Positions 1 through 54,677 of a DNA stretch of 54,677 nucleotides are shown here, piece by piece. Position numbers and translations under genes: made by a program. Positions within the stretch are counted from its first letter, which is position 1. Each line of letters opens with the position of its first letter. Source of the DNA: Gemmatimonadaceae bacterium (GTDB lineage Bacteria; Gemmatimonadota; Gemmatimonadetes; Gemmatimonadales; Gemmatimonadaceae); the NCBI GenBank assembly GCA_036273715.1, contig DASUHB010000018.1, forward strand, positions 1 to 54,677, written 5' to 3'. The notes below the pieces were generated by a model, which had not been told where the DNA came from, ran no database searches, and saw only the letters and a list, made by a program, of their open reading frames with translations.

Positions 1-1
1 G

Positions 2-2452
2 GGCATCATCGGCGACATCGGGATCACCGTCTCGCCGGCCGATCCGCAGCGCGTCTACGCGATCGTCGAATCCGACTCGGGCGGCGTGTTCCGCTCCGAC
101 GACGGCGGCGCCACCTGGACGCGCACGAACCAGGAGCGGAAGCTGCGGCAGCGCGCCTGGTATTACTCGCGCATCTTCGCCGACCCGAAGGACACCAACA
201 CCGTGTACGTGGTCAACGTGTCGTTCTTCAGGTCCACCGACGGCGGCAAGACGTTCAACCCGATCTCCGTGCCGCACGGCGACAACCACGACCTGTGGAT
301 CGCGCCTAACGATCCCAAGCGGATGATCGAATCGAACGACGGCGGCGCGACCGTCACCTTCGATGGCGGAAAGGCCTGGAGCGATGAGGACTACGCGACG
401 GCGCAATTCTATCACGTCACCACGACCACCGATTTCCCGTACAAGGTCTGCGGTGCGCAGCAGGACAACTCGACGCTCTGCGGGCCGAGCCGCTGGCCGG
501 GCGGCATTCCCATCAGCGAGTGGCGGGAAGTGGGCGGCGGCGAGTCGGGCTACATCCAGGTACGGCCCGACAGCACGAACATCGTCTACGCAGGCAGCTA
601 CGCGTACCTGTCGCGGATGGACCTGTCTAACGGACAGCAGCGCGACATCATCCCGTGGCCCGACAATCCCATGGGCCACTCGGCTGAGGATCTGAAGTAC
701 CGGTTCCAGTGGACCTTCCCGATTCTCATCTCGCCTCACGATCCGAACACGCTGTACCTGGGGTCGCAGGTGCTGTTCCGCACGCACAACGGCGGCCAGA
801 GCTGGGAAATCGCGAGTCCTGACCTCACCCGGCACGATCCGGCTACGTTAGGCCCGTCCGGCGGGCCAATAACGAAGGACCAGACGTCGGTCGAGTATTA
901 CGCCACGATTTTCGCCATCGCCGAGTCGCCCGTGGTGAAGGGCGTCATCTGGACGGGATCGGACGATGGGTTGATCTACGTCACGCGCGACAACGGGAAG
1001 ACGTGGTCCAACGTGACGCCGAAGGATCTGCCGCCGTTCACGCGCATCTCGATCATCGATGCGTCGCATTTCGGCGCGGGTACGGCGTACGTCGCGGCCA
1101 ACCGCTATCAGCTGGACGATGACGCTCCCTATCTCTACAAGACGTCGGACTACGGCAAGACGTGGACGCGCATCGATGCGGGCATCGATCGCACGCAGTT
1201 CACGCGCACGATTCGCGAGGATCCGGAGCGCCGCGGCTTGCTGTACGTCGGCACCGAGCGCGGCGTGTGGGTGAGCTTCGACGACGGGTCGCACTGGCAG
1301 TCGTTGCAACGCAATCTGCCGAAGGTGCCGGTGCACGATCTGGAGGTGACTGAGGGCGATCTCGTCGCCGCGACGCACGGGCGATCGTTCTACATTCTGG
1401 ATGATTTGTCGGCGCTGCGGCAGCTGACGCCGGAAATCGCGCAGGCGCCCATGCATCTGTTCAAGCCGCGCACGGCATATCGCGTCAATTGGGGCGGCGG
1501 ATTCGGCGGCGGCGGCGGACGCGAGCACCCCGTCGGCAAGAATCCGCCGAGCGGGGCCGTGGTGTACTACACGCTCTCGTCGCCTAACCAGAAGGTGACG
1601 CTCGACTTCCTCGATGCGAAGGGCGCGGTGATCCAGTCGTTCTCGAGCGAACTGGACAGCGCGGGGCTCGCCGACAGCGTGCGCGCCGACAGCATCAAGA
1701 AAGCGAACAAGGGCAAGGAGCCCGCCGCCGAGGGAGGCTTCCGGCGTCCGACGCGTCCCCGGGTGTCCAACAAGGCGGGGCTCAACATGTTCGCGTGGGA
1801 TCTGCGCTATCCCGACGCGGTCGGATTCACGAACCTCATCATGTGGGCCGGCTCGACCCGCGGGCCGCTCGCCGTGCCGGGAACCTACTCGGTTCGCCTA
1901 ACGGTGAACGGCCGCTCGCAGACGCAGTCGTTCGTGCTCAAGAAGGATCCGCGCGTCCATGCCACGCAGGCGGACTTCGAGGCGCAGTTCGCCCTCCTGA
2001 TGAAAGTGCGCGACCGGCTCTCGGCCGCCGACAATGCGGTGCGCACGATCCGGAATCTCGAGTGGCAGATGGACCAGCACGGGTCGTCCGCGCCGTCCGG
2101 GTTCGCCGACGCGGCAGGCGCCCTCAAGACGAAGCTCGACACGATCGAGGCGGCGATCTACCAGGTGCACAACCGCGCGAGCGAGGATCCGCTCAACTTC
2201 CCGATCCGGCTGAACAACAAGATCGCAGCGTTAGGCGGCTCGATCGCCAGCGCCGACGCCAGGCCGACGGCGCAGGACTACGCCGTGTACACGCTGCTCT
2301 CGGGCCAGCTCGATCGCGAGCTCGCCGAGCTCAAGACGACGCTGGCGTCCGGGCTGCCGCCGCTCAACGCCATGCTGCGCGGCGCGGGACAGAAGGAGCT
2401 CGTGCCGTCCACGTCCGAGCCGCCGCAGAAGGAGGTAGCCGAAGTCGAGTGA
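2..2452 (+). CDS. BNR/VPS10-type beta-propeller protein, 5' end cut off
   Basis: The reading frame is open from base 2, so the N-terminus lies outside the window. The protein carries many Asp-box/BNR repeats (SDDGGATW, STDGGKTF, THNGGQSW, TRDNGKTW, TSDYGKTW, SFDDGSHW), the signature of sortilin/VPS10-like and BNR glycosidase-like propellers. After the propeller (roughly the first 500 residues seen) come a Gly-rich stretch, an Ig-like segment (LNMFAWDLRYP) and a helical C-terminal part. Large proteins of this kind are common in Gemmatimonadota and Acidobacteriota and are usually exported, but the signal peptide would be upstream. No catalytic residues can be assigned, so enzyme activity is open: glycan or peptide binding is as likely as hydrolysis. 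It ends at TGA, ten bases before a hairpin shared with the facing gene. Confidence 0.85.
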   Translation, partial: GIIGDIGITVSPADPQRVYAIVESDSGGVFRSDDGGATWTRTNQERKLRQRAWYYSRIFADPKDTNTVYVVNVSFFRSTDGGKTFNPISVPHGDNHDLWIAPNDPKRMIESNDGGATVTFDGGKAWSDEDYATAQFYHVTTTTDFPYKVCGAQQDNSTLCGPSRWPGGIPISEWREVGGGESGYIQVRPDSTNIVYAGSYAYLSRMDLSNGQQRDIIPWPDNPMGHSAEDLKYRFQWTFPILISPHDPNTLYLGSQVLFRTHNGGQSWEIASPDLTRHDPATLGPSGGPITKDQTSVEYYATIFAIAESPVVKGVIWTGSDDGLIYVTRDNGKTWSNVTPKDLPPFTRISIIDASHFGAGTAYVAANRYQLDDDAPYLYKTSDYGKTWTRIDAGIDRTQFTRTIREDPERRGLLYVGTERGVWVSFDDGSHWQSLQRNLPKVPVHDLEVTEGDLVAATHGRSFYILDDLSALRQLTPEIAQAPMHLFKPRTAYRVNWGGGFGGGGGREHPVGKNPPSGAVVYYTLSSPNQKVTLDFLDAKGAVIQSFSSELDSAGLADSVRADSIKKANKGKEPAAEGGFRRPTRPRVSNKAGLNMFAWDLRYPDAVGFTNLIMWAGSTRGPLAVPGTYSVRLTVNGRSQTQSFVLKKDPRVHATQADFEAQFALLMKVRDRLSAADNAVRTIRNLEWQMDQHGSSAPSGFADAAGALKTKLDTIEAAIYQVHNRASEDPLNFPIRLNNKIAALGGSIASADARPTAQDYAVYTLLSGQLDRELAELKTTLASGLPPLNAMLRGAGQKELVPSTSEPPQKEVAEVE

Positions 2453-2461
2453 GAGAGAAAG

Positions 2462-2485
2462 GGCGGACACCGCGCGGTGTCCGCC
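2462..2485. terminator. Bidirectional terminator hairpin between convergent genes
   Basis: Perfect inverted repeat: arm GGCGGACACC (2462-2471), 4-nt loop, arm GGTGTCCGCC (2476-2485). It lies between the stop codons of the propeller gene (2452) and the facing permease gene (2487). There is no strong T-run, so Rho-independent function is likely but not certain. Confidence 0.75.
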
Positions 2486-2486
2486 T

Positions 2487-5201
2487 TCACTCAGCGCGCA
2501 ACACGCGCACCGGATCGGTGCGCGCCGACCGCAGTGCCGGCAGCAGCGCCGCCATGATGCCCACCGTCACGAGCACAACCGGCGCGACGACGAACGTCAG
2601 CGGATCCACGGCCGTCACGCCCGACAAGAGACTCGCGAGGACGCGCGTCACCGCGAGGGCGAGCACCAGACCAAGCACGCCGCCGCCGCCGACCATCACG
2701 AGTCCCTCCCGCATGAGGAGCCGGACGACTTCGTTAGGCTCCGCACCCAGCGCCATCCGAATGCCCACCTCGCGCGCGCGCCGCGCCACCGCGTAGCTCA
2801 CGACGCCGTAGACGCCGATCATCGCCAGCGCCAGCGCGAGCGCGGCAAACACGCCGAACGCAATGGCGCCGAGCCGCGTCGGCAGCATGACGGCGCCGAT
2901 GTGTCGCGCCATCGTCGTTCCCTGCAGCACCGGTATCGTTGGATCCACGTCGTGCAGCATGGCGATCAGCTCCGGCGTCAGCGACTCATCCCGTCCCGGA
3001 GTCGTGCGCGCGACGAGCATCGCATCCGGGTTCGGGCTCTGCGCGAACGACAGGAACATGAACGGTCGCGGCTCTTCGCCGAGCGAGCGCACCTTGGTGG
3101 TTTGCGTGACGCCGACGACTCGATACACGTTGGAATCGCGGCGGAACGTCTGCCCAATCGGATCCCTGCCCGGCCAGAACTCCTTCGCCATCACCTCGTT
3201 CACCACGGCGATGAGCGGCGATGCCGAATCGTCAGACGCTTGAATGCCGCGGCCGCGCAGAAGCCTAACGCCAGCGGCGGAGAAGAAACCCGAGTCGGCG
3301 GCCGCATAGTCGATCGTAAACCCCGGCTCGCCTTTGGGCGGCTGAAAGCCGGCGATGTTGACGAGAGCGGTCTGCGTGGTGATGATGGACAGCAGCAGGT
3401 TGTCCGTCACGCCGACGGCGTTCACGCCGGCAATCCGGCGGGCGCGCCCTTCGATGTCGTCCACCATCCGCTGCTCCTGCGGCCCCGTTTTTCGATCGCC
3501 CGGGAACCCGAACCAGACGACGCCGGCCGGCGCGCGTCCGAAGCCGGGATCGATGTGCTCGCGCGACTCGAGACTTCTCAAAAAGAGACCCGCCGTGACG
3601 AGCAGCACGAGCGACACCGCGATCTGGCCGACCACGAGCGCGCTCCGCATCGTGACGCGGCGCGGCGGACCGCCGCCGGTGTTCTCGTTCTTGATGACGT
3701 CGACGATGTTGGGCCGTGTGGCCTGGAGCGCCGGCAGCACGCCCACGAACATCGCCGCGGCCGCGGCCGCCAACACAGCGAAGCCGAGGATCCGCGCGTC
3801 CAGGTGCACGTCGACGGTGATCGGAAGCGGCAGCGGCAGGTCCGCGTGCAAGAGCGCGCCTAACGCAAGCCGCGAGAGGAAGACGCCGGCCAGACCGCCG
3901 ACCGCCGCCAGCACGACAGTTTCCACGAGCAGTTGCCGGACGAGCGACCAGCGGGTCGCGCCGAGGGCCAGCCGAATCGCGATCTCCCGTTGGCGATCGC
4001 GCGCCTGCGCCAGCAGGAAGCTCGCGAGGTTCGCGCACGCCACCAATAACACCAGCGCGACCACGGCCATGAGCGCAGCGGCCGCCGGTACCACAATGTT
4101 GTCGAGAAGCGGGTTGACGACGATCTCGGTTTCCGGAATCACGAGGGTCGACGCCGAGCCCGGCCAGTAGGAAGGAAACCGCCGCTGCATTTCGGCCGTG
4201 AAGGCGCCGGCCATCGCTCGCAGCCGCGCTATCGATACGCCGGGTGCGAGTCGAGCCTTCAGGAAGAGGTTGTGGCTGTCGCGGTCCGTTAGCTCATCGA
4301 CGGAGGTCGACTCGAGCTGGTTGACCATCCGGAGCGGCAGGAACAGCGCCGGCACGACACCGGGAAAGGTGCCCTCGTATCCGGCGGGGGCGACGCCGAT
4401 GATGGTGTAGCTCCGTCCCGCGAGCCGGATCTGTCGCCCAACGACGTGGGGATCGGCGCCGAAGGCGCGATGCCAGTAGTCACTCGACAGCACGGCCACC
4501 GGACTCGCACCGTTGGCGACATCGTCTTCGGGCCCGATCAGGCGCCCGGCTTGCGGCCGCAGCTCGAGCAGCGGGAAATAGTCGCCATTCACGAGCTCGC
4601 TGAACAAGGTCTCCTCGTGGTCGCCGAGGTCGCGCGGCACGGCGGTGTATTCGGCGGCCGACAGCTGCGAGAAGAGGCCGTGCGCCGCATCGCGCAGGTC
4701 GACGTAGTCGGGATACGAGAACGGCGCGTACGAGAACGACGGCTGATGATCGTAGATCTCGGCGATCCGCTCGCGGTGGGGCACCGGCGGCCGGCGGAGC
4801 AGCACGGCGTCGACGAGCGTGAAGATGGCCGTGTTCGCCCCGATGCCTAACGCGAGCGAGAGGACGGCGACGACCGTGAAGCCCGCGCGATGCCGCGACC
4901 GCCGGAGCGCGACGCGGATGTCCTGCGTTAGGCGATACCAGATGGTGGCCAACGACGCGCCGCGCTCGGCGGGGCGCTCCGGACGCGCCGTTCGGCGGCT
5001 GCGCACGACGTCGCGCAGCATGGGTTCCGTCAGCCGCTCGAGCAGCCGGCCGCCTGCCTCGTCGCCGCCGACGCGCGGCGCCAGCTCGGCGTATTCCTGC
5101 TCGAGATGCTGCGCCAACTCTTCGATGAGCTCGGCCTCGTCGCTCGCGCGGAGGCCGAGGGGCGCGATGCGCTCGCGCAGGACGGCGCGCCACTCAGGCA
5201 T
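2487..5201 (-). CDS. ADOP-type FtsX/MacB-like permease
   Basis: A 904-residue protein with the layout of the acidobacterial duplicated orphan permeases. A short N-terminal helical region (from MPEWRAVL) resembles the segment found on PadR-linked members. Then come a first membrane helix with the conserved SLALGIGANTAIFTLVDAVLL, a periplasmic MacB-like domain, a three-helix FtsX block, a second periplasmic domain and a second FtsX block ending in ALRSARTDPVRVLRAE. No ATPase gene is adjacent, hence 'orphan'. I chose ATG at 5201, not the in-frame codons before it, because it starts the recognisable domain and overlaps the upstream padR stop by 8 bp (translational coupling). Transport or mechanotransmission function in the inner membrane is inferred from the family; the substrate is unknown. 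Confidence 0.88.
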   Translation of the reverse strand: MPEWRAVLRERIAPLGLRASDEAELIEELAQHLEQEYAELAPRVGGDEAGGRLLERLTEPMLRDVVRSRRTARPERPAERGASLATIWYRLTQDIRVALRRSRHRAGFTVVAVLSLALGIGANTAIFTLVDAVLLRRPPVPHRERIAEIYDHQPSFSYAPFSYPDYVDLRDAAHGLFSQLSAAEYTAVPRDLGDHEETLFSELVNGDYFPLLELRPQAGRLIGPEDDVANGASPVAVLSSDYWHRAFGADPHVVGRQIRLAGRSYTIIGVAPAGYEGTFPGVVPALFLPLRMVNQLESTSVDELTDRDSHNLFLKARLAPGVSIARLRAMAGAFTAEMQRRFPSYWPGSASTLVIPETEIVVNPLLDNIVVPAAAALMAVVALVLLVACANLASFLLAQARDRQREIAIRLALGATRWSLVRQLLVETVVLAAVGGLAGVFLSRLALGALLHADLPLPLPITVDVHLDARILGFAVLAAAAAAMFVGVLPALQATRPNIVDVIKNENTGGGPPRRVTMRSALVVGQIAVSLVLLVTAGLFLRSLESREHIDPGFGRAPAGVVWFGFPGDRKTGPQEQRMVDDIEGRARRIAGVNAVGVTDNLLLSIITTQTALVNIAGFQPPKGEPGFTIDYAAADSGFFSAAGVRLLRGRGIQASDDSASPLIAVVNEVMAKEFWPGRDPIGQTFRRDSNVYRVVGVTQTTKVRSLGEEPRPFMFLSFAQSPNPDAMLVARTTPGRDESLTPELIAMLHDVDPTIPVLQGTTMARHIGAVMLPTRLGAIAFGVFAALALALAMIGVYGVVSYAVARRAREVGIRMALGAEPNEVVRLLMREGLVMVGGGGVLGLVLALAVTRVLASLLSGVTAVDPLTFVVAPVVLVTVGIMAALLPALRSARTDPVRVLRAE

Positions 5202-5523
5202 GGTGCGCCGCGATGTTGGCGACGGCCGCGACAAACTCGCGCCAGCTCTGGCGCTGCGCATCGAGCACCCGCGCGCCGGCCGGCGTGATCTTGTAGAATC
5301 GGCGGCGGCGTTCGCCGGCCTTTTCCACCCACCGGCCGCGGATCCAGCCGCGCGCCTCCATCCGGTAGAGCAGGGGATAGAGCGACGCGACGTGGAAGGT
5401 CAGCACGCCGCGCGATCGAGAGGCGATGAGCTTGCTCAGGTCGTATCCGTGCCGCGGCTCGTGTTCGAGCAGCGACAGCACGAGAAACTCGGCGCTTCCC
5501 TTTTTGAGCTCGGGCGTGAGCAT
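5194..5523 (-). CDS. PadR-family transcriptional regulator
   Basis: A 109-residue PadR-type winged-helix protein: LTPELKKGSAEFLVLSLLE, then HGYDLSKLI, the recognition region TFHVASLYPLLYRMEARGWI and the beta-wing RRRRFYKITPAG. Its length is normal for the short PadR subfamily that precedes ADOP permeases. The start ATG (5521-5523) follows a palindromic operator about 12 bp upstream. The reading frame continues further upstream, but that part is arginine/serine-rich and unlike the family. The stop overlaps the permease start by 8 bp, so the two genes form one operon; PadR most likely represses itself and the permease. The ligand is unknown. Confidence 0.9.
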   Translation of the reverse strand: MLTPELKKGSAEFLVLSLLEHEPRHGYDLSKLIASRSRGVLTFHVASLYPLLYRMEARGWIRGRWVEKAGERRRRFYKITPAGARVLDAQRQSWREFVAAVANIAAHHA

Positions 5524-5534
5524 AGTGGAGTCCA

Positions 5535-5555
5535 ATATGTGGCAGTACCACATAT
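5535..5555. promoter_or_regulatory. PadR operator palindrome
   Basis: Perfect 8-bp inverted repeat ATATGTGG-N5-CCACATAT just upstream of the padR start. It contains ATGT...ACAT, the half-site pattern known for PadR proteins, so it is the likely autoregulatory site. Confidence 0.7.
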
Positions 5556-5677
5556 GCCATCGGTCGGGCCGCCTGTCAAGAGACGCCCGGCTCGGACCGC
5601 GGGACGCGCAGCGCGATGCGCCGCCGGGATCGAGGACCCCGGCGGCCGCATCGCTGGCCGCGGAGATCGCCCGCGCG

Positions 5678-6553
5678 CTAGCGCTGCTCCAGGCGCTGCA
5701 GCCAGTCGAGCACGGCGGTTTCGAGCGCGATCCGCTTGTCCGAATACGAGTGATCGGTGGGCTCGTGCACCGTGGTGATGGCGGCGTTGCCGCGCGCGCG
5801 AAGCCGCGCGACGAGCGAATCGGACTCGGCCGCCAATCCGTCATCCGCCGTGATCACCAGCATCGGCATCTGCGTTAGGCCGGGAGCGGCCTCGGCGAAC
5901 GTCCAGTGCGAGGCCGCGGCCCCGGCCGCGAGATCGTCGGCCATGCTGCGCGCCGTGACGCCGGCGAGCGATTCCATGTTGTCCGCCATGAGGCTGATCA
6001 GCTCCTTGCGCGACGACGAGGCGGCGGCCCGTCCCATGTCGGCGGCCGAGATGAGGGCGAGGCCGCGCAATTCCGGGTGGTGCGCCGCCGTCAACACGGC
6101 CACCCAGCCGCCCATGCTGTGGCCGGCGATGACGACCTGGCGCGGATCGATGCCTAACCGCCGCGCGTTGCCCGAGTCGGCCAGGAACGCGACCACCGCG
6201 TTCGCGTCTGCCAGGTTGTTGCCGAAACGGAACGAGCCCGGGCTGCCCCATGAGCCGCGATAGTTGAACGTGATCGCGTTCCATCCGGCGCGACGCACCG
6301 CCTGGGCGAGGTCCAGATTCTTCTCGTTGCCCGGCAGGCCGTGCAGCAGCACGAAGGTCGGATGCGCTCCCGCGCCCGATGCGAGATACGCGACGCCGTT
6401 GATGCGCACGCTGCCCGACGGAATGTGCAACACCTCCATTCGAGCCGGATGCGCCGAATCGCGCGGCGGGTCCGCGGCGATCGCCTGTGGCGTTTGCGCG
6501 GTCGCGGCCGACGCCGCGAATGTCAGAAATGCGAAAGCAACGAGTGGTCGCAT
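5678..6553 (-). CDS. Secreted alpha/beta hydrolase
   Basis: A 291-residue alpha/beta-hydrolase with an N-terminal signal peptide (MRPLVAFAFLTFAASAATA, probably cleaved near AQT). It shows the oxyanion-hole HGLPG motif, the nucleophile elbow GHSMGG at about residue 145, an acidic residue in VITADDG and a final His in EPTDHSYSD, so the triad looks complete. The start at 6553 was chosen because it begins the signal peptide; the frame runs further upstream without resemblance. Family knowledge suggests an esterase or peptidase-like enzyme in the periplasm; the substrate cannot be read from sequence. It is transcribed away from the next gene (ADOP permease at 6841) and sits downstream of nothing obviously linked. 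Confidence 0.85.
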   Translation of the reverse strand: MRPLVAFAFLTFAASAATAQTPQAIAADPPRDSAHPARMEVLHIPSGSVRINGVAYLASGAGAHPTFVLLHGLPGNEKNLDLAQAVRRAGWNAITFNYRGSWGSPGSFRFGNNLADANAVVAFLADSGNARRLGIDPRQVVIAGHSMGGWVAVLTAAHHPELRGLALISAADMGRAAASSSRKELISLMADNMESLAGVTARSMADDLAAGAAASHWTFAEAAPGLTQMPMLVITADDGLAAESDSLVARLRARGNAAITTVHEPTDHSYSDKRIALETAVLDWLQRLEQR

Positions 6554-6840
6554 GGCGTGCTCGAGGAGAGAGTGCAGGTTCTGCGGTACGTGGCCGGCTA
6601 CAATACGAGCGCTCGGGACACAGGTCCAGGGCTCGCGGCTCCCGGCGGCGCGCACGTTCGCCGCTATCGGTCACCCGGGCCGGGTGTAAATTGGTGGTCC
6701 TGCGTTAGAGCGGGCGCGATGAAAACCCGTGCCGAACACGGCGCTACGGTGGAGGACGTCGTTGCCGAGTTCGTGCGGTTAGGACCGCGTTCGGCACGGA
6801 TCACGGCCTCGTCCATCACCATCACCGATCGGATCCATAC
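6554..6840. other. Intergenic region between divergent genes
   Basis: It holds the upstream regions of the alpha/beta hydrolase (minus) and the second ADOP permease (plus). A TACAAT-like -10 word is visible near 6598, but no convincing -35, operator or RNA gene was seen. Confidence 0.4.
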
Positions 6841-9282
6841 ATGGGCACACTCCTTCACGATGCGCGCTACGCGATCCGAACGCTCCTTCGCGCACCCGGA
6901 TTCGCGATCATCGCCGTTCTCACACTGGCACTCGGCATTGGCGCCAACACCGCCCTGTTCTCCGTCGTCAACGGCGTGCTGCTCGATCCGTTGCCGTATC
7001 CGGCGCCCGACCGCCTGGTGGCCGTGTACGGGAGCACGCCCGGATTTGCGCACGGGCCGATCTCGTACCCGAACTTCCGCGACTGGCAGCGTGACACGCG
7101 CACCCTTTCGTCGCTCGCGCTCTACCACAACGAGGATTACAACTTCACCGGCGCCGGCGAAGCCGAGCGCGTCTCCGGCTACATGATTTCCGCGAACTTC
7201 TTCCATACGTTAGGCGTGAGGCCAATGTTAGGCAGAGGCTTTCGCGTGGAAGAGGATGTGGTCGGCGCCGCGCCCGTTGTCGTGTTGGGCGGCGGATTCT
7301 GGAAGCGCCGCTTCGGCGGGTCGCCCGCGATCATCGGCACTTCCATCGATCTCAACGGCACCGCCTACACCGTGGTCGGGGTGATGGCGCCCGACTTCAC
7401 GTTCTACGGCCACGACCGCGACGTGTACACGCCGATCGGTCAGTGGAACGATCCGACGTTCCTCGACCGACAGGCGGTGTTCAGCTCCGGCATGGTCGGC
7501 CGCCTCGCGCCCGGCGTCACGCTCGGCCAGGCGAACGCAGACATGCAAGGCGTCGCCCGGCACCTCGCGGCCGAATATCCGGAGGCGAACAAAGGCGTCG
7601 GCGCGTCGATCGTATCGCTGCAGCAGGACCAGGTGGGCAGCGTCCAGCCGGTGCTCTTCGTGCTGCTGGGCGCGGTCGGATTCCTGCTGCTGATCGCCTG
7701 CGCCAACGTCGCCAACCTGCTCCTCGCGCGCTCGTCCGCCCGGGCGCGCGAGTTCGCGATCCGCGTGTCGTTAGGCGCGAGCCACCGCCACGTGGTCCGG
7801 CAGCTGCTCGGCGAAAGCTTGTTGCTCGCGGGCGCAGGCGGCGCGCTCGGACTGCTCTTCGCTACCTGGAGCATGCGCGCAGTGCTCGGAGCGCTGCCGG
7901 CCGCGCTTCCGCACTCGCATGACATCTCGCTCGACCCGCGCGTTCTCGGATTCACGTTCGTCATCTCGATCCTTGCCGGCGTCCTGTTCGGCCTCGCGCC
8001 CGCGGTCAAGGCATCGCGGATCAACTTGCAGGACGTGCTCAAGGAAGGCGGACGCGGGTCGAGCGGCACGCGCCACCGGCTGCAACGCACGTTCGTCGCC
8101 GCGCAAGTGTCGATGGCGCTCGTGCTCCTCGTCGGCGCGGGCCTCATGATGCGGAGCCTCGCCGCACTCTGGCGCGTCGATCCGGGATTCAACGCCAGTC
8201 ACTCGGTCACGTTCAGCCTCTCCCTGCCGGCCTCGTACTCCACGGAGCCTGCCGACACGCGAGCGCGACTGCGCGCGTTCGATGCCAAGATGCTCACGCT
8301 CCCCGGCGTCGACGCCGTCTCGGCAACGCTCGGCTCGCGTCCGATGGTGCACAATTCGACGGAATCGTTCTGGATCGAGGGCCGCCCGAAGCCCGCCAAC
8401 CTGAACGAGATGCCGCAAGCGTTGTTCTATCTGGCCGAAGATGGGTTTCAGCGTGCGATGGGCGTGCGGCTCGAGCGCGGGCGGTTCATCACGCCGCAAG
8501 ACGACGAACATGCGCCGACGGTGATCGTCGTCGACAGCGTGTTCGCGCACACCTATTTTCCGAACGAAGATCCGATCGGCAAACGCGTCCACTTGGCGAC
8601 GTTCGGCGTGGAAGCGGAAATCGTCGGCGTCGTGGACCATGTCAGGCAGTGGGGCCTCGATGCCGACGCCGCGTCCGCCATCGAAGCGCAGTTCTATTTC
8701 CCGTTCATGCAGCTGCCCGACAAGATCATGCGGCTCGCGGCGACGGGCGTCGCGGTGGTGCTGCGCACGACCGGCGACCCCGCGACCGTGATGGGCCCCG
8801 TGCGCCAGGCGGTGGCGCAGCTCGATCCGCGGGACGTCATTTATAACGTATCGACGATGCGCGACGTGCTCGCGAACTCGCTCGCCGCGCGCCGCTTCCT
8901 CATGATGCTGCTCGGCGTGTTTGCTGCGTTAGCACTCGTGCTCGCGTGCGTCGGCATCTACGGCGTGATCTCGTATCTCGTCAACCAGCGCACGAACGAA
9001 ATCGGCGTGCGCATGGCGCTCGGCGCCCAACGCTCGGATGTGTTGCGCCTCGTGGTCGGCGATGGCGCGCGCATGGCGTTCGCCGGAGCCGTGGTAGGCG
9101 CGGTGGTCGCGCTCGCGCTCACCCGCCTCATGGCGCACCAGCTCTTCGGCGTCACGGCACACGATCCGCTCACGTTCACCGCCGTCGCCGCGTTGCTGAT
9201 GGGTGTCGCGATCGCCGCGTGCTACGTTCCGGCGCGCCGTGCCACACGCGTCGACCCGATCGTAGCGCTCCGTTCGGAATGA
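6841..9282 (+). CDS. ADOP-type FtsX/MacB-like permease
   Basis: An 813-residue orphan permease of the same family as the gene at 2487-5201 but without the PadR-linked N-terminal extension. It starts directly with MGTLLHDARYAIRTLLRAPG followed by the membrane helix LTLALGIGANTALFSVVNGVLL. It has the two FtsX blocks (around residues 270-400 and 690-810) and ends with the typical PARRATRVDPIVALRSE. No ATP-binding partner is nearby. No clear ribosome-binding site precedes the ATG, but the start matches the family exactly. It presumably sits in the inner membrane; efflux or signalling roles are both possible. Confidence 0.88.
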   Translation: MGTLLHDARYAIRTLLRAPGFAIIAVLTLALGIGANTALFSVVNGVLLDPLPYPAPDRLVAVYGSTPGFAHGPISYPNFRDWQRDTRTLSSLALYHNEDYNFTGAGEAERVSGYMISANFFHTLGVRPMLGRGFRVEEDVVGAAPVVVLGGGFWKRRFGGSPAIIGTSIDLNGTAYTVVGVMAPDFTFYGHDRDVYTPIGQWNDPTFLDRQAVFSSGMVGRLAPGVTLGQANADMQGVARHLAAEYPEANKGVGASIVSLQQDQVGSVQPVLFVLLGAVGFLLLIACANVANLLLARSSARAREFAIRVSLGASHRHVVRQLLGESLLLAGAGGALGLLFATWSMRAVLGALPAALPHSHDISLDPRVLGFTFVISILAGVLFGLAPAVKASRINLQDVLKEGGRGSSGTRHRLQRTFVAAQVSMALVLLVGAGLMMRSLAALWRVDPGFNASHSVTFSLSLPASYSTEPADTRARLRAFDAKMLTLPGVDAVSATLGSRPMVHNSTESFWIEGRPKPANLNEMPQALFYLAEDGFQRAMGVRLERGRFITPQDDEHAPTVIVVDSVFAHTYFPNEDPIGKRVHLATFGVEAEIVGVVDHVRQWGLDADAASAIEAQFYFPFMQLPDKIMRLAATGVAVVLRTTGDPATVMGPVRQAVAQLDPRDVIYNVSTMRDVLANSLAARRFLMMLLGVFAALALVLACVGIYGVISYLVNQRTNEIGVRMALGAQRSDVLRLVVGDGARMAFAGAVVGAVVALALTRLMAHQLFGVTAHDPLTFTAVAALLMGVAIAACYVPARRATRVDPIVALRSE

Positions 9283-9386
9283 CGATGAACATGAAAGGTT
9301 CGTCGGGAATTTCCGGGAAACGTGACCGCGAAAAAAAATCGAACAAACGATAGATGGATCGTGAGGCAGGGCGGACGGGCGGAGTG

Positions 9387-9514
9387 CTACGCTCATGAAG
9401 ACGCGGACAAAGCAGGGCACAAGGGACAAAGCACCGAGAAAAGAATCAACGCCTTGGTGTTGCTCGTGTCGTGTCAGCTGTGTCCGTGCTGTGCCCGCGT
9501 CTTCATGAGCGTAG
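9387..9514. repeat. Inverted-repeat (MITE-like) element, copy 1
   Basis: The ends are a perfect 20-bp inverted repeat, CTACGCTCATGAAGACGCGG at 9387-9406 and its complement at 9495-9514. Inside the ends the two arms stay imperfectly complementary (GGACA/GGCACA-rich) for another 30 bp or so. The same 20-mer bounds the larger element at 37686-38114. There is no coding sequence inside, so this is a small non-autonomous element or structured repeat. Confidence 0.85.
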
Positions 9515-9567
9515 ATGCCAGCAACTCGTGCTGTCCCATGCGCACCAGGGCGATTCCCAATAGGCAC

Positions 9568-9606
9568 TCAGGGGGAGCGCGTCGAACGACGACGCGCACC
9601 CCCTGA
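9568..9606. terminator. Terminator-like hairpin downstream of susD
   Basis: Inverted repeat with 17-bp arms (9568-9584 and 9590-9606) and one A/A mismatch, closing a 5-nt loop. It lies about 95 bp past the SusD stop on the minus strand and has no T-run. Likely a terminator or mRNA-end stabilising stem. Confidence 0.5.
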
Positions 9607-9701
9607 GTCTCGGCTGTCCGGGGTTTGGAAGGTGAGCGCACCGGGCCAAGGAGTTGCCCGCCTAACCGTGCACCCACACCACCGGCACCGATCACTTCTT
9701 C

Positions 9702-11045
9702 CTAACTCGGACACGCATTGGGTTGATCCCAGTTCCGCGCCGGCTGCTGCGCCGGCGGCGGCACGTTCTTGTTCGCGTTTCGCTCCGCAGACTCCGGGTA
9801 CAACAACCGGCCGGGCACACCGCTTGGCTGCGCCGGCGTGATGGCCGGCAGGCACGTCCGCTTGTAGTCGTTCCAGGGTTCGATCTCCTGGAATAGCGCG
9901 ATGTATTTCTCCGTGATGATGTCGTTCAACGTCACTCCAGACTTGGACGGCATCCCCTGCGATGCGCGCTCGGCGTTGAATGCGGCATCCGCGATGCTCT
10001 GCTGACCCGTCTGCAGCGCTGCTTCCGCCATGATCAACTCGTTCTCGGCGTACGTCACCATCGGTTGACGGAATGCCGGATCGAGACGCGTCGCGCTCAA
10101 CGTCGAGAACGTGCCGGATCCGCCTCCCGGCGGCGCTCCCAGGAACGTCCCTCCATTCGAAGAGAAGTACATGGCAAGCCGCGGATCGTTGGTGCTCTTG
10201 AGCAGATTCACCAGAAACGCGCCGGCCGAGATGTACCCCGACCGGTCGATGACCATGAATTGGTACCAGAGATTCCATTCGTTCGGGTCGCTGCTCTGCC
10301 ACGAGACGAAATCGTGCGTCGGCGCCGACAGCCCCGAGTCCGCCTGTGCCAGTGCGAGCGCGTACGCGCTGGGGTCTTGGGTCGCAGTATGCAGGTAGAA
10401 GCGCGCTTTCAACGTGTGAGCGAGCTCCGCCCAGTACTGCAGCGTGTCGCCGAACCACAGATCCACGGTCGGCGACGGGCCCGTGCAGGTCGGTGACGTG
10501 CAGCGGAGATACGCCAGTGCCGTGTCCAGCTTCGACTGCACTTCGGCAAACACCATCTGCTGCGGGTCTAACGCAGGCTGCAGCACCGAGCTCACGGCCT
10601 GCGAGTATGGAATGTCGCCCCAGATGTCTGCTGCCGTGCCCATCGTGAACGCTTCCCAGATCATGCCGATGCCGGCGTACGCGGTGTCGCCTGCCTGAAG
10701 CGCATCCTTCTCCAATGCGCGCTCATCGATCAGACCACCTGCGTCGTAGACCTCGGTCCAGTCGGGCGAGAATTGATCCTCCGGATATTGGTAGAGACTG
10801 ATTGGAATGAACTGGCGGTCCGTGCCCGCCATCTGCTGCATCCAGGTGCTGAATACGCGCGCCAGGTCGCCGGTCTGAAACACGGTCTGTCCCGCGCCGA
10901 CTGCGGTGAGCAATTGATCGCGTCCCGCCGTCGACGGCGCGTTCGGATTCTGCGTGAGCTGCGACCCACTGAGCCAGTCGTTGCATGCTGCGCACATGGC
11001 GACGCAGGCCGCTACGCTCACCGCGAGTGTCAGATGTCTCTGCAT
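9702..11045 (-). CDS. SusD/RagB-like outer-membrane lipoprotein
   Basis: A 447-residue protein with a lipoprotein signal peptide (lipobox ending at Cys21, AMCAAC). The body has the SusD pattern: an N-terminal TPR-like helical region, IWEAFTMGTAADIWGDIPYS, and a C-terminal MVTYAENELIMAEAAL segment. It starts 20 bp after the stop of the SusC gene, the usual SusC-SusD order. In Bacteroidota such pairs bind and import glycans or peptides at the outer membrane; the same role is inferred here. The imported substrate is not indicated, since no glycoside hydrolase or sigma/anti-sigma pair is adjacent. It is shorter than classical SusD (about 550), as seen in other SusD-like families. Confidence 0.85.
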   Translation of the reverse strand: MQRHLTLAVSVAACVAMCAACNDWLSGSQLTQNPNAPSTAGRDQLLTAVGAGQTVFQTGDLARVFSTWMQQMAGTDRQFIPISLYQYPEDQFSPDWTEVYDAGGLIDERALEKDALQAGDTAYAGIGMIWEAFTMGTAADIWGDIPYSQAVSSVLQPALDPQQMVFAEVQSKLDTALAYLRCTSPTCTGPSPTVDLWFGDTLQYWAELAHTLKARFYLHTATQDPSAYALALAQADSGLSAPTHDFVSWQSSDPNEWNLWYQFMVIDRSGYISAGAFLVNLLKSTNDPRLAMYFSSNGGTFLGAPPGGGSGTFSTLSATRLDPAFRQPMVTYAENELIMAEAALQTGQQSIADAAFNAERASQGMPSKSGVTLNDIITEKYIALFQEIEPWNDYKRTCLPAITPAQPSGVPGRLLYPESAERNANKNVPPPAQQPARNWDQPNACPS

Positions 11046-11065
11046 TGTCGCTCTCTCGTCTCGGG

Positions 11066-14000
11066 TCAGCGGTTCAAGCCCAGCGAGATCACGAACGACC
11101 GTGTCTGCGGGTTGTTGAAGTAGTCAACGCCCTGAATGAGCACCGCGGCGCCGGCGAGGTTGGCCTCGGGGTCGATGCCGCGATACTTGGTCCAGGTGTA
11201 CAGATTCCGTCCCGCCAACCGGAGATCGATGCTGCTGAAACCGAACTGCCGCACCCACGGTTGGTCTAACGAGTAGGCCACCGCGATCTCGCGCAGCTTG
11301 GTGTAGCCGCCCGGCTCGACGAACTGCGCCGACACCGGTCCGAAGCCGCCGCCGTTTCCCTGGAACCACGACTGGTCGATCACCACCGGCATTCCGGCGC
11401 CCGGGCCCGCGGTCGGACCGGGCATGAAGCTCTTGCCGAACACCAGGCTCTGGCCGCGCACGTCGGTATCGATGTGCGTGCCGAAATTGTCGAGAGCGCC
11501 GCGCGTGCCGTCCCAGATCTGGCCACCGTGCTTGACATCAAGCAGGCCGGACACCGTGACGTGATCGTACGTGATCGCCGTGCGCAGGCTGCCTAACCAA
11601 TCCGGATTGCCATCGGCGATGACGCGCGTCGTCGGATCGGGCACCGGGAATCCATCGGCCCCGATGTACAGCGATCCCTTGGGCGCGCTGCCGCACCCGG
11701 CGTCGATGTCGATGCCGTTGATGTTGAGACCGCGCCCGCAGCGCGCGAAATCGTTGCCGCGAATCACGCCGACGCTGGAGCCGAGCCACGCCGTCGGCAC
11801 GGTGCCGGCAAATCCGCCGCCGCCGCCGGCCGAGAGATCCACGAACTGCTGCCCGTTCAGGCTCAGCACGCGGTTCTCGTTCTTCGACCACTGCAGCCCG
11901 ATCTCCCACGTGAGGTTGCTGCTCATGATCGGACGGTAGTTGAACGACGTCTCGATGCCGCGGTTGCGAATGGTGCCCGCGTTCTGCGCTTGCACCACGA
12001 ACCCGGTGGACGCCGCGAGCGGCGCCTGGAAGATCGCGCCGACCGTCTTGTCCTGATACACCGTCGCCGACGCGTCCGCGTGGTTGTTGAACAAGCCGAG
12101 GTCGAAGCCGGTCTCGAATTCTTTCGTGCGCTCGGGCGCGAGATCGGGCTGCTCTTTCTGCGCGCTCTGCGAGAGGCCGCCGTTGCCGTTCTGATTCTCG
12201 AGCAGCGCGCTGCCCCAGCCGGCATCGGCGAAGAACACACCCGACGCATAGAACTGCGTGGTCGAATACACCGCCGGCTCGGTGCCCGTCTCGCCGTAGG
12301 CGAAGCGGAACTTTCCGTAATCCAGAATGCCGCTGTTGCCGCTGGACTGCTGGACGAAGTTGTACGCCAGGCTGGCCTTCGGGAACCAGTGCCGGCGCGA
12401 GCTGACGCCGAACTCGGAGAACCCGTCGTTGCGCGCCGCCGCACTGATGAAAACGCGGTCGGCCAGATTGATGTCCGCCTGGCCGAAGTACGATTCGCTG
12501 TGGATCACCGACTGCGAATCGTTAGGCGTCCAGTTGGCGGTGTTCAGCAGGTCGAACGGCTGCGGCGCCACGAGCGTGATGCCGGTGACGGCGATCTGCC
12601 GGAAGTCGCGCGCGTTGATGTTCTGCCCAAGGGTCAGCGACCCCGACACACTGGGGCTGAACGTGTGCGACGCCGTGCCGGTCAGGTTCTGGTCGAGCTG
12701 AAACGACTTGAAGTCGGCGCGGATCACCTGGCCCGTGGGCTGACCGGAGCTCGACTGCGGGAATCCCTCGAGTCGCTCGTCGCCGTAGTAATCGGCGCCG
12801 AACGTCTCCTTGAAGTTGAGCCAGTCGAGTGCGTCCCAGGTCGCGTTGAGGTTTCCGTACGTGCGATTCAGCTGGCTCTGCGCGAGATCCTGGTTGATGA
12901 TGTAGAACGGGTTGTCGTATCCGCGCGTGTCCAGCGCCGAGTTGACCGACGGGAACGGGAACCGGTACGAGCGCTGGAGCCCGGTCGTGGGCGACAGGAA
13001 CTGCTGGTTGTTGAACTCAGGCGGCGTCCGGAGTGCGCCTAACAGGAGCCCGTCGACGTTCGAGCCCTGCTGCAGGAAGTGACCCTGCGTGTTGACGTAC
13101 GAGATGTCCATGCCGACGTTGAGATTGTCGAACATCCGGTGCGACGCGTTGAGCCGAACGGTGGTCTTGTCGTAGAAGTCGTTAGGCCCCTTGATGTCGC
13201 CGTTGTCGTTGTCGCGGCCCGCGGACAGATAGTAGAGCGTCTGGTCGTTGCCGCCGGAGAGCGAGAGCGTGCTGTTCCACTCGTGACCGGTGTGGAACAG
13301 CTCGTCGAAGTGATCGTACACCGGGGTGCCGGGCGCGAGGACGGGCCCGAAGCTCGAGCTGGTCGACGGGCCGCAATCCAACAGCGAATCCATGGGCAGT
13401 CCGTCGGGATTCGACGCGTCGCAGGACGGGAACACGCCGTCGTTGCCGTGGCCGTACGTCGTCTGCAACGGGATCTTGTGATTGACGTTGTCGAACGAAT
13501 AGCTCGAGTTGAGCGAGTATCGCGTCTGGCCTGACTGCCCTTTCTTGGTCGTGATGAGCACCACGCCCTGTCCCGCGCGCGCGCCGTAGATCGCGGCGGC
13601 GGCGGCGCCCTTGAGGATCTCGATCGACGCGATGTCGGCGGGGTTGATGTCGGACGCGCGATTCGGCGCCGTCGTCCCGGCGAGCGGATTCATTTCGGTC
13701 GAGTACGTCGAGTTGTCGATCGGCACGCCGTCCACGACGAACAGCGGCTGGCCGGTGCCCGTGATCGTCTTGGGTCCGCGAATGCGGATGTACGACGACG
13801 AGCCCGGGTCGCCCGACGACGAGTTGACCTCGACGTTCGGCGCTTTGCCCGCGAGCGCGGACACGACGTTCGATTCGTTGGACCGCGAGATGAGCGACGT
13901 GTCGACGGTGTTGATGACGTTGCCCAACTTTTCGCGCGTCGTCGACGTCCCCTCGCCGGTCACCACCACTTCGCCTAACCGGAGCGGATTGGCTTCGAGT

Positions 14001-14323
14001 ACGAAGTTCTCCGCGTGCGCGCCGGGCGTGATCGCCATGGCCACCGCCTTCTCCTGATACCCGATGAGACGGACGGTGAGGCTGTCGGTTTTGCCGCTGA
14101 CGCGCGCGGCCGGGATCACCAGGCGATACGTGCCGTCCGTGCCGGTGACGACACCCAGTCTGAGATCCTTGAGGAACACGCTCGCGTACGGCAACGGTGC
14201 GCCTGCCGCGGTGGCGACCGTTCCGGTGATCACGGCTTCTTGCTGGCCGGGTTGTTGTGCCCCCGCCACCGCGGCAATCGCGAGGGTGGCAAAGGCGGCG
14301 AGCACTGACGAGCAACATCGCAT
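11066..14323 (-). CDS. SusC/RagA-like TonB-linked outer-membrane transporter
   Basis: A 1085-residue TonB-dependent transporter. In order: signal peptide (ending near AVAGAQ), a carboxypeptidase-regulatory-like domain (VITGTVATAAGAPLPYASVFL), the plug domain with GNVINTVDTSLISR, VSALAGKAPNVEV, SSYIRIRG and PLFVVDGVPID, the SusC-type IEILKGAAAAAIYGARAGQGV, then the long beta-barrel ending in RSFVISLGLNR. The ATG at 14323 is chosen because GGAGG lies about 8 bp upstream; an in-frame codon at 14356 would leave the signal peptide internal. Together with SusD it forms an outer-membrane import complex driven by TonB. Confidence 0.9.
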   Translation of the reverse strand: MRCCSSVLAAFATLAIAAVAGAQQPGQQEAVITGTVATAAGAPLPYASVFLKDLRLGVVTGTDGTYRLVIPAARVSGKTDSLTVRLIGYQEKAVAMAITPGAHAENFVLEANPLRLGEVVVTGEGTSTTREKLGNVINTVDTSLISRSNESNVVSALAGKAPNVEVNSSSGDPGSSSYIRIRGPKTITGTGQPLFVVDGVPIDNSTYSTEMNPLAGTTAPNRASDINPADIASIEILKGAAAAAIYGARAGQGVVLITTKKGQSGQTRYSLNSSYSFDNVNHKIPLQTTYGHGNDGVFPSCDASNPDGLPMDSLLDCGPSTSSSFGPVLAPGTPVYDHFDELFHTGHEWNSTLSLSGGNDQTLYYLSAGRDNDNGDIKGPNDFYDKTTVRLNASHRMFDNLNVGMDISYVNTQGHFLQQGSNVDGLLLGALRTPPEFNNQQFLSPTTGLQRSYRFPFPSVNSALDTRGYDNPFYIINQDLAQSQLNRTYGNLNATWDALDWLNFKETFGADYYGDERLEGFPQSSSGQPTGQVIRADFKSFQLDQNLTGTASHTFSPSVSGSLTLGQNINARDFRQIAVTGITLVAPQPFDLLNTANWTPNDSQSVIHSESYFGQADINLADRVFISAAARNDGFSEFGVSSRRHWFPKASLAYNFVQQSSGNSGILDYGKFRFAYGETGTEPAVYSTTQFYASGVFFADAGWGSALLENQNGNGGLSQSAQKEQPDLAPERTKEFETGFDLGLFNNHADASATVYQDKTVGAIFQAPLAASTGFVVQAQNAGTIRNRGIETSFNYRPIMSSNLTWEIGLQWSKNENRVLSLNGQQFVDLSAGGGGGFAGTVPTAWLGSSVGVIRGNDFARCGRGLNINGIDIDAGCGSAPKGSLYIGADGFPVPDPTTRVIADGNPDWLGSLRTAITYDHVTVSGLLDVKHGGQIWDGTRGALDNFGTHIDTDVRGQSLVFGKSFMPGPTAGPGAGMPVVIDQSWFQGNGGGFGPVSAQFVEPGGYTKLREIAVAYSLDQPWVRQFGFSSIDLRLAGRNLYTWTKYRGIDPEANLAGAAVLIQGVDYFNNPQTRSFVISLGLNR

Positions 14324-14584
14324 ACGTGCCTCCACGGTACAGGACGGCATGCGCATCGCACGCTGGTCGCTGCCCGCGCGCGACGCCGGGAGGCGTAGTA
14401 TCCCGTGCTCGACGCAACGGGAACAACGAATTCGGGACGAACCCGGAGGGGTGAGGGACAGGAGCGGCGCCGCGAGGGACGCCGGTCGCTAGGCAGGCTG
14501 CTGCTGGGCCGGCAGGCCTTCGGCTCAGTGAGCAGCCGACAACGGCCCTCGTCCCGTTAGGCTACCGACCAGCCTCGGCCGGCC
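14324..14584. other. Intergenic leader of susC
   Basis: Upstream region of the SusC gene and downstream of the Uma2 gene, both on the minus strand. It contains one GTTAGGC word (14556) and the stem described at 14496-14537. No riboswitch consensus was recognised. Confidence 0.4.
14496..14537 (-). terminator. Possible hairpin after the Uma2 gene
   Basis: GGCTGCT (14496-14502) pairs with AGCAGCC (14531-14537) around a GC-rich, partly paired interior. It could end the Uma2 transcript or structure the SusC leader. No T-run follows. Confidence 0.3.
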
Positions 14585-15148
14585 TCAGTCGCCCAACACG
14601 TCCGCGAAGTATGCGGACACGTCCAGCTCGAACGCGGGATGGTTGGGATCCGGCGCCCACAGGACGTGGTCCGTCATCACGTCCGGACGATCGTCGCCGG
14701 CGCGCCAGCGCTCGATCAGCCGCGCATCCGGATCAACGATCCAGTACTCAGGGATGCTCGCGCGCTGATAGCGCCTTCGCTTGAGCTGCCGATCGTATCG
14801 CGCGGTGGACGGGGAGATGACTTCTACGACCAGCAGCATCGCAACGATGTCATCCCAGTCGCGAAGCCGAGCGCCCGTGGCAGTTTGGTACACGAACAGA
14901 TCGGGCTGGAGCACTTCGTCTTCGCCGAGCGAGAGATCGGCCGGCGAAAACAACACTCTGCCGATACGAGTCTCTCGGAGCCATGGCTCCAGTCGCGTCA
15001 CGAGGCCCATGATGGCCTCTTGATGAAGTCCGCGAGGCGCCGGCGTCACAACCAGCGCACCCTCGATGAGCTCGTACCGGTTTCCGTCGTCAGGCAACGC
15101 GCGTACGCGGTCCGCGGTCCAGTGCTCGGCGGTATGTGGCATACCCAT
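14585..15148 (-). CDS. Uma2-family (DUF820) putative endonuclease
   Basis: About 187 residues with the Uma2 pattern: TADRVRALPDDGNRYELIEGALVV at the start, PDLFVY, VVEVISPSTARYDRQLKRRRYQRASIPEYWIVDP. The Asp, Glu and Lys/Gln positions match a PD-(D/E)xK nuclease fold. Two nearby start codons (15148 and 15142) fit; the frame extends to 15265 but without family resemblance. These proteins are usually multicopy in a genome and their cellular role is unknown. It stands alone next to the VapBC pair. Confidence 0.8.
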   Translation of the reverse strand: MGMPHTAEHWTADRVRALPDDGNRYELIEGALVVTPAPRGLHQEAIMGLVTRLEPWLRETRIGRVLFSPADLSLGEDEVLQPDLFVYQTATGARLRDWDDIVAMLLVVEVISPSTARYDRQLKRRRYQRASIPEYWIVDPDARLIERWRAGDDRPDVMTDHVLWAPDPNHPAFELDVSAYFADVLGD

Positions 15149-15372
15149 AAGGCTCTGCTCGGCGTACGGGGATGGCAAGTGCGCATGGCGCACGATCGTT
15201 CCGCCCGGATCGGCGAGCGACATCAGATTTTTTCGGGTGCGGTCGTCCTGTTGCGGAACGAGCATCTCGTTGCCTGCCCACCGTGAGGAACACCAATCGC
15301 GGGTCGCCCACCCGCGCGCCGGCGCCTAACGCCGCGGCCGACCTCGCCGCTCCGTGAGAGCCTTCGGATCAC

Positions 15373-15786
15373 CTACGGCAGAAGCCTCAGCGATGGAACG
15401 TGAAGCGGCCTGACCAACGAAAAATGGCGGCGGTCCACCGTCAACACCTTCACGATGTCGAGTCGCTCGGCGGCCGCAACCACACACGCATCGACGAGGC
15501 CGAGCGGCGTGTCGAGATAGATGCTCATGAGATCAGCCGCCCGCTCGACATCTTCGGACGTGAGTCCCTCGAGCGTGAATTCGCCATCTGCAATCGCTCG
15601 CGTGAACGCAAGCTCGGCGTCTGCACCGATACGCCGGCCCAGGAGATAGGACACTTCGGGCAGCACAACGACCGGAACGAGAACATCTTCTCGTGACCGC
15701 TCCCACCAGGTGCGAACGCGGCTGTGCCACGCGTCGTCGCGATCGATGAGCGCGTACAAGACGCCGGAGTCGGCGAGGACTGTCAG
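15373..15786 (-). CDS. vapC: VapC-like PIN-domain toxin
   Basis: A PIN-domain ribonuclease of about 137 residues: LADSGVLYALIDRDDAWH with the first catalytic Asp, PEVSYLLG with Glu, and LGLVDACVVAAAERLDIVKVLTVDRRHF with the two C-terminal acids. An initiation at TTG 15759 would drop the first catalytic Asp, so the start must lie upstream. The only plausible codon in frame is CTG at 15786, which overlaps the TGA of the antitoxin gene as CTGA. That start is an inference. The toxin probably cleaves RNA (tRNA in studied VapCs) and is neutralised by the product of the preceding gene. Confidence 0.8.
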   Translation of the reverse strand: MTVLADSGVLYALIDRDDAWHSRVRTWWERSREDVLVPVVVLPEVSYLLGRRIGADAELAFTRAIADGEFTLEGLTSEDVERAADLMSIYLDTPLGLVDACVVAAAERLDIVKVLTVDRRHFSLVRPLHVPSLRLLP

Positions 15787-16016
15787 CGATCGGGCTCCGG
15801 CCAGAGCAGTTCGTCGACCCGCTCGGATGTGTCGCTGCGCCCGCTCGCAAAGCTTCCGGCGACACTCGGTAGCCGCGACTGCGATTTGCCTGGCGTCGCG
15901 ATATACAAAGCCAGGGCTTCGCGCACGACCGACGCGAAACTTTTTCCTTCGCGCCGCGCAAACTCGTGGGCTCGCCGGAGCAACGTGGCGTCGAGGAAAA
16001 TGCTGGTGCGCTTCAT
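15783..16016 (-). CDS. vapB: VapB-like ribbon-helix-helix antitoxin
   Basis: A 77-residue protein with an N-terminal ribbon-helix-helix domain (MKRTSIFLDATLLRRAHEFA, then SFASVVREALALYI) and a proline-rich, acidic tail (SERVDELLWPEPDR) that would bind the PIN toxin. It overlaps the toxin gene start by four bases. The AT-rich palindrome immediately upstream is the expected autoregulatory site. Confidence 0.8.
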   Translation of the reverse strand: MKRTSIFLDATLLRRAHEFARREGKSFASVVREALALYIATPGKSQSRLPSVAGSFASGRSDTSERVDELLWPEPDR

Positions 16017-16018
16017 GA

Positions 16019-16042
16019 CATATATACTACGTTAGATATATG
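16019..16042. promoter_or_regulatory. vapBC promoter/operator palindrome
   Basis: CATATAT (16019-16025) and ATATATG (16036-16042) form an inverted repeat with a 10-bp spacer, starting 3 bp upstream of the vapB ATG. It is the only strongly AT-rich patch nearby and probably combines the -10 region with the antitoxin's binding site. The leader would be very short. Confidence 0.55.
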
Positions 16043-16064
16043 CCATCGGCAACGGTCGTAGCCC

Positions 16065-16835
16065 TCAGCCCATGAGCTCTCTCAGCCGGCCTGCGTATGC
16101 CTGGCCGACCACGAGCCGCGTCCCGTCGGTGAGCAGGGCGATGTATTCACCGTGAAACCAAGGCTGGATTTCGCGCACCCGATCGAAGTTCACGATCGTC
16201 GAGCGGTGGATTCGCAGGAAGGAGTCGCTCGGCAGGCGGGCTTCCATGCGCTTCATGCTTTCGCGGAGCACGAACACGCCGCCGCGGGCGTGCAGCCGCA
16301 CGTAGTTCGCCGCTGCTTCCACCCAGTCCACGTCGCCCACGCGGACGAACTGAACCCGGCCTTCGTGCCTGACGGCGAGCCGTTCGCGGCTGGCGCGCGC
16401 CGCTCGCAGCTCGGCCACGAGTGCCAAGAGGCGCGCATCGGGCGCGGCCGCGTCGCCTAACGCCAAGCGCTCGCGGGCGCGGGCGAGGGCGGTGCGGAAG
16501 CGTTCTCGCCCAACGGGTTTGAGCAGGTAGTCGACGGCGTGCACGTCGAAGGCGTGCAGCGCGTACTCGTCGAAGCCGCTCACGAAGACGATCGCCGGCA
16601 GCCGCGCCACGTCGAGCGCTTCGATCACGTGGAAACCGTCGAGGCCAGGCATCTGCACGTCGAGGAACACGAGGTCGGGCGCATCGCGCTCGATGGCGGC
16701 GATCGCGTCGGCGCCGTTCGCACATTCGGCGAGCAATTCGACGCCGTCTTCGCTCTCGAGCAGCCGGCGCAATCGGGCGCGCGCCGGCGGCTCGTCGTCG
16801 ACGATCATGATTCGGATGCGGCGTCCGGGACCCAC
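16065..16835 (-). CDS. LytTR-family response regulator
   Basis: A 256-residue AlgR/LytR-type regulator. The receiver domain (residues 6-125) has the acidic pair DDE near 13-15, the phosphoacceptor Asp59 in FLDVQMPGLDGF and the Lys in DYLLKPVG. A LytTR DNA-binding domain follows (about 155-255): VDWVEAAANYVRLHA, LPSDSFLRIHRSTIVNFDRV. Translation starts at GTG, three bases after the histidine-kinase stop, so the two are one operon. It should bind direct-repeat promoter sites once phosphorylated by the adjacent kinase. Target genes are unknown. Confidence 0.92.
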   Translation of the reverse strand: MGPGRRIRIMIVDDEPPARARLRRLLESEDGVELLAECANGADAIAAIERDAPDLVFLDVQMPGLDGFHVIEALDVARLPAIVFVSGFDEYALHAFDVHAVDYLLKPVGRERFRTALARARERLALGDAAAPDARLLALVAELRAARASRERLAVRHEGRVQFVRVGDVDWVEAAANYVRLHARGGVFVLRESMKRMEARLPSDSFLRIHRSTIVNFDRVREIQPWFHGEYIALLTDGTRLVVGQAYAGRLRELMG

Positions 16836-16838
16836 GGC

Positions 16839-17984
16839 TCAGGAGACGCGGCGGCGCACGTCGGGACGGAACGGCAGCACGAGGACGGCCTCCACACCTC
16901 CGTTAGGCGGAGGCCGGTTGATCAGTTCGAGCCGGTACGCGGTGCCGTACGTCTGGCGCAAGCGCTCGCGCGTCGTGCGGAGCCCGATGCCGTCGCGGCG
17001 GCGGCCGCCCTCGCGCAGCGCCGGCAGGCCAGGGCCGTTGTCGATCACGCGGAGCCGGACGCCGCTCGGGCATCGCTCGGCGCGAACCTCGACGTGCACC
17101 GTGCCCGTGAGACGCGACGCGCCGTAGCGCACCGCGTTTTCGACCAACGGCTGCAGCACGAGATTCGGGACGAGCGTGTCCACCACGCCGGCGTCGAGCT
17201 CGATGTTCGTCGTCAGCCGGTCGCCCAGGCGGAGCCGCATGATCGCCAGATAGCGGCGCAGGAAGTCCACTTCCTCGCGCAGCGGAATTTCCTGCGCGCC
17301 GCCGGCCGCGAGGGCCGAGCGAAGCAGTTCGCCTAACGCAGACAGCATCTCGTCGGCCGCATCGACGTCGTCGTGCATCAATCCCGACACGGCGTTGAGC
17401 GCGTTGAAGAGAAAATGCGGACGGATCCTGAGGCCGAGCAGCTCGAGCTCGGCGCGATCGAGCTGCGCCTGCAGCGCCGTCGCGCGCTGGTCGCGCTCGC
17501 GGAAGCGGTCGCGATACCGGATCGCATGGAGCGCCGCGACGAGCGCGGCGCAGGCGAGCAGGTCCGATGCGGCCATGATGCCGGCGTGTCCGGCGAACGA
17601 TGCGATCGCGCCGGAGGCGGCCCCGGCGAGGAATTCGGGAACCACTTGCTCGACGGCGACGATCACCAGAGTATGGAGCGCCGAGATCCCGAACACCGCC
17701 GCGAACTGCGTCGCAACCGATTCGTCGAGCGCGCGACGCAGCACCGGGAGCAGCAAGAGCCACACGTACCAGCGGGCCAGCTCCCACACGAGAATGGGAA
17801 GAAGCGACGAGGGCGTGCGGTGCGGCGCTGCCAAGTATCGCCCGAGCGCGAACAGCAGCGCCAGAACGGTTGCGACGCCGACCACTGCCCCGGCCATCCC
17901 GGCGCGCCGCGCGGTTACCCCGCGTCCCTCCAGCTGACGCCACCAGGCAACTGTGCGAATCGAGTCCGTGAGCGGCAAAGACAT
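16839..17984 (-). CDS. LytS/YehU-type sensor histidine kinase
   Basis: A 381-residue membrane kinase. About four hydrophobic segments (residues 25-165) are followed by a coiled region and the HisKA_7TM-like His_kinase box RPHFLFNALNAVSGLM, where His is the phosphorylation site. The catalytic domain has the N box LQPLVENAVRYG, the G box DNGPGLP and GIGLRTTRERL. There is no extracellular sensor domain of note, so the signal is probably sensed in the membrane. It is cotranscribed with the LytTR regulator three bases downstream. Confidence 0.92.
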   Translation of the reverse strand: MSLPLTDSIRTVAWWRQLEGRGVTARRAGMAGAVVGVATVLALLFALGRYLAAPHRTPSSLLPILVWELARWYVWLLLLPVLRRALDESVATQFAAVFGISALHTLVIVAVEQVVPEFLAGAASGAIASFAGHAGIMAASDLLACAALVAALHAIRYRDRFRERDQRATALQAQLDRAELELLGLRIRPHFLFNALNAVSGLMHDDVDAADEMLSALGELLRSALAAGGAQEIPLREEVDFLRRYLAIMRLRLGDRLTTNIELDAGVVDTLVPNLVLQPLVENAVRYGASRLTGTVHVEVRAERCPSGVRLRVIDNGPGLPALREGGRRRDGIGLRTTRERLRQTYGTAYRLELINRPPPNGGVEAVLVLPFRPDVRRRVS

Positions 17985-18242
17985 GGAACCACGATGACGA
18001 AGCGTTCCCCCAGCAAAATTGCACTACACGTAACGAGCCCGGACACCGGCGCATCGAAAGATTTTTTTGGTCGAGACCGCCGGATCGGTTCGGGGAACTG
18101 ACGCGCACCGCGGCCTCGTCCTTCGCACAGTGGCGTACAGCGGACCGTTGTCGCCGCGTTTGGACGCGGTATCATTGATCGGTTCGGAAACGAGCGCGAC
18201 CGCTCGTTGTCGTTGGGCTTTCACCCGGAGAGATGGCAGCGC

Positions 18243-19205
18243 ATGACGGCTCAGGAAGAACGCGACCTCGGTTTCGGCAGCGTCGTCGCACGCGAGAGCC
18301 GGAAACGACTGCTCAATCGCGACGGGACGTTCAATGTCGAGCGTCGCGGGCTTGGATATTTTCAATCGCTGAGCCTGTATCACACGGCGCTCTCGATCTC
18401 GTGGCCGCGGTTTCTCGCCGCGGTCGTGAGCACGTACCTCGTGATCAACATCGCGTTCGCGTGCGCGTTCCTGTTGTGCGGACACGGCGCGCTCAACACA
18501 CCGCCCACCGGAATGCCCGAGGGCAGGTTTCTCCAGGCGTTTTTCTTTTCGGTGGAGACGTTCGGCACCATTGGCTACGGCAACGTCTATCCTGTGGGGG
18601 TGCTGCCGGGCCTGGTGATGGTGGTGGAAGCGTTGACGGGGCTCCTGGTGCTGGCGATGTCGACGGGGCTCATCTTCGCGCGCTTCTCGCGTCCGACGGC
18701 GCGGATCCGGTTCAGCACCAACGCCGTGGTGGCGCCCTACCGCGGCATCACGGCGCTCATGCTTCGCATCGTCAACGAGCGCCGCAACCAGATCGTGGAA
18801 GTCGAGGCACAGGTGTTGTTCTCGCGGCGCTCCGCCGACGATGGAACGGCGCGCGTGTTCGACGAGCTCGGCTTGGAGCGGCGCCACGTCGTGTTCTTCC
18901 CGCTCGCGTGGACCATCGTGCACCCGATCGACGAGACGAGTCCGCTCTATGGCCTAACGCCGGCCGACCTGCGCGAGATGGACGCCGAGTGCCTCGTGCT
19001 GCTCAAAGGGATCGACGAGACGTTTTCGCAGACGGTGCACGCGCGTTCTTCGTACCGCGACGACGAGATCATCTGGAACGCGCAGTTCACGTCGATGTTC
19101 AACCCGCCCACGCCGGACGGAGTGGTGAGCATCGACATGGACCGGCTCGATGCCTTCGAGCGCGTGCGCACGGGACCCGCGCCGGTCGACACGGCCGCGG
19201 ACTAA
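18243..19205 (+). CDS. KirBac-type inward-rectifier potassium channel
   Basis: A 320-residue channel. An N-terminal slide-helix region (FNVERRG) precedes the first membrane helix (about residues 55-80), the pore helix and selectivity filter TIGYGN (109-114), a second helix ending in STGLIFARFSRP, and a cytoplasmic immunoglobulin-like Kir domain (FSTNAVVAPYRG, LMLRIVNERRNQIVEV, RHVVFFPLAWTIVHPIDE). The ATG at 18243 is preferred over a TTG at 18207 because a purine-rich stretch (GGAGAG) precedes it and the family starts about here. Ions pass through the inner membrane; gating ligands are unknown. It converges on the next gene with a 7-bp gap. Confidence 0.92.
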   Translation: MTAQEERDLGFGSVVARESRKRLLNRDGTFNVERRGLGYFQSLSLYHTALSISWPRFLAAVVSTYLVINIAFACAFLLCGHGALNTPPTGMPEGRFLQAFFFSVETFGTIGYGNVYPVGVLPGLVMVVEALTGLLVLAMSTGLIFARFSRPTARIRFSTNAVVAPYRGITALMLRIVNERRNQIVEVEAQVLFSRRSADDGTARVFDELGLERRHVVFFPLAWTIVHPIDETSPLYGLTPADLREMDAECLVLLKGIDETFSQTVHARSSYRDDEIIWNAQFTSMFNPPTPDGVVSIDMDRLDAFERVRTGPAPVDTAAD

Positions 19206-19212
19206 CGGAACG

Positions 19213-19728
19213 TCACCCGATGGGTGGCGCGTCGGACAGGTGCTCCTGCACGATCACCCAGCGCGAACCGCGCCGCTCGAACACGGCGGTCCACGCGCCC
19301 CCGACCACGTGCGGCATGCCCCGCGGCGTGAGGTGCGGGATCCGGTACGTGGCGGTGAGCACCGCTGCGTTGGGCGCGAGCACATCCACGGCCATCGTGT
19401 CCCACACCCACCGCGGCTGGCGCATGTTCTGTCCGGTGCTTTCCCAGAACGTGCGGATGTTCTGCTCGAGCGCCGCGCGTGTGGTGGTGATGCGCCCGCC
19501 CGTCGCCGAGATCACGCGGCCGGTGTCCGCGTAGAGACTCATGAGCCGATCGACGAAGTTGGGTGCGGACAGGTCGCACGCGGCTCGCATGCGGGCGCGG
19601 AGCGTGTCGGCAATGGCGGCGCGCTGTTGGGCCGTGAGGGTCGCGTCGCCCGAGGCGGGCGAGCAAGCGAGCTGGGCAGCCAGGCCCAGCGCAGCGCTGA
19701 AGGCGATGCACCGCCGAATGGTGGTCAT
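19213..19728 (-). CDS. NTF2/SnoaL-like lipoprotein
   Basis: A 171-residue protein with a lipoprotein signal peptide (lipobox LAAQLAC, Cys22) followed by an NTF2-like fold of the DUF4440/SnoaL type: helix PNFVDRLMSLYADTGRVI, ALEQNIRTFWES, then sheet segments ending in GGAWTAVFERRGSRWVIVQEHLSD. Proteins of this fold bind small hydrophobic molecules or act as isomerase-like enzymes; no catalytic residues can be named here. Likely anchored in the periplasm. It is transcribed towards the potassium channel gene. Confidence 0.75.
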   Translation of the reverse strand: MTTIRRCIAFSAALGLAAQLACSPASGDATLTAQQRAAIADTLRARMRAACDLSAPNFVDRLMSLYADTGRVISATGGRITTTRAALEQNIRTFWESTGQNMRQPRWVWDTMAVDVLAPNAAVLTATYRIPHLTPRGMPHVVGGAWTAVFERRGSRWVIVQEHLSDAPPIG

Positions 19729-20000
19729 GGTTCCGCGGCGTGGTTATAGTGATTGTACGAGGCGAAGGACAGCGCACGTCTCCGTGAGTGGACGCTCGAC
19801 CCAGGCCGTTGCGGCTCGCGCGGTTCGCGTGATGGCGCGCTTGGTGCATGCGGCACGTCGCCCTGGACATTCTCAATGTGCGCGGCGCCATCGAAGATCG
19901 CGAGCGCGTCGGCGTGTTGGGCGCGCATGGCGAAAGTGATGCCAGGCATCGAGCCACCGAGGCGGTCGCACGTTGTTGTCCGGAGATGAGGAGGAGAGGT

Positions 20001-20522
20001 ATGGGCGCGATGAAATCGCTGGCGCTGCTGCCGATGGCCGGATTGATCATGGTGGCGTGCGGTCGACCGACCGCGACGTCGTCCACGGCAATGAACGCGC
20101 AATTGCGGAAGGATCTCGATCGTGCGGCGGCACCGACGTCGGATCTCGCGTTGTCGCGCTACCGGCCGACGCAACCGGCGTCGAACGTGGAGCTCGGGTT
20201 GGGCAACGGGAACCAGGGGAAGGAGGCGCCGCGGAAGGCGCACGTCCCGCGCGCCCGCCATACGCTGACGCCGACCGTGGAAGCGGTGAGCGCGATCACG
20301 CCGCGTCGCGCGCCGATGCCCACCGTGGTGGCGGAGTCGCCCGATCCCGGTCCGATGGCGGGCCCGCGGCCGATGCCCAACTCGCTGGGTTCGATCTTCC
20401 GCGGCGGCATCATCGCGGACGACGATCACTGCCAGATCCATCAGCAGGGCGGGATGGCCCGCGTGGCGCCGGAGCGGCCATCGTTAGGCGGGCAGGGGTT
20501 GCACCCGCGCGGCATCTGGTAA
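20001..20522 (+). CDS. Unrecognised lipoprotein
   Basis: A 173-residue protein that I do not recognise. It has a clear lipoprotein signal (MGAMKSLALLPMAGLIMVAC, Cys20) and a strong ribosome-binding site (GAGGAGAGG) just before the ATG. The mature part is low-complexity and rich in Pro, Arg and Ala, with a Gly/His-containing C-terminus (SIFRGGIIADDDHCQIHQ). No fold or domain is apparent, and it looks largely disordered. A strong terminator follows, so it is a single-gene unit. Confidence 0.65.
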   Translation: MGAMKSLALLPMAGLIMVACGRPTATSSTAMNAQLRKDLDRAAAPTSDLALSRYRPTQPASNVELGLGNGNQGKEAPRKAHVPRARHTLTPTVEAVSAITPRRAPMPTVVAESPDPGPMAGPRPMPNSLGSIFRGGIIADDDHCQIHQQGGMARVAPERPSLGGQGLHPRGIW

Positions 20523-20549
20523 GGCGCGCGGCAGTGGCGACGACGAACC

Positions 20550-20585
20550 GGGGCCGGCCTTCGCAGCCGGCCCCGTTCGTTTTTC
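20550..20585 (+). terminator. Rho-independent terminator
   Basis: GC-rich 10-bp stem (20550-20559 with 20567-20576), 7-nt loop, then TTCGTTTTT. It is a textbook intrinsic terminator for the lipoprotein gene, and close enough to the facing gene's end to serve both. Confidence 0.9.
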
Positions 20586-20610
20586 TGCCCGGCCGATCGG
20601 CCCGGGACGC

Positions 20611-23600
20611 CTACTGCGGCAATGCGAACGTGAACAGCGTTTGGTCCGCCGCGACCGAGATGTACTGGCGCCCGTCGAGCGCGTACGTGATCGCCGGCGC
20701 GCGCGGCGCGCCGCCTAACCGGACGGTCCACAACAGCGCGCCCGTCCGCGCATCCGCCGCGTGGAAGAGACCGTTCGACTCGCCGTAGAACACGATGCCG
20801 CCGGCCGTCGCCAGCGACGCCGTGCCCTGCATCGTCTCCGCAGTCACCGTCTGCCAGCGCACTTTGCCGGTGACGGCATCGATCGCGGTGAACGTGCCGT
20901 GCGTTGGGCCGGCCGGAACGTGGTACCCGCCTTGCCACTTCGTCCCCACCTGGAACGGCGCCGGCTTGAGCGTGAACTTGATCGGCTGCACCTGGCCGGC
21001 CACGTACAACAATCCGCTGAGCGGCGAATACGACAGCGGCGTCCAACTGCTGCCGCCGCCCATGCCGGGCATGATCAACGTTCCGGCGAGCGTCGGCGCA
21101 GCGAACGTATTCTCGTGCGGCACGAACTCGTCGGTGCGACGGATGCGTGCGCCGGTGCGGCGGTCGAGCACGTAAATCCATCCGACCTTTCCCGCTTCGG
21201 CTACCGCGGGCACGCGCTGGCCGTCCACCGTCACGTCCAACAACAGCGTCGGACTCGTCGCGTCGTAGTCCCACTCGTCGTGCGGCACTTCCTGATAGTA
21301 CCAGCGCAGCTTGCCCGTATGAACGTCGAGCGCCACGATCGACGTGGTATAGAGATTGTCCCCCGGTCGCACGCTGCCATCCATGTTAGGCGACGGATTC
21401 CCGACGCCGAAATAAATCAGGCCGAGCGCGGGGTCGTACGACGGGGTGTTCCAGACGCCGCCGCCGCCGATCTGCCACGCCGTCGCGTACCGCGCGCTGT
21501 CCTGGTGCTCGCGCGCCATGTCGCGCGGCAGCCGATCGCCATCCGGCGTGGTGCGCGACCAGTGTCCCCACCAGCCGCCATCCTGCGGCGATGGAATCGT
21601 GTAGAACCGCCAGACCCGCGCGCCCGTCTCCGCGTTGTACGCATCGACGTGTCCGCGTATGCCGAACTCGCTCCCCGCGATGCCGACGATGATCAGGTTG
21701 TCAGCCGCGAGCGGCGCGCTGGTCATGCTGTAGCTCGAGTCGGGGTCCGCGGTCTGTGCATCCCACACGACCCGGCCGCTCCGGCTGTCGAGCGCGAGCA
21801 GATGGTCGTCGAACGTCGACACGTACACGAGATCGTGATAGAGCGCGACGCCGCGATTCTTCGGGCCGCAGCAGCTGGCGACGCCCGGCGTTTTCGCATC
21901 GAAGCGCCAGAGCTCTCGGCCCGTGCGCGCGTCCACCGCCATCACGACGCCGAGTGGCGCCGTGTAGTACAACACGCCGTTGGACTCGAGGGGCGTGCTC
22001 TCCTGGCCGGCGATCGGTGTGTTGACCTGGTGTGCCCACGCGAGCGAGAGCGAGTGCACGTTGGCGGTCGAGACCTGCGACAGCGGCGAATAGCGCGAGT
22101 TGGAGTAGTCGCGTCCGTTGGTCAGCCATGCGCCGGCATCGCTGCCGGCGTGGAGCAGCATGGCGTCGGTCACCGCCGCGGGCGGAGCACCGGCGGCCGG
22201 CGGTGCTCCGGACCCGGCCGCCGCGACCGGCGGTGCCGCGTTAGGCGTAACGAAGGTGCCGCGGCCGCCGTCGATCGCCACGCGTGGGGCGGAGCACAAC
22301 ATGTCGCGCGACGCCGCGCCGGCCAACACCGGCCCGTACGACTCGGCCGGTGAGCGCGTCGGCCCGGTGAGCGGCGGCAGCCGCGGCGCCGTATCCGGCA
22401 GGATGTCGTACAACACGATCGATCGGCCGATACGCGTGGCGGGCGTGTGCTCGCGCAGCCACGTGAAGCACGACAGGTAGTCTCCCTGCAGGTAGGTCTG
22501 GCTCACAGCCACCCATCCCGAGGCCGGCGCCTGCCCGCCTAACCGAACCGTGTCGGCGAGGTTCACCGAGCCGATCGGCGCCGAACCAAAATAGAAGAGC
22601 GTCACCGCGTGCACCTGCCGCGCGTGCAGCGTATCGGCCAGCCGGTCGAGATCCTGTCCCCAGTCCAGGTTGCTGTCGACGAGAATGCGCTCGGGGTGCC
22701 GTCCCGCCAGCGCGTTGAAGTCGGCAAGAAATTCCGGGTAGGCGATGACGGCCTGGGCCGTCTCCCATACAATGAGTGCGGCCAACACGCCGCGCACGAT
22801 CGGCCGCGCCGGGACGCGCTCCCAGAGCGAGACGACCGCGCCGGCCGCCGGAATCGACAGCAGCGGATAGATCGTGAGGAGGTGGCGGACGCCGATGTCG
22901 ATGTGCGAGATCATCGCCACGATCATCACGGCGGCCGCGCCGCAGAGCGGCGCCAGCATGCGCCAATCGATGCGCCGCGCCGATCCGAGCACCCACCAGA
23001 TGCCTAACGAACCGAGCGACAACAACGCCAGCGGCGTTTTCACCGCCAGCGCGATCCACCAGTACCACCACCATCCGTGCGTGCCTACCCGGCCCAGCAG
23101 GTACGACGTGTGGCCTTCGCGGTTGTGTTGGGCGAGCGCGCGAAGCCCGGTGACGAGCTCCGGTGCCGGCAGCAGCAGCCGGCCGCCCAACGCACGCCGG
23201 GTGTGAAACCGGTAGACCGCCCACACCAGAAGCCCAACGAGCACCGCCGCGCCCCCGACCATCGGAGCCAATCGCTTGACATCGGGCCATGCGACGCGGC
23301 GCGGCGCTCCACCGTCGCGCGGCGCCGGGATCGCCCACCACGCGCACACGATGAGCGCCGCCGCTACCGCGAAGAAGGGAAGGCTCGAGAATTTGGTCGC
23401 GATGGTCGCGGCGCCGGCGACAGCGAATACGACGGTCCGGCGTGCGTCCGGCCGGCCGAGCCATCGCGTGAACGCCCACAACGCCGCCACGAGCGTTCCC
23501 GTGAGCGGGAGATCGTTAGTCGCGAAGCCCGCGTGCGCGAGCAGCTGCGGCGTCGTCGACACGAGCAGCGTCGCGACCACCGCCGCCGCATCGCCGAACA

Positions 23601-24078
23601 GCGACCGCGTCCATCCCCAGGTCACGGCCAGCAGCAGGACGAAGAACGGCAGCACGCCGAGTCGCGCCAGGAGCAGCGTGCGCGCGTAGGGGCCGCTGCC
23701 TAACAGAATCGTGTTGCCCTCGGTCCACATCGTCGGTTGGCCGTGCGCGGTCGCGCCGGCGAGGCGTGGACCGAGCGCGATCAAGACGCGCGCGAGCGGC
23801 GGGTGCTGTGGGTCGTAATCGTACGTGCCGCGCGCGAGCCACTGCATGCCGGCCGCGAGGTGCGCGGGCTCATCCCACGTCTGGCCGAAATGCGCGGCCG
23901 CCGTCACCACGACTAACGACGCGACGAGCGCGATGACCAGCGCCACGGCGCCCGCTCGGCGCGGCCGCAAACTGCGCGGCGGCGTTGCGCCGATCTGCGG
24001 GGCCGGCTCGGTGGTCAGCGTCGACACGAAGAAGTACGAGAAAGGATCACGCGCGGCACCTGAGAGGACGACCCGCAT
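20611..24078 (-). CDS. Fusion: GT39-like membrane glycosyltransferase + PQQ-dependent dehydrogenase
   Basis: One uninterrupted 1155-residue frame. The N-terminal part (to about residue 600) is a GT-C enzyme of the PMT/ArnT type: a first helix, then TWDEPAHLAAGMQWL with the catalytic acid, DYDPQHPPLARVL, many membrane helices, and the DWGQDLDRLAD segment at about 470 in the C-terminal periplasmic region. A Pro/Ala/Gly linker (about 609-635) leads to a PQQ alcohol-dehydrogenase propeller: LTNGRDYSNSRYSPL, vicinal cysteines near 736-737 in VASCCGPKNRGV (as in quinoprotein dehydrogenases), DEWDYDATSP and repeated blade motifs. The propeller has no signal peptide of its own; topology places it in the periplasm. 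It lies 19 bp after the M16 peptidase gene, probably in one operon. No cytochrome c domain is fused. Confidence 0.85.
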   Translation of the reverse strand: MRVVLSGAARDPFSYFFVSTLTTEPAPQIGATPPRSLRPRRAGAVALVIALVASLVVVTAAAHFGQTWDEPAHLAAGMQWLARGTYDYDPQHPPLARVLIALGPRLAGATAHGQPTMWTEGNTILLGSGPYARTLLLARLGVLPFFVLLLAVTWGWTRSLFGDAAAVVATLLVSTTPQLLAHAGFATNDLPLTGTLVAALWAFTRWLGRPDARRTVVFAVAGAATIATKFSSLPFFAVAAALIVCAWWAIPAPRDGGAPRRVAWPDVKRLAPMVGGAAVLVGLLVWAVYRFHTRRALGGRLLLPAPELVTGLRALAQHNREGHTSYLLGRVGTHGWWWYWWIALAVKTPLALLSLGSLGIWWVLGSARRIDWRMLAPLCGAAAVMIVAMISHIDIGVRHLLTIYPLLSIPAAGAVVSLWERVPARPIVRGVLAALIVWETAQAVIAYPEFLADFNALAGRHPERILVDSNLDWGQDLDRLADTLHARQVHAVTLFYFGSAPIGSVNLADTVRLGGQAPASGWVAVSQTYLQGDYLSCFTWLREHTPATRIGRSIVLYDILPDTAPRLPPLTGPTRSPAESYGPVLAGAASRDMLCSAPRVAIDGGRGTFVTPNAAPPVAAAGSGAPPAAGAPPAAVTDAMLLHAGSDAGAWLTNGRDYSNSRYSPLSQVSTANVHSLSLAWAHQVNTPIAGQESTPLESNGVLYYTAPLGVVMAVDARTGRELWRFDAKTPGVASCCGPKNRGVALYHDLVYVSTFDDHLLALDSRSGRVVWDAQTADPDSSYSMTSAPLAADNLIIVGIAGSEFGIRGHVDAYNAETGARVWRFYTIPSPQDGGWWGHWSRTTPDGDRLPRDMAREHQDSARYATAWQIGGGGVWNTPSYDPALGLIYFGVGNPSPNMDGSVRPGDNLYTTSIVALDVHTGKLRWYYQEVPHDEWDYDATSPTLLLDVTVDGQRVPAVAEAGKVGWIYVLDRRTGARIRRTDEFVPHENTFAAPTLAGTLIMPGMGGGSSWTPLSYSPLSGLLYVAGQVQPIKFTLKPAPFQVGTKWQGGYHVPAGPTHGTFTAIDAVTGKVRWQTVTAETMQGTASLATAGGIVFYGESNGLFHAADARTGALLWTVRLGGAPRAPAITYALDGRQYISVAADQTLFTFALPQ

Positions 24079-24097
24079 GCCACGCGTGTAATGCCGC

Positions 24098-26854
24098 TCA
24101 CCGCGCGAAGACCTCGTCGACCGGCGTAATGTGCACGTCGCCTTCCGCGAGTCCCAGCTGCTGCGCGCCGATCACGGTGTCCTCGGCCAGCAACTCGGCG
24201 GGTTTTGGCGCATCGTAGCTGAGCGTCGTCGGCTCATTGGAGAGCAGCGACTCGCGAAGCGACCTGGCATCCGGCGCGATCATCACCACCTCGAGATCGC
24301 GTGCCGAGAGGTGGCGGCGGATGGCGGCATTGACCGCCGCTGCGTCGAGGCTGCGCAGTCTCTCGCGCATGTCGCTCGTAAAATCGCCGGTCCGATGCCA
24401 GCGGGCATCGAGCGCATAGCCGAGGCGGTGGTCCTGGGTGGCGGTCAACAGCGGCACACTCTTCGTTAAATAGTCGCGCGTTGATACGAATTGATCGTTC
24501 GTGAGTCCCTCGGCGATCAGGCGGCGGAGTTCATGGAGCGCGATCTTGAGCGTCATGACCGCCGTCTCCGGCGGCACCGGCCGGATCCAGATCTCGAACA
24601 ACTGATGATGGCGCGGGCGGTTGGCATCGGGGAAGAACTGGAACATGCCGCCCGGGAACGCTTCGATGTACGCGTAGTCGCCGTAGTTGAGGCCGCGGAT
24701 CTCGCGGATGCGCTGATAGAGGTGCGACACCGAGGACCGGTGCTCGCCTAACCACGTTCGGGCGAGCCACAGCGCCGCAAAGTCGGGGTGCGCCCGCGTG
24801 ACCGCGATCGGGTGGCCGAGGGAGATGGCGATGGCGCGCGTTTCCTTCTGTATGATCTCGACGTGCATACCCGAGCGTCTCGCCACATTGGCGGCGGGCG
24901 CGGGCGCGGGCGCGCCGGCCGGCAGCGTCGCGACCGCCGTGCGAACGCGCGACAGCAGCGCCGGCGGCACGTCGCCGGCGGCGCCGATGGTGAGCGCCGA
25001 CTGGACGTAGTGCCGGCTGATGAACGCCTGCACATCTTCGAGCGTGATGGCGGCGAGCCCCGCCTCCGTGCCCAACACCGGGTGCGCCAGGCGCGTGCCC
25101 GCGAAGACGTTCCACTGCAGTCGTTCTTTGCCCAACTCTTCTTCGTTGTTCGAGCGCAGGTCCTGCACGAGCGCGTTCCGTTGGGCATCGCGCAGGCGGG
25201 CGAAATCCTCCTCGCGCAGCCCCGGGGCGGTGAGCAGCGGCAGCACGAGGTCGGCGAAGGGGCGCCACGTTTCGCGGTGGACGCGCGCCGTGAAGGTCGT
25301 CACTTCCTTGTCCACCTGCGCGGTGAATGTGGCCGCCATCGGAAACAGCGCCTCGCGCACATCCTCGGCTCGCCGCTCTCGCGAGCCGCCCTCGGCGATC
25401 ATCGATGCGGCAAGGGCAGCCAGCCCTTCCTTGCCTTCGGGATCGTGTGCGGATCCGACGCCGAACATCAACTTGACGTCGAGCGATGGATGCGGCGTCG
25501 CTTGCGTGAGGATGTCCAACGGCTTGCGGCGCGGCCGTGCCGTCGCGCGCTCGATCGACGGCGGATGCGCGATCGCGTCCGGCAGCGACTGATGGGAGAG
25601 CGTCGTCAGGACGAGCGACGCATCGGTGAACACCGCGCGAGCCGCCTCGCGCACGTCGCTCGGTGTGACCAGCGAGTACGTGGCGAACAGATCTTCGAGC
25701 GTCTGCGTCGTGCGCGCATAGTGGGCGAACCGCGCCAGCGTCGCGGCGATGGTTTCCGTGTCGTCCAGCTCGCGCACGAAGCCGTAGCGCTGATGCGCTT
25801 TGGCGTCTGCCACTCGTTTCGCGGTCACCTGCATCTCGCGCGCGCTGCGCACCGTATCGAGGATCGCATCGCGCACCGGTACCGCATCGCTCTGCTGCTT
25901 GACGCGCGCGGCAATGATGATAAGGCCGGGATCGACGTTGCCAGGATTGTAGGCAAAGAGCGTGTCGACCACCTGCTCATCGTCGACGAGCCGGCGGTAC
26001 AGCGCCGAGGTGCGGCCGAACCAGAGGTCGACCATGAGATCGGTGGCCGCGAATGCGCGGCTCGTCGCGTCGAACGCGGGCGCGCGGAATGCGGTGGTGA
26101 CCCACGGCAGGGTCGGCGTGTCCCACGGCACGTGCGCGTACACCGGGCCGGAGGGCGCCGGGTCGCGCGGCACGTCGGCATGATAGCTGCCGCGCGGCCA
26201 GGCGCCCCAGTAGCGTTCGACTAACGGAAGCACGTCGCTCGCCGTCACGTCGCCGGCGACGAGGATCGTCGTGTATTCGGGCCGATACCACCGGTCGAAG
26301 AACAGCCTCGAGTAGTCGAACTGGTTGGGCATGTCCTCGATGTCGCGCAGGAAGCCCATCGTGGTGTGCTTGTAGGTGTGCGTGGTGTACGCGTGGTCGC
26401 GCATCACCTCGAACAACTTTTCGGTGGGATCGGCGCTGTTCTTGTTGTATTCGCCTAACACCGCCCGCGCTTCAGTCTTGAAGTCCTCTTCGGGATAGCG
26501 CAGGCGCTGGAACCGGTCGCCTTCGATCTCGAGCACGCGCGCCAGATCGTCGCGCGAGAACGTCGTGTGGTAGTTCGTGTAGTCGTCGGTGGTGTACGCG
26601 TTGGACCGGGCGCCCGCGCGCGTGAGCACTTCCTGATAGCGCGCCGGAGGATACGCCTCGGTGCCGCGGAACATCATGTGTTCGAAGAAATGTGCGAAGC
26701 CCGTCTTCCCGGGCTCGACTTCGTTGCGCGAGCCCGCTTGCACGGGTATCTGCACGGACACGACGTCTGGCAGGCCGGTCGGCACGACGATCACGCGAAG
26801 ATCGTTCGCGAGGGTGTGCTCCGAAATCGGGAAGGTGAGGAGCTTGTTCGGCAT
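24098..26854 (-). CDS. M16-family zinc metallopeptidase, two-domain
   Basis: A 918-residue pitrilysin-type peptidase. The N-terminal M16 domain has the inverted zinc motif HxxEH (HFFEH, residues 55-59) and the third ligand region EARAVLGEYNKN. A second, non-catalytic M16 domain follows after about residue 450 (DVKLMFGVGSAHDPEGKEGLAALAASM). No signal peptide is evident: the protein begins MPNKLLTFPISEHTLANDLRVIV, so it may be cytoplasmic, although many relatives are exported. Length is typical of tandem M16 proteins. It presumably degrades peptides. It is the first gene of an apparent operon with the GT39-PQQ fusion and is preceded by two palindromes. Confidence 0.92.
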   Translation of the reverse strand: MPNKLLTFPISEHTLANDLRVIVVPTGLPDVVSVQIPVQAGSRNEVEPGKTGFAHFFEHMMFRGTEAYPPARYQEVLTRAGARSNAYTTDDYTNYHTTFSRDDLARVLEIEGDRFQRLRYPEEDFKTEARAVLGEYNKNSADPTEKLFEVMRDHAYTTHTYKHTTMGFLRDIEDMPNQFDYSRLFFDRWYRPEYTTILVAGDVTASDVLPLVERYWGAWPRGSYHADVPRDPAPSGPVYAHVPWDTPTLPWVTTAFRAPAFDATSRAFAATDLMVDLWFGRTSALYRRLVDDEQVVDTLFAYNPGNVDPGLIIIAARVKQQSDAVPVRDAILDTVRSAREMQVTAKRVADAKAHQRYGFVRELDDTETIAATLARFAHYARTTQTLEDLFATYSLVTPSDVREAARAVFTDASLVLTTLSHQSLPDAIAHPPSIERATARPRRKPLDILTQATPHPSLDVKLMFGVGSAHDPEGKEGLAALAASMIAEGGSRERRAEDVREALFPMAATFTAQVDKEVTTFTARVHRETWRPFADLVLPLLTAPGLREEDFARLRDAQRNALVQDLRSNNEEELGKERLQWNVFAGTRLAHPVLGTEAGLAAITLEDVQAFISRHYVQSALTIGAAGDVPPALLSRVRTAVATLPAGAPAPAPAANVARRSGMHVEIIQKETRAIAISLGHPIAVTRAHPDFAALWLARTWLGEHRSSVSHLYQRIREIRGLNYGDYAYIEAFPGGMFQFFPDANRPRHHQLFEIWIRPVPPETAVMTLKIALHELRRLIAEGLTNDQFVSTRDYLTKSVPLLTATQDHRLGYALDARWHRTGDFTSDMRERLRSLDAAAVNAAIRRHLSARDLEVVMIAPDARSLRESLLSNEPTTLSYDAPKPAELLAEDTVIGAQQLGLAEGDVHITPVDEVFAR

Positions 26855-26914
26855 GTCCGTAGGATAAGCGCGGGCCCCATGGCGTGCGAGTAACGGCCCA
26901 GGTCCAATCGGCCT

Positions 26915-26935
26915 CGAGGTGATGACGTCACCTCG
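26915..26935. promoter_or_regulatory. Operator-like perfect palindrome upstream of the M16 gene
   Basis: CGAGGTGA-N5-TCACCTCG, a perfect 8-bp inverted repeat 61 bp upstream of the M16 start and about 315 bp before fabI. The spacing suggests a dimeric regulator's site; the regulator is unknown. Confidence 0.5.
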
Positions 26936-26951
26936 GAACCGGCACGACCGT

Positions 26952-26974
26952 CTTGGTCAATCACCGTCACCAAG
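26952..26974. promoter_or_regulatory. Second inverted repeat, M16/fabI intergenic
   Basis: CTTGGT (26952-26957) and ACCAAG (26969-26974) with outer CCGT/ACGG bases also able to pair. It could be an operator or a small stem. Confidence 0.35.
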
Positions 26975-26987
26975 ATACGGATCGTCT

Positions 26988-27211
26988 ATCCGTTAGGCCA
27001 CGCCCCGCCGCCACGCAGCACGATCGCTTTCATTCTCCGCCCTTGGCCGCCCCTCGCAGAACGTCTTACCTTGCAGCCGAGGAGTCCGGCCTTGTCCGTC
27101 CTTGTCCGCGCCGTGTCCGCCTTTATTCCGTCGTTGTCCGTCGTTGTCCACGCCGTGTCCGCCTTTATTCCGTCGTTGTCGTCGTTGTCCACGCCGTGTC
27201 CGCCTTTATCC
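26988..27211. repeat. Degenerate repeat-family member with three tandem units
   Basis: The first part (26988-27035, TATCCGTTAGGC ... CGCAGCA ... CTTTCATT) aligns with 37922-37970 in the centre of the large inverted repeat. It is followed by three 38-42 bp tandem units (27091-27128, 27129-27170, 27171-27211) that each contain GCCGTGTCCGCCTTTAT, similar to the GTGTCCGCGTCTTCAT found in the element arms. I read this as a decayed or rearranged member of the same family. Confidence 0.6.
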
Positions 27212-27249
27212 CTTGTGGGCGCCACCGCGAATCGCTATTTCCTCCGCGT

Positions 27250-28155
27250 ATGTTCACCATCGATCTCACGGGCCGGCGCGCACTGGTCGCAGGCGTGGCC
27301 GACGACGGCGGCTACGGCTTCGCGATCGCGAAGGCGCTCGCGGAATGCGGCGCAACCGTTGTCGTCGGCACGTGGCCGCCCGCGCTCAACATCTTCAACA
27401 ATCTCCTGGAGCGCGGCAAGATGGATGCGTCGCGCCGCTTGTCGAGCGGCGCAATGATGGACTTCGAGCGCATCTATCCGCTCGACGCCGCGTTCGACAC
27501 GATGGCCGATGTCCCCGACGACATCCGGACCAACAAGCGGTACGCGAACGCCGGCGACTTCACCATTGCCGGCCTGGCCGCGCGCCTCGTGTCGGATTTC
27601 GGCGAACGGCCGATCGACATCGTCATCCACTCGCTTGCTAACGGGCCCGAGGTGAAGAAGGCGTTGATGGACACGAGTCGCGCCGGATACCTCACGGCGG
27701 TGGGCGTGAGCGCGTATTCCATGGTCGCGTTCGTCCAGCGCTTGGGTCCGCTCCTGCGGCCGCACGGCTCGTTTCTCTCGCTCACGTATTTGGCGAGCGA
27801 GCGCGTGATTCCGGGCTACGGCGGCGGCATGTCCTCGGCGAAGGCGGCGCTGGAGAGCGACACGCGCGTGCTGTCCTACGAAGCGGGACGCAGGTTCGGC
27901 GCGCGCGTGAACTGCATCTCGGCGGGCCCGCTCGCGTCGCGCGCGGCGAGCGCCATCGGCATCATCGAGAAGATGGTCGATTACGCGTCGGCCAATGCGC
28001 CGCTCACGGAGCCGCTCACGCCCGCGGAGGTCGGGGCGACGGCGGCGTTTCTGTCGAGCGGGCATGCGAGCGGTATCACCGGCGCGGTGGTGTACGTGGA
28101 CAAGGGCTACCACGCGATGGGCATGGCGACGCGTGCCGAGCCGCCTAACGCCTAA
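27250..28155 (+). CDS. fabI: Enoyl-[acyl-carrier-protein] reductase (FabI type)
   Basis: A 301-residue short-chain-dehydrogenase-type reductase that catalyses the last step of each fatty-acid elongation cycle with NAD(P)H. It shows the modified nucleotide-binding motif VAGVADDGGYGFAIAKAL, the insertion after beta-3 (WPPALNIFNNLLERGK), HSLANGPEV, the active site YLASERVIPGYGGGMSSAKAAL (Lys near residue 200) and AGPLASRAASAI. The insert is of the kind known from plant and apicomplexan enoyl reductases. The ATG at 27250 starts the domain; the frame remains open upstream through the tandem repeats, which is not coding. Its stop overlaps the facing decarboxylase by 11 bp. Confidence 0.92.
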   Translation: MFTIDLTGRRALVAGVADDGGYGFAIAKALAECGATVVVGTWPPALNIFNNLLERGKMDASRRLSSGAMMDFERIYPLDAAFDTMADVPDDIRTNKRYANAGDFTIAGLAARLVSDFGERPIDIVIHSLANGPEVKKALMDTSRAGYLTAVGVSAYSMVAFVQRLGPLLRPHGSFLSLTYLASERVIPGYGGGMSSAKAALESDTRVLSYEAGRRFGARVNCISAGPLASRAASAIGIIEKMVDYASANAPLTEPLTPAEVGATAAFLSSGHASGITGAVVYVDKGYHAMGMATRAEPPNA

Positions 28156-29599
28156 CGGAGGACGCCAACCCGGCGACCTCGCGCACGAAGTCGGCCATGT
28201 CCTCGCGCGTCGTGCGGAATCCGATCGGACAGATGCGCAGCGACAGCGCGCCGCGGATGCGCGTGCTCGAGATGAAGAACCGTCCGCCCGCATTCACGGC
28301 GGCGTTGATGCGCTCGTTGAGCGCGTCGAGCGCCGCCGCGTCGTCCGTGCCGGCAGGATGCGCCCGGAAGCACAGGATGCCTAACGTCGCCGGCGCGAGC
28401 ACTTCCAGGTCCCGCTCGCGGCGCACGAGGGCTTCCGCGTGCGCGGCGAGCGACAGGCTGTACGAGATCGCCGCCCGCAGCGCGTCGGTGCCGAAGTAGC
28501 TCACGCTCAGCCACACTTTGAGCGCGCGCGCATAGCGCGTCAGCTGCTCGCCGTAGTCGGCAAAGTTGATCTCGTCGCCATCGCTTTCGGCATCCTTCAA
28601 ATAGTCGGGATAGATCCGGAACGCGGCCTTGAGCCGCGTGGGCTCCCGCGCCATCACGCATCCGCACTCGAACGGGACGTAGAGCCATTTGTGCGGGTCG
28701 AGCGTCACCGAGTCGGCGCGCTCGATCCCCGCGAGCGCTCGGCGGCCGTCGTCGGCGAGAACGGAGAACCCGCCGTACGCCGCGTCGACGTGCAGCCAGA
28801 TGCCTTCGCGCGCCGCGAGGTCGGCCAGCGGCCCCAGGGGATCCACGGCGCCGGTGTTGGTCGTGCCGCCGTTGGCCACGATCATGAGCGGGATGAGACC
28901 CTGCGCCCGATCCCGGGCAATGGCGTCGGCCAGCCGATCCACCGGCAGGCGAAATGCGGCGTCGCAGGTGATGAGGCGCACGTTAGGACGGGGCACGCCG
29001 GCCACCCAGGCGGCGCGGATGGCCGACGAATGCGTCTGGTCCGAGGCGTACACGGTGAGCCGCGCGATGCGGGACCCATCGTCGCCCACCACGGCGTGGC
29101 GCGCGGCGATCATCGCGGTGAGATTGGCCGCCGATCCGCCGGTCGTCAGCAGCCCGCCCGCCCCGTTAGGCATGCCGAGCCAGGTGCGGAACCATTCGAG
29201 GACCAGGACTTCGATCTGGTTGGGGCCCGCCGCCACCGGCCAGACGCCGGCGAAGAAGTTGTAGCCGGTGGCGAGCCAGTCGCCTAACGCTGCCGGAAAC
29301 GTGGGGCAGCTCGGGACGTACGCGATGAATCCCGGGTGCGGTTCCCGCGCCGCGTGCGCGAAGACGCGCTCGCGCAAGAATGCGAGCAGCGCGTCGATGT
29401 CCGAACCCGCCGCGGGCGGCGGCGCCGCGATCAGCCGCTCGGTCGCCCGCCGCGGCAGCGTGTCCAACACACGCTGCGTGCGCAGCGTCGACAGATGCTC
29501 GGCGATGGTGTCCGTGACGCGATAGCCGAGTCGCCGCATGGTGTCGGCGTCGAGATCGAGCGGGGAGCGCGGATACGTTCCTGTCGGTGCGTCTGGCAT
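28145..29599 (-). CDS. PLP-dependent group II (aromatic-type) decarboxylase
   Basis: A 484-residue decarboxylase of the aromatic-L-amino-acid/tyrosine/tryptophan decarboxylase family. It has the N-terminal swap region (HPGFIAYVPSCPTFPAALGDWL), LLTTGGSAANLTAMIAAR, the PLP-stacking region WLHVDAAYGGF and the PLP-lysine motif DPHKW at about residue 300. Length is typical. The substrate is probably an aromatic amino acid, but that is family inference. It runs convergently into fabI, the two stop codons lying inside a doubled GCCTAAC word. Confidence 0.88.
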   Translation of the reverse strand: MPDAPTGTYPRSPLDLDADTMRRLGYRVTDTIAEHLSTLRTQRVLDTLPRRATERLIAAPPPAAGSDIDALLAFLRERVFAHAAREPHPGFIAYVPSCPTFPAALGDWLATGYNFFAGVWPVAAGPNQIEVLVLEWFRTWLGMPNGAGGLLTTGGSAANLTAMIAARHAVVGDDGSRIARLTVYASDQTHSSAIRAAWVAGVPRPNVRLITCDAAFRLPVDRLADAIARDRAQGLIPLMIVANGGTTNTGAVDPLGPLADLAAREGIWLHVDAAYGGFSVLADDGRRALAGIERADSVTLDPHKWLYVPFECGCVMAREPTRLKAAFRIYPDYLKDAESDGDEINFADYGEQLTRYARALKVWLSVSYFGTDALRAAISYSLSLAAHAEALVRRERDLEVLAPATLGILCFRAHPAGTDDAAALDALNERINAAVNAGGRFFISSTRIRGALSLRICPIGFRTTREDMADFVREVAGLASSVRR

Positions 29600-29699
29600 T
29601 GGGTGTGAGTGCGTTCGACGAAAGAAAGTGATGGGGTCGCTGGCCCGGTTCTCGCCGGCGACACTACCTTATACGCGATACCACCGGCCGGTTCCAGTC

Positions 29700-30896
29700 A
29701 TGAGCTCGCCCTCACCATTGTCTGTCGACGTCACGCCGATCCAATCCGCGGCCCGGGTGCCTATGCCCATCCGGATGCTGTCGTTCACGCGCGGACTGTG
29801 GCGGATCGCATCCGCTGGCGCGTCGGCCGGCAATCGCGTGGAGCTGCTGCGCGACGGCGGGCAGGCGTTCGAATCGATGCTCGCGGCGATTGCCGACGCG
29901 CGCGACAGCGTGGCGCTGGAATGTTATCTGGTGCGCGCCGATTCCGTCGGCAACCGGTTTGCCGACGCGCTGATCGCCGCGGCGAAGCGCGGCGTGCGCG
30001 TGCGCATGGTGGCCGATTGGGTGGGAAGCCGCGGGGCAGGGCGTGCGTACTGGAAGCGGCTGCGCGATGCCGATGTGCACGTGCGCATGTTCAATCCGCC
30101 CGGGATTCGTACCTGGTTAGGCTTCCTGCCGCGCGACCACCGCAAGCTTCTGGTCACCGACGACGCCATCGGCATCACCGGCGGCTTCGGGCTGAGCGAA
30201 GTATGGTCCGGCATCATGCGCCGGCATCGCACGGCGCCGTGGCGCGACACGGCGGTCCGGATCGAAGGACCCGCGGCGGTGGACATGTCGCGTGCGTTCC
30301 AGGTGATGTGGCGGCGGGCCAATTTCGAGCAGCGCCCCCGCCGCTGGCGTCGCCGGCAGCTCGTGCGCCCGGCGCGCGGCGCCGATACCGATCCGCAGAC
30401 GGCACGGGGAGCGGTGGTGGGCATCGTCGAGGGTGAGCCGTGGCGATTGCGCGTGGCGCGCGCGCTGCAGCTGCAAGCCGCCTCGGCCGAGAAGTTCATC
30501 TGGATCGCGAGCGCCTACTTCTATCCGTCGGCGGCCGAGCTGGAGGCGTTGGCCGGCGCGGCGCAGGACGGCGTGGATGTTCGCTTGCTGGTGCCGAGCA
30601 AGTACGACCACCCATGGGTCCGTCGCCTCACGCGACGCGTGTACCATCGCTTGCTGCGCAACGGCGTGCGCATCTGGGAGTGGAACGGCGCGATGATGCA
30701 CGCCAAGACGAGTGTGGTCGACGGCCACTGGGTCCGCGTCGGGTCGACCGACTTCAACCCGCTCGGCATCGCGATCAACTACGAGCTCGACGCGCTCATC
30801 GAGGATGCTGCGTTAGGCGAAGCGGCGGTCGAGATGTACCTGGCCGACCTGGCGTCATCCACCGAAATCCGGTGGCGGGGACGCGCCGACCGTTAG
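29700..30896 (+). CDS. Phospholipase D-family / cardiolipin synthase-like enzyme
   Basis: A 398-residue protein with two HKD motifs: HRKLLVTDDAIGITGG (about residue 143) and HAKTSVVDGHWVRVGSTDFNP (about 335). This spacing fits bacterial cardiolipin synthases of the ClsB/ClsC type, which join phosphatidyl groups using a phospholipid donor. There is no long N-terminal membrane anchor, consistent with ClsB-like forms. ATG at 29700 is used; the frame is open upstream without resemblance. A non-synthase phosphodiesterase role cannot be excluded. Confidence 0.85.
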   Translation: MSSPSPLSVDVTPIQSAARVPMPIRMLSFTRGLWRIASAGASAGNRVELLRDGGQAFESMLAAIADARDSVALECYLVRADSVGNRFADALIAAAKRGVRVRMVADWVGSRGAGRAYWKRLRDADVHVRMFNPPGIRTWLGFLPRDHRKLLVTDDAIGITGGFGLSEVWSGIMRRHRTAPWRDTAVRIEGPAAVDMSRAFQVMWRRANFEQRPRRWRRRQLVRPARGADTDPQTARGAVVGIVEGEPWRLRVARALQLQAASAEKFIWIASAYFYPSAAELEALAGAAQDGVDVRLLVPSKYDHPWVRRLTRRVYHRLLRNGVRIWEWNGAMMHAKTSVVDGHWVRVGSTDFNPLGIAINYELDALIEDAALGEAAVEMYLADLASSTEIRWRGRADR

Positions 30897-30901
30897 CGAC
30901 G

Positions 30902-31513
30902 CTAATGTTGCGTCCCGTAAAACGTCCCGACGTTCTCTTCCAGCAGCGCGTAGGTGGAGTCCCCGTCGCCGTTACCAGAGCACGCGCTGCCTGCCACCGC
31001 CGGACTCGCGTCACGGCGGACCCAGAACTTGATCTTCACGCGCCCCCGCAACGGGAGCGGCGGCACACGATTCGCGACGACGCAGGCGTCGTCCGCCAGC
31101 TGCGTCAACGTCGTGTCGAACGCCAGGCGACCCTGGGCATCCGAGGTCAGCCTCGCCACCGTGTAGACGGCCTGATCCGTGGAGAGTTCGAGTTGGTAGC
31201 GCTTCGATGGCACGAGCCCCGCAGCGCGCAGTTGTAGCGCGAGCGACGGCGCACGCGCCTTGAACCACACCGAGCCGCTCGCGCCGCCGCGCGAAGGAGG
31301 GACCACGTTGAACGCGCTGTCCTTGGTCGCGATGGCGATCCGCGTCACGCCGTTCTTGTCCGACGACGAGGCGTGCCGCGTCAGCAAGCCTTTCGGTCCG
31401 TAGAGGAACATGGCAACCACGATCGTGACGACTGCCGGCACCACCGCACGCCCCACCACCGATGCCCACCCGGTGGGGCGCGAACGGACGGGCGCCGGCA
31501 CGTCGTTGCTCAT
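30902..31513 (-). CDS. Membrane-anchored protein with an ACSGNGDGD domain
   Basis: A 203-residue protein I do not recognise. One membrane helix near the N-terminus (VVPAVVTIVVAMFLYG) is followed by an outside domain: FKARAPSLALQLRAAGLVPSKRYQLELSTDQ ... then SACSGNGDGDSTYALLEENVGTFYG at the end. The same pattern closes the GT2 protein encoded at 33091-35280 (ASGLTSGRAYRVQLSVDGQ ... VACSGNGDGDFGAALSELHNFQFSG), so the two share a domain. The start at 31513 (MSNDVPAP) has GAGAG upstream and overlaps the 5' end of the divergent GT-C gene. It is likely an accessory protein of the surface-glycan island. Confidence 0.6.
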   Translation of the reverse strand: MSNDVPAPVRSRPTGWASVVGRAVVPAVVTIVVAMFLYGPKGLLTRHASSSDKNGVTRIAIATKDSAFNVVPPSRGGASGSVWFKARAPSLALQLRAAGLVPSKRYQLELSTDQAVYTVARLTSDAQGRLAFDTTLTQLADDACVVANRVPPLPLRGRVKIKFWVRRDASPAVAGSACSGNGDGDSTYALLEENVGTFYGTQH

Positions 31514-33065
31514 CGGATCTCTCATGCTGGCCGCCCTCGTATTGCGGGTGCATGGGTTAGGCAAGGCCAACCTCTGGCTCGACGAAGCGAACTCATGGTA
31601 CGTTGCCCACCTGCCGTGGCCCAACCTCTGGGCGAACCTCCGCGCCAGTCCGCTGGGCCCGCTCTATTTCGTTGCGCTCAAACTGTGGATCGACGTGGCC
31701 GGCGCGTCCGAAGCCGCGCTCCGCGCGCCATCGCTCATCGCGAGCATCGCACTCATTCCGCTCGTCTATGCGTTGGGCCTGCGCACGGTGTCCCGCCGCG
31801 CCGCGTGCATTGGCGCCGCGCTCGCGGCGCTCTCGCCGCTCGATCTCTACTTCGCGCAGGAAGCGCGCATGTACATGCCGCTCGCGTTGGTCGCTGCCGG
31901 CGTCATGCTCGCCTATCTCGTGTGGCGCGACGACGTCGTGTCCGCGCACGACATCCCGCCGCGCCGCGCCCTCGGCGCGCTCGCCGCCTACGCGATCCTC
32001 TCCATGGCGATGCTCGGCACCAACGTCGTGTCGGGCCCGCTGCTCGTCGCCATCAACCTCGATGCGCTGCTGGTCATCGGGCGCGAGATCCCGCTCTCGC
32101 GCCGGCGCCGCGCGTTCGCGCAGTGGGCCGGTGCCAACGGCGCGATCGTCGTCGCTGCGTTGGGCATCGTGGCGTTCGCCGCGCCGCACGCCGCCGCATC
32201 CAGCCAGGCCTGGCGCGGTGCGTTGGGCATCGTCGGCGCCGCGCAAGCGTTGCTGCAATACCCCGTGACCGCCATCCACGGCGTGTACTTCTATTCCGAT
32301 GAATTGGTGCGCGCGTTCTCCGACGTCCGCTACACGCCGAGCCGCGACTCGATTCGGCGATTCCTGTCGCTGTTGCTTGCCCAACCGGTGATCGTGGCCG
32401 TCGTCGTGGTCGCCGTGGCGCGCGTGTGGCGCCAGGCCTACCGCGCTCGGGCGCGAGCGCTCACGCTCGCGGTGCTCATCCCCGTCATCCTTGGTGCGGT
32501 CATTTCGATACATCGGCAAGTCGACCTCTCGCGCTATTTCCTGTATTCCACCTCGTTCCTGTTTTTGTTGCTTGGCGCCGGGCTCGCCCGCTTGTCTCGA
32601 CGCGCCTGCGCATTCGCGCTCGCCTGCATCGCCGCCGCGATCTGCCTCGGCTCGTGGCGCACCTACGCCGTCGAATCGCGTGACAGCGATTACCGATCCA
32701 TCGCGCACGACTTGCTCGCCCGGCAGCATCAGGCGGCCGCGGTCGTCGTGCAACCCTCGGAGATGTACGAGCCGCTCTCGTACTACCTGCACGGCCGTCT
32801 CGATCTCCCCATCCGCCGCGCTGCCCAACGCGCGCCACTCGCGCCGGTGATCGCCGGCGCCGGCGCCGCACCCGTGTTCGTCGTCATCGATTACCGCTCG
32901 CCGCTCTATGGGTCGTCTCCCGATTCTCTCGCGTCCGCGTTAGGGGATTGCGTGAAGAGCGATGTGTACGATGCGGCGAGCGGAGCAGGAGTCCGCTTGG
33001 TGCTCGCCGTGCCCGCCGCCGCGTGCGGCGACGTCTCGACCGACACGACTCCCACCCGGCCGTAG
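31410..33065 (+). CDS. GT-C (PMT/GT39-like) membrane glycosyltransferase
   Basis: A 551-residue polytopic protein. TSLLIGSLMLAALVLRVHGL is the first helix, followed by the catalytic loop NLWLDEANSWYVAHLP (Asp/Glu) and SPLGPLYFVALKLWI. EARMYMPLAL and about ten further hydrophobic segments follow, with a C-terminal soluble region. The family transfers sugars from polyprenyl-phosphate donors on the periplasmic face. The start is uncertain: ATG at 31410 or GTG at 31473, since the first helix must be included. Either way it overlaps the divergent neighbour. It sits between two genes sharing the ACSGNGDGD domain, which suggests a common glycan pathway. Confidence 0.82.
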   Translation: MATTIVTTAGTTARPTTDAHPVGRERTGAGTSLLIGSLMLAALVLRVHGLGKANLWLDEANSWYVAHLPWPNLWANLRASPLGPLYFVALKLWIDVAGASEAALRAPSLIASIALIPLVYALGLRTVSRRAACIGAALAALSPLDLYFAQEARMYMPLALVAAGVMLAYLVWRDDVVSAHDIPPRRALGALAAYAILSMAMLGTNVVSGPLLVAINLDALLVIGREIPLSRRRRAFAQWAGANGAIVVAALGIVAFAAPHAAASSQAWRGALGIVGAAQALLQYPVTAIHGVYFYSDELVRAFSDVRYTPSRDSIRRFLSLLLAQPVIVAVVVVAVARVWRQAYRARARALTLAVLIPVILGAVISIHRQVDLSRYFLYSTSFLFLLLGAGLARLSRRACAFALACIAAAICLGSWRTYAVESRDSDYRSIAHDLLARQHQAAAVVVQPSEMYEPLSYYLHGRLDLPIRRAAQRAPLAPVIAGAGAAPVFVVIDYRSPLYGSSPDSLASALGDCVKSDVYDAASGAGVRLVLAVPAAACGDVSTDTTPTRP

Positions 33066-33090
33066 AACGCTCCGGGTGACGGTCGGTGCG

Positions 33091-35280
33091 CTACGTGCCG
33101 CTGAACTGGAAGTTGTGAAGCTCCGAAAGCGCGGCGCCGAAATCTCCATCGCCATTGCCGGAGCACGCGACGCTCGACCCGCTGCTGCCGGTCACCGAAC
33201 CGCCGGTCTCGCCGCCCCGGCGTGGCGCGCCGTCGTTCTTCACGACCACGCCGATCACGTGATGCCCCGCCAACGCGATGCTCGGGTGCTGGCTCCCGCC
33301 CATGCACACCTGGTCCATGAACGCGAATAACCGGCCTGATGCAATGAGCGCGCCGGTAGAATCCGCCCGCGAGCTCGCGACGTCGAAGGACTGACCGTCC
33401 ACCGACAGCTGTACGCGATACGCGCGCCCACTCGTTAGGCCGCTGGCGCGCATGCGCCAGTCGAACGTCGGGCCCGAGGACACGAACCAGAACATCCCGG
33501 TCGGGTCGCCGGGTTGCGGCGCGACCGGACTGAGCTGTGCATCCTTCTGCACCAACGGAAGGGAATCGAGTCCCACCGTTCCCGCCGGCAAGACCGCCGG
33601 ACCCGGCCGCTGACTCGTGTACGCGGCGGGCAGCGTCATGTCGCCGCGGTCGCAATGGAGCAGGAGCGCCATGAGCACGAGCGGCAGCAGCGTCGTCACC
33701 GGTCGGACGACGCGTGCGACGTCGGACCGACCCGCGTTAGCCGCCGCCGCGGGCAGCTGCTGCGACATCGCGGTTTCGTCTATCACCACCTGCGGCGTCG
33801 TCGAGGCCAGTTTCACTCGGCTGATGTTCATGACGTGCGCCACCGAATAACCGCCGACGAGCAAGTAGCCCGTGGCGAAGAGCAGCAGGAACGGCAGCGC
33901 GCCCCATTCACCCACGTACAGCGCGTACAGAAATGCCGTTGCCGTGTATATACCCAGTGCCAGCTCGAACAGCGTGCTGTTGGTGAACGAGCTCCGATAG
34001 CGCTTGCGGCGCGCCGCCTGTGACTGGCCGGTGTTCAGATTGTACTTGGGTGTACGCAGAAACGGCGTGCGCTTGCCCAAAAATCCCTCGATCGCCGCCT
34101 GCGCGTTGTAGACGCTCAGTCCGATCGACGCGGCGAGGAACAGGGGGAAGCACGCCATGCGGCGGCGCCAATCGACGCGAATCTCCTTGATCGCCGCCGC
34201 GTAATAACTGAACGTCCCGCCTAACGAAATCAGAAAGTACGCCGAGATCGCCCAGGAGAGCTTCACCCGATCCTTGTGTGCGATGAACATTACGATCGGA
34301 TTCAGGATGCCCACCACCAGCAGAAACGGATACACGGAGTTGCCGAGCAGGTGCGCCGTGCCCTGGAGCTTCTGCCACAACGGGATCGCTGCCCGCCACA
34401 ACGGAAGAAACAATTTGCGCGCCGTCTCCTGGGAGCCTTTCGTCCAACGGTACTGCTGCGTCTTGAGCGCGTGCATGTCGGGCGGCAGCTCCGACGGACA
34501 CGGCAGCGCCGGGAGATATTGGATGCGCCATCCCGCCAGTTGGGCGCGATAGCTGAGGTCGAGATCTTCGGTGAGCGTGTCGTGCTGCCAGCCGCCCGCA
34601 TCACGGATCGCGCGGGTGCGCAGCACGCCGGCGGTGCCGTTGAACGTGAGGAACAGCCCGCCGCGGTCGCGCGCCGGCTGTTCGATCACGAACTGTCCGC
34701 TCAGTCCTAACGCAGTCACCCGCGTGAGGAGCGAGTAATCTTCGTTCAGGTAGTCCCACCGTGCCTGCACGACGCCGACGTTCGGGTCGCTGAAGTACGG
34801 AACGGTATTGCGGAGGAAATCGCGCGGGATGACGAAATCGGCATCGAACACCGCGACGAGCTCTCCCATCGCGCGCTCGAGTCCGTATTCCAGCGCGCCG
34901 GCCTTGTAGCCCGTGCGATCTTCGCGGTGCAGGTGCTCGATCTGAAACCCTTTCGCGCGATACTGCCGTACCAGGCGCCGCGTCAGCGTCAGCGTCTCGT
35001 CCGTCGAATCATCGAGCACCTGCACCTGGAGCAAGTGGCGCGGGTAGTCGAGCGCGCATGCCGACCGGATCAATCGTTCGGCGACGAACAGCTCGTTGTA
35101 CACCGGCAGTTGCACGGTGACACGCGGCATCGGCGTCGGCTCCGGCGGGCGCGCGCGGGGATGGCCGCGATACCGCCGGAACAACGAGATCATCACATAG
35201 CGATTGAGACTGAAGAGCGACAGCACGAACAGCGCCGCCGCATATGTCCCGATGATTATCCACTCTATCTGTGTCCGCAT
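33091..35280 (-). CDS. Cellulose-synthase-like GT2 with C-terminal ACSGNGDGD domain
   Basis: A 729-residue processive-type glycosyltransferase. It has an N-terminal helix (IIIGTYAAALFVLSLF), catalytic motifs DDSTDET (about 90-96), DAD (146-148), TED (237-239) and QQYRW (275-279), then four to six membrane helices (about 310-550). The order matches CesA/CslA-type synthases such as mannan or glucan synthases. After a hydrophobic segment (TLLPLVLMALLLH) a periplasmic region of some 160 residues ends with the domain shared with the 30902-31513 product. No PilZ domain is present, so c-di-GMP control is not indicated. Confidence 0.88.
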   Translation of the reverse strand: MRTQIEWIIIGTYAAALFVLSLFSLNRYVMISLFRRYRGHPRARPPEPTPMPRVTVQLPVYNELFVAERLIRSACALDYPRHLLQVQVLDDSTDETLTLTRRLVRQYRAKGFQIEHLHREDRTGYKAGALEYGLERAMGELVAVFDADFVIPRDFLRNTVPYFSDPNVGVVQARWDYLNEDYSLLTRVTALGLSGQFVIEQPARDRGGLFLTFNGTAGVLRTRAIRDAGGWQHDTLTEDLDLSYRAQLAGWRIQYLPALPCPSELPPDMHALKTQQYRWTKGSQETARKLFLPLWRAAIPLWQKLQGTAHLLGNSVYPFLLVVGILNPIVMFIAHKDRVKLSWAISAYFLISLGGTFSYYAAAIKEIRVDWRRRMACFPLFLAASIGLSVYNAQAAIEGFLGKRTPFLRTPKYNLNTGQSQAARRKRYRSSFTNSTLFELALGIYTATAFLYALYVGEWGALPFLLLFATGYLLVGGYSVAHVMNISRVKLASTTPQVVIDETAMSQQLPAAAANAGRSDVARVVRPVTTLLPLVLMALLLHCDRGDMTLPAAYTSQRPGPAVLPAGTVGLDSLPLVQKDAQLSPVAPQPGDPTGMFWFVSSGPTFDWRMRASGLTSGRAYRVQLSVDGQSFDVASSRADSTGALIASGRLFAFMDQVCMGGSQHPSIALAGHHVIGVVVKNDGAPRRGGETGGSVTGSSGSSVACSGNGDGDFGAALSELHNFQFSGT

Positions 35281-35597
35281 CGATGACGGGTGCGAGATCG
35301 GTGCATGGATGCGCGACGACGCTCTGCGCGACGGCGCGTGGTTCCTCCGTCGGAGTCAGCTCCGGCCTCACTTCGGCGAGGCATGCAGCTGTGTGCTCAT
35401 CGCGGAGAGGCGGGACGGCCAAAGGGCAATGGGCATGCCCGATGGAGCATCGTCCGTCAGAGCACGCGATGTCGCGCGCGGATGTTAGAACCGCTTAGGA
35501 AATGGCCGCGTTGACCGGAACATGCGCTCGAATCACGATCGTTTGTCCGCATCGAAATCCAGTGTCCTGATGACCGATTTCTCGATAGTTTTTCCTT
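35281..35597. other. Divergent intergenic region
   Basis: A 317-bp gap between the GT2 gene and the RNA-ligase-like gene; both promoters should lie here. No known riboswitch, clear operator, repeat or small gene was recognised. Confidence 0.4.
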
Positions 35598-36128
35598 ATG
35601 AAACGCGGATTCTTCATCGTTGCGGAGCTCACCGGGCCGTCACGCGACGCGGTGCTCGAGGTGCAACGATGGGCGGATCCGAAACTCGCCAAGGACACCA
35701 CACCGCACATCACGCTCGTCGGATCTTCAGGCGTCGGCCCGATTCCCGCCGACACACCGCTCGACCAGTTGCGCGACGAGCTCACGACTGCAGCCGCGCA
35801 GACGCTGCCGCTCACGCTGCAATTCGGGCGTCCCATGCGCTTCATGCAGACGGACATCGTGGTGCTGCCGCTCGATCCGCACGGCGCGCTGCGCGCGCTG
35901 CACGAGCGCATCGCGGGTCGGCGTTTGCGCTTCGAGCGCGCGCGCTTTGCGTTTTCGCCCCATTGCACGCTCAGCTTCTTCACGACGTTGACGGCCGCGG
36001 GCGAACGCCGGCTCTTGCGCGTGCGCGTGGATGAGCCGGTCACAATTGACCGGGTGCAGTGCTACCTCACCGTCGAGCCCGTTGGCGGGCGCCGCATCCT
36101 CGACATTCCGCTCGGCGGCGCGGCGTAA
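35598..36128 (+). CDS. 2'-5' RNA ligase / cyclic phosphodiesterase-like protein
   Basis: A 176-residue 2H-phosphoesterase-family protein. The two conserved catalytic motifs are PHITL (His37, Thr39) and PHCTLSF (His122, Thr124), at the usual distance. The family includes LigT/ThpR, which open or close 2'-5' or 2',3'-cyclic phosphates on RNA; relatives act on other nucleotides, so the substrate is open. It begins MKRGFFIVAEL and ends 44 bp before the next gene in the same direction. Confidence 0.85.
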   Translation: MKRGFFIVAELTGPSRDAVLEVQRWADPKLAKDTTPHITLVGSSGVGPIPADTPLDQLRDELTTAAAQTLPLTLQFGRPMRFMQTDIVVLPLDPHGALRALHERIAGRRLRFERARFAFSPHCTLSFFTTLTAAGERRLLRVRVDEPVTIDRVQCYLTVEPVGGRRILDIPLGGAA

Positions 36129-36172
36129 GGCGCGCGCCGCGCCGGCGCATCACCTCGTCATTTTTTCTTTAC

Positions 36173-37666
36173 ATGCGACATCCCGTGTTCGACCTGCTCG
36201 AGCAGGACATGGAGCGCGACGCTGCGCTCCCATTTGTCGATCTCGCGGCGCGTTACTTCCTGCGCACGCGCGACGGCACGGATCCCGTCTCGACGGCGCT
36301 CGGCTCCGCCGAGATCGCCCCGCGCTTCGACGAACCGCTCCCGGAGAGCGGCCATCCACTCAATGAAGTGGCGCGTCGCGTCGAGCTCGACGTCATGAAT
36401 GCGATGAACCAGCTGGCGCATCCCATGTGTATGGGGCATCAGGTGTCGGCGCCGCTGCCGATTGCCGTCTGGATGGAACCGGTGATCGCGGCTATGAATC
36501 AATCGGTGGCGGTCGCCGAGATGTCGCCGAGCGCGACGGTGCTCGAGACGCAGCTGATCAGGTGGATGGCCGGTCTCATCGGATGGCACGCGGGCGCGGG
36601 CGGCACGCTGACGTCGGGCGGGACGGAGGCGACGTTCACGGCGCTGCTGGCCGCGCGCGCGCGGGCGTTGCCTAACGCGTGGGAGCACGGCGTGTCGGCC
36701 GCCGACGGGCCGCTGCCGGTGGTGGTGTGCGGCGAGCACGCGCACTACGCCGTCACGCGCGCGGTGGCGCAGTTAGGCCTCGGGCTCGACCGCGCGATCG
36801 CCATCCCGTCGCGCGATTGGCGCATGGACGTGGAGGCGCTCACCGTTCGGTTGCAGGCGCTGGCCGCGGAGGGCGTGCCGGTGATGGCGGTGGTCGCCAC
36901 GGCGGGCAGCACGGCGACCGGCTCGTTCGACGATCTCGACGCGATCGGCGCACTGTGCGAGGCGCACGGGGTCTGGTTCCACGTCGACGCGGCGCACGGC
37001 GCGTCGGCGCTGCTCTCGTCCACGCATCGGGACCGTATGCGCGGCGTCGCGCGCGCGCGATCGGTGGCGTGGGATGCGCACAAGATGATGCTGCTGCCGC
37101 TCTCGGCCGGCATGCTCCTGGTGCGCGACGAGCGCGACCTGGATGGCGCGTTCGCCCAACGCGCGCCGTATCTCTTTCACGGCGACGAAGACGGCCGGGT
37201 GTGGGACCAGGGCACGCGCAGCTTTCAGTGCTCCCGCCGCGCCGATGCGCTCAAGGTGTGGGCGGCGCTCGAGCGCTACGGCGCTTCCGGGTTAGGCGCG
37301 ATCTACGATCACCTGTGCGGCGTCGCGCGCGAGCTCTACGGCGCGATCTCCGTGCATAGCCGGTTCGTCGCGCTGCACGAGCCCGAGTCGAACATCCTCT
37401 GCTTCCGATGGGTGGGCGCGGCCGGCGAAGACGCCGCCGCCGTGGACGAGTTCAACCGCGTCCTGCGCGAGCGCTACAACCGCAGCGGCCGCGGCTGGAT
37501 CACGACCACGGTGTTAGGCGGCCGCCGCGTGCTGCGTGTGACGGTGATGAATCCGCGCACGTCGCGCGGCCATATCGTCGCGCTGCTGGACGGGCTGTCC
37601 GAGGAAGCCACATCGATGCAGCGAGAAGCACGTTCAGGCGTCGCAGCTGGTGGTCAACAAGTGTAG
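36173..37666 (+). CDS. Second PLP-dependent decarboxylase
   Basis: A 497-residue group II PLP decarboxylase, only distantly like the one at 28145-29599. It has HPMCMGHQVSAPLPIAVW, GGTLTSGGTEATFTALLAAR, WFHVDAAHGASALLSS with the PLP-binding Asp, and the Schiff-base Lys in WDAHKMMLLPLSAG (about residue 303). It resembles glutamate/DABA/cysteine-sulfinate-type decarboxylases, but the substrate cannot be told. The start at 36173 (MRHPVFDLLEQD) matches family length; upstream in-frame sequence is arginine-rich and overlaps the preceding gene. Confidence 0.85.
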   Translation: MRHPVFDLLEQDMERDAALPFVDLAARYFLRTRDGTDPVSTALGSAEIAPRFDEPLPESGHPLNEVARRVELDVMNAMNQLAHPMCMGHQVSAPLPIAVWMEPVIAAMNQSVAVAEMSPSATVLETQLIRWMAGLIGWHAGAGGTLTSGGTEATFTALLAARARALPNAWEHGVSAADGPLPVVVCGEHAHYAVTRAVAQLGLGLDRAIAIPSRDWRMDVEALTVRLQALAAEGVPVMAVVATAGSTATGSFDDLDAIGALCEAHGVWFHVDAAHGASALLSSTHRDRMRGVARARSVAWDAHKMMLLPLSAGMLLVRDERDLDGAFAQRAPYLFHGDEDGRVWDQGTRSFQCSRRADALKVWAALERYGASGLGAIYDHLCGVARELYGAISVHSRFVALHEPESNILCFRWVGAAGEDAAAVDEFNRVLRERYNRSGRGWITTTVLGGRRVLRVTVMNPRTSRGHIVALLDGLSEEATSMQREARSGVAAGGQQV

Positions 37667-38113
37667 AACGTTGAGATCCGGCGCTGGCATCTACGCTCAT
37701 GAAGACGCGGACACGGCACGGACACAACGGACACGGCACGGTGAAAAAAGGCAACGAGAGGCGTCGACCAATCCGGTTCGAGGCGCCTGGCGGGTCTCTT
37801 CGCTCATGATTGAAAGACAACAACAGTGAAGCAGGAAGGCGGATGACGAACGGCGTTCCCTCGGGGTCGGCGTCACGTTGTTGGTGGTTGTGTTGTGCTC
37901 TTCATAAAAAAACGCCTCGGTTATCCGTTAGGCAACGTCGCCACCGCCGCGCAGCATGGTGTCTTTCATTATCGCTTTGTTATCCTTTAAACCATGACCG
38001 AAGTAGACCCGCCAGGCGCCTCGAACAGGATTGGTCGACGCCTCTTATTCAGTTTTTCCCGTGTCGTGTCCCATGTGTCCGTGCTGTGTCCGCGTCTTCA
38101 TGAGCGTAGATGC
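37667..38113. other. Gene-free region occupied by a long inverted repeat
   Basis: The 447 bp between the decarboxylase stop and the GxxExxY stop are almost entirely the inverted-repeat element described next. No gene. Confidence 0.7.
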
Positions 38114-38114
38114 C
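37686..38114. repeat. Long inverted-repeat element, copy 2, next to the GxxExxY gene
   Basis: Two arms of about 110 bp (37686-37797 and 38005-38114) are near-perfect inverted copies. Both ends read GGCATCTACGCTCATGAAG inward, including the perfect 20-mer at 37691-37710 and 38090-38109 shared with the 9387-9514 element. Arms also share GCGTCGACCA and GAGGCGCCTGGCGGGTCT. The 207-bp centre contains a GTTAGGC word (37927) and the segment similar to 26988-27035. No open frame in the element has coding character. The right end coincides with the GxxExxY stop codon. Confidence 0.9.
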
Positions 38115-38566
38115 TACTCCGAATCTTCCCCTGCCTCTGAACTCGGAGGCCCCGCCGCGATCTCACGCCCGGACGCCCTACGCCACGAATTAAGGCAGAT
38201 CACTCGCTTGAATACCGGACGCTCGCCAAACTGCAGCAGGAGTCCGATCTCGAGCTTGGTAGCTCGGAGATAGTTGAACAGCTGCGCACTTCCGATCTCC
38301 GGCCGCAACGTGGTCGACTTCACTTCGATGATGAGTCGGCCATCGACAAGCATGTCGAGGCGCTGATCCGCCAACGGTTCGCCCTTGTAGAGCACCGTCA
38401 CGCCAACTTCGCGCAGTACCTGATGGCCCTTGGCCACGAGCTCACGATGCAGCGCGGCCTTGTAGATGTGTTCGAGAAAGCCGTGACCAAGCGTGTCATA
38501 CACTTCGAGGAACGCGCCGATCACCGAACCGGTGAGCTGCTTTTCGACAAGACTGGTCGAACTCAT
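38114..38566 (-). CDS. GxxExxY-family putative PD-(D/E)xK nuclease
   Basis: A 150-residue protein with the defining motif GFLEHIY (Gly29, Glu32, Tyr35) near the N-terminus. The nuclease-like core is RLDMLVDGRLIIEVKST, with Asp71, Glu81 and Lys83 in PD-(D/E)xK spacing. YLRATKLEIGLLLQFG is also typical. The C-terminal 30 residues are low-complexity. Family members are small, often multicopy, and of unknown biological role. The TAG stop directly abuts the end of the long inverted repeat, and a partial copy of the repeat end lies upstream of the gene at 38681-38695, so the gene is bracketed by repeat ends. Confidence 0.85.
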   Translation of the reverse strand: MSSTSLVEKQLTGSVIGAFLEVYDTLGHGFLEHIYKAALHRELVAKGHQVLREVGVTVLYKGEPLADQRLDMLVDGRLIIEVKSTTLRPEIGSAQLFNYLRATKLEIGLLLQFGERPVFKRVICLNSWRRASGREIAAGPPSSEAGEDSE

Positions 38567-38680
38567 GGCTCAGACGATAGTCGAAAAGCAACGGGCTCCA
38601 GCAGCATTTCATGCAGCTGGAGCCCGAACATCCCCGCCGGCTCGGCTCGCGCGCAGGCGAAGGCCCTCTCGGTTTTGTGT

Positions 38681-38700
38681 CCGCGTCTTCAGTAGCGGAA
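38681..38700. repeat. Partial copy of the repeat-family end
   Basis: CCGCGTCTTC plus AGTAGCGGA matches the inverted-repeat end CCGCGTCTTCATGAGCGTAG over the first ten bases and then with gaps. It is preceded by TTGTGT, as in the intact copies (GTGTGT/GCTGTGT). It has the same orientation as the right end at 38090. Confidence 0.5.
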
Positions 38701-38725
38701 CGTCGATGGCTCTCTGCGCGGACGA

Positions 38726-39226
38726 CTACAACGCCCGTTTGATTGCGCCCTCGAGATCCTGGTCGCCGCCTAACCCGGTGTACACCACCTTCCCGGCTTT
38801 GTTGATCACCACGACGTACGACGTCGCGGGCACGTTGTACGCGCTCACCGCGTTCCCGTCCGTGTCGTAAACCATCGCCTGGGTGTAGTGGTACTTCTGC
38901 GCGTACAGCTTCACGCGCTCGGGCGACTGATTTACCGAGACGGCGACGTCCACGAACGTCACCTTCGGAGAATATTTCTTGACCATGTCGAGGAACTTGG
39001 GCTCGAGCTCCTTACAGTTGCTGCACCACGTCGCCCAGAACTCGAGCACCACCGGCGATTTGCCGATGTATTGATCGAGATTCACGCTCTTGCCGTCGAG
39101 CGTGTGCACCACCGCGCCGGGAGCCGCGGCGCCAACGGGCACCCCGATCTCGTCCTGCGCAGCGAGCGCCGGCGCCGCGGCCATGGCCACGCACGCCACG
39201 AGCATTGCCACCCGGGTCCACATCAT
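38726..39226 (-). CDS. Periplasmic thioredoxin-like (TlpA-type) protein
   Basis: A 166-residue protein with a signal peptide (to about AAPALAAQ) and a TlpA/ResA-like thioredoxin fold. The redox motif WCSNC gives Cys68 and Cys71 after EFWAT, and the cis-Pro lies in NVPATSYVVVI. Its ATG overlaps the stop of the upstream CcdA-like gene (ATGA), so translation is coupled. It probably receives electrons from that membrane protein to reduce periplasmic disulfides. The same frame is open far upstream, but only the part from MMWTRVAML has coding character. Confidence 0.88.
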   Translation of the reverse strand: MMWTRVAMLVACVAMAAAPALAAQDEIGVPVGAAAPGAVVHTLDGKSVNLDQYIGKSPVVLEFWATWCSNCKELEPKFLDMVKKYSPKVTFVDVAVSVNQSPERVKLYAQKYHYTQAMVYDTDGNAVSAYNVPATSYVVVINKAGKVVYTGLGGDQDLEGAIKRAL

Positions 39227-39936
39227 ATCAACAGTTGCCCCATCTTGATAAGATAATACTCGGCCGCGCCGAGCATGATGATCGCGAACGCCTTTTTCAC
39301 CCACATCATCCACGAGCCCGCCCGCGGCAGCCGCGACAGCGTTCCGGCGGAGACGCCCACCGCCACCAACAGCGTGCTCATGCCTAACGAAAAGACGAAC
39401 AGATAGAGAAAGCCTAACACGGCGCTGTGCGTCGTCGACACCCACGTCAGCACCGCCGCCATCACCGGCGCCGAGCACGGCGCCGCCACCAGCCCCGACG
39501 CCGCCCCCATCGCGAACGTCCCCGCGAATTGCCCGCCCCGTCCCGCCGCCGACGCCCGCTGCACGAATCCCTGCGGCACCCGCACCGGAATCACGTCCAC
39601 CATCGCCAACGCCGCGATGATCAGCAAGTTCGCCATCCCAAAATACAACCACGGGTTCGTGCTCACTGTCCCGAACAGCGTCCCGCTCAGCCCGGCGAAC
39701 AATCCCAGCCCCGCGTACACCAGCGCCAACCCCAGCACGTAGCTCAACGTCAGCGTCAGCGGCCGCCATCGGGATGCCGCCGCCGCCGTCGACTGCCCGC
39801 CGACCAACGACGCGGTGATCGGAATCATCGGATAGATGCACGGAGTCAGGCTGGTGAGCACCCCCCCGAGGAACACCAACGGCACCGCAACCACGGGCCG
39901 CGACGAGAGCATTGCCGAGATGTCGGGCGAGAGCAT
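39223..39936 (-). CDS. CcdA/DsbD-like transmembrane thiol-disulfide transporter
   Basis: About 237 residues with six membrane segments. The two redox cysteines are in LTSLTPCIYPMIP and GLVAAPCSAPVMAA, the CcdA/DsbD-beta signature. It carries electrons from cytoplasmic thioredoxin across the inner membrane, here most likely to the thioredoxin-like partner encoded with a 4-bp overlap. The start at 39936 (MLSPDISAM) fits the first helix; ATG at 39951 is also possible. No periplasmic DsbD-type domains are fused. Confidence 0.88.
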   Translation of the reverse strand: MLSPDISAMLSSRPVVAVPLVFLGGVLTSLTPCIYPMIPITASLVGGQSTAAAASRWRPLTLTLSYVLGLALVYAGLGLFAGLSGTLFGTVSTNPWLYFGMANLLIIAALAMVDVIPVRVPQGFVQRASAAGRGGQFAGTFAMGAASGLVAAPCSAPVMAAVLTWVSTTHSAVLGFLYLFVFSLGMSTLLVAVGVSAGTLSRLPRAGSWMMWVKKAFAIIMLGAAEYYLIKMGQLLI

Positions 39937-40087
39937 GGCCACACAGTACATACTCCACCACGATCCGCGGAAGTTCCCACGCGAAGAACGCCCTGCCTTG
40001 CGCGCACGCTGATACGGGGAGAAGGTTTCACGAGCGGGCCGTCCGCCGTGGAGACCCGTCAGCATCCATTTCACACTCTGTCATCGC

Positions 40088-42142
40088 ATGGCGGCGCCGC
40101 GTTCGTCTTCACCCTCACCTCGCCCCGCACGCACTTCGCCACAGGCGCGCTCGCGCCGCACTCCCGCCGGCGCCAACCCACCGCCCCGCAAGCCGCCGCA
40201 CATCGCCATCGAGTGCGTGTCGCCGTCGCTCGATGATGCGCGTTGGGCAGTCAAACGCATCCTCGGCGATTCGTTCGAGGTGAGCGCCGACATCTTCAAA
40301 GATGGTCACGACGTCCTCTCGGCGCGCGTACGCTTCAAGCCGCCCGGCCTCGCCGAGTGGCGCACGGCGCCGATGGTCTTCGACTACGACTCTGATCGCT
40401 GGACGGGAGGCTTTCCGCTCGATGCCATCGGCGGCTGGAGCTTCACGGTCGACGCGTGGACCGATCGCTTCGCGACCTGGCGCGCCCAACTGGAGAAGAA
40501 GATCGATGCGGGACAGGATGTCTCGCTCGACCTGCTCGAGGGCGCGCAGCTGGTGGACACGGCAACGCACCGTGTGCGCTTTGGCGACACGCGGCGCGAG
40601 CTGGCGCAGTGGTCGGCGCGGCTGCGCGATGCGTCGAGCGCGTGGCGCGAGCGCGCACGCGAAGGACTCGGCCTCGAGCTCTTGGCGCTCATGGAGCAGC
40701 ACCTGGCGCCCGACGACCTCACGTCGTACGACCGCGAGCTGCGCGTGTGGGTGGACCGCGAGCGGGCGCGCTTCGCCGCCTGGTACGAGATGTTTCCGCG
40801 CTCGCAGAGCGGCGATGCGTCGCGGCATGGCACCTTTGCCGACGCCGCGCGTGCGCTGGCGCGCATCGCCGAGTTAGGCTTCGACGTCGTCTACCTGCCG
40901 CCCATCCATCCGGTGGGTGTGACGCAGCGGAAGGGGCGCAACAACGCGCTCGCGGCGTCGCCCGATGATCCCGGCAGCCCGTGGGCCATCGGCGGCCCCG
41001 CCGGTGGCCACACGGCCATCGAGCCGCGGTTAGGCACGATCGATGACTTCGACCGGTTCGTCGTCGTCGCCCATCGGTTAGGCATGGAGGTCGCGCTCGA
41101 CTACGCGCTCCAATGCTCGCCCGACCACCCCTGGCTGCGCGAGCACCCCGACTGGTTCTTTGCCCGCCCCGACGGCACGCTCAAGTACGCCGAGAACCCG
41201 CCGAAAAAATACGAGGACATCTATCCGCTCGACTTCTGGTGCGACGATCGCGACAACCTCTGGAATGCCTGCCGCGACATTCTGCTGTTCTGGATCTCTC
41301 ATGGCGTGAATACGTTCCGCGTCGACAACCCGCACACCAAGCCGTTCGCCTTCTGGCAGTGGCTCATCGACGACATCCACGCCCGACACCCCGACGTGAT
41401 CTTTCTTTCCGAGGCCTTCACCCGCCCCAAGCGCATGAAGCACCTCGCCAAACTCGGCTTCACACAGTCGTACACGTACTTCACGTGGCGGACCACGTCG
41501 TACGAGCTGCGCGAATATCTCGAGGAGCTCACGCAGCGGCCGGCGCGCGAATACCTGCGGCCCAACTTCTTCGCCAACACGCCGGACATCCTGCACGAGT
41601 ACCTGCAACTCGGCGGACGCGCGGCGTTCCGCGTCCGGTTGCTGCTCGCCGCCACGCTGTCGCCGCTTTACGGCATTTACAGCGGATTCGAGCTCGCCGA
41701 AAACGTGCCGCTCAGGCCGGGCAGCGAAGAGTACCTCGACTCGGAGAAGTACGAGCTCAAGGCGCGCGATTGGGCGTCGCCGGCGAGCCTCGACCTCGAC
41801 ATCGTGCGCGTCAATCGCCTGCGCCGCGAGAACCGCGCGCTGCAGCGGGCCACGAATCTGACCTTCCACCACTCGGACAACGATCGGATCCTCTTCTACC
41901 ACAAGACGGCCGGCGATCTCGGCGCGCCTAACGATCTGCTCATCGCCGTCAACCTCGACCCGCTGCGCGCCCAGGACACGGTGGTCGAGGTCCCGCTCGA
42001 CGCCCTCGGCGTGGGCCCCGATGCGACGTACGTCGTCGAAGATCTCCTCACCGGCGTGCGCTACACCTGGCGCGGCGCCCGCAACTACGTTCGCCTCGAC
42101 CCGCGCAACGAACCCGGACACGTCTTCCTCGTGCGGCGTTAG
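40088..42142 (+). CDS. glgE: Maltosyltransferase GlgE
   Basis: A 684-residue GH13_3 enzyme that adds maltose from alpha-maltose-1-phosphate to the non-reducing end of alpha-1,4-glucan. After a low-complexity Pro/Arg-rich start, the N-terminal domain begins at IAIECVSPSLDDARWAVKRILGDSFEVSADIFKDGHD, characteristic of GlgE. The barrel has DVVYLPPIHPVG, nucleophile Asp in FRVDNPHTKPF (about 413), acid/base Glu in FLSEAFTRP (about 442) and the GlgE-type SYTYFTWR. Its stop codon TAG lies inside a GTTAGGC word. First gene of the glucan/trehalose run. Confidence 0.93.
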   Translation: MAAPRSSSPSPRPARTSPQARSRRTPAGANPPPRKPPHIAIECVSPSLDDARWAVKRILGDSFEVSADIFKDGHDVLSARVRFKPPGLAEWRTAPMVFDYDSDRWTGGFPLDAIGGWSFTVDAWTDRFATWRAQLEKKIDAGQDVSLDLLEGAQLVDTATHRVRFGDTRRELAQWSARLRDASSAWRERAREGLGLELLALMEQHLAPDDLTSYDRELRVWVDRERARFAAWYEMFPRSQSGDASRHGTFADAARALARIAELGFDVVYLPPIHPVGVTQRKGRNNALAASPDDPGSPWAIGGPAGGHTAIEPRLGTIDDFDRFVVVAHRLGMEVALDYALQCSPDHPWLREHPDWFFARPDGTLKYAENPPKKYEDIYPLDFWCDDRDNLWNACRDILLFWISHGVNTFRVDNPHTKPFAFWQWLIDDIHARHPDVIFLSEAFTRPKRMKHLAKLGFTQSYTYFTWRTTSYELREYLEELTQRPAREYLRPNFFANTPDILHEYLQLGGRAAFRVRLLLAATLSPLYGIYSGFELAENVPLRPGSEEYLDSEKYELKARDWASPASLDLDIVRVNRLRRENRALQRATNLTFHHSDNDRILFYHKTAGDLGAPNDLLIAVNLDPLRAQDTVVEVPLDALGVGPDATYVVEDLLTGVRYTWRGARNYVRLDPRNEPGHVFLVRR

Positions 42143-42163
42143 GCGGACCACCAACTCGCTACT

Positions 42164-43816
42164 ATGAGCTCGCTCTGGTACAAGGACGCCGTCATCTATC
42201 AGATCCACATCAAGTCGTTTCGCGACAGCAACCGCGATGGCTACGGCGACATCCCCGGACTGATCGAGAAGCTCGACTACATCGAATCGTTAGGCGTCAA
42301 CTGCCTCTGGCTGCTGCCGTTCTATCCCTCGCCGCTGCGCGACGACGGATACGACATCGCGGAGTACGAAGCCATCCACCCGCACTACGGCGCCCTGGCG
42401 GACTTTCAGCGGCTGCTCGAGGAAGCACACGCCCGCGGCATCCGCATCATCACGGAGTTGGTCATCAACCACACGTCGGACCAGCACCCCTGGTTCCAGC
42501 GCGCGCGCCTCGCTCCCAAAGACTCGGCCGAGCGGGCGTTCTATGTGTGGAGCGACGATCCCACGCGGTACGGCGACGCGCGCATCATTTTCACCGACAC
42601 CGAGAAGTCCAACTGGGCATGGGACCCGGTCGCCGGCCAGTTCTACTGGCACCGCTTCTTCAGCCACCAGCCCGACCTCAATTTCGACAACCCCGCCGTC
42701 GTCGAAGCGGTGAAAGATGTGATGCGGTTCTGGTTTCGCATGGGCGTGGACGGCATGCGACTCGACGCCATCCCGTACCTGGTCGAACGGGATGGCACCA
42801 ACTGCGAAAACCTTCCCGCCACGCACGCGGTGCTCAAGGAGCTGCGCCGTACCCTCGACGAGGAGTTCGACGGGCGGATCTTTCTCGCGGAGGCAAACCA
42901 GTGGCCGAGCGATGTGATCCCGTACTTCGGCGACAGCGACGAATGCCACATGGCGTTCCACTTCCCGCTCATGCCGCGCATGTACATGGCGCTGCGCCAG
43001 GAAGACCGCAGCCCGATCATCGAAATTCTCGCGCAGACGCCGGCGCTGCCTAACGATTGCCAGTGGGCCATCTTCCTGCGCAATCACGATGAGCTCACGC
43101 TCGAGATGGTCACCGATCTGGAGCGCGACTACATGTACCGCGAGTACGCGCGCGATCCGCGAATGCGCATCAACATCGGTATCCGCCGCCGCCTCGCGCC
43201 CCTGCTCGACAACGGTCGCCGCCAGATCGAATTGATGAATGCCCTCCTCATGACCATGCCCGGCACGCCGATCATCTATTACGGCGACGAGATCGGCATG
43301 GGCGACAACATCTATCTGGGCGATCGCAACGGCGTGCGCACGCCAATGCAGTGGACGCCGGGATGGAACGCGGGCTTTTCCGAGGGCGACCAACAGGCCC
43401 TGTACTATCCGCTCATCGTCGATCCGCCCTACGGATACCAGGCGATCAACGTCGCATCGGAAGAGCGCACGCAGACGTCGCTGCTGCGCTGGATGCGGCG
43501 GATCATCAAAGTGCGCAAACAGTATCACGCATTCGGGCGCGGCAAGTTCGAGATGCTGCTGCCGGAGAACCGGCGCGTGCTGACGTATCTGCGGCGTCAC
43601 GAAGACCAGGTGATCCTCTGCGTGAACAACCTGTCGCGCTTCGTCCAGCCGGTGGAGATCAACCTGCAGCGATGGAAAGGGTGGACGCCGCTCGAGCTCA
43701 TCGGCACCGTGCGGTTCCCGGTGATCGGCGACCAGCCGTACTTTCTGTCGTTAGGCCCGCACACGTTCTACTGGTTTCTGCTCGTCGCGCCACAGCCGGA
43801 CGGCGCGGGGTCGTGA
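42164..43816 (+). CDS. treS: Trehalose synthase (maltose alpha-D-glucosyltransferase) TreS
   Basis: A 550-residue GH13_16 enzyme interconverting trehalose and maltose. It begins with the typical WYKDAVIYQIHIKSFRDSN and has catalytic Asp in MRLDAIPYLVERDGTNCENLP (about 199), Glu in FLAEANQWPSD (about 243) and Asp in LRNHDELTLEM (about 308). Length fits single-domain TreS; the maltokinase is separate, not fused. Its TGA overlaps the GTG start of the maltokinase gene. Confidence 0.94.
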   Translation: MSSLWYKDAVIYQIHIKSFRDSNRDGYGDIPGLIEKLDYIESLGVNCLWLLPFYPSPLRDDGYDIAEYEAIHPHYGALADFQRLLEEAHARGIRIITELVINHTSDQHPWFQRARLAPKDSAERAFYVWSDDPTRYGDARIIFTDTEKSNWAWDPVAGQFYWHRFFSHQPDLNFDNPAVVEAVKDVMRFWFRMGVDGMRLDAIPYLVERDGTNCENLPATHAVLKELRRTLDEEFDGRIFLAEANQWPSDVIPYFGDSDECHMAFHFPLMPRMYMALRQEDRSPIIEILAQTPALPNDCQWAIFLRNHDELTLEMVTDLERDYMYREYARDPRMRINIGIRRRLAPLLDNGRRQIELMNALLMTMPGTPIIYYGDEIGMGDNIYLGDRNGVRTPMQWTPGWNAGFSEGDQQALYYPLIVDPPYGYQAINVASEERTQTSLLRWMRRIIKVRKQYHAFGRGKFEMLLPENRRVLTYLRRHEDQVILCVNNLSRFVQPVEINLQRWKGWTPLELIGTVRFPVIGDQPYFLSLGPHTFYWFLLVAPQPDGAGS

Positions 43817-45327
43817 CCGCGCCTGCGCCGGTGCTCCGCGTGCACGGCAGCGTGACCGATGCGCTCGACTCCGCCGTGCTGCGCGCGCTGGCGCCGCACG
43901 ATCTCGCCGGCTGGCTCGTGACGCGCCGGTGGTCGGGCGCCAAAGGACGGCCGCCGACGGACGCGCGCATCACCGAAGTCATCCCCGTGCGGTGGGGCGA
44001 CGAACGCGCCGTCGTGACCCGCATCGTGACCACGCACGCGAGCAGTGCCAACCAGAGTTATCAACTGCCGCTCGTGGCGCGCGCCGGCGACCCCGCGGAC
44101 GACCGCACGGCCGCTGCGGTCGTCGCGCGCATCGCGGCCGACGATGGGCCCGGGATGCTCGTCGACGCGATCGAGGACGCGGGCTTTCGCCGGCTGCTCG
44201 GCGCTGCGTTAGGCGAAGGGGCGGTGTTCGAGGGCGACGGCGCGCGCTGGACCGTCGAGCCCGTGGGCGCGCCGGCGCGCGGACTCGATGCCCTTCCCAC
44301 GGAGGTGAGCCGCGCCGAGCAGAGCAACAGCTCGGTGCGCTTCGGCCAGCGGGCCATGCTCAAGCTGTTCCGGCGCCTCGAGCACGGCGAGAACCCCGAC
44401 GTCGAGATCGGCACGTTCCTCACGACGCGCACCCATTTCCAGCACACGCCGGCAGTGTTAGGCGTGGTCCGGTACCGCGACTCCGCCGGCGCGAGCTACG
44501 TCACCGGCATGCTGTCGCGCTTCGTGGTCGGCGCCCGCGACGGATGGGCGATCGCCCTCGACGCGGCGCGCGCGGCCCTGCGCGGCGACGGCGCGCCCGA
44601 TGCGTTTGCCGGTGAAGCCGGTCGCATCGGCACGGTGACGTGCGAGCTGCACGACGCGCTCGCGTCGTCGCCCGATACGCCGGGCTTCCGCAACGACCCC
44701 GTTGCGTTAGGCGATGTCGAGGACTGGGAACGCGCGGCCACCCGCACCGTGGAAGATGCGATGGCCCTCCTCGCCGATCGCGCGGCGACGCTGCCCACCG
44801 CCCACCGCGCCATGGCCCGCGCCATCGCCGGCCGCCGCGCCGCGGCGCTCGAGCGCCTCCAGGCGGTGTCGGCGGAAGTGCGGAACATCCTCGATGCACC
44901 CAACGCGAGACTCCGCAAGACGCGCCACCACGGCGACTACCACCTCGGCCAGTTGCTGCGCGGCGAGAAAGGCGTGTGGTTCGTCGTCGATTTCGAGGGA
45001 GAGCCGTCGCGGCCGCTGGCCGAGCGCCGTGGAATGAGCAGCCCGCTGCGCGACGTCGCCGGCATGCTGCGGTCGTTCGCCTACGCCGCCGCAACCGCGG
45101 CCGCCGAGCACGGTGGGTTAGGCATCGACGCCAAGACGGAAATCGCCGCTGCGCACTGGGAACGCGAGATGCGCGCGGCGTTTCTCTCCGGATACGGCGC
45201 CACGTCCGACCACCCGCTCGTGACGCTCTTCGAGATGGAAAAGCTGTTCTACGAATTGCGCTATGAGCTCAATAACCGACCGGAGTGGGTCTGGATACCG
45301 CTCCGGGGCATCGCGAGGTTGTTTTGA
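43813..45327 (+). CDS. mak: Maltokinase
   Basis: A 504-residue aminoglycoside-phosphotransferase-fold kinase that phosphorylates maltose at C1 with ATP, feeding GlgE. It has the N-terminal cap (WLVTRRWSGAKGR), SNSSVRFGQRAMLKLFRRLE with the ATP-site Lys, the catalytic loop HGDYHLGQLL (about 373) and the metal-binding DFEGEPSRPL (about 392). The GTG start was chosen because it overlaps the treS stop (GTGA) and matches the domain beginning; the frame is open further up inside treS. It acts with TreS, probably as a complex as known in actinobacteria. Confidence 0.92.
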   Translation: MTAPAPVLRVHGSVTDALDSAVLRALAPHDLAGWLVTRRWSGAKGRPPTDARITEVIPVRWGDERAVVTRIVTTHASSANQSYQLPLVARAGDPADDRTAAAVVARIAADDGPGMLVDAIEDAGFRRLLGAALGEGAVFEGDGARWTVEPVGAPARGLDALPTEVSRAEQSNSSVRFGQRAMLKLFRRLEHGENPDVEIGTFLTTRTHFQHTPAVLGVVRYRDSAGASYVTGMLSRFVVGARDGWAIALDAARAALRGDGAPDAFAGEAGRIGTVTCELHDALASSPDTPGFRNDPVALGDVEDWERAATRTVEDAMALLADRAATLPTAHRAMARAIAGRRAAALERLQAVSAEVRNILDAPNARLRKTRHHGDYHLGQLLRGEKGVWFVVDFEGEPSRPLAERRGMSSPLRDVAGMLRSFAYAAATAAAEHGGLGIDAKTEIAAAHWEREMRAAFLSGYGATSDHPLVTLFEMEKLFYELRYELNNRPEWVWIPLRGIARLF

Positions 45328-45361
45328 ACATTCAGCGGCGGAATCCGTGCGCGTGGGAACT

Positions 45362-47266
45362 ATGCATACTGATCAATCCGACTTGAATGCTCCGCTGCTG
45401 AGCCCGCGTGCGGCCGCGTCCGGCGCTTCCTGGGCCCTCGACCGCGGCGCATCCGTTCGGCGCGCCGGTACGGCCTTCCGTGTGTGGGCGCCGTTCGCAC
45501 CAACCGTGGACGTGGTCGCGTCCAATCGCCGATTCCCCCTCGAGCCGGCAGGCGGCGGCATCTTCGAGGGCGTCGTCGCGAACCTGGCCGCCGGCGATGA
45601 CTATGCGTATTCGCTCGGCGGCGGTCCGCCATGGCCCGATCCCGTGAGTCGGCACCAACCCCATGGGGTGCGCGGACCGTCGCGCATCGTCGATCCGCGC
45701 GCGTTCGAATGGCACGACGCCCGGTGGACCGGGCGCGCCGGGTCGGAGTACGTCATCTACGAAATGCACGTCGGCACGTTCACGCACGCCGGTACCTTCG
45801 ACGCGGCCATCGAGCCCCTCGCCCCGCTGGCAGAGTTAGGCATCACCGCGGTCGAGCTCATGCCGGTTGCGCAGTTTCCGGGGACGCGCAACTGGGGCTA
45901 CGATGGCGTGCACCTCTTTGCGCCGCAGAACAGCTACGGCGGCCCGGACGGGTTGCGGCGGTTCGTCGACGCGGCCCACGCGCTCGGCCTCGCCGTCGTG
46001 CTCGACGTCGTCTACAACCACATCGGACCGGAGGGGTCGCCGCTCCACGAGTTCGGGCCGTACATCTCGACCGTACATCGTTCTCCATGGGGGGCATCGT
46101 TCGACCTCGACGGCCCGTCGCCATCGCACGCCGACGTGCGGCGCTACGTGATCGACAACGCGCTCTACTGGATCGTCGAATACCACATCGATGCCTTGCG
46201 GCTCGATGCCGTGCCGGCGATCCGCGACGACAGCACGCCGCACATCGTCCAGGAGATCGCGGCTGCCGTGCACGCCGAGTCGTCAGTGCTCGGCCGGCGC
46301 GTGCAGGTGATCGCCGAGAACGACGTGATGGACCCGCGCCTCGTGCGGCCGGTCACGTTAGGCGGGCTCGGCCTCGACGCGCAGTGGAGCGACGACTTCC
46401 AGCGCGGCGCGCACGTCGCGCTGACGGGCGAACGCACCGCGTGGTATCGCGGCGTGCGCGGCGCCGCCGACGTTGCCGCCGCGCTCGAGCGATGCTCCAC
46501 CCAGCGATCGCCGCGCGGTGCATCGAGCGCGCCGGCCGCCGACGTGCCGCCCGACCGCTTCATCTTCTATGTGCAGAACCACGACCAGGTGGGCAACCGC
46601 GCGCGCGGCGAACGGCTTGCCGCGCTCGTGTCGCCCGAGCGGCGCGCCACGGCAACGGCGCTGCTGCTGTTGTCGCCGTACATTCCGTTAGTCTTCATGG
46701 GCGAGGAATACGGCGAGACGCGCCCGTTCCTGTATTTCGTGAGCCACGAGAGCGACGCGCTCTGTGCGTCCGTCCGCCAGGGCCGGCTGCGCGAAATTGT
46801 CGAGCGCGGCGAGTCCGTCGATGTGCCGCCGCCCGATCCAGCCGATCCGATGACGTTCGAGCGATCGCGTCTCGATCGCGCGGGCGCCGGCGCCACGTCG
46901 CGCATGGCGCTCGCGCTGTTCCGCGACCTCCTCGCCATCCGGCGCGAAGAGCGCGCGCTCCAACCCGGCCGCGCGGCACTGACGGCCGCCGTCGCTCCGG
47001 ATGGCGCGTGGCTCACCGTCGAGTTGCGCCCAACGGACGGCCACGCCCACACGCTCTTCGCCGCGTACAACTTCTCGGACACCGACCACCTCGTCCCCGT
47101 CCCGACGCCGCCCTCCGGGCGATTGTGGCGGCTCCGGTTCTCCACCCGCAACGCACGCTACGGCGGGCCGAGCGACACGCCGCGCCTAACGAAGCGGATG
47201 GACGGGGCCCCGCGCGTCCGCGTGCTCCCCGAAAGCGCCGCGCTCTATCGCCTCGAGGAACGCTGA
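45362..47266 (+). CDS. treZ: Malto-oligosyltrehalose trehalohydrolase TreZ
   Basis: A 634-residue GH13_10 enzyme that releases trehalose from maltooligosyl-trehalose. It has an N-terminal CBM48-like domain (FRVWAPFAPTVDVV), then IYEMHVGTFTHAGTFDAAI, GYDGVHLFAPQNSYGGPDGLRRFVD, catalytic Asp in LRLDAVPAI (about 282), Glu in IAENDVMDP (about 318) and Asp in QNHDQVGNRARG (about 405). These distinguish TreZ from GlgB and GlgX. The ATG at 45362 leaves a 34-bp gap to maltokinase. Its usual partner TreY is not in the window. Confidence 0.9.
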   Translation: MHTDQSDLNAPLLSPRAAASGASWALDRGASVRRAGTAFRVWAPFAPTVDVVASNRRFPLEPAGGGIFEGVVANLAAGDDYAYSLGGGPPWPDPVSRHQPHGVRGPSRIVDPRAFEWHDARWTGRAGSEYVIYEMHVGTFTHAGTFDAAIEPLAPLAELGITAVELMPVAQFPGTRNWGYDGVHLFAPQNSYGGPDGLRRFVDAAHALGLAVVLDVVYNHIGPEGSPLHEFGPYISTVHRSPWGASFDLDGPSPSHADVRRYVIDNALYWIVEYHIDALRLDAVPAIRDDSTPHIVQEIAAAVHAESSVLGRRVQVIAENDVMDPRLVRPVTLGGLGLDAQWSDDFQRGAHVALTGERTAWYRGVRGAADVAAALERCSTQRSPRGASSAPAADVPPDRFIFYVQNHDQVGNRARGERLAALVSPERRATATALLLLSPYIPLVFMGEEYGETRPFLYFVSHESDALCASVRQGRLREIVERGESVDVPPPDPADPMTFERSRLDRAGAGATSRMALALFRDLLAIRREERALQPGRAALTAAVAPDGAWLTVELRPTDGHAHTLFAAYNFSDTDHLVPVPTPPSGRLWRLRFSTRNARYGGPSDTPRLTKRMDGAPRVRVLPESAALYRLEER

Positions 47267-47268
47267 CC

Positions 47269-49395
47269 ATGCGCGTCTGGCCCGGCCAACCGTACCCGCT
47301 CGGCGCGACCTGGGATGGCGAAGGCGCCAACTTCGCCATTTTCTCCGAGAACGCCAGCGGCGTCGAGCTGTGCTTGTTCAGCGGACCCGATGATGCCGTC
47401 GAGAGCACGCGCATTGCCCTGCGCGAGCGCAACGACCAGATCTGGCACTGCTACCTGCCCGACGTGCGGCCGGGCCAGCTCTACGGCTATCGCGTGCACG
47501 GCCCATATCGTCCCGAAGAAGGCCATCGCTTCAATCCATCGTGCCTGCTCATCGATCCCTACGCGAAAGCGATCGGCGGCGCGATCCGGTGGAGCGATGC
47601 GCTGTTCGGTTATCAGGTCGGCAGCCCGCTGCAAGATCTCGAAATGAATCACTCCAACAGCGCGGGCCACGTTCCCAAGAGCGTGGTGATCGACTCGGCG
47701 TTCACCTGGAGCGGCGACCGGCCGCCGCGCACGCCGTGGCATCGCACGGTGATCTACGAGTGCCACGTGAAAGGATTGACCAAACGGCACCCGCAGGTGC
47801 CGGAGCACGTCCGGGGAACCTACCTCGGCCTGGCCTCGGACGCGATCATCGATCACCTCCTTTCGTTAGGCGTAACCGCCGTCGAGCTGCTGCCCGTCCA
47901 CCATTTCGCCATCGACCATCGGCTGGCCGAACACGGCCTGACGAACTACTGGGGGTACAATTCCATCGGCTTCTTCGCGCCCGATGTGCGGTACGCCGGC
48001 GGCGCCATGGGCCGCCAAGTCGGTGAATTCAAGTCGATGGTCAAGACGCTCCATTCCGCCGGCATCGAGGTGATCCTCGACGTCGTCTACAACCACACGG
48101 CGGAAGGCAACCACCTCGGCCCAACGCTGTCGCTCCGCGGCATCGACAACTCGGCGTACTACCGGCTCGACCCGAAGAATCCGCGCTACTACGTCGACTT
48201 CACCGGCACCGGGAACTCGCTCAACATGCAGCATCCGCGGACGGTCCAGCTCATCATGGACTCGCTCCGCTACTGGGTGACCGAGATGCACGTCGATGGC
48301 TTCCGCTTCGACCTCGCGCCCGTGCTCGCGCGCGAGCTGTACGAAGTCAATCGGCTGGCGACGTTCTTCGACATCATCCACCAGGATCCCGTGCTCTCGC
48401 GCGTCAAGCTCATCGCCGAGCCGTGGGACATCGGACCCGGCGGCTATCAGGTGGGCAACTTTCCCATCGGGTGGGCGGAATGGAACGGCAAGTATCGCGA
48501 TGACGTGCGGCGCTTCTGGCGCGGCGACTCGGGCATGGTGGGCGATCTCGCATCGCGGCTGTCCGGCAGCAGCGACATCTATCAATGGAGCGACCGGCCG
48601 ACCTACGCAAGCATCAACTTCGTCACCGCGCACGACGGCTTCACGTTGCGCGACCTGGTGAGCTACGAGCGGAAGCACAACCTGCCTAACGGAGAGGACA
48701 ACCGCGACGGCGCCGACGCCAACTACAGCCGCAACTGGGGCGTCGAAGGCGCGACGCACGACCCGCGCATCCTGGCCCGCCGCGAGCGCGTGATGCGCAA
48801 CCTCATGGCCACCCTCGCGTTTTCCGAGGGCGTTCCCATGCTGTCGCACGGCGACGAGATGGGCCGCACGCAATACGGAAACAACAACGCGTATGCCCAG
48901 GACAACGAAACCACCTGGGTCGATTGGTCGCTCGAGGCGCGCCAGCGCGCGATGCTCGACTTCACGCGCCGCGTGTTCTCGATCCGCCAGAAGAACCCGG
49001 TGCTTCGCCGCCGCAGCTTCCTGCGCGGACAAGCGCTCGACGCATCTGGAGCGAAAGACCTGTCGTGGATCCATCCCGATGGACGCGAGATGACCGATGC
49101 CGATTGGCACGATGCTGGCGCACACGTGCTGGGCATGCTCATCAACGGCGACGCCTCCGACGACATCGATGACCACGGCCGTCCGATCAAGGGCGACAGC
49201 CTGCTGCTCATCGTGAACAACCAGGAGGAAATGCGTCGGTTCACGCTGCCCACGATGCCGATGCTCGGGACGTGGGTCGAGATGCTGCACACGGCCGGCC
49301 GGCAGGGTGCGACGACGGGAGAGCACGACACGACGCTGCCGCCGTTCTCCCTCGTGCTCCTGCGGTACGGGCCGGCGGGCGGCGGCGACCGTTAG
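47269..49395 (+). CDS. glgX: Glycogen debranching enzyme GlgX/TreX
   Basis: A 708-residue isoamylase-type GH13_11 enzyme hydrolysing alpha-1,6 branches. It starts WPGQPYPLGATWDGEGANFAIFSENA (CBM48), then YECHVKGLTKRHP, NYWGYNSIGFFAPD, nucleophile Asp in FRFDLAPVLARE (about 346), Glu in IAEPWDIGPGGYQVG (about 384), Asp in TAHDGFTLRDLVSY (about 455) and the family's SHGDEMGRTQYGNNNAYAQDNE. It starts two bases after the treZ stop. Its TAG stop is in a GTTAGGA variant of the frequent word. Confidence 0.94.
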   Translation: MRVWPGQPYPLGATWDGEGANFAIFSENASGVELCLFSGPDDAVESTRIALRERNDQIWHCYLPDVRPGQLYGYRVHGPYRPEEGHRFNPSCLLIDPYAKAIGGAIRWSDALFGYQVGSPLQDLEMNHSNSAGHVPKSVVIDSAFTWSGDRPPRTPWHRTVIYECHVKGLTKRHPQVPEHVRGTYLGLASDAIIDHLLSLGVTAVELLPVHHFAIDHRLAEHGLTNYWGYNSIGFFAPDVRYAGGAMGRQVGEFKSMVKTLHSAGIEVILDVVYNHTAEGNHLGPTLSLRGIDNSAYYRLDPKNPRYYVDFTGTGNSLNMQHPRTVQLIMDSLRYWVTEMHVDGFRFDLAPVLARELYEVNRLATFFDIIHQDPVLSRVKLIAEPWDIGPGGYQVGNFPIGWAEWNGKYRDDVRRFWRGDSGMVGDLASRLSGSSDIYQWSDRPTYASINFVTAHDGFTLRDLVSYERKHNLPNGEDNRDGADANYSRNWGVEGATHDPRILARRERVMRNLMATLAFSEGVPMLSHGDEMGRTQYGNNNAYAQDNETTWVDWSLEARQRAMLDFTRRVFSIRQKNPVLRRRSFLRGQALDASGAKDLSWIHPDGREMTDADWHDAGAHVLGMLINGDASDDIDDHGRPIKGDSLLLIVNNQEEMRRFTLPTMPMLGTWVEMLHTAGRQGATTGEHDTTLPPFSLVLLRYGPAGGGDR

Positions 49396-49398
49396 GAC

Positions 49399-51675
49399 AT
49401 GAGCCGGCCGCCGCGACGCCGCTACGCCGACGCGTCTCGCCAGTCGGGCGCGTCGCGCGCGCCGGAGATCATCTCCGAGCCGCCGGTGTCGCGCGCCGAT
49501 GCGGCGCGCCTCGCCGCCGGCGAGCACACCGATCCGCACCGCATGCTCGGCGCGCACGCGGCCGTGCGCGGCGCCGAACGCGGCGTCGTGATCCGCGCGT
49601 TCCACCCCGACGCGAGCGGCGTCGACTCGGTGCTCGCCGATGGCGGCACGGTGCCGCTCGATCCCATTGGGCTGGGCCTCTTCCAGGCGTTCGTGCCCAA
49701 CGCAACGCTCCCGCTCCGCTACCGGCTCCGGTTCGCCTTCGCCGGCGGGGGCTCTTGGGAGCGCGGCGACCCGTACCGGTTTCTGCCGACGTTAGGCGAC
49801 GTGGACCTGCACCTGTTCAACGAAGGCACGCACTGGCGCCTCTGGGACGTGCTCGGCGCCCACGTGCGCGAGATCGACGGAGAACGCGGCACGTCGTTCG
49901 CCGTCTGGGCGCCCACCGCGAAACGCGTGAGCGTCGTCGGCGACTTCGATGGATGGGATGGCCGCCTCCTGCCCATGCGATCGCTCGGCAGCTCGGGCGT
50001 GTTCGAGCTCTTCGTGCCCGGCGTGGACGCGGGCGCGCTCTACAAGTTCGAGATCCTCACGCAGCAGGGTGATCTGCGCCTCAAGACCGACCCGTTCGCG
50101 TTCGCAATGGAAATGCCGCCTGCGAGCGCGTCGCGCGTCGCCGAATCGCGGTTCCGTTGGGCAGACGACGCGTGGCTCGCGTCGCGCCGGTCGGCGGACC
50201 CGGCACGCCGCCCGATGGCGATCTACGAGGTGCACCTCGGATCCTGGATGCGCGCGCCCGAAGAAAACAATCGAGTGCTCACCTACCGAGAGATCGCGCC
50301 CCGCCTCGCCGAGCACGTCAAGCAATTCGGGTTCACGCACGTCGAGCTGATGCCGATCGCCGAGCATCCGTTCACCGGCAGCTGGGGCTACCAGGTGACC
50401 GGCTACTTTGCGCCCACCGCGCGCTACGGTTCGCCCGACGACTTCCGCGCGTTCGTGGACACGCTGCACGCCGCCGGCATCGGCGTGCTCATCGACTGGG
50501 TGCCGGCGCACTTCCCGCGCGACGATTTCGCGCTGCGCCGGTTCGACGGGACGGCGCTCTTCGAGCACGACGATCCACGGTTAGGCGAACACCCCGACTG
50601 GGGCACCCTCATCTTCAATTACGCGCGCAACGAAGTGCGCAATTTCCTCGTCGCCAACGCGCTGTACTGGCTCGAGGAATTCCATATCGACGGCCTGCGC
50701 GTCGATGCGGTCGCGTCGATGCTCTACCTGGACTACAGCCGCCGACCCGGCGAATGGCTCCGCAACAAGTACGGCGGACGCGAGAATCTCGACGCAATCG
50801 CGTTTCTGCAGACGATGAATCGCGTGGTGCACGAGCGGCACCCGGGCTGCATCACGGTCGCCGAAGAATCGACGGCGTGGCCCGGCGTCACCAAGCCGGT
50901 GGAGCAGGGCGGACTGGGCTTTTCGTTCAAGTGGAACATGGGCTGGATGCACGACACGCTCGGCTACTTCGCGCGCGACCCGATGTACCGCTCGTGGCAC
51001 CAGAACGACCTCACGTTCGCGATGATTTACGAGTACAGCGAGCGTTTCATCATGCCGCTGTCACACGACGAGGTGGTGCACCTCAAGCGGTCGCTGCTGG
51101 GCAAGATGCCTAACGACGCCGATCCGTGGCGCCAGTTCGCGAATCTTCGCCTGCTCCTGGCGTATCTGTACACGCGGCCCGGCAAGAAGCTGCTCTTCAT
51201 GGGTTCGGAGCTCGCTCCGCCCGGCGAATGGAATCACGACGAGAGCCTGCCGTGGCACCTCGCCGCCGATCCCACGCGCGCGGCCTTCGGCGCGTTCGTG
51301 GAAGACCTCGGCAAACTCTACGGAGAGCGCGCGCCGCTCTGGCGCGAGGACTACGATCCGCACGGATTCCAGTGGATCGACGTCGCCGACGCCGCGAATT
51401 CCGTCGTCTCCTACGTGCGCCGAGCGGGCGACGAGCACCTGGTGGTGGTGCTCAACATGACCCCGGTGCCGCGCGAGCAGTACCGCATCGGTGCACCGTC
51501 GTCGGGCGCGTACGTCCAGGTGTTGTCCAGCGACGCCCAACGCTACGGCGGAAGCGGCGTGGCCACGCTCGAGCGCGTGGCCACCGACCCGCTGCCCCTC
51601 CACGGGTTCGAGCACTCGATGGCGCTCGTGCTGCCTCCGTTAGGCGCACTCGTGCTGCGCCCCGCCGCCGGCTGA
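49399..51675 (+). CDS. glgB: 1,4-alpha-glucan branching enzyme GlgB
   Basis: A 758-residue GH13_9 enzyme making alpha-1,6 branches. It has the extra N-terminal N1 domain (DPHRMLGAHAAVRG), a CBM48 (FAVWAPTAKRVSVVGDFDGWDG), IYEVHLGSWMR, nucleophile Asp in LRVDAVASMLYLDYSR (about 435), Glu in AEESTAWPGV (about 490) and Asp in LSHDEVVH (about 557), plus a C-terminal beta domain. Starts three bases after glgX, so it is translated in the same operon. Length is normal for the long GlgB form. Confidence 0.95.
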   Translation: MSRPPRRRYADASRQSGASRAPEIISEPPVSRADAARLAAGEHTDPHRMLGAHAAVRGAERGVVIRAFHPDASGVDSVLADGGTVPLDPIGLGLFQAFVPNATLPLRYRLRFAFAGGGSWERGDPYRFLPTLGDVDLHLFNEGTHWRLWDVLGAHVREIDGERGTSFAVWAPTAKRVSVVGDFDGWDGRLLPMRSLGSSGVFELFVPGVDAGALYKFEILTQQGDLRLKTDPFAFAMEMPPASASRVAESRFRWADDAWLASRRSADPARRPMAIYEVHLGSWMRAPEENNRVLTYREIAPRLAEHVKQFGFTHVELMPIAEHPFTGSWGYQVTGYFAPTARYGSPDDFRAFVDTLHAAGIGVLIDWVPAHFPRDDFALRRFDGTALFEHDDPRLGEHPDWGTLIFNYARNEVRNFLVANALYWLEEFHIDGLRVDAVASMLYLDYSRRPGEWLRNKYGGRENLDAIAFLQTMNRVVHERHPGCITVAEESTAWPGVTKPVEQGGLGFSFKWNMGWMHDTLGYFARDPMYRSWHQNDLTFAMIYEYSERFIMPLSHDEVVHLKRSLLGKMPNDADPWRQFANLRLLLAYLYTRPGKKLLFMGSELAPPGEWNHDESLPWHLAADPTRAAFGAFVEDLGKLYGERAPLWREDYDPHGFQWIDVADAANSVVSYVRRAGDEHLVVVLNMTPVPREQYRIGAPSSGAYVQVLSSDAQRYGGSGVATLERVATDPLPLHGFEHSMALVLPPLGALVLRPAAG

Positions 51676-51680
51676 CGGCG

Positions 51681-53822
51681 GTGTCGTCGCTCCAGGCGCT
51701 CGCGGCCCGTCTCGGCATTCTCGATCGGTACGTCGACCAGACCGGACGCGAAACCCGCGTCACCTCGGACGCCACGAGCACCGCGCTGCTCGCCGCCATG
51801 GGCGTCGACGCCTCGAGCGAAACGCGGATCGCCAAGGCGCTGCGCGCGCTCGACGAGCGCGAGCGGCGCCAGATCCTCGCCCCGGTGCGCGTGGTGCGCG
51901 AATCCGATGCGTGGGACCGCACGCTCCGCTTCCGCGTGCCCGACACCCTGGCTCCGCCTAACGCTATCGCGCGCGTCGAGTACACGTGCACCCTCGAGGA
52001 CGAGCGCGGCGCGTGCACCTCCTACACCGGCGCCGTCGAGCGGCACGCGGCCGACGTCGTCGACGTCGGCCTCGCGCCGCTCGTCGGCGCCGGCTACTAT
52101 CGGCTGCACCTCGCGCTCCGCGGACGCGGAGCGCGCGCCGACGCCCGCCAAACCCTCATCGTCGCCCCGCCCGCCTGCGTCACCCCCACCGCCAAACACT
52201 TCGGCATCGAAGCGAATCTCTACGCCGTCCGCAGCGCCGCCAACTGGAGCATCGGCACCCTCGACGATCTCGGCACCCTCGCCGAATGGAGCGCCTCCCA
52301 CGGCGCCGCGTTCGTCGGCATCAACCCGCTGCACGCACTGCGCAACCGCGGCGCCGCCATCTCGCCCTACAGCCCCGTCAGCCGCCTCTACCGAAGCGCC
52401 GCCTACCTGGCCGTCGAGGCCATCCCCGAGCTCGAGCACAGCGAAGAAGCCCGCGCGCTGCTCGCGAGCGACGCCCTTCGCGCCGAGCTCGCCCAACTCC
52501 GCGCCGGCGACCGCGTGGAGTACGAGCGCGCCACCCGCCTCGCGCGCCCCATCCTCGAGGCGCTGCACCGCACGTTCGTCTCCACCCATGCGTCGCCCGA
52601 TGATCCGCGGCGCGCCGCGTATGACCACTACGTCGCGCGCGAAGGCGACAGGCTCACCGCGCACGCCACCTTCTGCGCGCTGGACGACCACTACGCTGCG
52701 TTAGGCATCGATGGCGGCTGGCAGGCCTGGCCGCGCGCGTTCCGCACCCCTGCCTCGGCCCACGTGGCCCAGTTCCGCGCCGAGCACGCGGCGCAGGTCG
52801 ATTTTCATCGATGGATCCAGTTCGAGCTCGATCGCCAACTCGAGCGCGCCGCCCAACGCGCACGCGATGCCGGCCTCGCGATCGGCCTCTACCAGGATCT
52901 CGCCGTCGGATCGTCAGGCGACGGCAGTGACGCCTGGGCCTACCAGCACCTCTTCCTCTCCGGCGTCGACGTCGGCGCGCCGCCCGATGCCTACGCCCGG
53001 GATGGACAGAACTGGGGCCTGCCGCCCATCTCCCCGCACCAGCTCCACGACGACGCGTACGCGTACTGGATCGCCCTGATCCGCGCCTCGCTCCGCCACG
53101 GCGGCGCCCTCCGCATCGACCACGCGTTAGGCATGTTCCGGCAATTCTGGATCCCCGCCGGCCGACCCGGACGCGATGGCGCCTATGTCCGATTTCCGAC
53201 CAACGACCTCCTCGGCATTCTCGCGCTCGAGAGCGCACGCCATCGCGCTATCATCGTCGGCGAAGACCTCGGCACCGTCCCGCCCGAAGTGCCCGCCACC
53301 CTGCGCTCCTGGGGCATCCTCGGCTCCCGCGTCATGCTGTTCGAGCGCGATGACCAGGGCGCGTTCAAGCGAGCTGCGGAGTACGAGCCGTTGTCGCTCG
53401 TCACCGCCGACACGCACGACATGCCGCCCCTCGAGGGATACTGGCGCGGCCGCGACCTCGAGCTCGGCCTCACCCGCCGCGACGATCCCGACCTCGCGCC
53501 GGCTCTGGCCGCCCGCGCCAGAGATCGCGCGTCCCTGGTCAGCTTCCTAACCGCCGACGGCGTGCTCGCGCCCGGTCCGGATGCCGTCGCGGGACCCTCC
53601 CTCACCGGGGCCGTCCACCGGTTCCTGTGCTCCACCCCCGCACTGCTCGCGGGCCTTGCCCTCGACGACCTCGCGGGCGAAACCGAACCCGTGAACATGC
53701 CCGGTCTCGCCCAGGACCGATATCCGAGCTGGACCCGCCGCATGCAGATGCCCATCGAGTCACTCGATTCCAGCCCAACGGTCCGCGAATCGCTTCAGTG
53801 TGATCGTGGCGCCAAACAGTGA
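51681..53822 (+). CDS. malQ: 4-alpha-glucanotransferase (amylomaltase) MalQ
   Basis: A 713-residue GH77 enzyme transferring glucan chains between maltodextrins. The long N-terminal part (LQALAARLGILDRYVDQTGRETRVTSDATSTALLAAMGV) is typical of the E. coli-like long form. The barrel carries GIEANLYAVRS, NPLHALRN, SPYSPVSR, the catalytic Asp in LRIDHALGMFRQFWIP (about 480), Glu in VGEDLGTVPPEV (about 529) and Asp in THDMPPLEGYW (about 579). The GTG start lies five bases after the glgB stop; the frame is open earlier inside glgB but without homology. Confidence 0.93.
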   Translation: MSSLQALAARLGILDRYVDQTGRETRVTSDATSTALLAAMGVDASSETRIAKALRALDERERRQILAPVRVVRESDAWDRTLRFRVPDTLAPPNAIARVEYTCTLEDERGACTSYTGAVERHAADVVDVGLAPLVGAGYYRLHLALRGRGARADARQTLIVAPPACVTPTAKHFGIEANLYAVRSAANWSIGTLDDLGTLAEWSASHGAAFVGINPLHALRNRGAAISPYSPVSRLYRSAAYLAVEAIPELEHSEEARALLASDALRAELAQLRAGDRVEYERATRLARPILEALHRTFVSTHASPDDPRRAAYDHYVAREGDRLTAHATFCALDDHYAALGIDGGWQAWPRAFRTPASAHVAQFRAEHAAQVDFHRWIQFELDRQLERAAQRARDAGLAIGLYQDLAVGSSGDGSDAWAYQHLFLSGVDVGAPPDAYARDGQNWGLPPISPHQLHDDAYAYWIALIRASLRHGGALRIDHALGMFRQFWIPAGRPGRDGAYVRFPTNDLLGILALESARHRAIIVGEDLGTVPPEVPATLRSWGILGSRVMLFERDDQGAFKRAAEYEPLSLVTADTHDMPPLEGYWRGRDLELGLTRRDDPDLAPALAARARDRASLVSFLTADGVLAPGPDAVAGPSLTGAVHRFLCSTPALLAGLALDDLAGETEPVNMPGLAQDRYPSWTRRMQMPIESLDSSPTVRESLQCDRGAKQ

Positions 53823-53904
53823 CCAGCGATATTTCTTCAAGGTTGATGCGCACGTGCCGGACACGGCCGTGCGTCAGTATCCTCTGACCCTTACCCGATC
53901 CCGC

Positions 53905-54677
53905 ATGCCCGAGCTCGGTAACGGAATCGTCGCGTACTTTTCCATGGAGATTTGCCTCGAGCAACGCATCGCCACCTACAGTGGCGGACTCGGCGTGCTC
54001 GCCGGCGACACCCTCCGCTCCGCCGCGGACCTCGAGCTGCCGCTGGTCGCTGTCTCGCTCGTGCACCGCAAGGGCTACTTCCACCAGAAGCTCGACTCCG
54101 AGGGACAGCAAACCGAGACGCCCGAGGAATGGCGCCCCGAGGACATTCTCGAGGCCGCGGATGCGCGCGTCACGATCGAAATCGAAGGACGCACCGTACA
54201 CATCCGTGCGTTCCGCTACGCCGTGCAGGGAATCACCGGCCACACGATTCCGGTATTCCTGCTCGACACCAATCTGGACGACAACGATGCCTGGGACCGC
54301 ACGCTGACCGACGTCCTCTACGGCGGCGATCGGCGCTACCGACTGGCGCAGGAGATGGTGCTCGGCATGGGCGGCGCGGCGATGCTCGCTGCGTTAGGCT
54401 ACGACGACGGCATCCATTACCACATCAACGAAGGACACGCCGCACTCCTCACGCTCGTGTTGCTCGACCGGCAGCTCGGCGGACGCGAGCCGTGGGATGC
54501 CGGCGACGCGGACTTCGAGGCGGTCCGGCGCCGCTGCATCTTCACGACGCACACCCCGGTCCCCGCCGGACACGACAAGTTCCCCGAGGAGCAGGTCCTC
54601 CAGTCGTTAGGCGAGCACTACACGGCGCTCCTGAGCGCCACCAAGTGCTGCGATGACGACGGCTCGCTCAACATGAC
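53905..54677 (+). CDS. glgP: Alpha-glucan phosphorylase GlgP, 3' end cut off
   Basis: The first 257 residues of a short-type (GT35, thermophilic subfamily) phosphorylase, which releases glucose-1-phosphate from alpha-glucan using phosphate and PLP. It shows VAYFSMEICLEQRIATYSGGLGVLAGDTLRSAADLELPLVAVSLVHRKGYFHQ, NEGHAALL and TTHTPVPAGHDKF, all diagnostic. The ATG at 53905 directly precedes the conserved start; the frame is open back to a GTG at 53806 inside malQ (reading VAPNSDQRYFFKVDAHVP), so a longer form is possible. The PLP-lysine lies beyond the window. Confidence 0.9.
   Translation, partial: MPELGNGIVAYFSMEICLEQRIATYSGGLGVLAGDTLRSAADLELPLVAVSLVHRKGYFHQKLDSEGQQTETPEEWRPEDILEAADARVTIEIEGRTVHIRAFRYAVQGITGHTIPVFLLDTNLDDNDAWDRTLTDVLYGGDRRYRLAQEMVLGMGGAAMLAALGYDDGIHYHINEGHAALLTLVLLDRQLGGREPWDAGDADFEAVRRRCIFTTHTPVPAGHDKFPEEQVLQSLGEHYTALLSATKCCDDDGSLNM

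Follow-up and report, generated by a model that had tools for sequence, protein, structure and literature searches.

The closest described counterpart of the locus analyzed here is the pairing of RAYT (TnpA-REP) genes with REPINs. The enzyme gene is chromosomal, mostly single-copy and flanked by inverted repeats, and the flanking repeat is scattered between genes as gene-free pairs. Each repeat family has one enzyme lineage, and the gene-bearing units show no clear target duplication. The enzyme is an HUH/Y1 transposase. The REP unit is a palindrome of 20-40 bp with a GTAG or CGTC tag (PMC3733652). MITEs driven by DDE transposases are short gene-free elements with inverted repeats at their termini, a target duplication of fixed length and an empty site, while autonomous insertion sequences (IS) carry one small gene between inverted ends and are present or absent at orthologous sites. 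G-rich heptamer arrays, GGGAATC in Xanthomonas and GGGGA(C/T)T in Nostoc, are mostly intergenic and chromosomal, and in Xanthomonas they often form inverted pairs; no enzyme is linked to the arrays in the report that describes them (PMC4692102).

GxxExxY proteins are common. Their function is not known, and in the open-access literature that we searched they are named in two papers, each time once and in passing. Here we analyzed a GxxExxY gene and its surroundings in a 54,677-nucleotide stretch of DNA from a Gemmatimonadaceae bacterium, referred to below as the window. An initial annotation of the window had noticed an inverted-repeat element next to this gene and likened the pair to RAYT genes and REP elements.

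Results

Organization of the locus

The features of the locus are listed in Table 1. The inverted-repeat element described in the initial annotation indeed abuts the gene, whose stop codon (38114-38116) shares one base with the ATGCC end of the element. The outer arms are composed of repeated ACGGACAC units. Complementarity of the arms is 86% between 37674-37747 and 38053-38126 and 89% between 37745-37797 and 38005-38057. As single-stranded DNA, the element has a predicted fold of -168 kcal/mol (z against shuffles in Table 1). Four exact copies of the 20-mer CTACGCTCATGAAGACGCGG are found in the window, two in this element (37691 on the + strand, 38090 on the - strand) and two in the gene-free element that had been reported to share it (9387 on the + strand, 9495 on the - strand); shuffles expect 0.01. 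The gene-free copy folds with a z of -8.75 against shuffles. The decayed end noticed beyond the gene is real. It is oriented like the 38090 copy, which places the GxxExxY gene between inverted ends. An Rfam search of the locus returned no match. The window is also rich in the heptamer GCCTAAC, with 81 occurrences versus 2.1 expected, located along both strands (for example at 28143-28156, 37513 and 38768).

Table 1. Positions of the repeat and gene features in the window.
Feature	Position	Strand	Description
R1 hairpin element	37686..38114	.	429 bp; ends GGCAT-CTACGCTC...GAGCGTAG-ATGCC; fold z -22.7
Left R1 end	37691..37741	+	20-mer, then quasi-tandem CGGACAC array
Right R1 end	38060..38109	-	inverted copy of the left end
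GxxExxY gene	38114..38566	-	150 aa, PD-(D/E)XK-type; GxxExxY motif, D71, E81-x-K83
Decayed R1 end beyond the gene	38677..38697	-	19/21 identity to the intact end; closes an inverted pair with 37691
Stretch missing or replaced at the orthologous site of sister species	37627..38715	.	
Gene-free R1 core hairpin	9387..9514	.	left part belongs to a type A MITE (left end near 9298)

The GxxExxY protein

The gene is intact, and its assignment to the PD-(D/E)XK-type GxxExxY proteins was borne out. The product matches TIGR04256 (E 4e-30; 104.7 bits, cut-off 35) and PF13366 (PDDEXK_3; E 2e-30; 106.3 bits, cut-off 22). G29, E32, Y35, D71 and K83 do not vary among 60 sequences, and at least 90% of these sequences have E81; the conserved positions cover both the GxxExxY motif and the D..ExK residues. 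An active nuclease is plausible, because the catalytic D-x9-E-x-K residues are invariant or nearly so. An AlphaFold2 model built from 60 sequences (pLDDT 86, pTM 0.78) has a restriction-endonuclease-like fold. No match was found in a PDB search by sequence. The closest fold matches are restriction-endonuclease-like nucleases: SSO0001 (4ic1), which we take to be Cas4, at Z 9.1, others at 6 to 8 and Hjc at 6.8, where values below Z 8 indicate a shared arrangement alone and the relatives named at such values were not used for kinship. Canonical GxxExxY proteins are nearly absent from plasmids (8/72,556) and absent from the phages searched (0/50,697), and no relative of the window protein (P0001) was found in viral contigs.

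Inverted repeats around other GxxExxY genes

The window genome contains three GxxExxY genes. Each has inverted flanking repeats of its own family: R1, our name for the repeat family of the window gene, a GGATAACGAAAAGGATGC-type at C52:19.6 kb and a CGGACAAAGCCGGAC-type at C52:22.7 kb. All three families are also dispersed elsewhere in the genome. The proposed pattern of a gene plus scattered gene-free repeat copies is therefore true for 3/3 genes here, and it extends to Gemmatimonadota and to other phyla and domains. Other GxxExxY genes do have inverted repeats at their ends, but the repeat is of a separate family for each gene, not the 20-mer of the window.

In Gemmatimonadota, an inverted repeat of at least 35 bits surrounds the gene at 35/82 loci (43%), versus 5/566 controls (0.9%) at positions displaced along the same contigs. 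The window gene reaches just 30 bits here, owing to the decay of its far end. A single scan with a canonical alignment across GTDB genomes provided 80 further loci, 74 of them testable. Among these loci from other phyla and archaea, 39/74 are bracketed (53%, a value that holds for canonical members only, since the loci are the best matches to one query set), versus 0/543 controls. Bracketed loci span Chloroflexota, Bacteroidota, Planctomycetota, Acidobacteriota, several Proteobacteria and archaea (Methanothrix, Methanosarcinales); the sole testable cyanobacterial locus is not bracketed. Roughly half of the loci tested lack a clear bracketing repeat. Direct repeats of at least 35 bits are located beside the gene at 16/74 loci, and whole hairpins on both sides account for several of the strongest. 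Some canonical genes have a complete hairpin on either side. The association of GxxExxY genes with bracketing repeats is near certain.

Repeat arms and copy number

The arms of canonical units repeat CACRGAG at intervals of 8, 9 or 10 bp from start to start. This heptamer occurs 220 times in 80 arms, in nearly uniform orientation, versus 7 times on average when the arms are shuffled. The canonical unit has a median length of 480 bp from end to end, and its outer ends are TTCACCAC... and ...GTGGTGAA. The window protein is a member of a divergent subfamily, whose arms are built from other iterated motifs (ACGGACAC, GCGGAT, GCGAAT). Arm similarity correlates with protein similarity. The coefficient r is 0.50 for all pairs, 0.41 for pairs that join Gemmatimonadota to other phyla and 0.34 for pairs within those other phyla, and 2000 permutations reached none of the three values. 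The covariation may reflect recognition of the arms by the protein, and also fits their plain inheritance as a unit.

At least three CACGGAG pairs are present in 12/14 genomes with a high-scoring canonical GxxExxY protein versus 5/85 others (Fisher p 5e-10, with a score threshold for the split that was chosen after the list was seen). A genome contains up to 161 copies. One exception, G080, has 108 pairs and no GxxExxY match, and could represent a lost enzyme, a missing contig or another enzyme. Pairs of the reversed control, GAGGCAC, are abundant in G057 (43) and G038 (26), where they constitute a further repeat family.

The R1 family and its carriers

The 20-mer has 73 copies in the window genome with up to two mismatches, and its reversed control has none. 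The family was read from 34 paired copies in the window genome (G000) and its near relative G004. The R1 core is a hairpin of ~125 bp with arms of repeated ACGGACAC-like units, and GGCAT followed by the 20-mer is the end common to copies outside MITEs. Most copies, the one at 9387 among them, have the 20-mer inside a larger element. Type A/C elements with R1 cores have GGTTCTTCCGGAATTTCCGGGAAACG ends, are about 300-350 bp long and create an 8-bp target duplication, for example CGAAAAAA (L234, compared with the empty site L282). Type B elements with R1 cores have GGTAGAGGTACAGTTTGG ends, are about 229 bp long and create 9-bp target duplications, CACGTGTGC (L028 versus L285) and CGTGAGCAG (L240 versus L284). 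Types A/C and B thus combine the terminal inverted repeats, fixed-length duplications and empty sites of DDE-driven MITEs, a combination not seen in the gene-bearing GxxExxY units.

The initial annotation had regarded the 20-mer as a mobile end. We dropped it as a transposon end, as the MITE termini were found further out. Because most R1 copies are located inside MITEs with termini and 8-9-bp duplications of their own, much of the spread of R1 probably occurred via some other transposase, and the GxxExxY protein need not have spread these copies. The gene-linked R1 copy and a few others (L008, L020, L027, L058, L235) have no A/B/C ends.

One R1-carrying element is found in G004 and missing in G000 (L251 versus L289), and others show the reverse. 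These differences and the empty sites indicate that the presence/absence variation is real. In a survey of 99 relatives, G000 and G004 are the only genomes rich in the R1 20-mer, and they are the two that carry the identical GxxExxY protein; the two are near relatives, so this co-occurrence counts as one observation. Type A/C MITEs insert in or beside the T-runs of terminator-like hairpins (L234, L015, L232, L251), with 8-bp duplications where readable. A nested insertion, type B inside a truncated type A, is found in G000 (L084, C66:104 kb), and the type B element is absent from G004 (L248).

Variation between sister species

In the sister species G002, the site orthologous to the window locus is 24 bp long, versus ~1.1 kb here. 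G001 and G005 have other hairpins, built of related repeats. In addition, the C52:19.6 kb unit is absent in G003, and the C52:22.7 kb unit is absent in both G002 and G003. The presence/absence variation on which the proposed mobile system depended is thus found between species, with empty sites for MITE copies and for all three gene units. The convergent intergenic site at the window locus (L385, L389) contains hairpin repeats that differ between sister species, like a hot spot. GxxExxY proteins also have a patchy occurrence, in 46/99 relatives.

Target-site duplications are found for one part of the system. They are 8-9 bp long for R1-carrying MITEs, but a search on canonical gene-bearing units found nothing above shuffles; at the orthologous sites of gene-bearing units, sequence identity is too low for duplications to be read.

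The divergence between G000 and G004, about 4%, is reduced to about 1% over 38.1-43.8 kb (window 38073-43800 versus L152), which suggests that this stretch is a recombination tract. The two genomes share 540 identical bases over the GxxExxY gene. Selection as a reading of this perfect conservation was dropped, since the gene is inside the wider low-divergence tract.

A parallel in PF05635 loci

Inverted arrays are also found around genes of the PF05635 (four-helix 23S_rRNA_IVP) family in Gemmatimonadota, where they bracket 22/28 loci (L252-L281) versus 1/105 controls. These arrays are composed of 7-8-bp G-rich units such as GGAGTCAGGAGTCAGG and TAGGTGTTAGGTGTTAGG, and the whole unit has a median length of 565 bp. 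PF05635 genes are present in 47/60 relatives, with up to 12 copies each. In the open-access literature on IVS, four-helix proteins and dispersed repeats, we found nothing that links them to such units.

Discussion

We consider it moderately likely that the gene, together with its flanking inverted repeats, is one unit of a widespread gene-repeat system, which resembles RAYT/REPIN in its logic and is built on an unrelated nuclease. The bracketing and its enrichment, the dispersed gene-free copies, the absence at orthologous sites and the covariation of arms and protein are the observed parts of this reading. In such a unit, a single-copy PD-(D/E)XK GxxExxY nuclease would be flanked on both sides by a short motif iterated in inverted arrays. 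Working as a dimer or oligomer on these arrays or on an extruded hairpin, it would recognize the iterated ends of its own unit and cut them. Repair or recombination would then copy the ends, with or without the gene, to new intergenic sites. Solo hairpins would be the non-autonomous products, and in the window genome many R1 ends would have spread later inside MITEs by another transposase. Action of the enzyme on its own repeats is the inferred part of this reading. Several observations count against this reading. The location of most R1 copies in MITEs with 8-9-bp duplications implies another transposase, canonical units show no duplication above chance, about half of the loci are unbracketed, and G080 has the repeats but no GxxExxY match. 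In addition, R1 accompanies the identical gene in two genomes that are near relatives, and the covariation may be due to inheritance as a unit.

The GxxExxY gene could instead be a passenger, captured between two repeats that are parts or ends of MITEs moved by DDE-type transposases encoded elsewhere. We regard this as unlikely. R1 cores do reside inside type A/C and B elements, with duplications and clean empty sites in a sister species. However, the gene-linked copy lacks the ends of these elements, no target duplication above chance was found for the units, and the arms covary with the protein. Moreover, the same heptamer array surrounds the same protein family in many phyla and in archaea, which is not expected from repeated capture by unrelated MITEs.

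A role of the nuclease in DNA repair, as an enzyme of the host or a domesticated one, is rather improbable. Such an enzyme would resolve cruciforms, repair DNA at these hairpins or restrain the repeats without spreading them, and its gene would be regulated by the adjacent repeats. The resemblance of the model to Cas4-like nucleases, restriction enzymes and Hjc resolvases (Z 9.1 to 5.7), the very stable hairpins formed by the repeats and the chromosomal location of the genes are consistent with such a role. However, fold similarity at these Z values is no proof of function, and the patchy occurrence, the orthologous absence and the separate repeat family of each gene favor a selfish unit. A coincidental position of a common repeat beside a small gene is very improbable: R1 is abundant (73 ends) and one adjacency could be due to chance, but the counts of bracketed loci in both surveys, set against their controls, contradict it.

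Compared to described systems, the proposed gene-repeat unit is closest to RAYT/REPIN. The two share a chromosomal, mostly single-copy gene with inverted repeat flanks, one enzyme lineage per repeat family, gene-bearing units without clear target duplication and gene-free pairs of the flanking repeat between genes. The likeness drawn in the initial annotation therefore stands for the gene-repeat logic, but not for sequence or fold. RAYT membership was rejected: the gene matches only PF13366/TIGR04256, the model is restriction-endonuclease-like, and no HUH/Y1 domain is found. Compared with the single tagged palindrome of REP units, the picture is mixed: GxxExxY ends are iterated motifs of 8-10 bp, and R1 ends read CTACG...CGTAG, but single ends are iterated motifs and not palindromes, and canonical CACRGAG ends contain neither tag. 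Unlike RAYT, the canonical arm sequence is common to phyla and domains.

The R1 carriers A/B/C are similar to MITEs, whereas the gene-bearing unit has neither such termini nor a duplication above chance, and encodes a nuclease-like protein, not a transposase. Like an autonomous IS, it has one small gene between inverted ends and is present or absent at orthologous sites. It is not an IS, because no transposase is encoded: it has no known transposase domain, no duplication was seen, each repeat family here has one gene, and its length is about 480 bp. The arms resemble the Xanthomonas and Nostoc arrays in being iterated short motifs, and differ from them in being linked to a gene. In motif and period, those arrays are closer to the PF05635-linked arrays, and PF05635 is a possible partner of these unexplained heptamer arrays.

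Neither the canonical repeat strings nor the term PDDEXK_3 was found in the open-access papers searched. Because its enzyme type, its end architecture and its cross-domain ends match no system known to us or described in the open-access literature without preprints, the gene-repeat system appears to be new in kind. A broader proposal falls a little short of an even call. The GxxExxY gene and its ~480-bp heptamer-array unit would represent an ancient, undescribed class of minimal chromosomal element in Bacteria and Archaea, whose enzyme would itself recognize the heptamer (CACRGAG or a lineage variant) and use it to copy the unit and gene-free hairpins derived from it, and a second class would be built on 23S_rRNA_IVP proteins with inverted 7-8-bp G-rich arrays.

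If GxxExxY proteins act on the arrays that surround them, the family would gain a testable job, and the scattered CACRGAG-type hairpins would gain an origin. The GxxExxY nuclease would then be a second enzyme type among the few systems in which a chromosomal gene maintains its own intergenic repeats.
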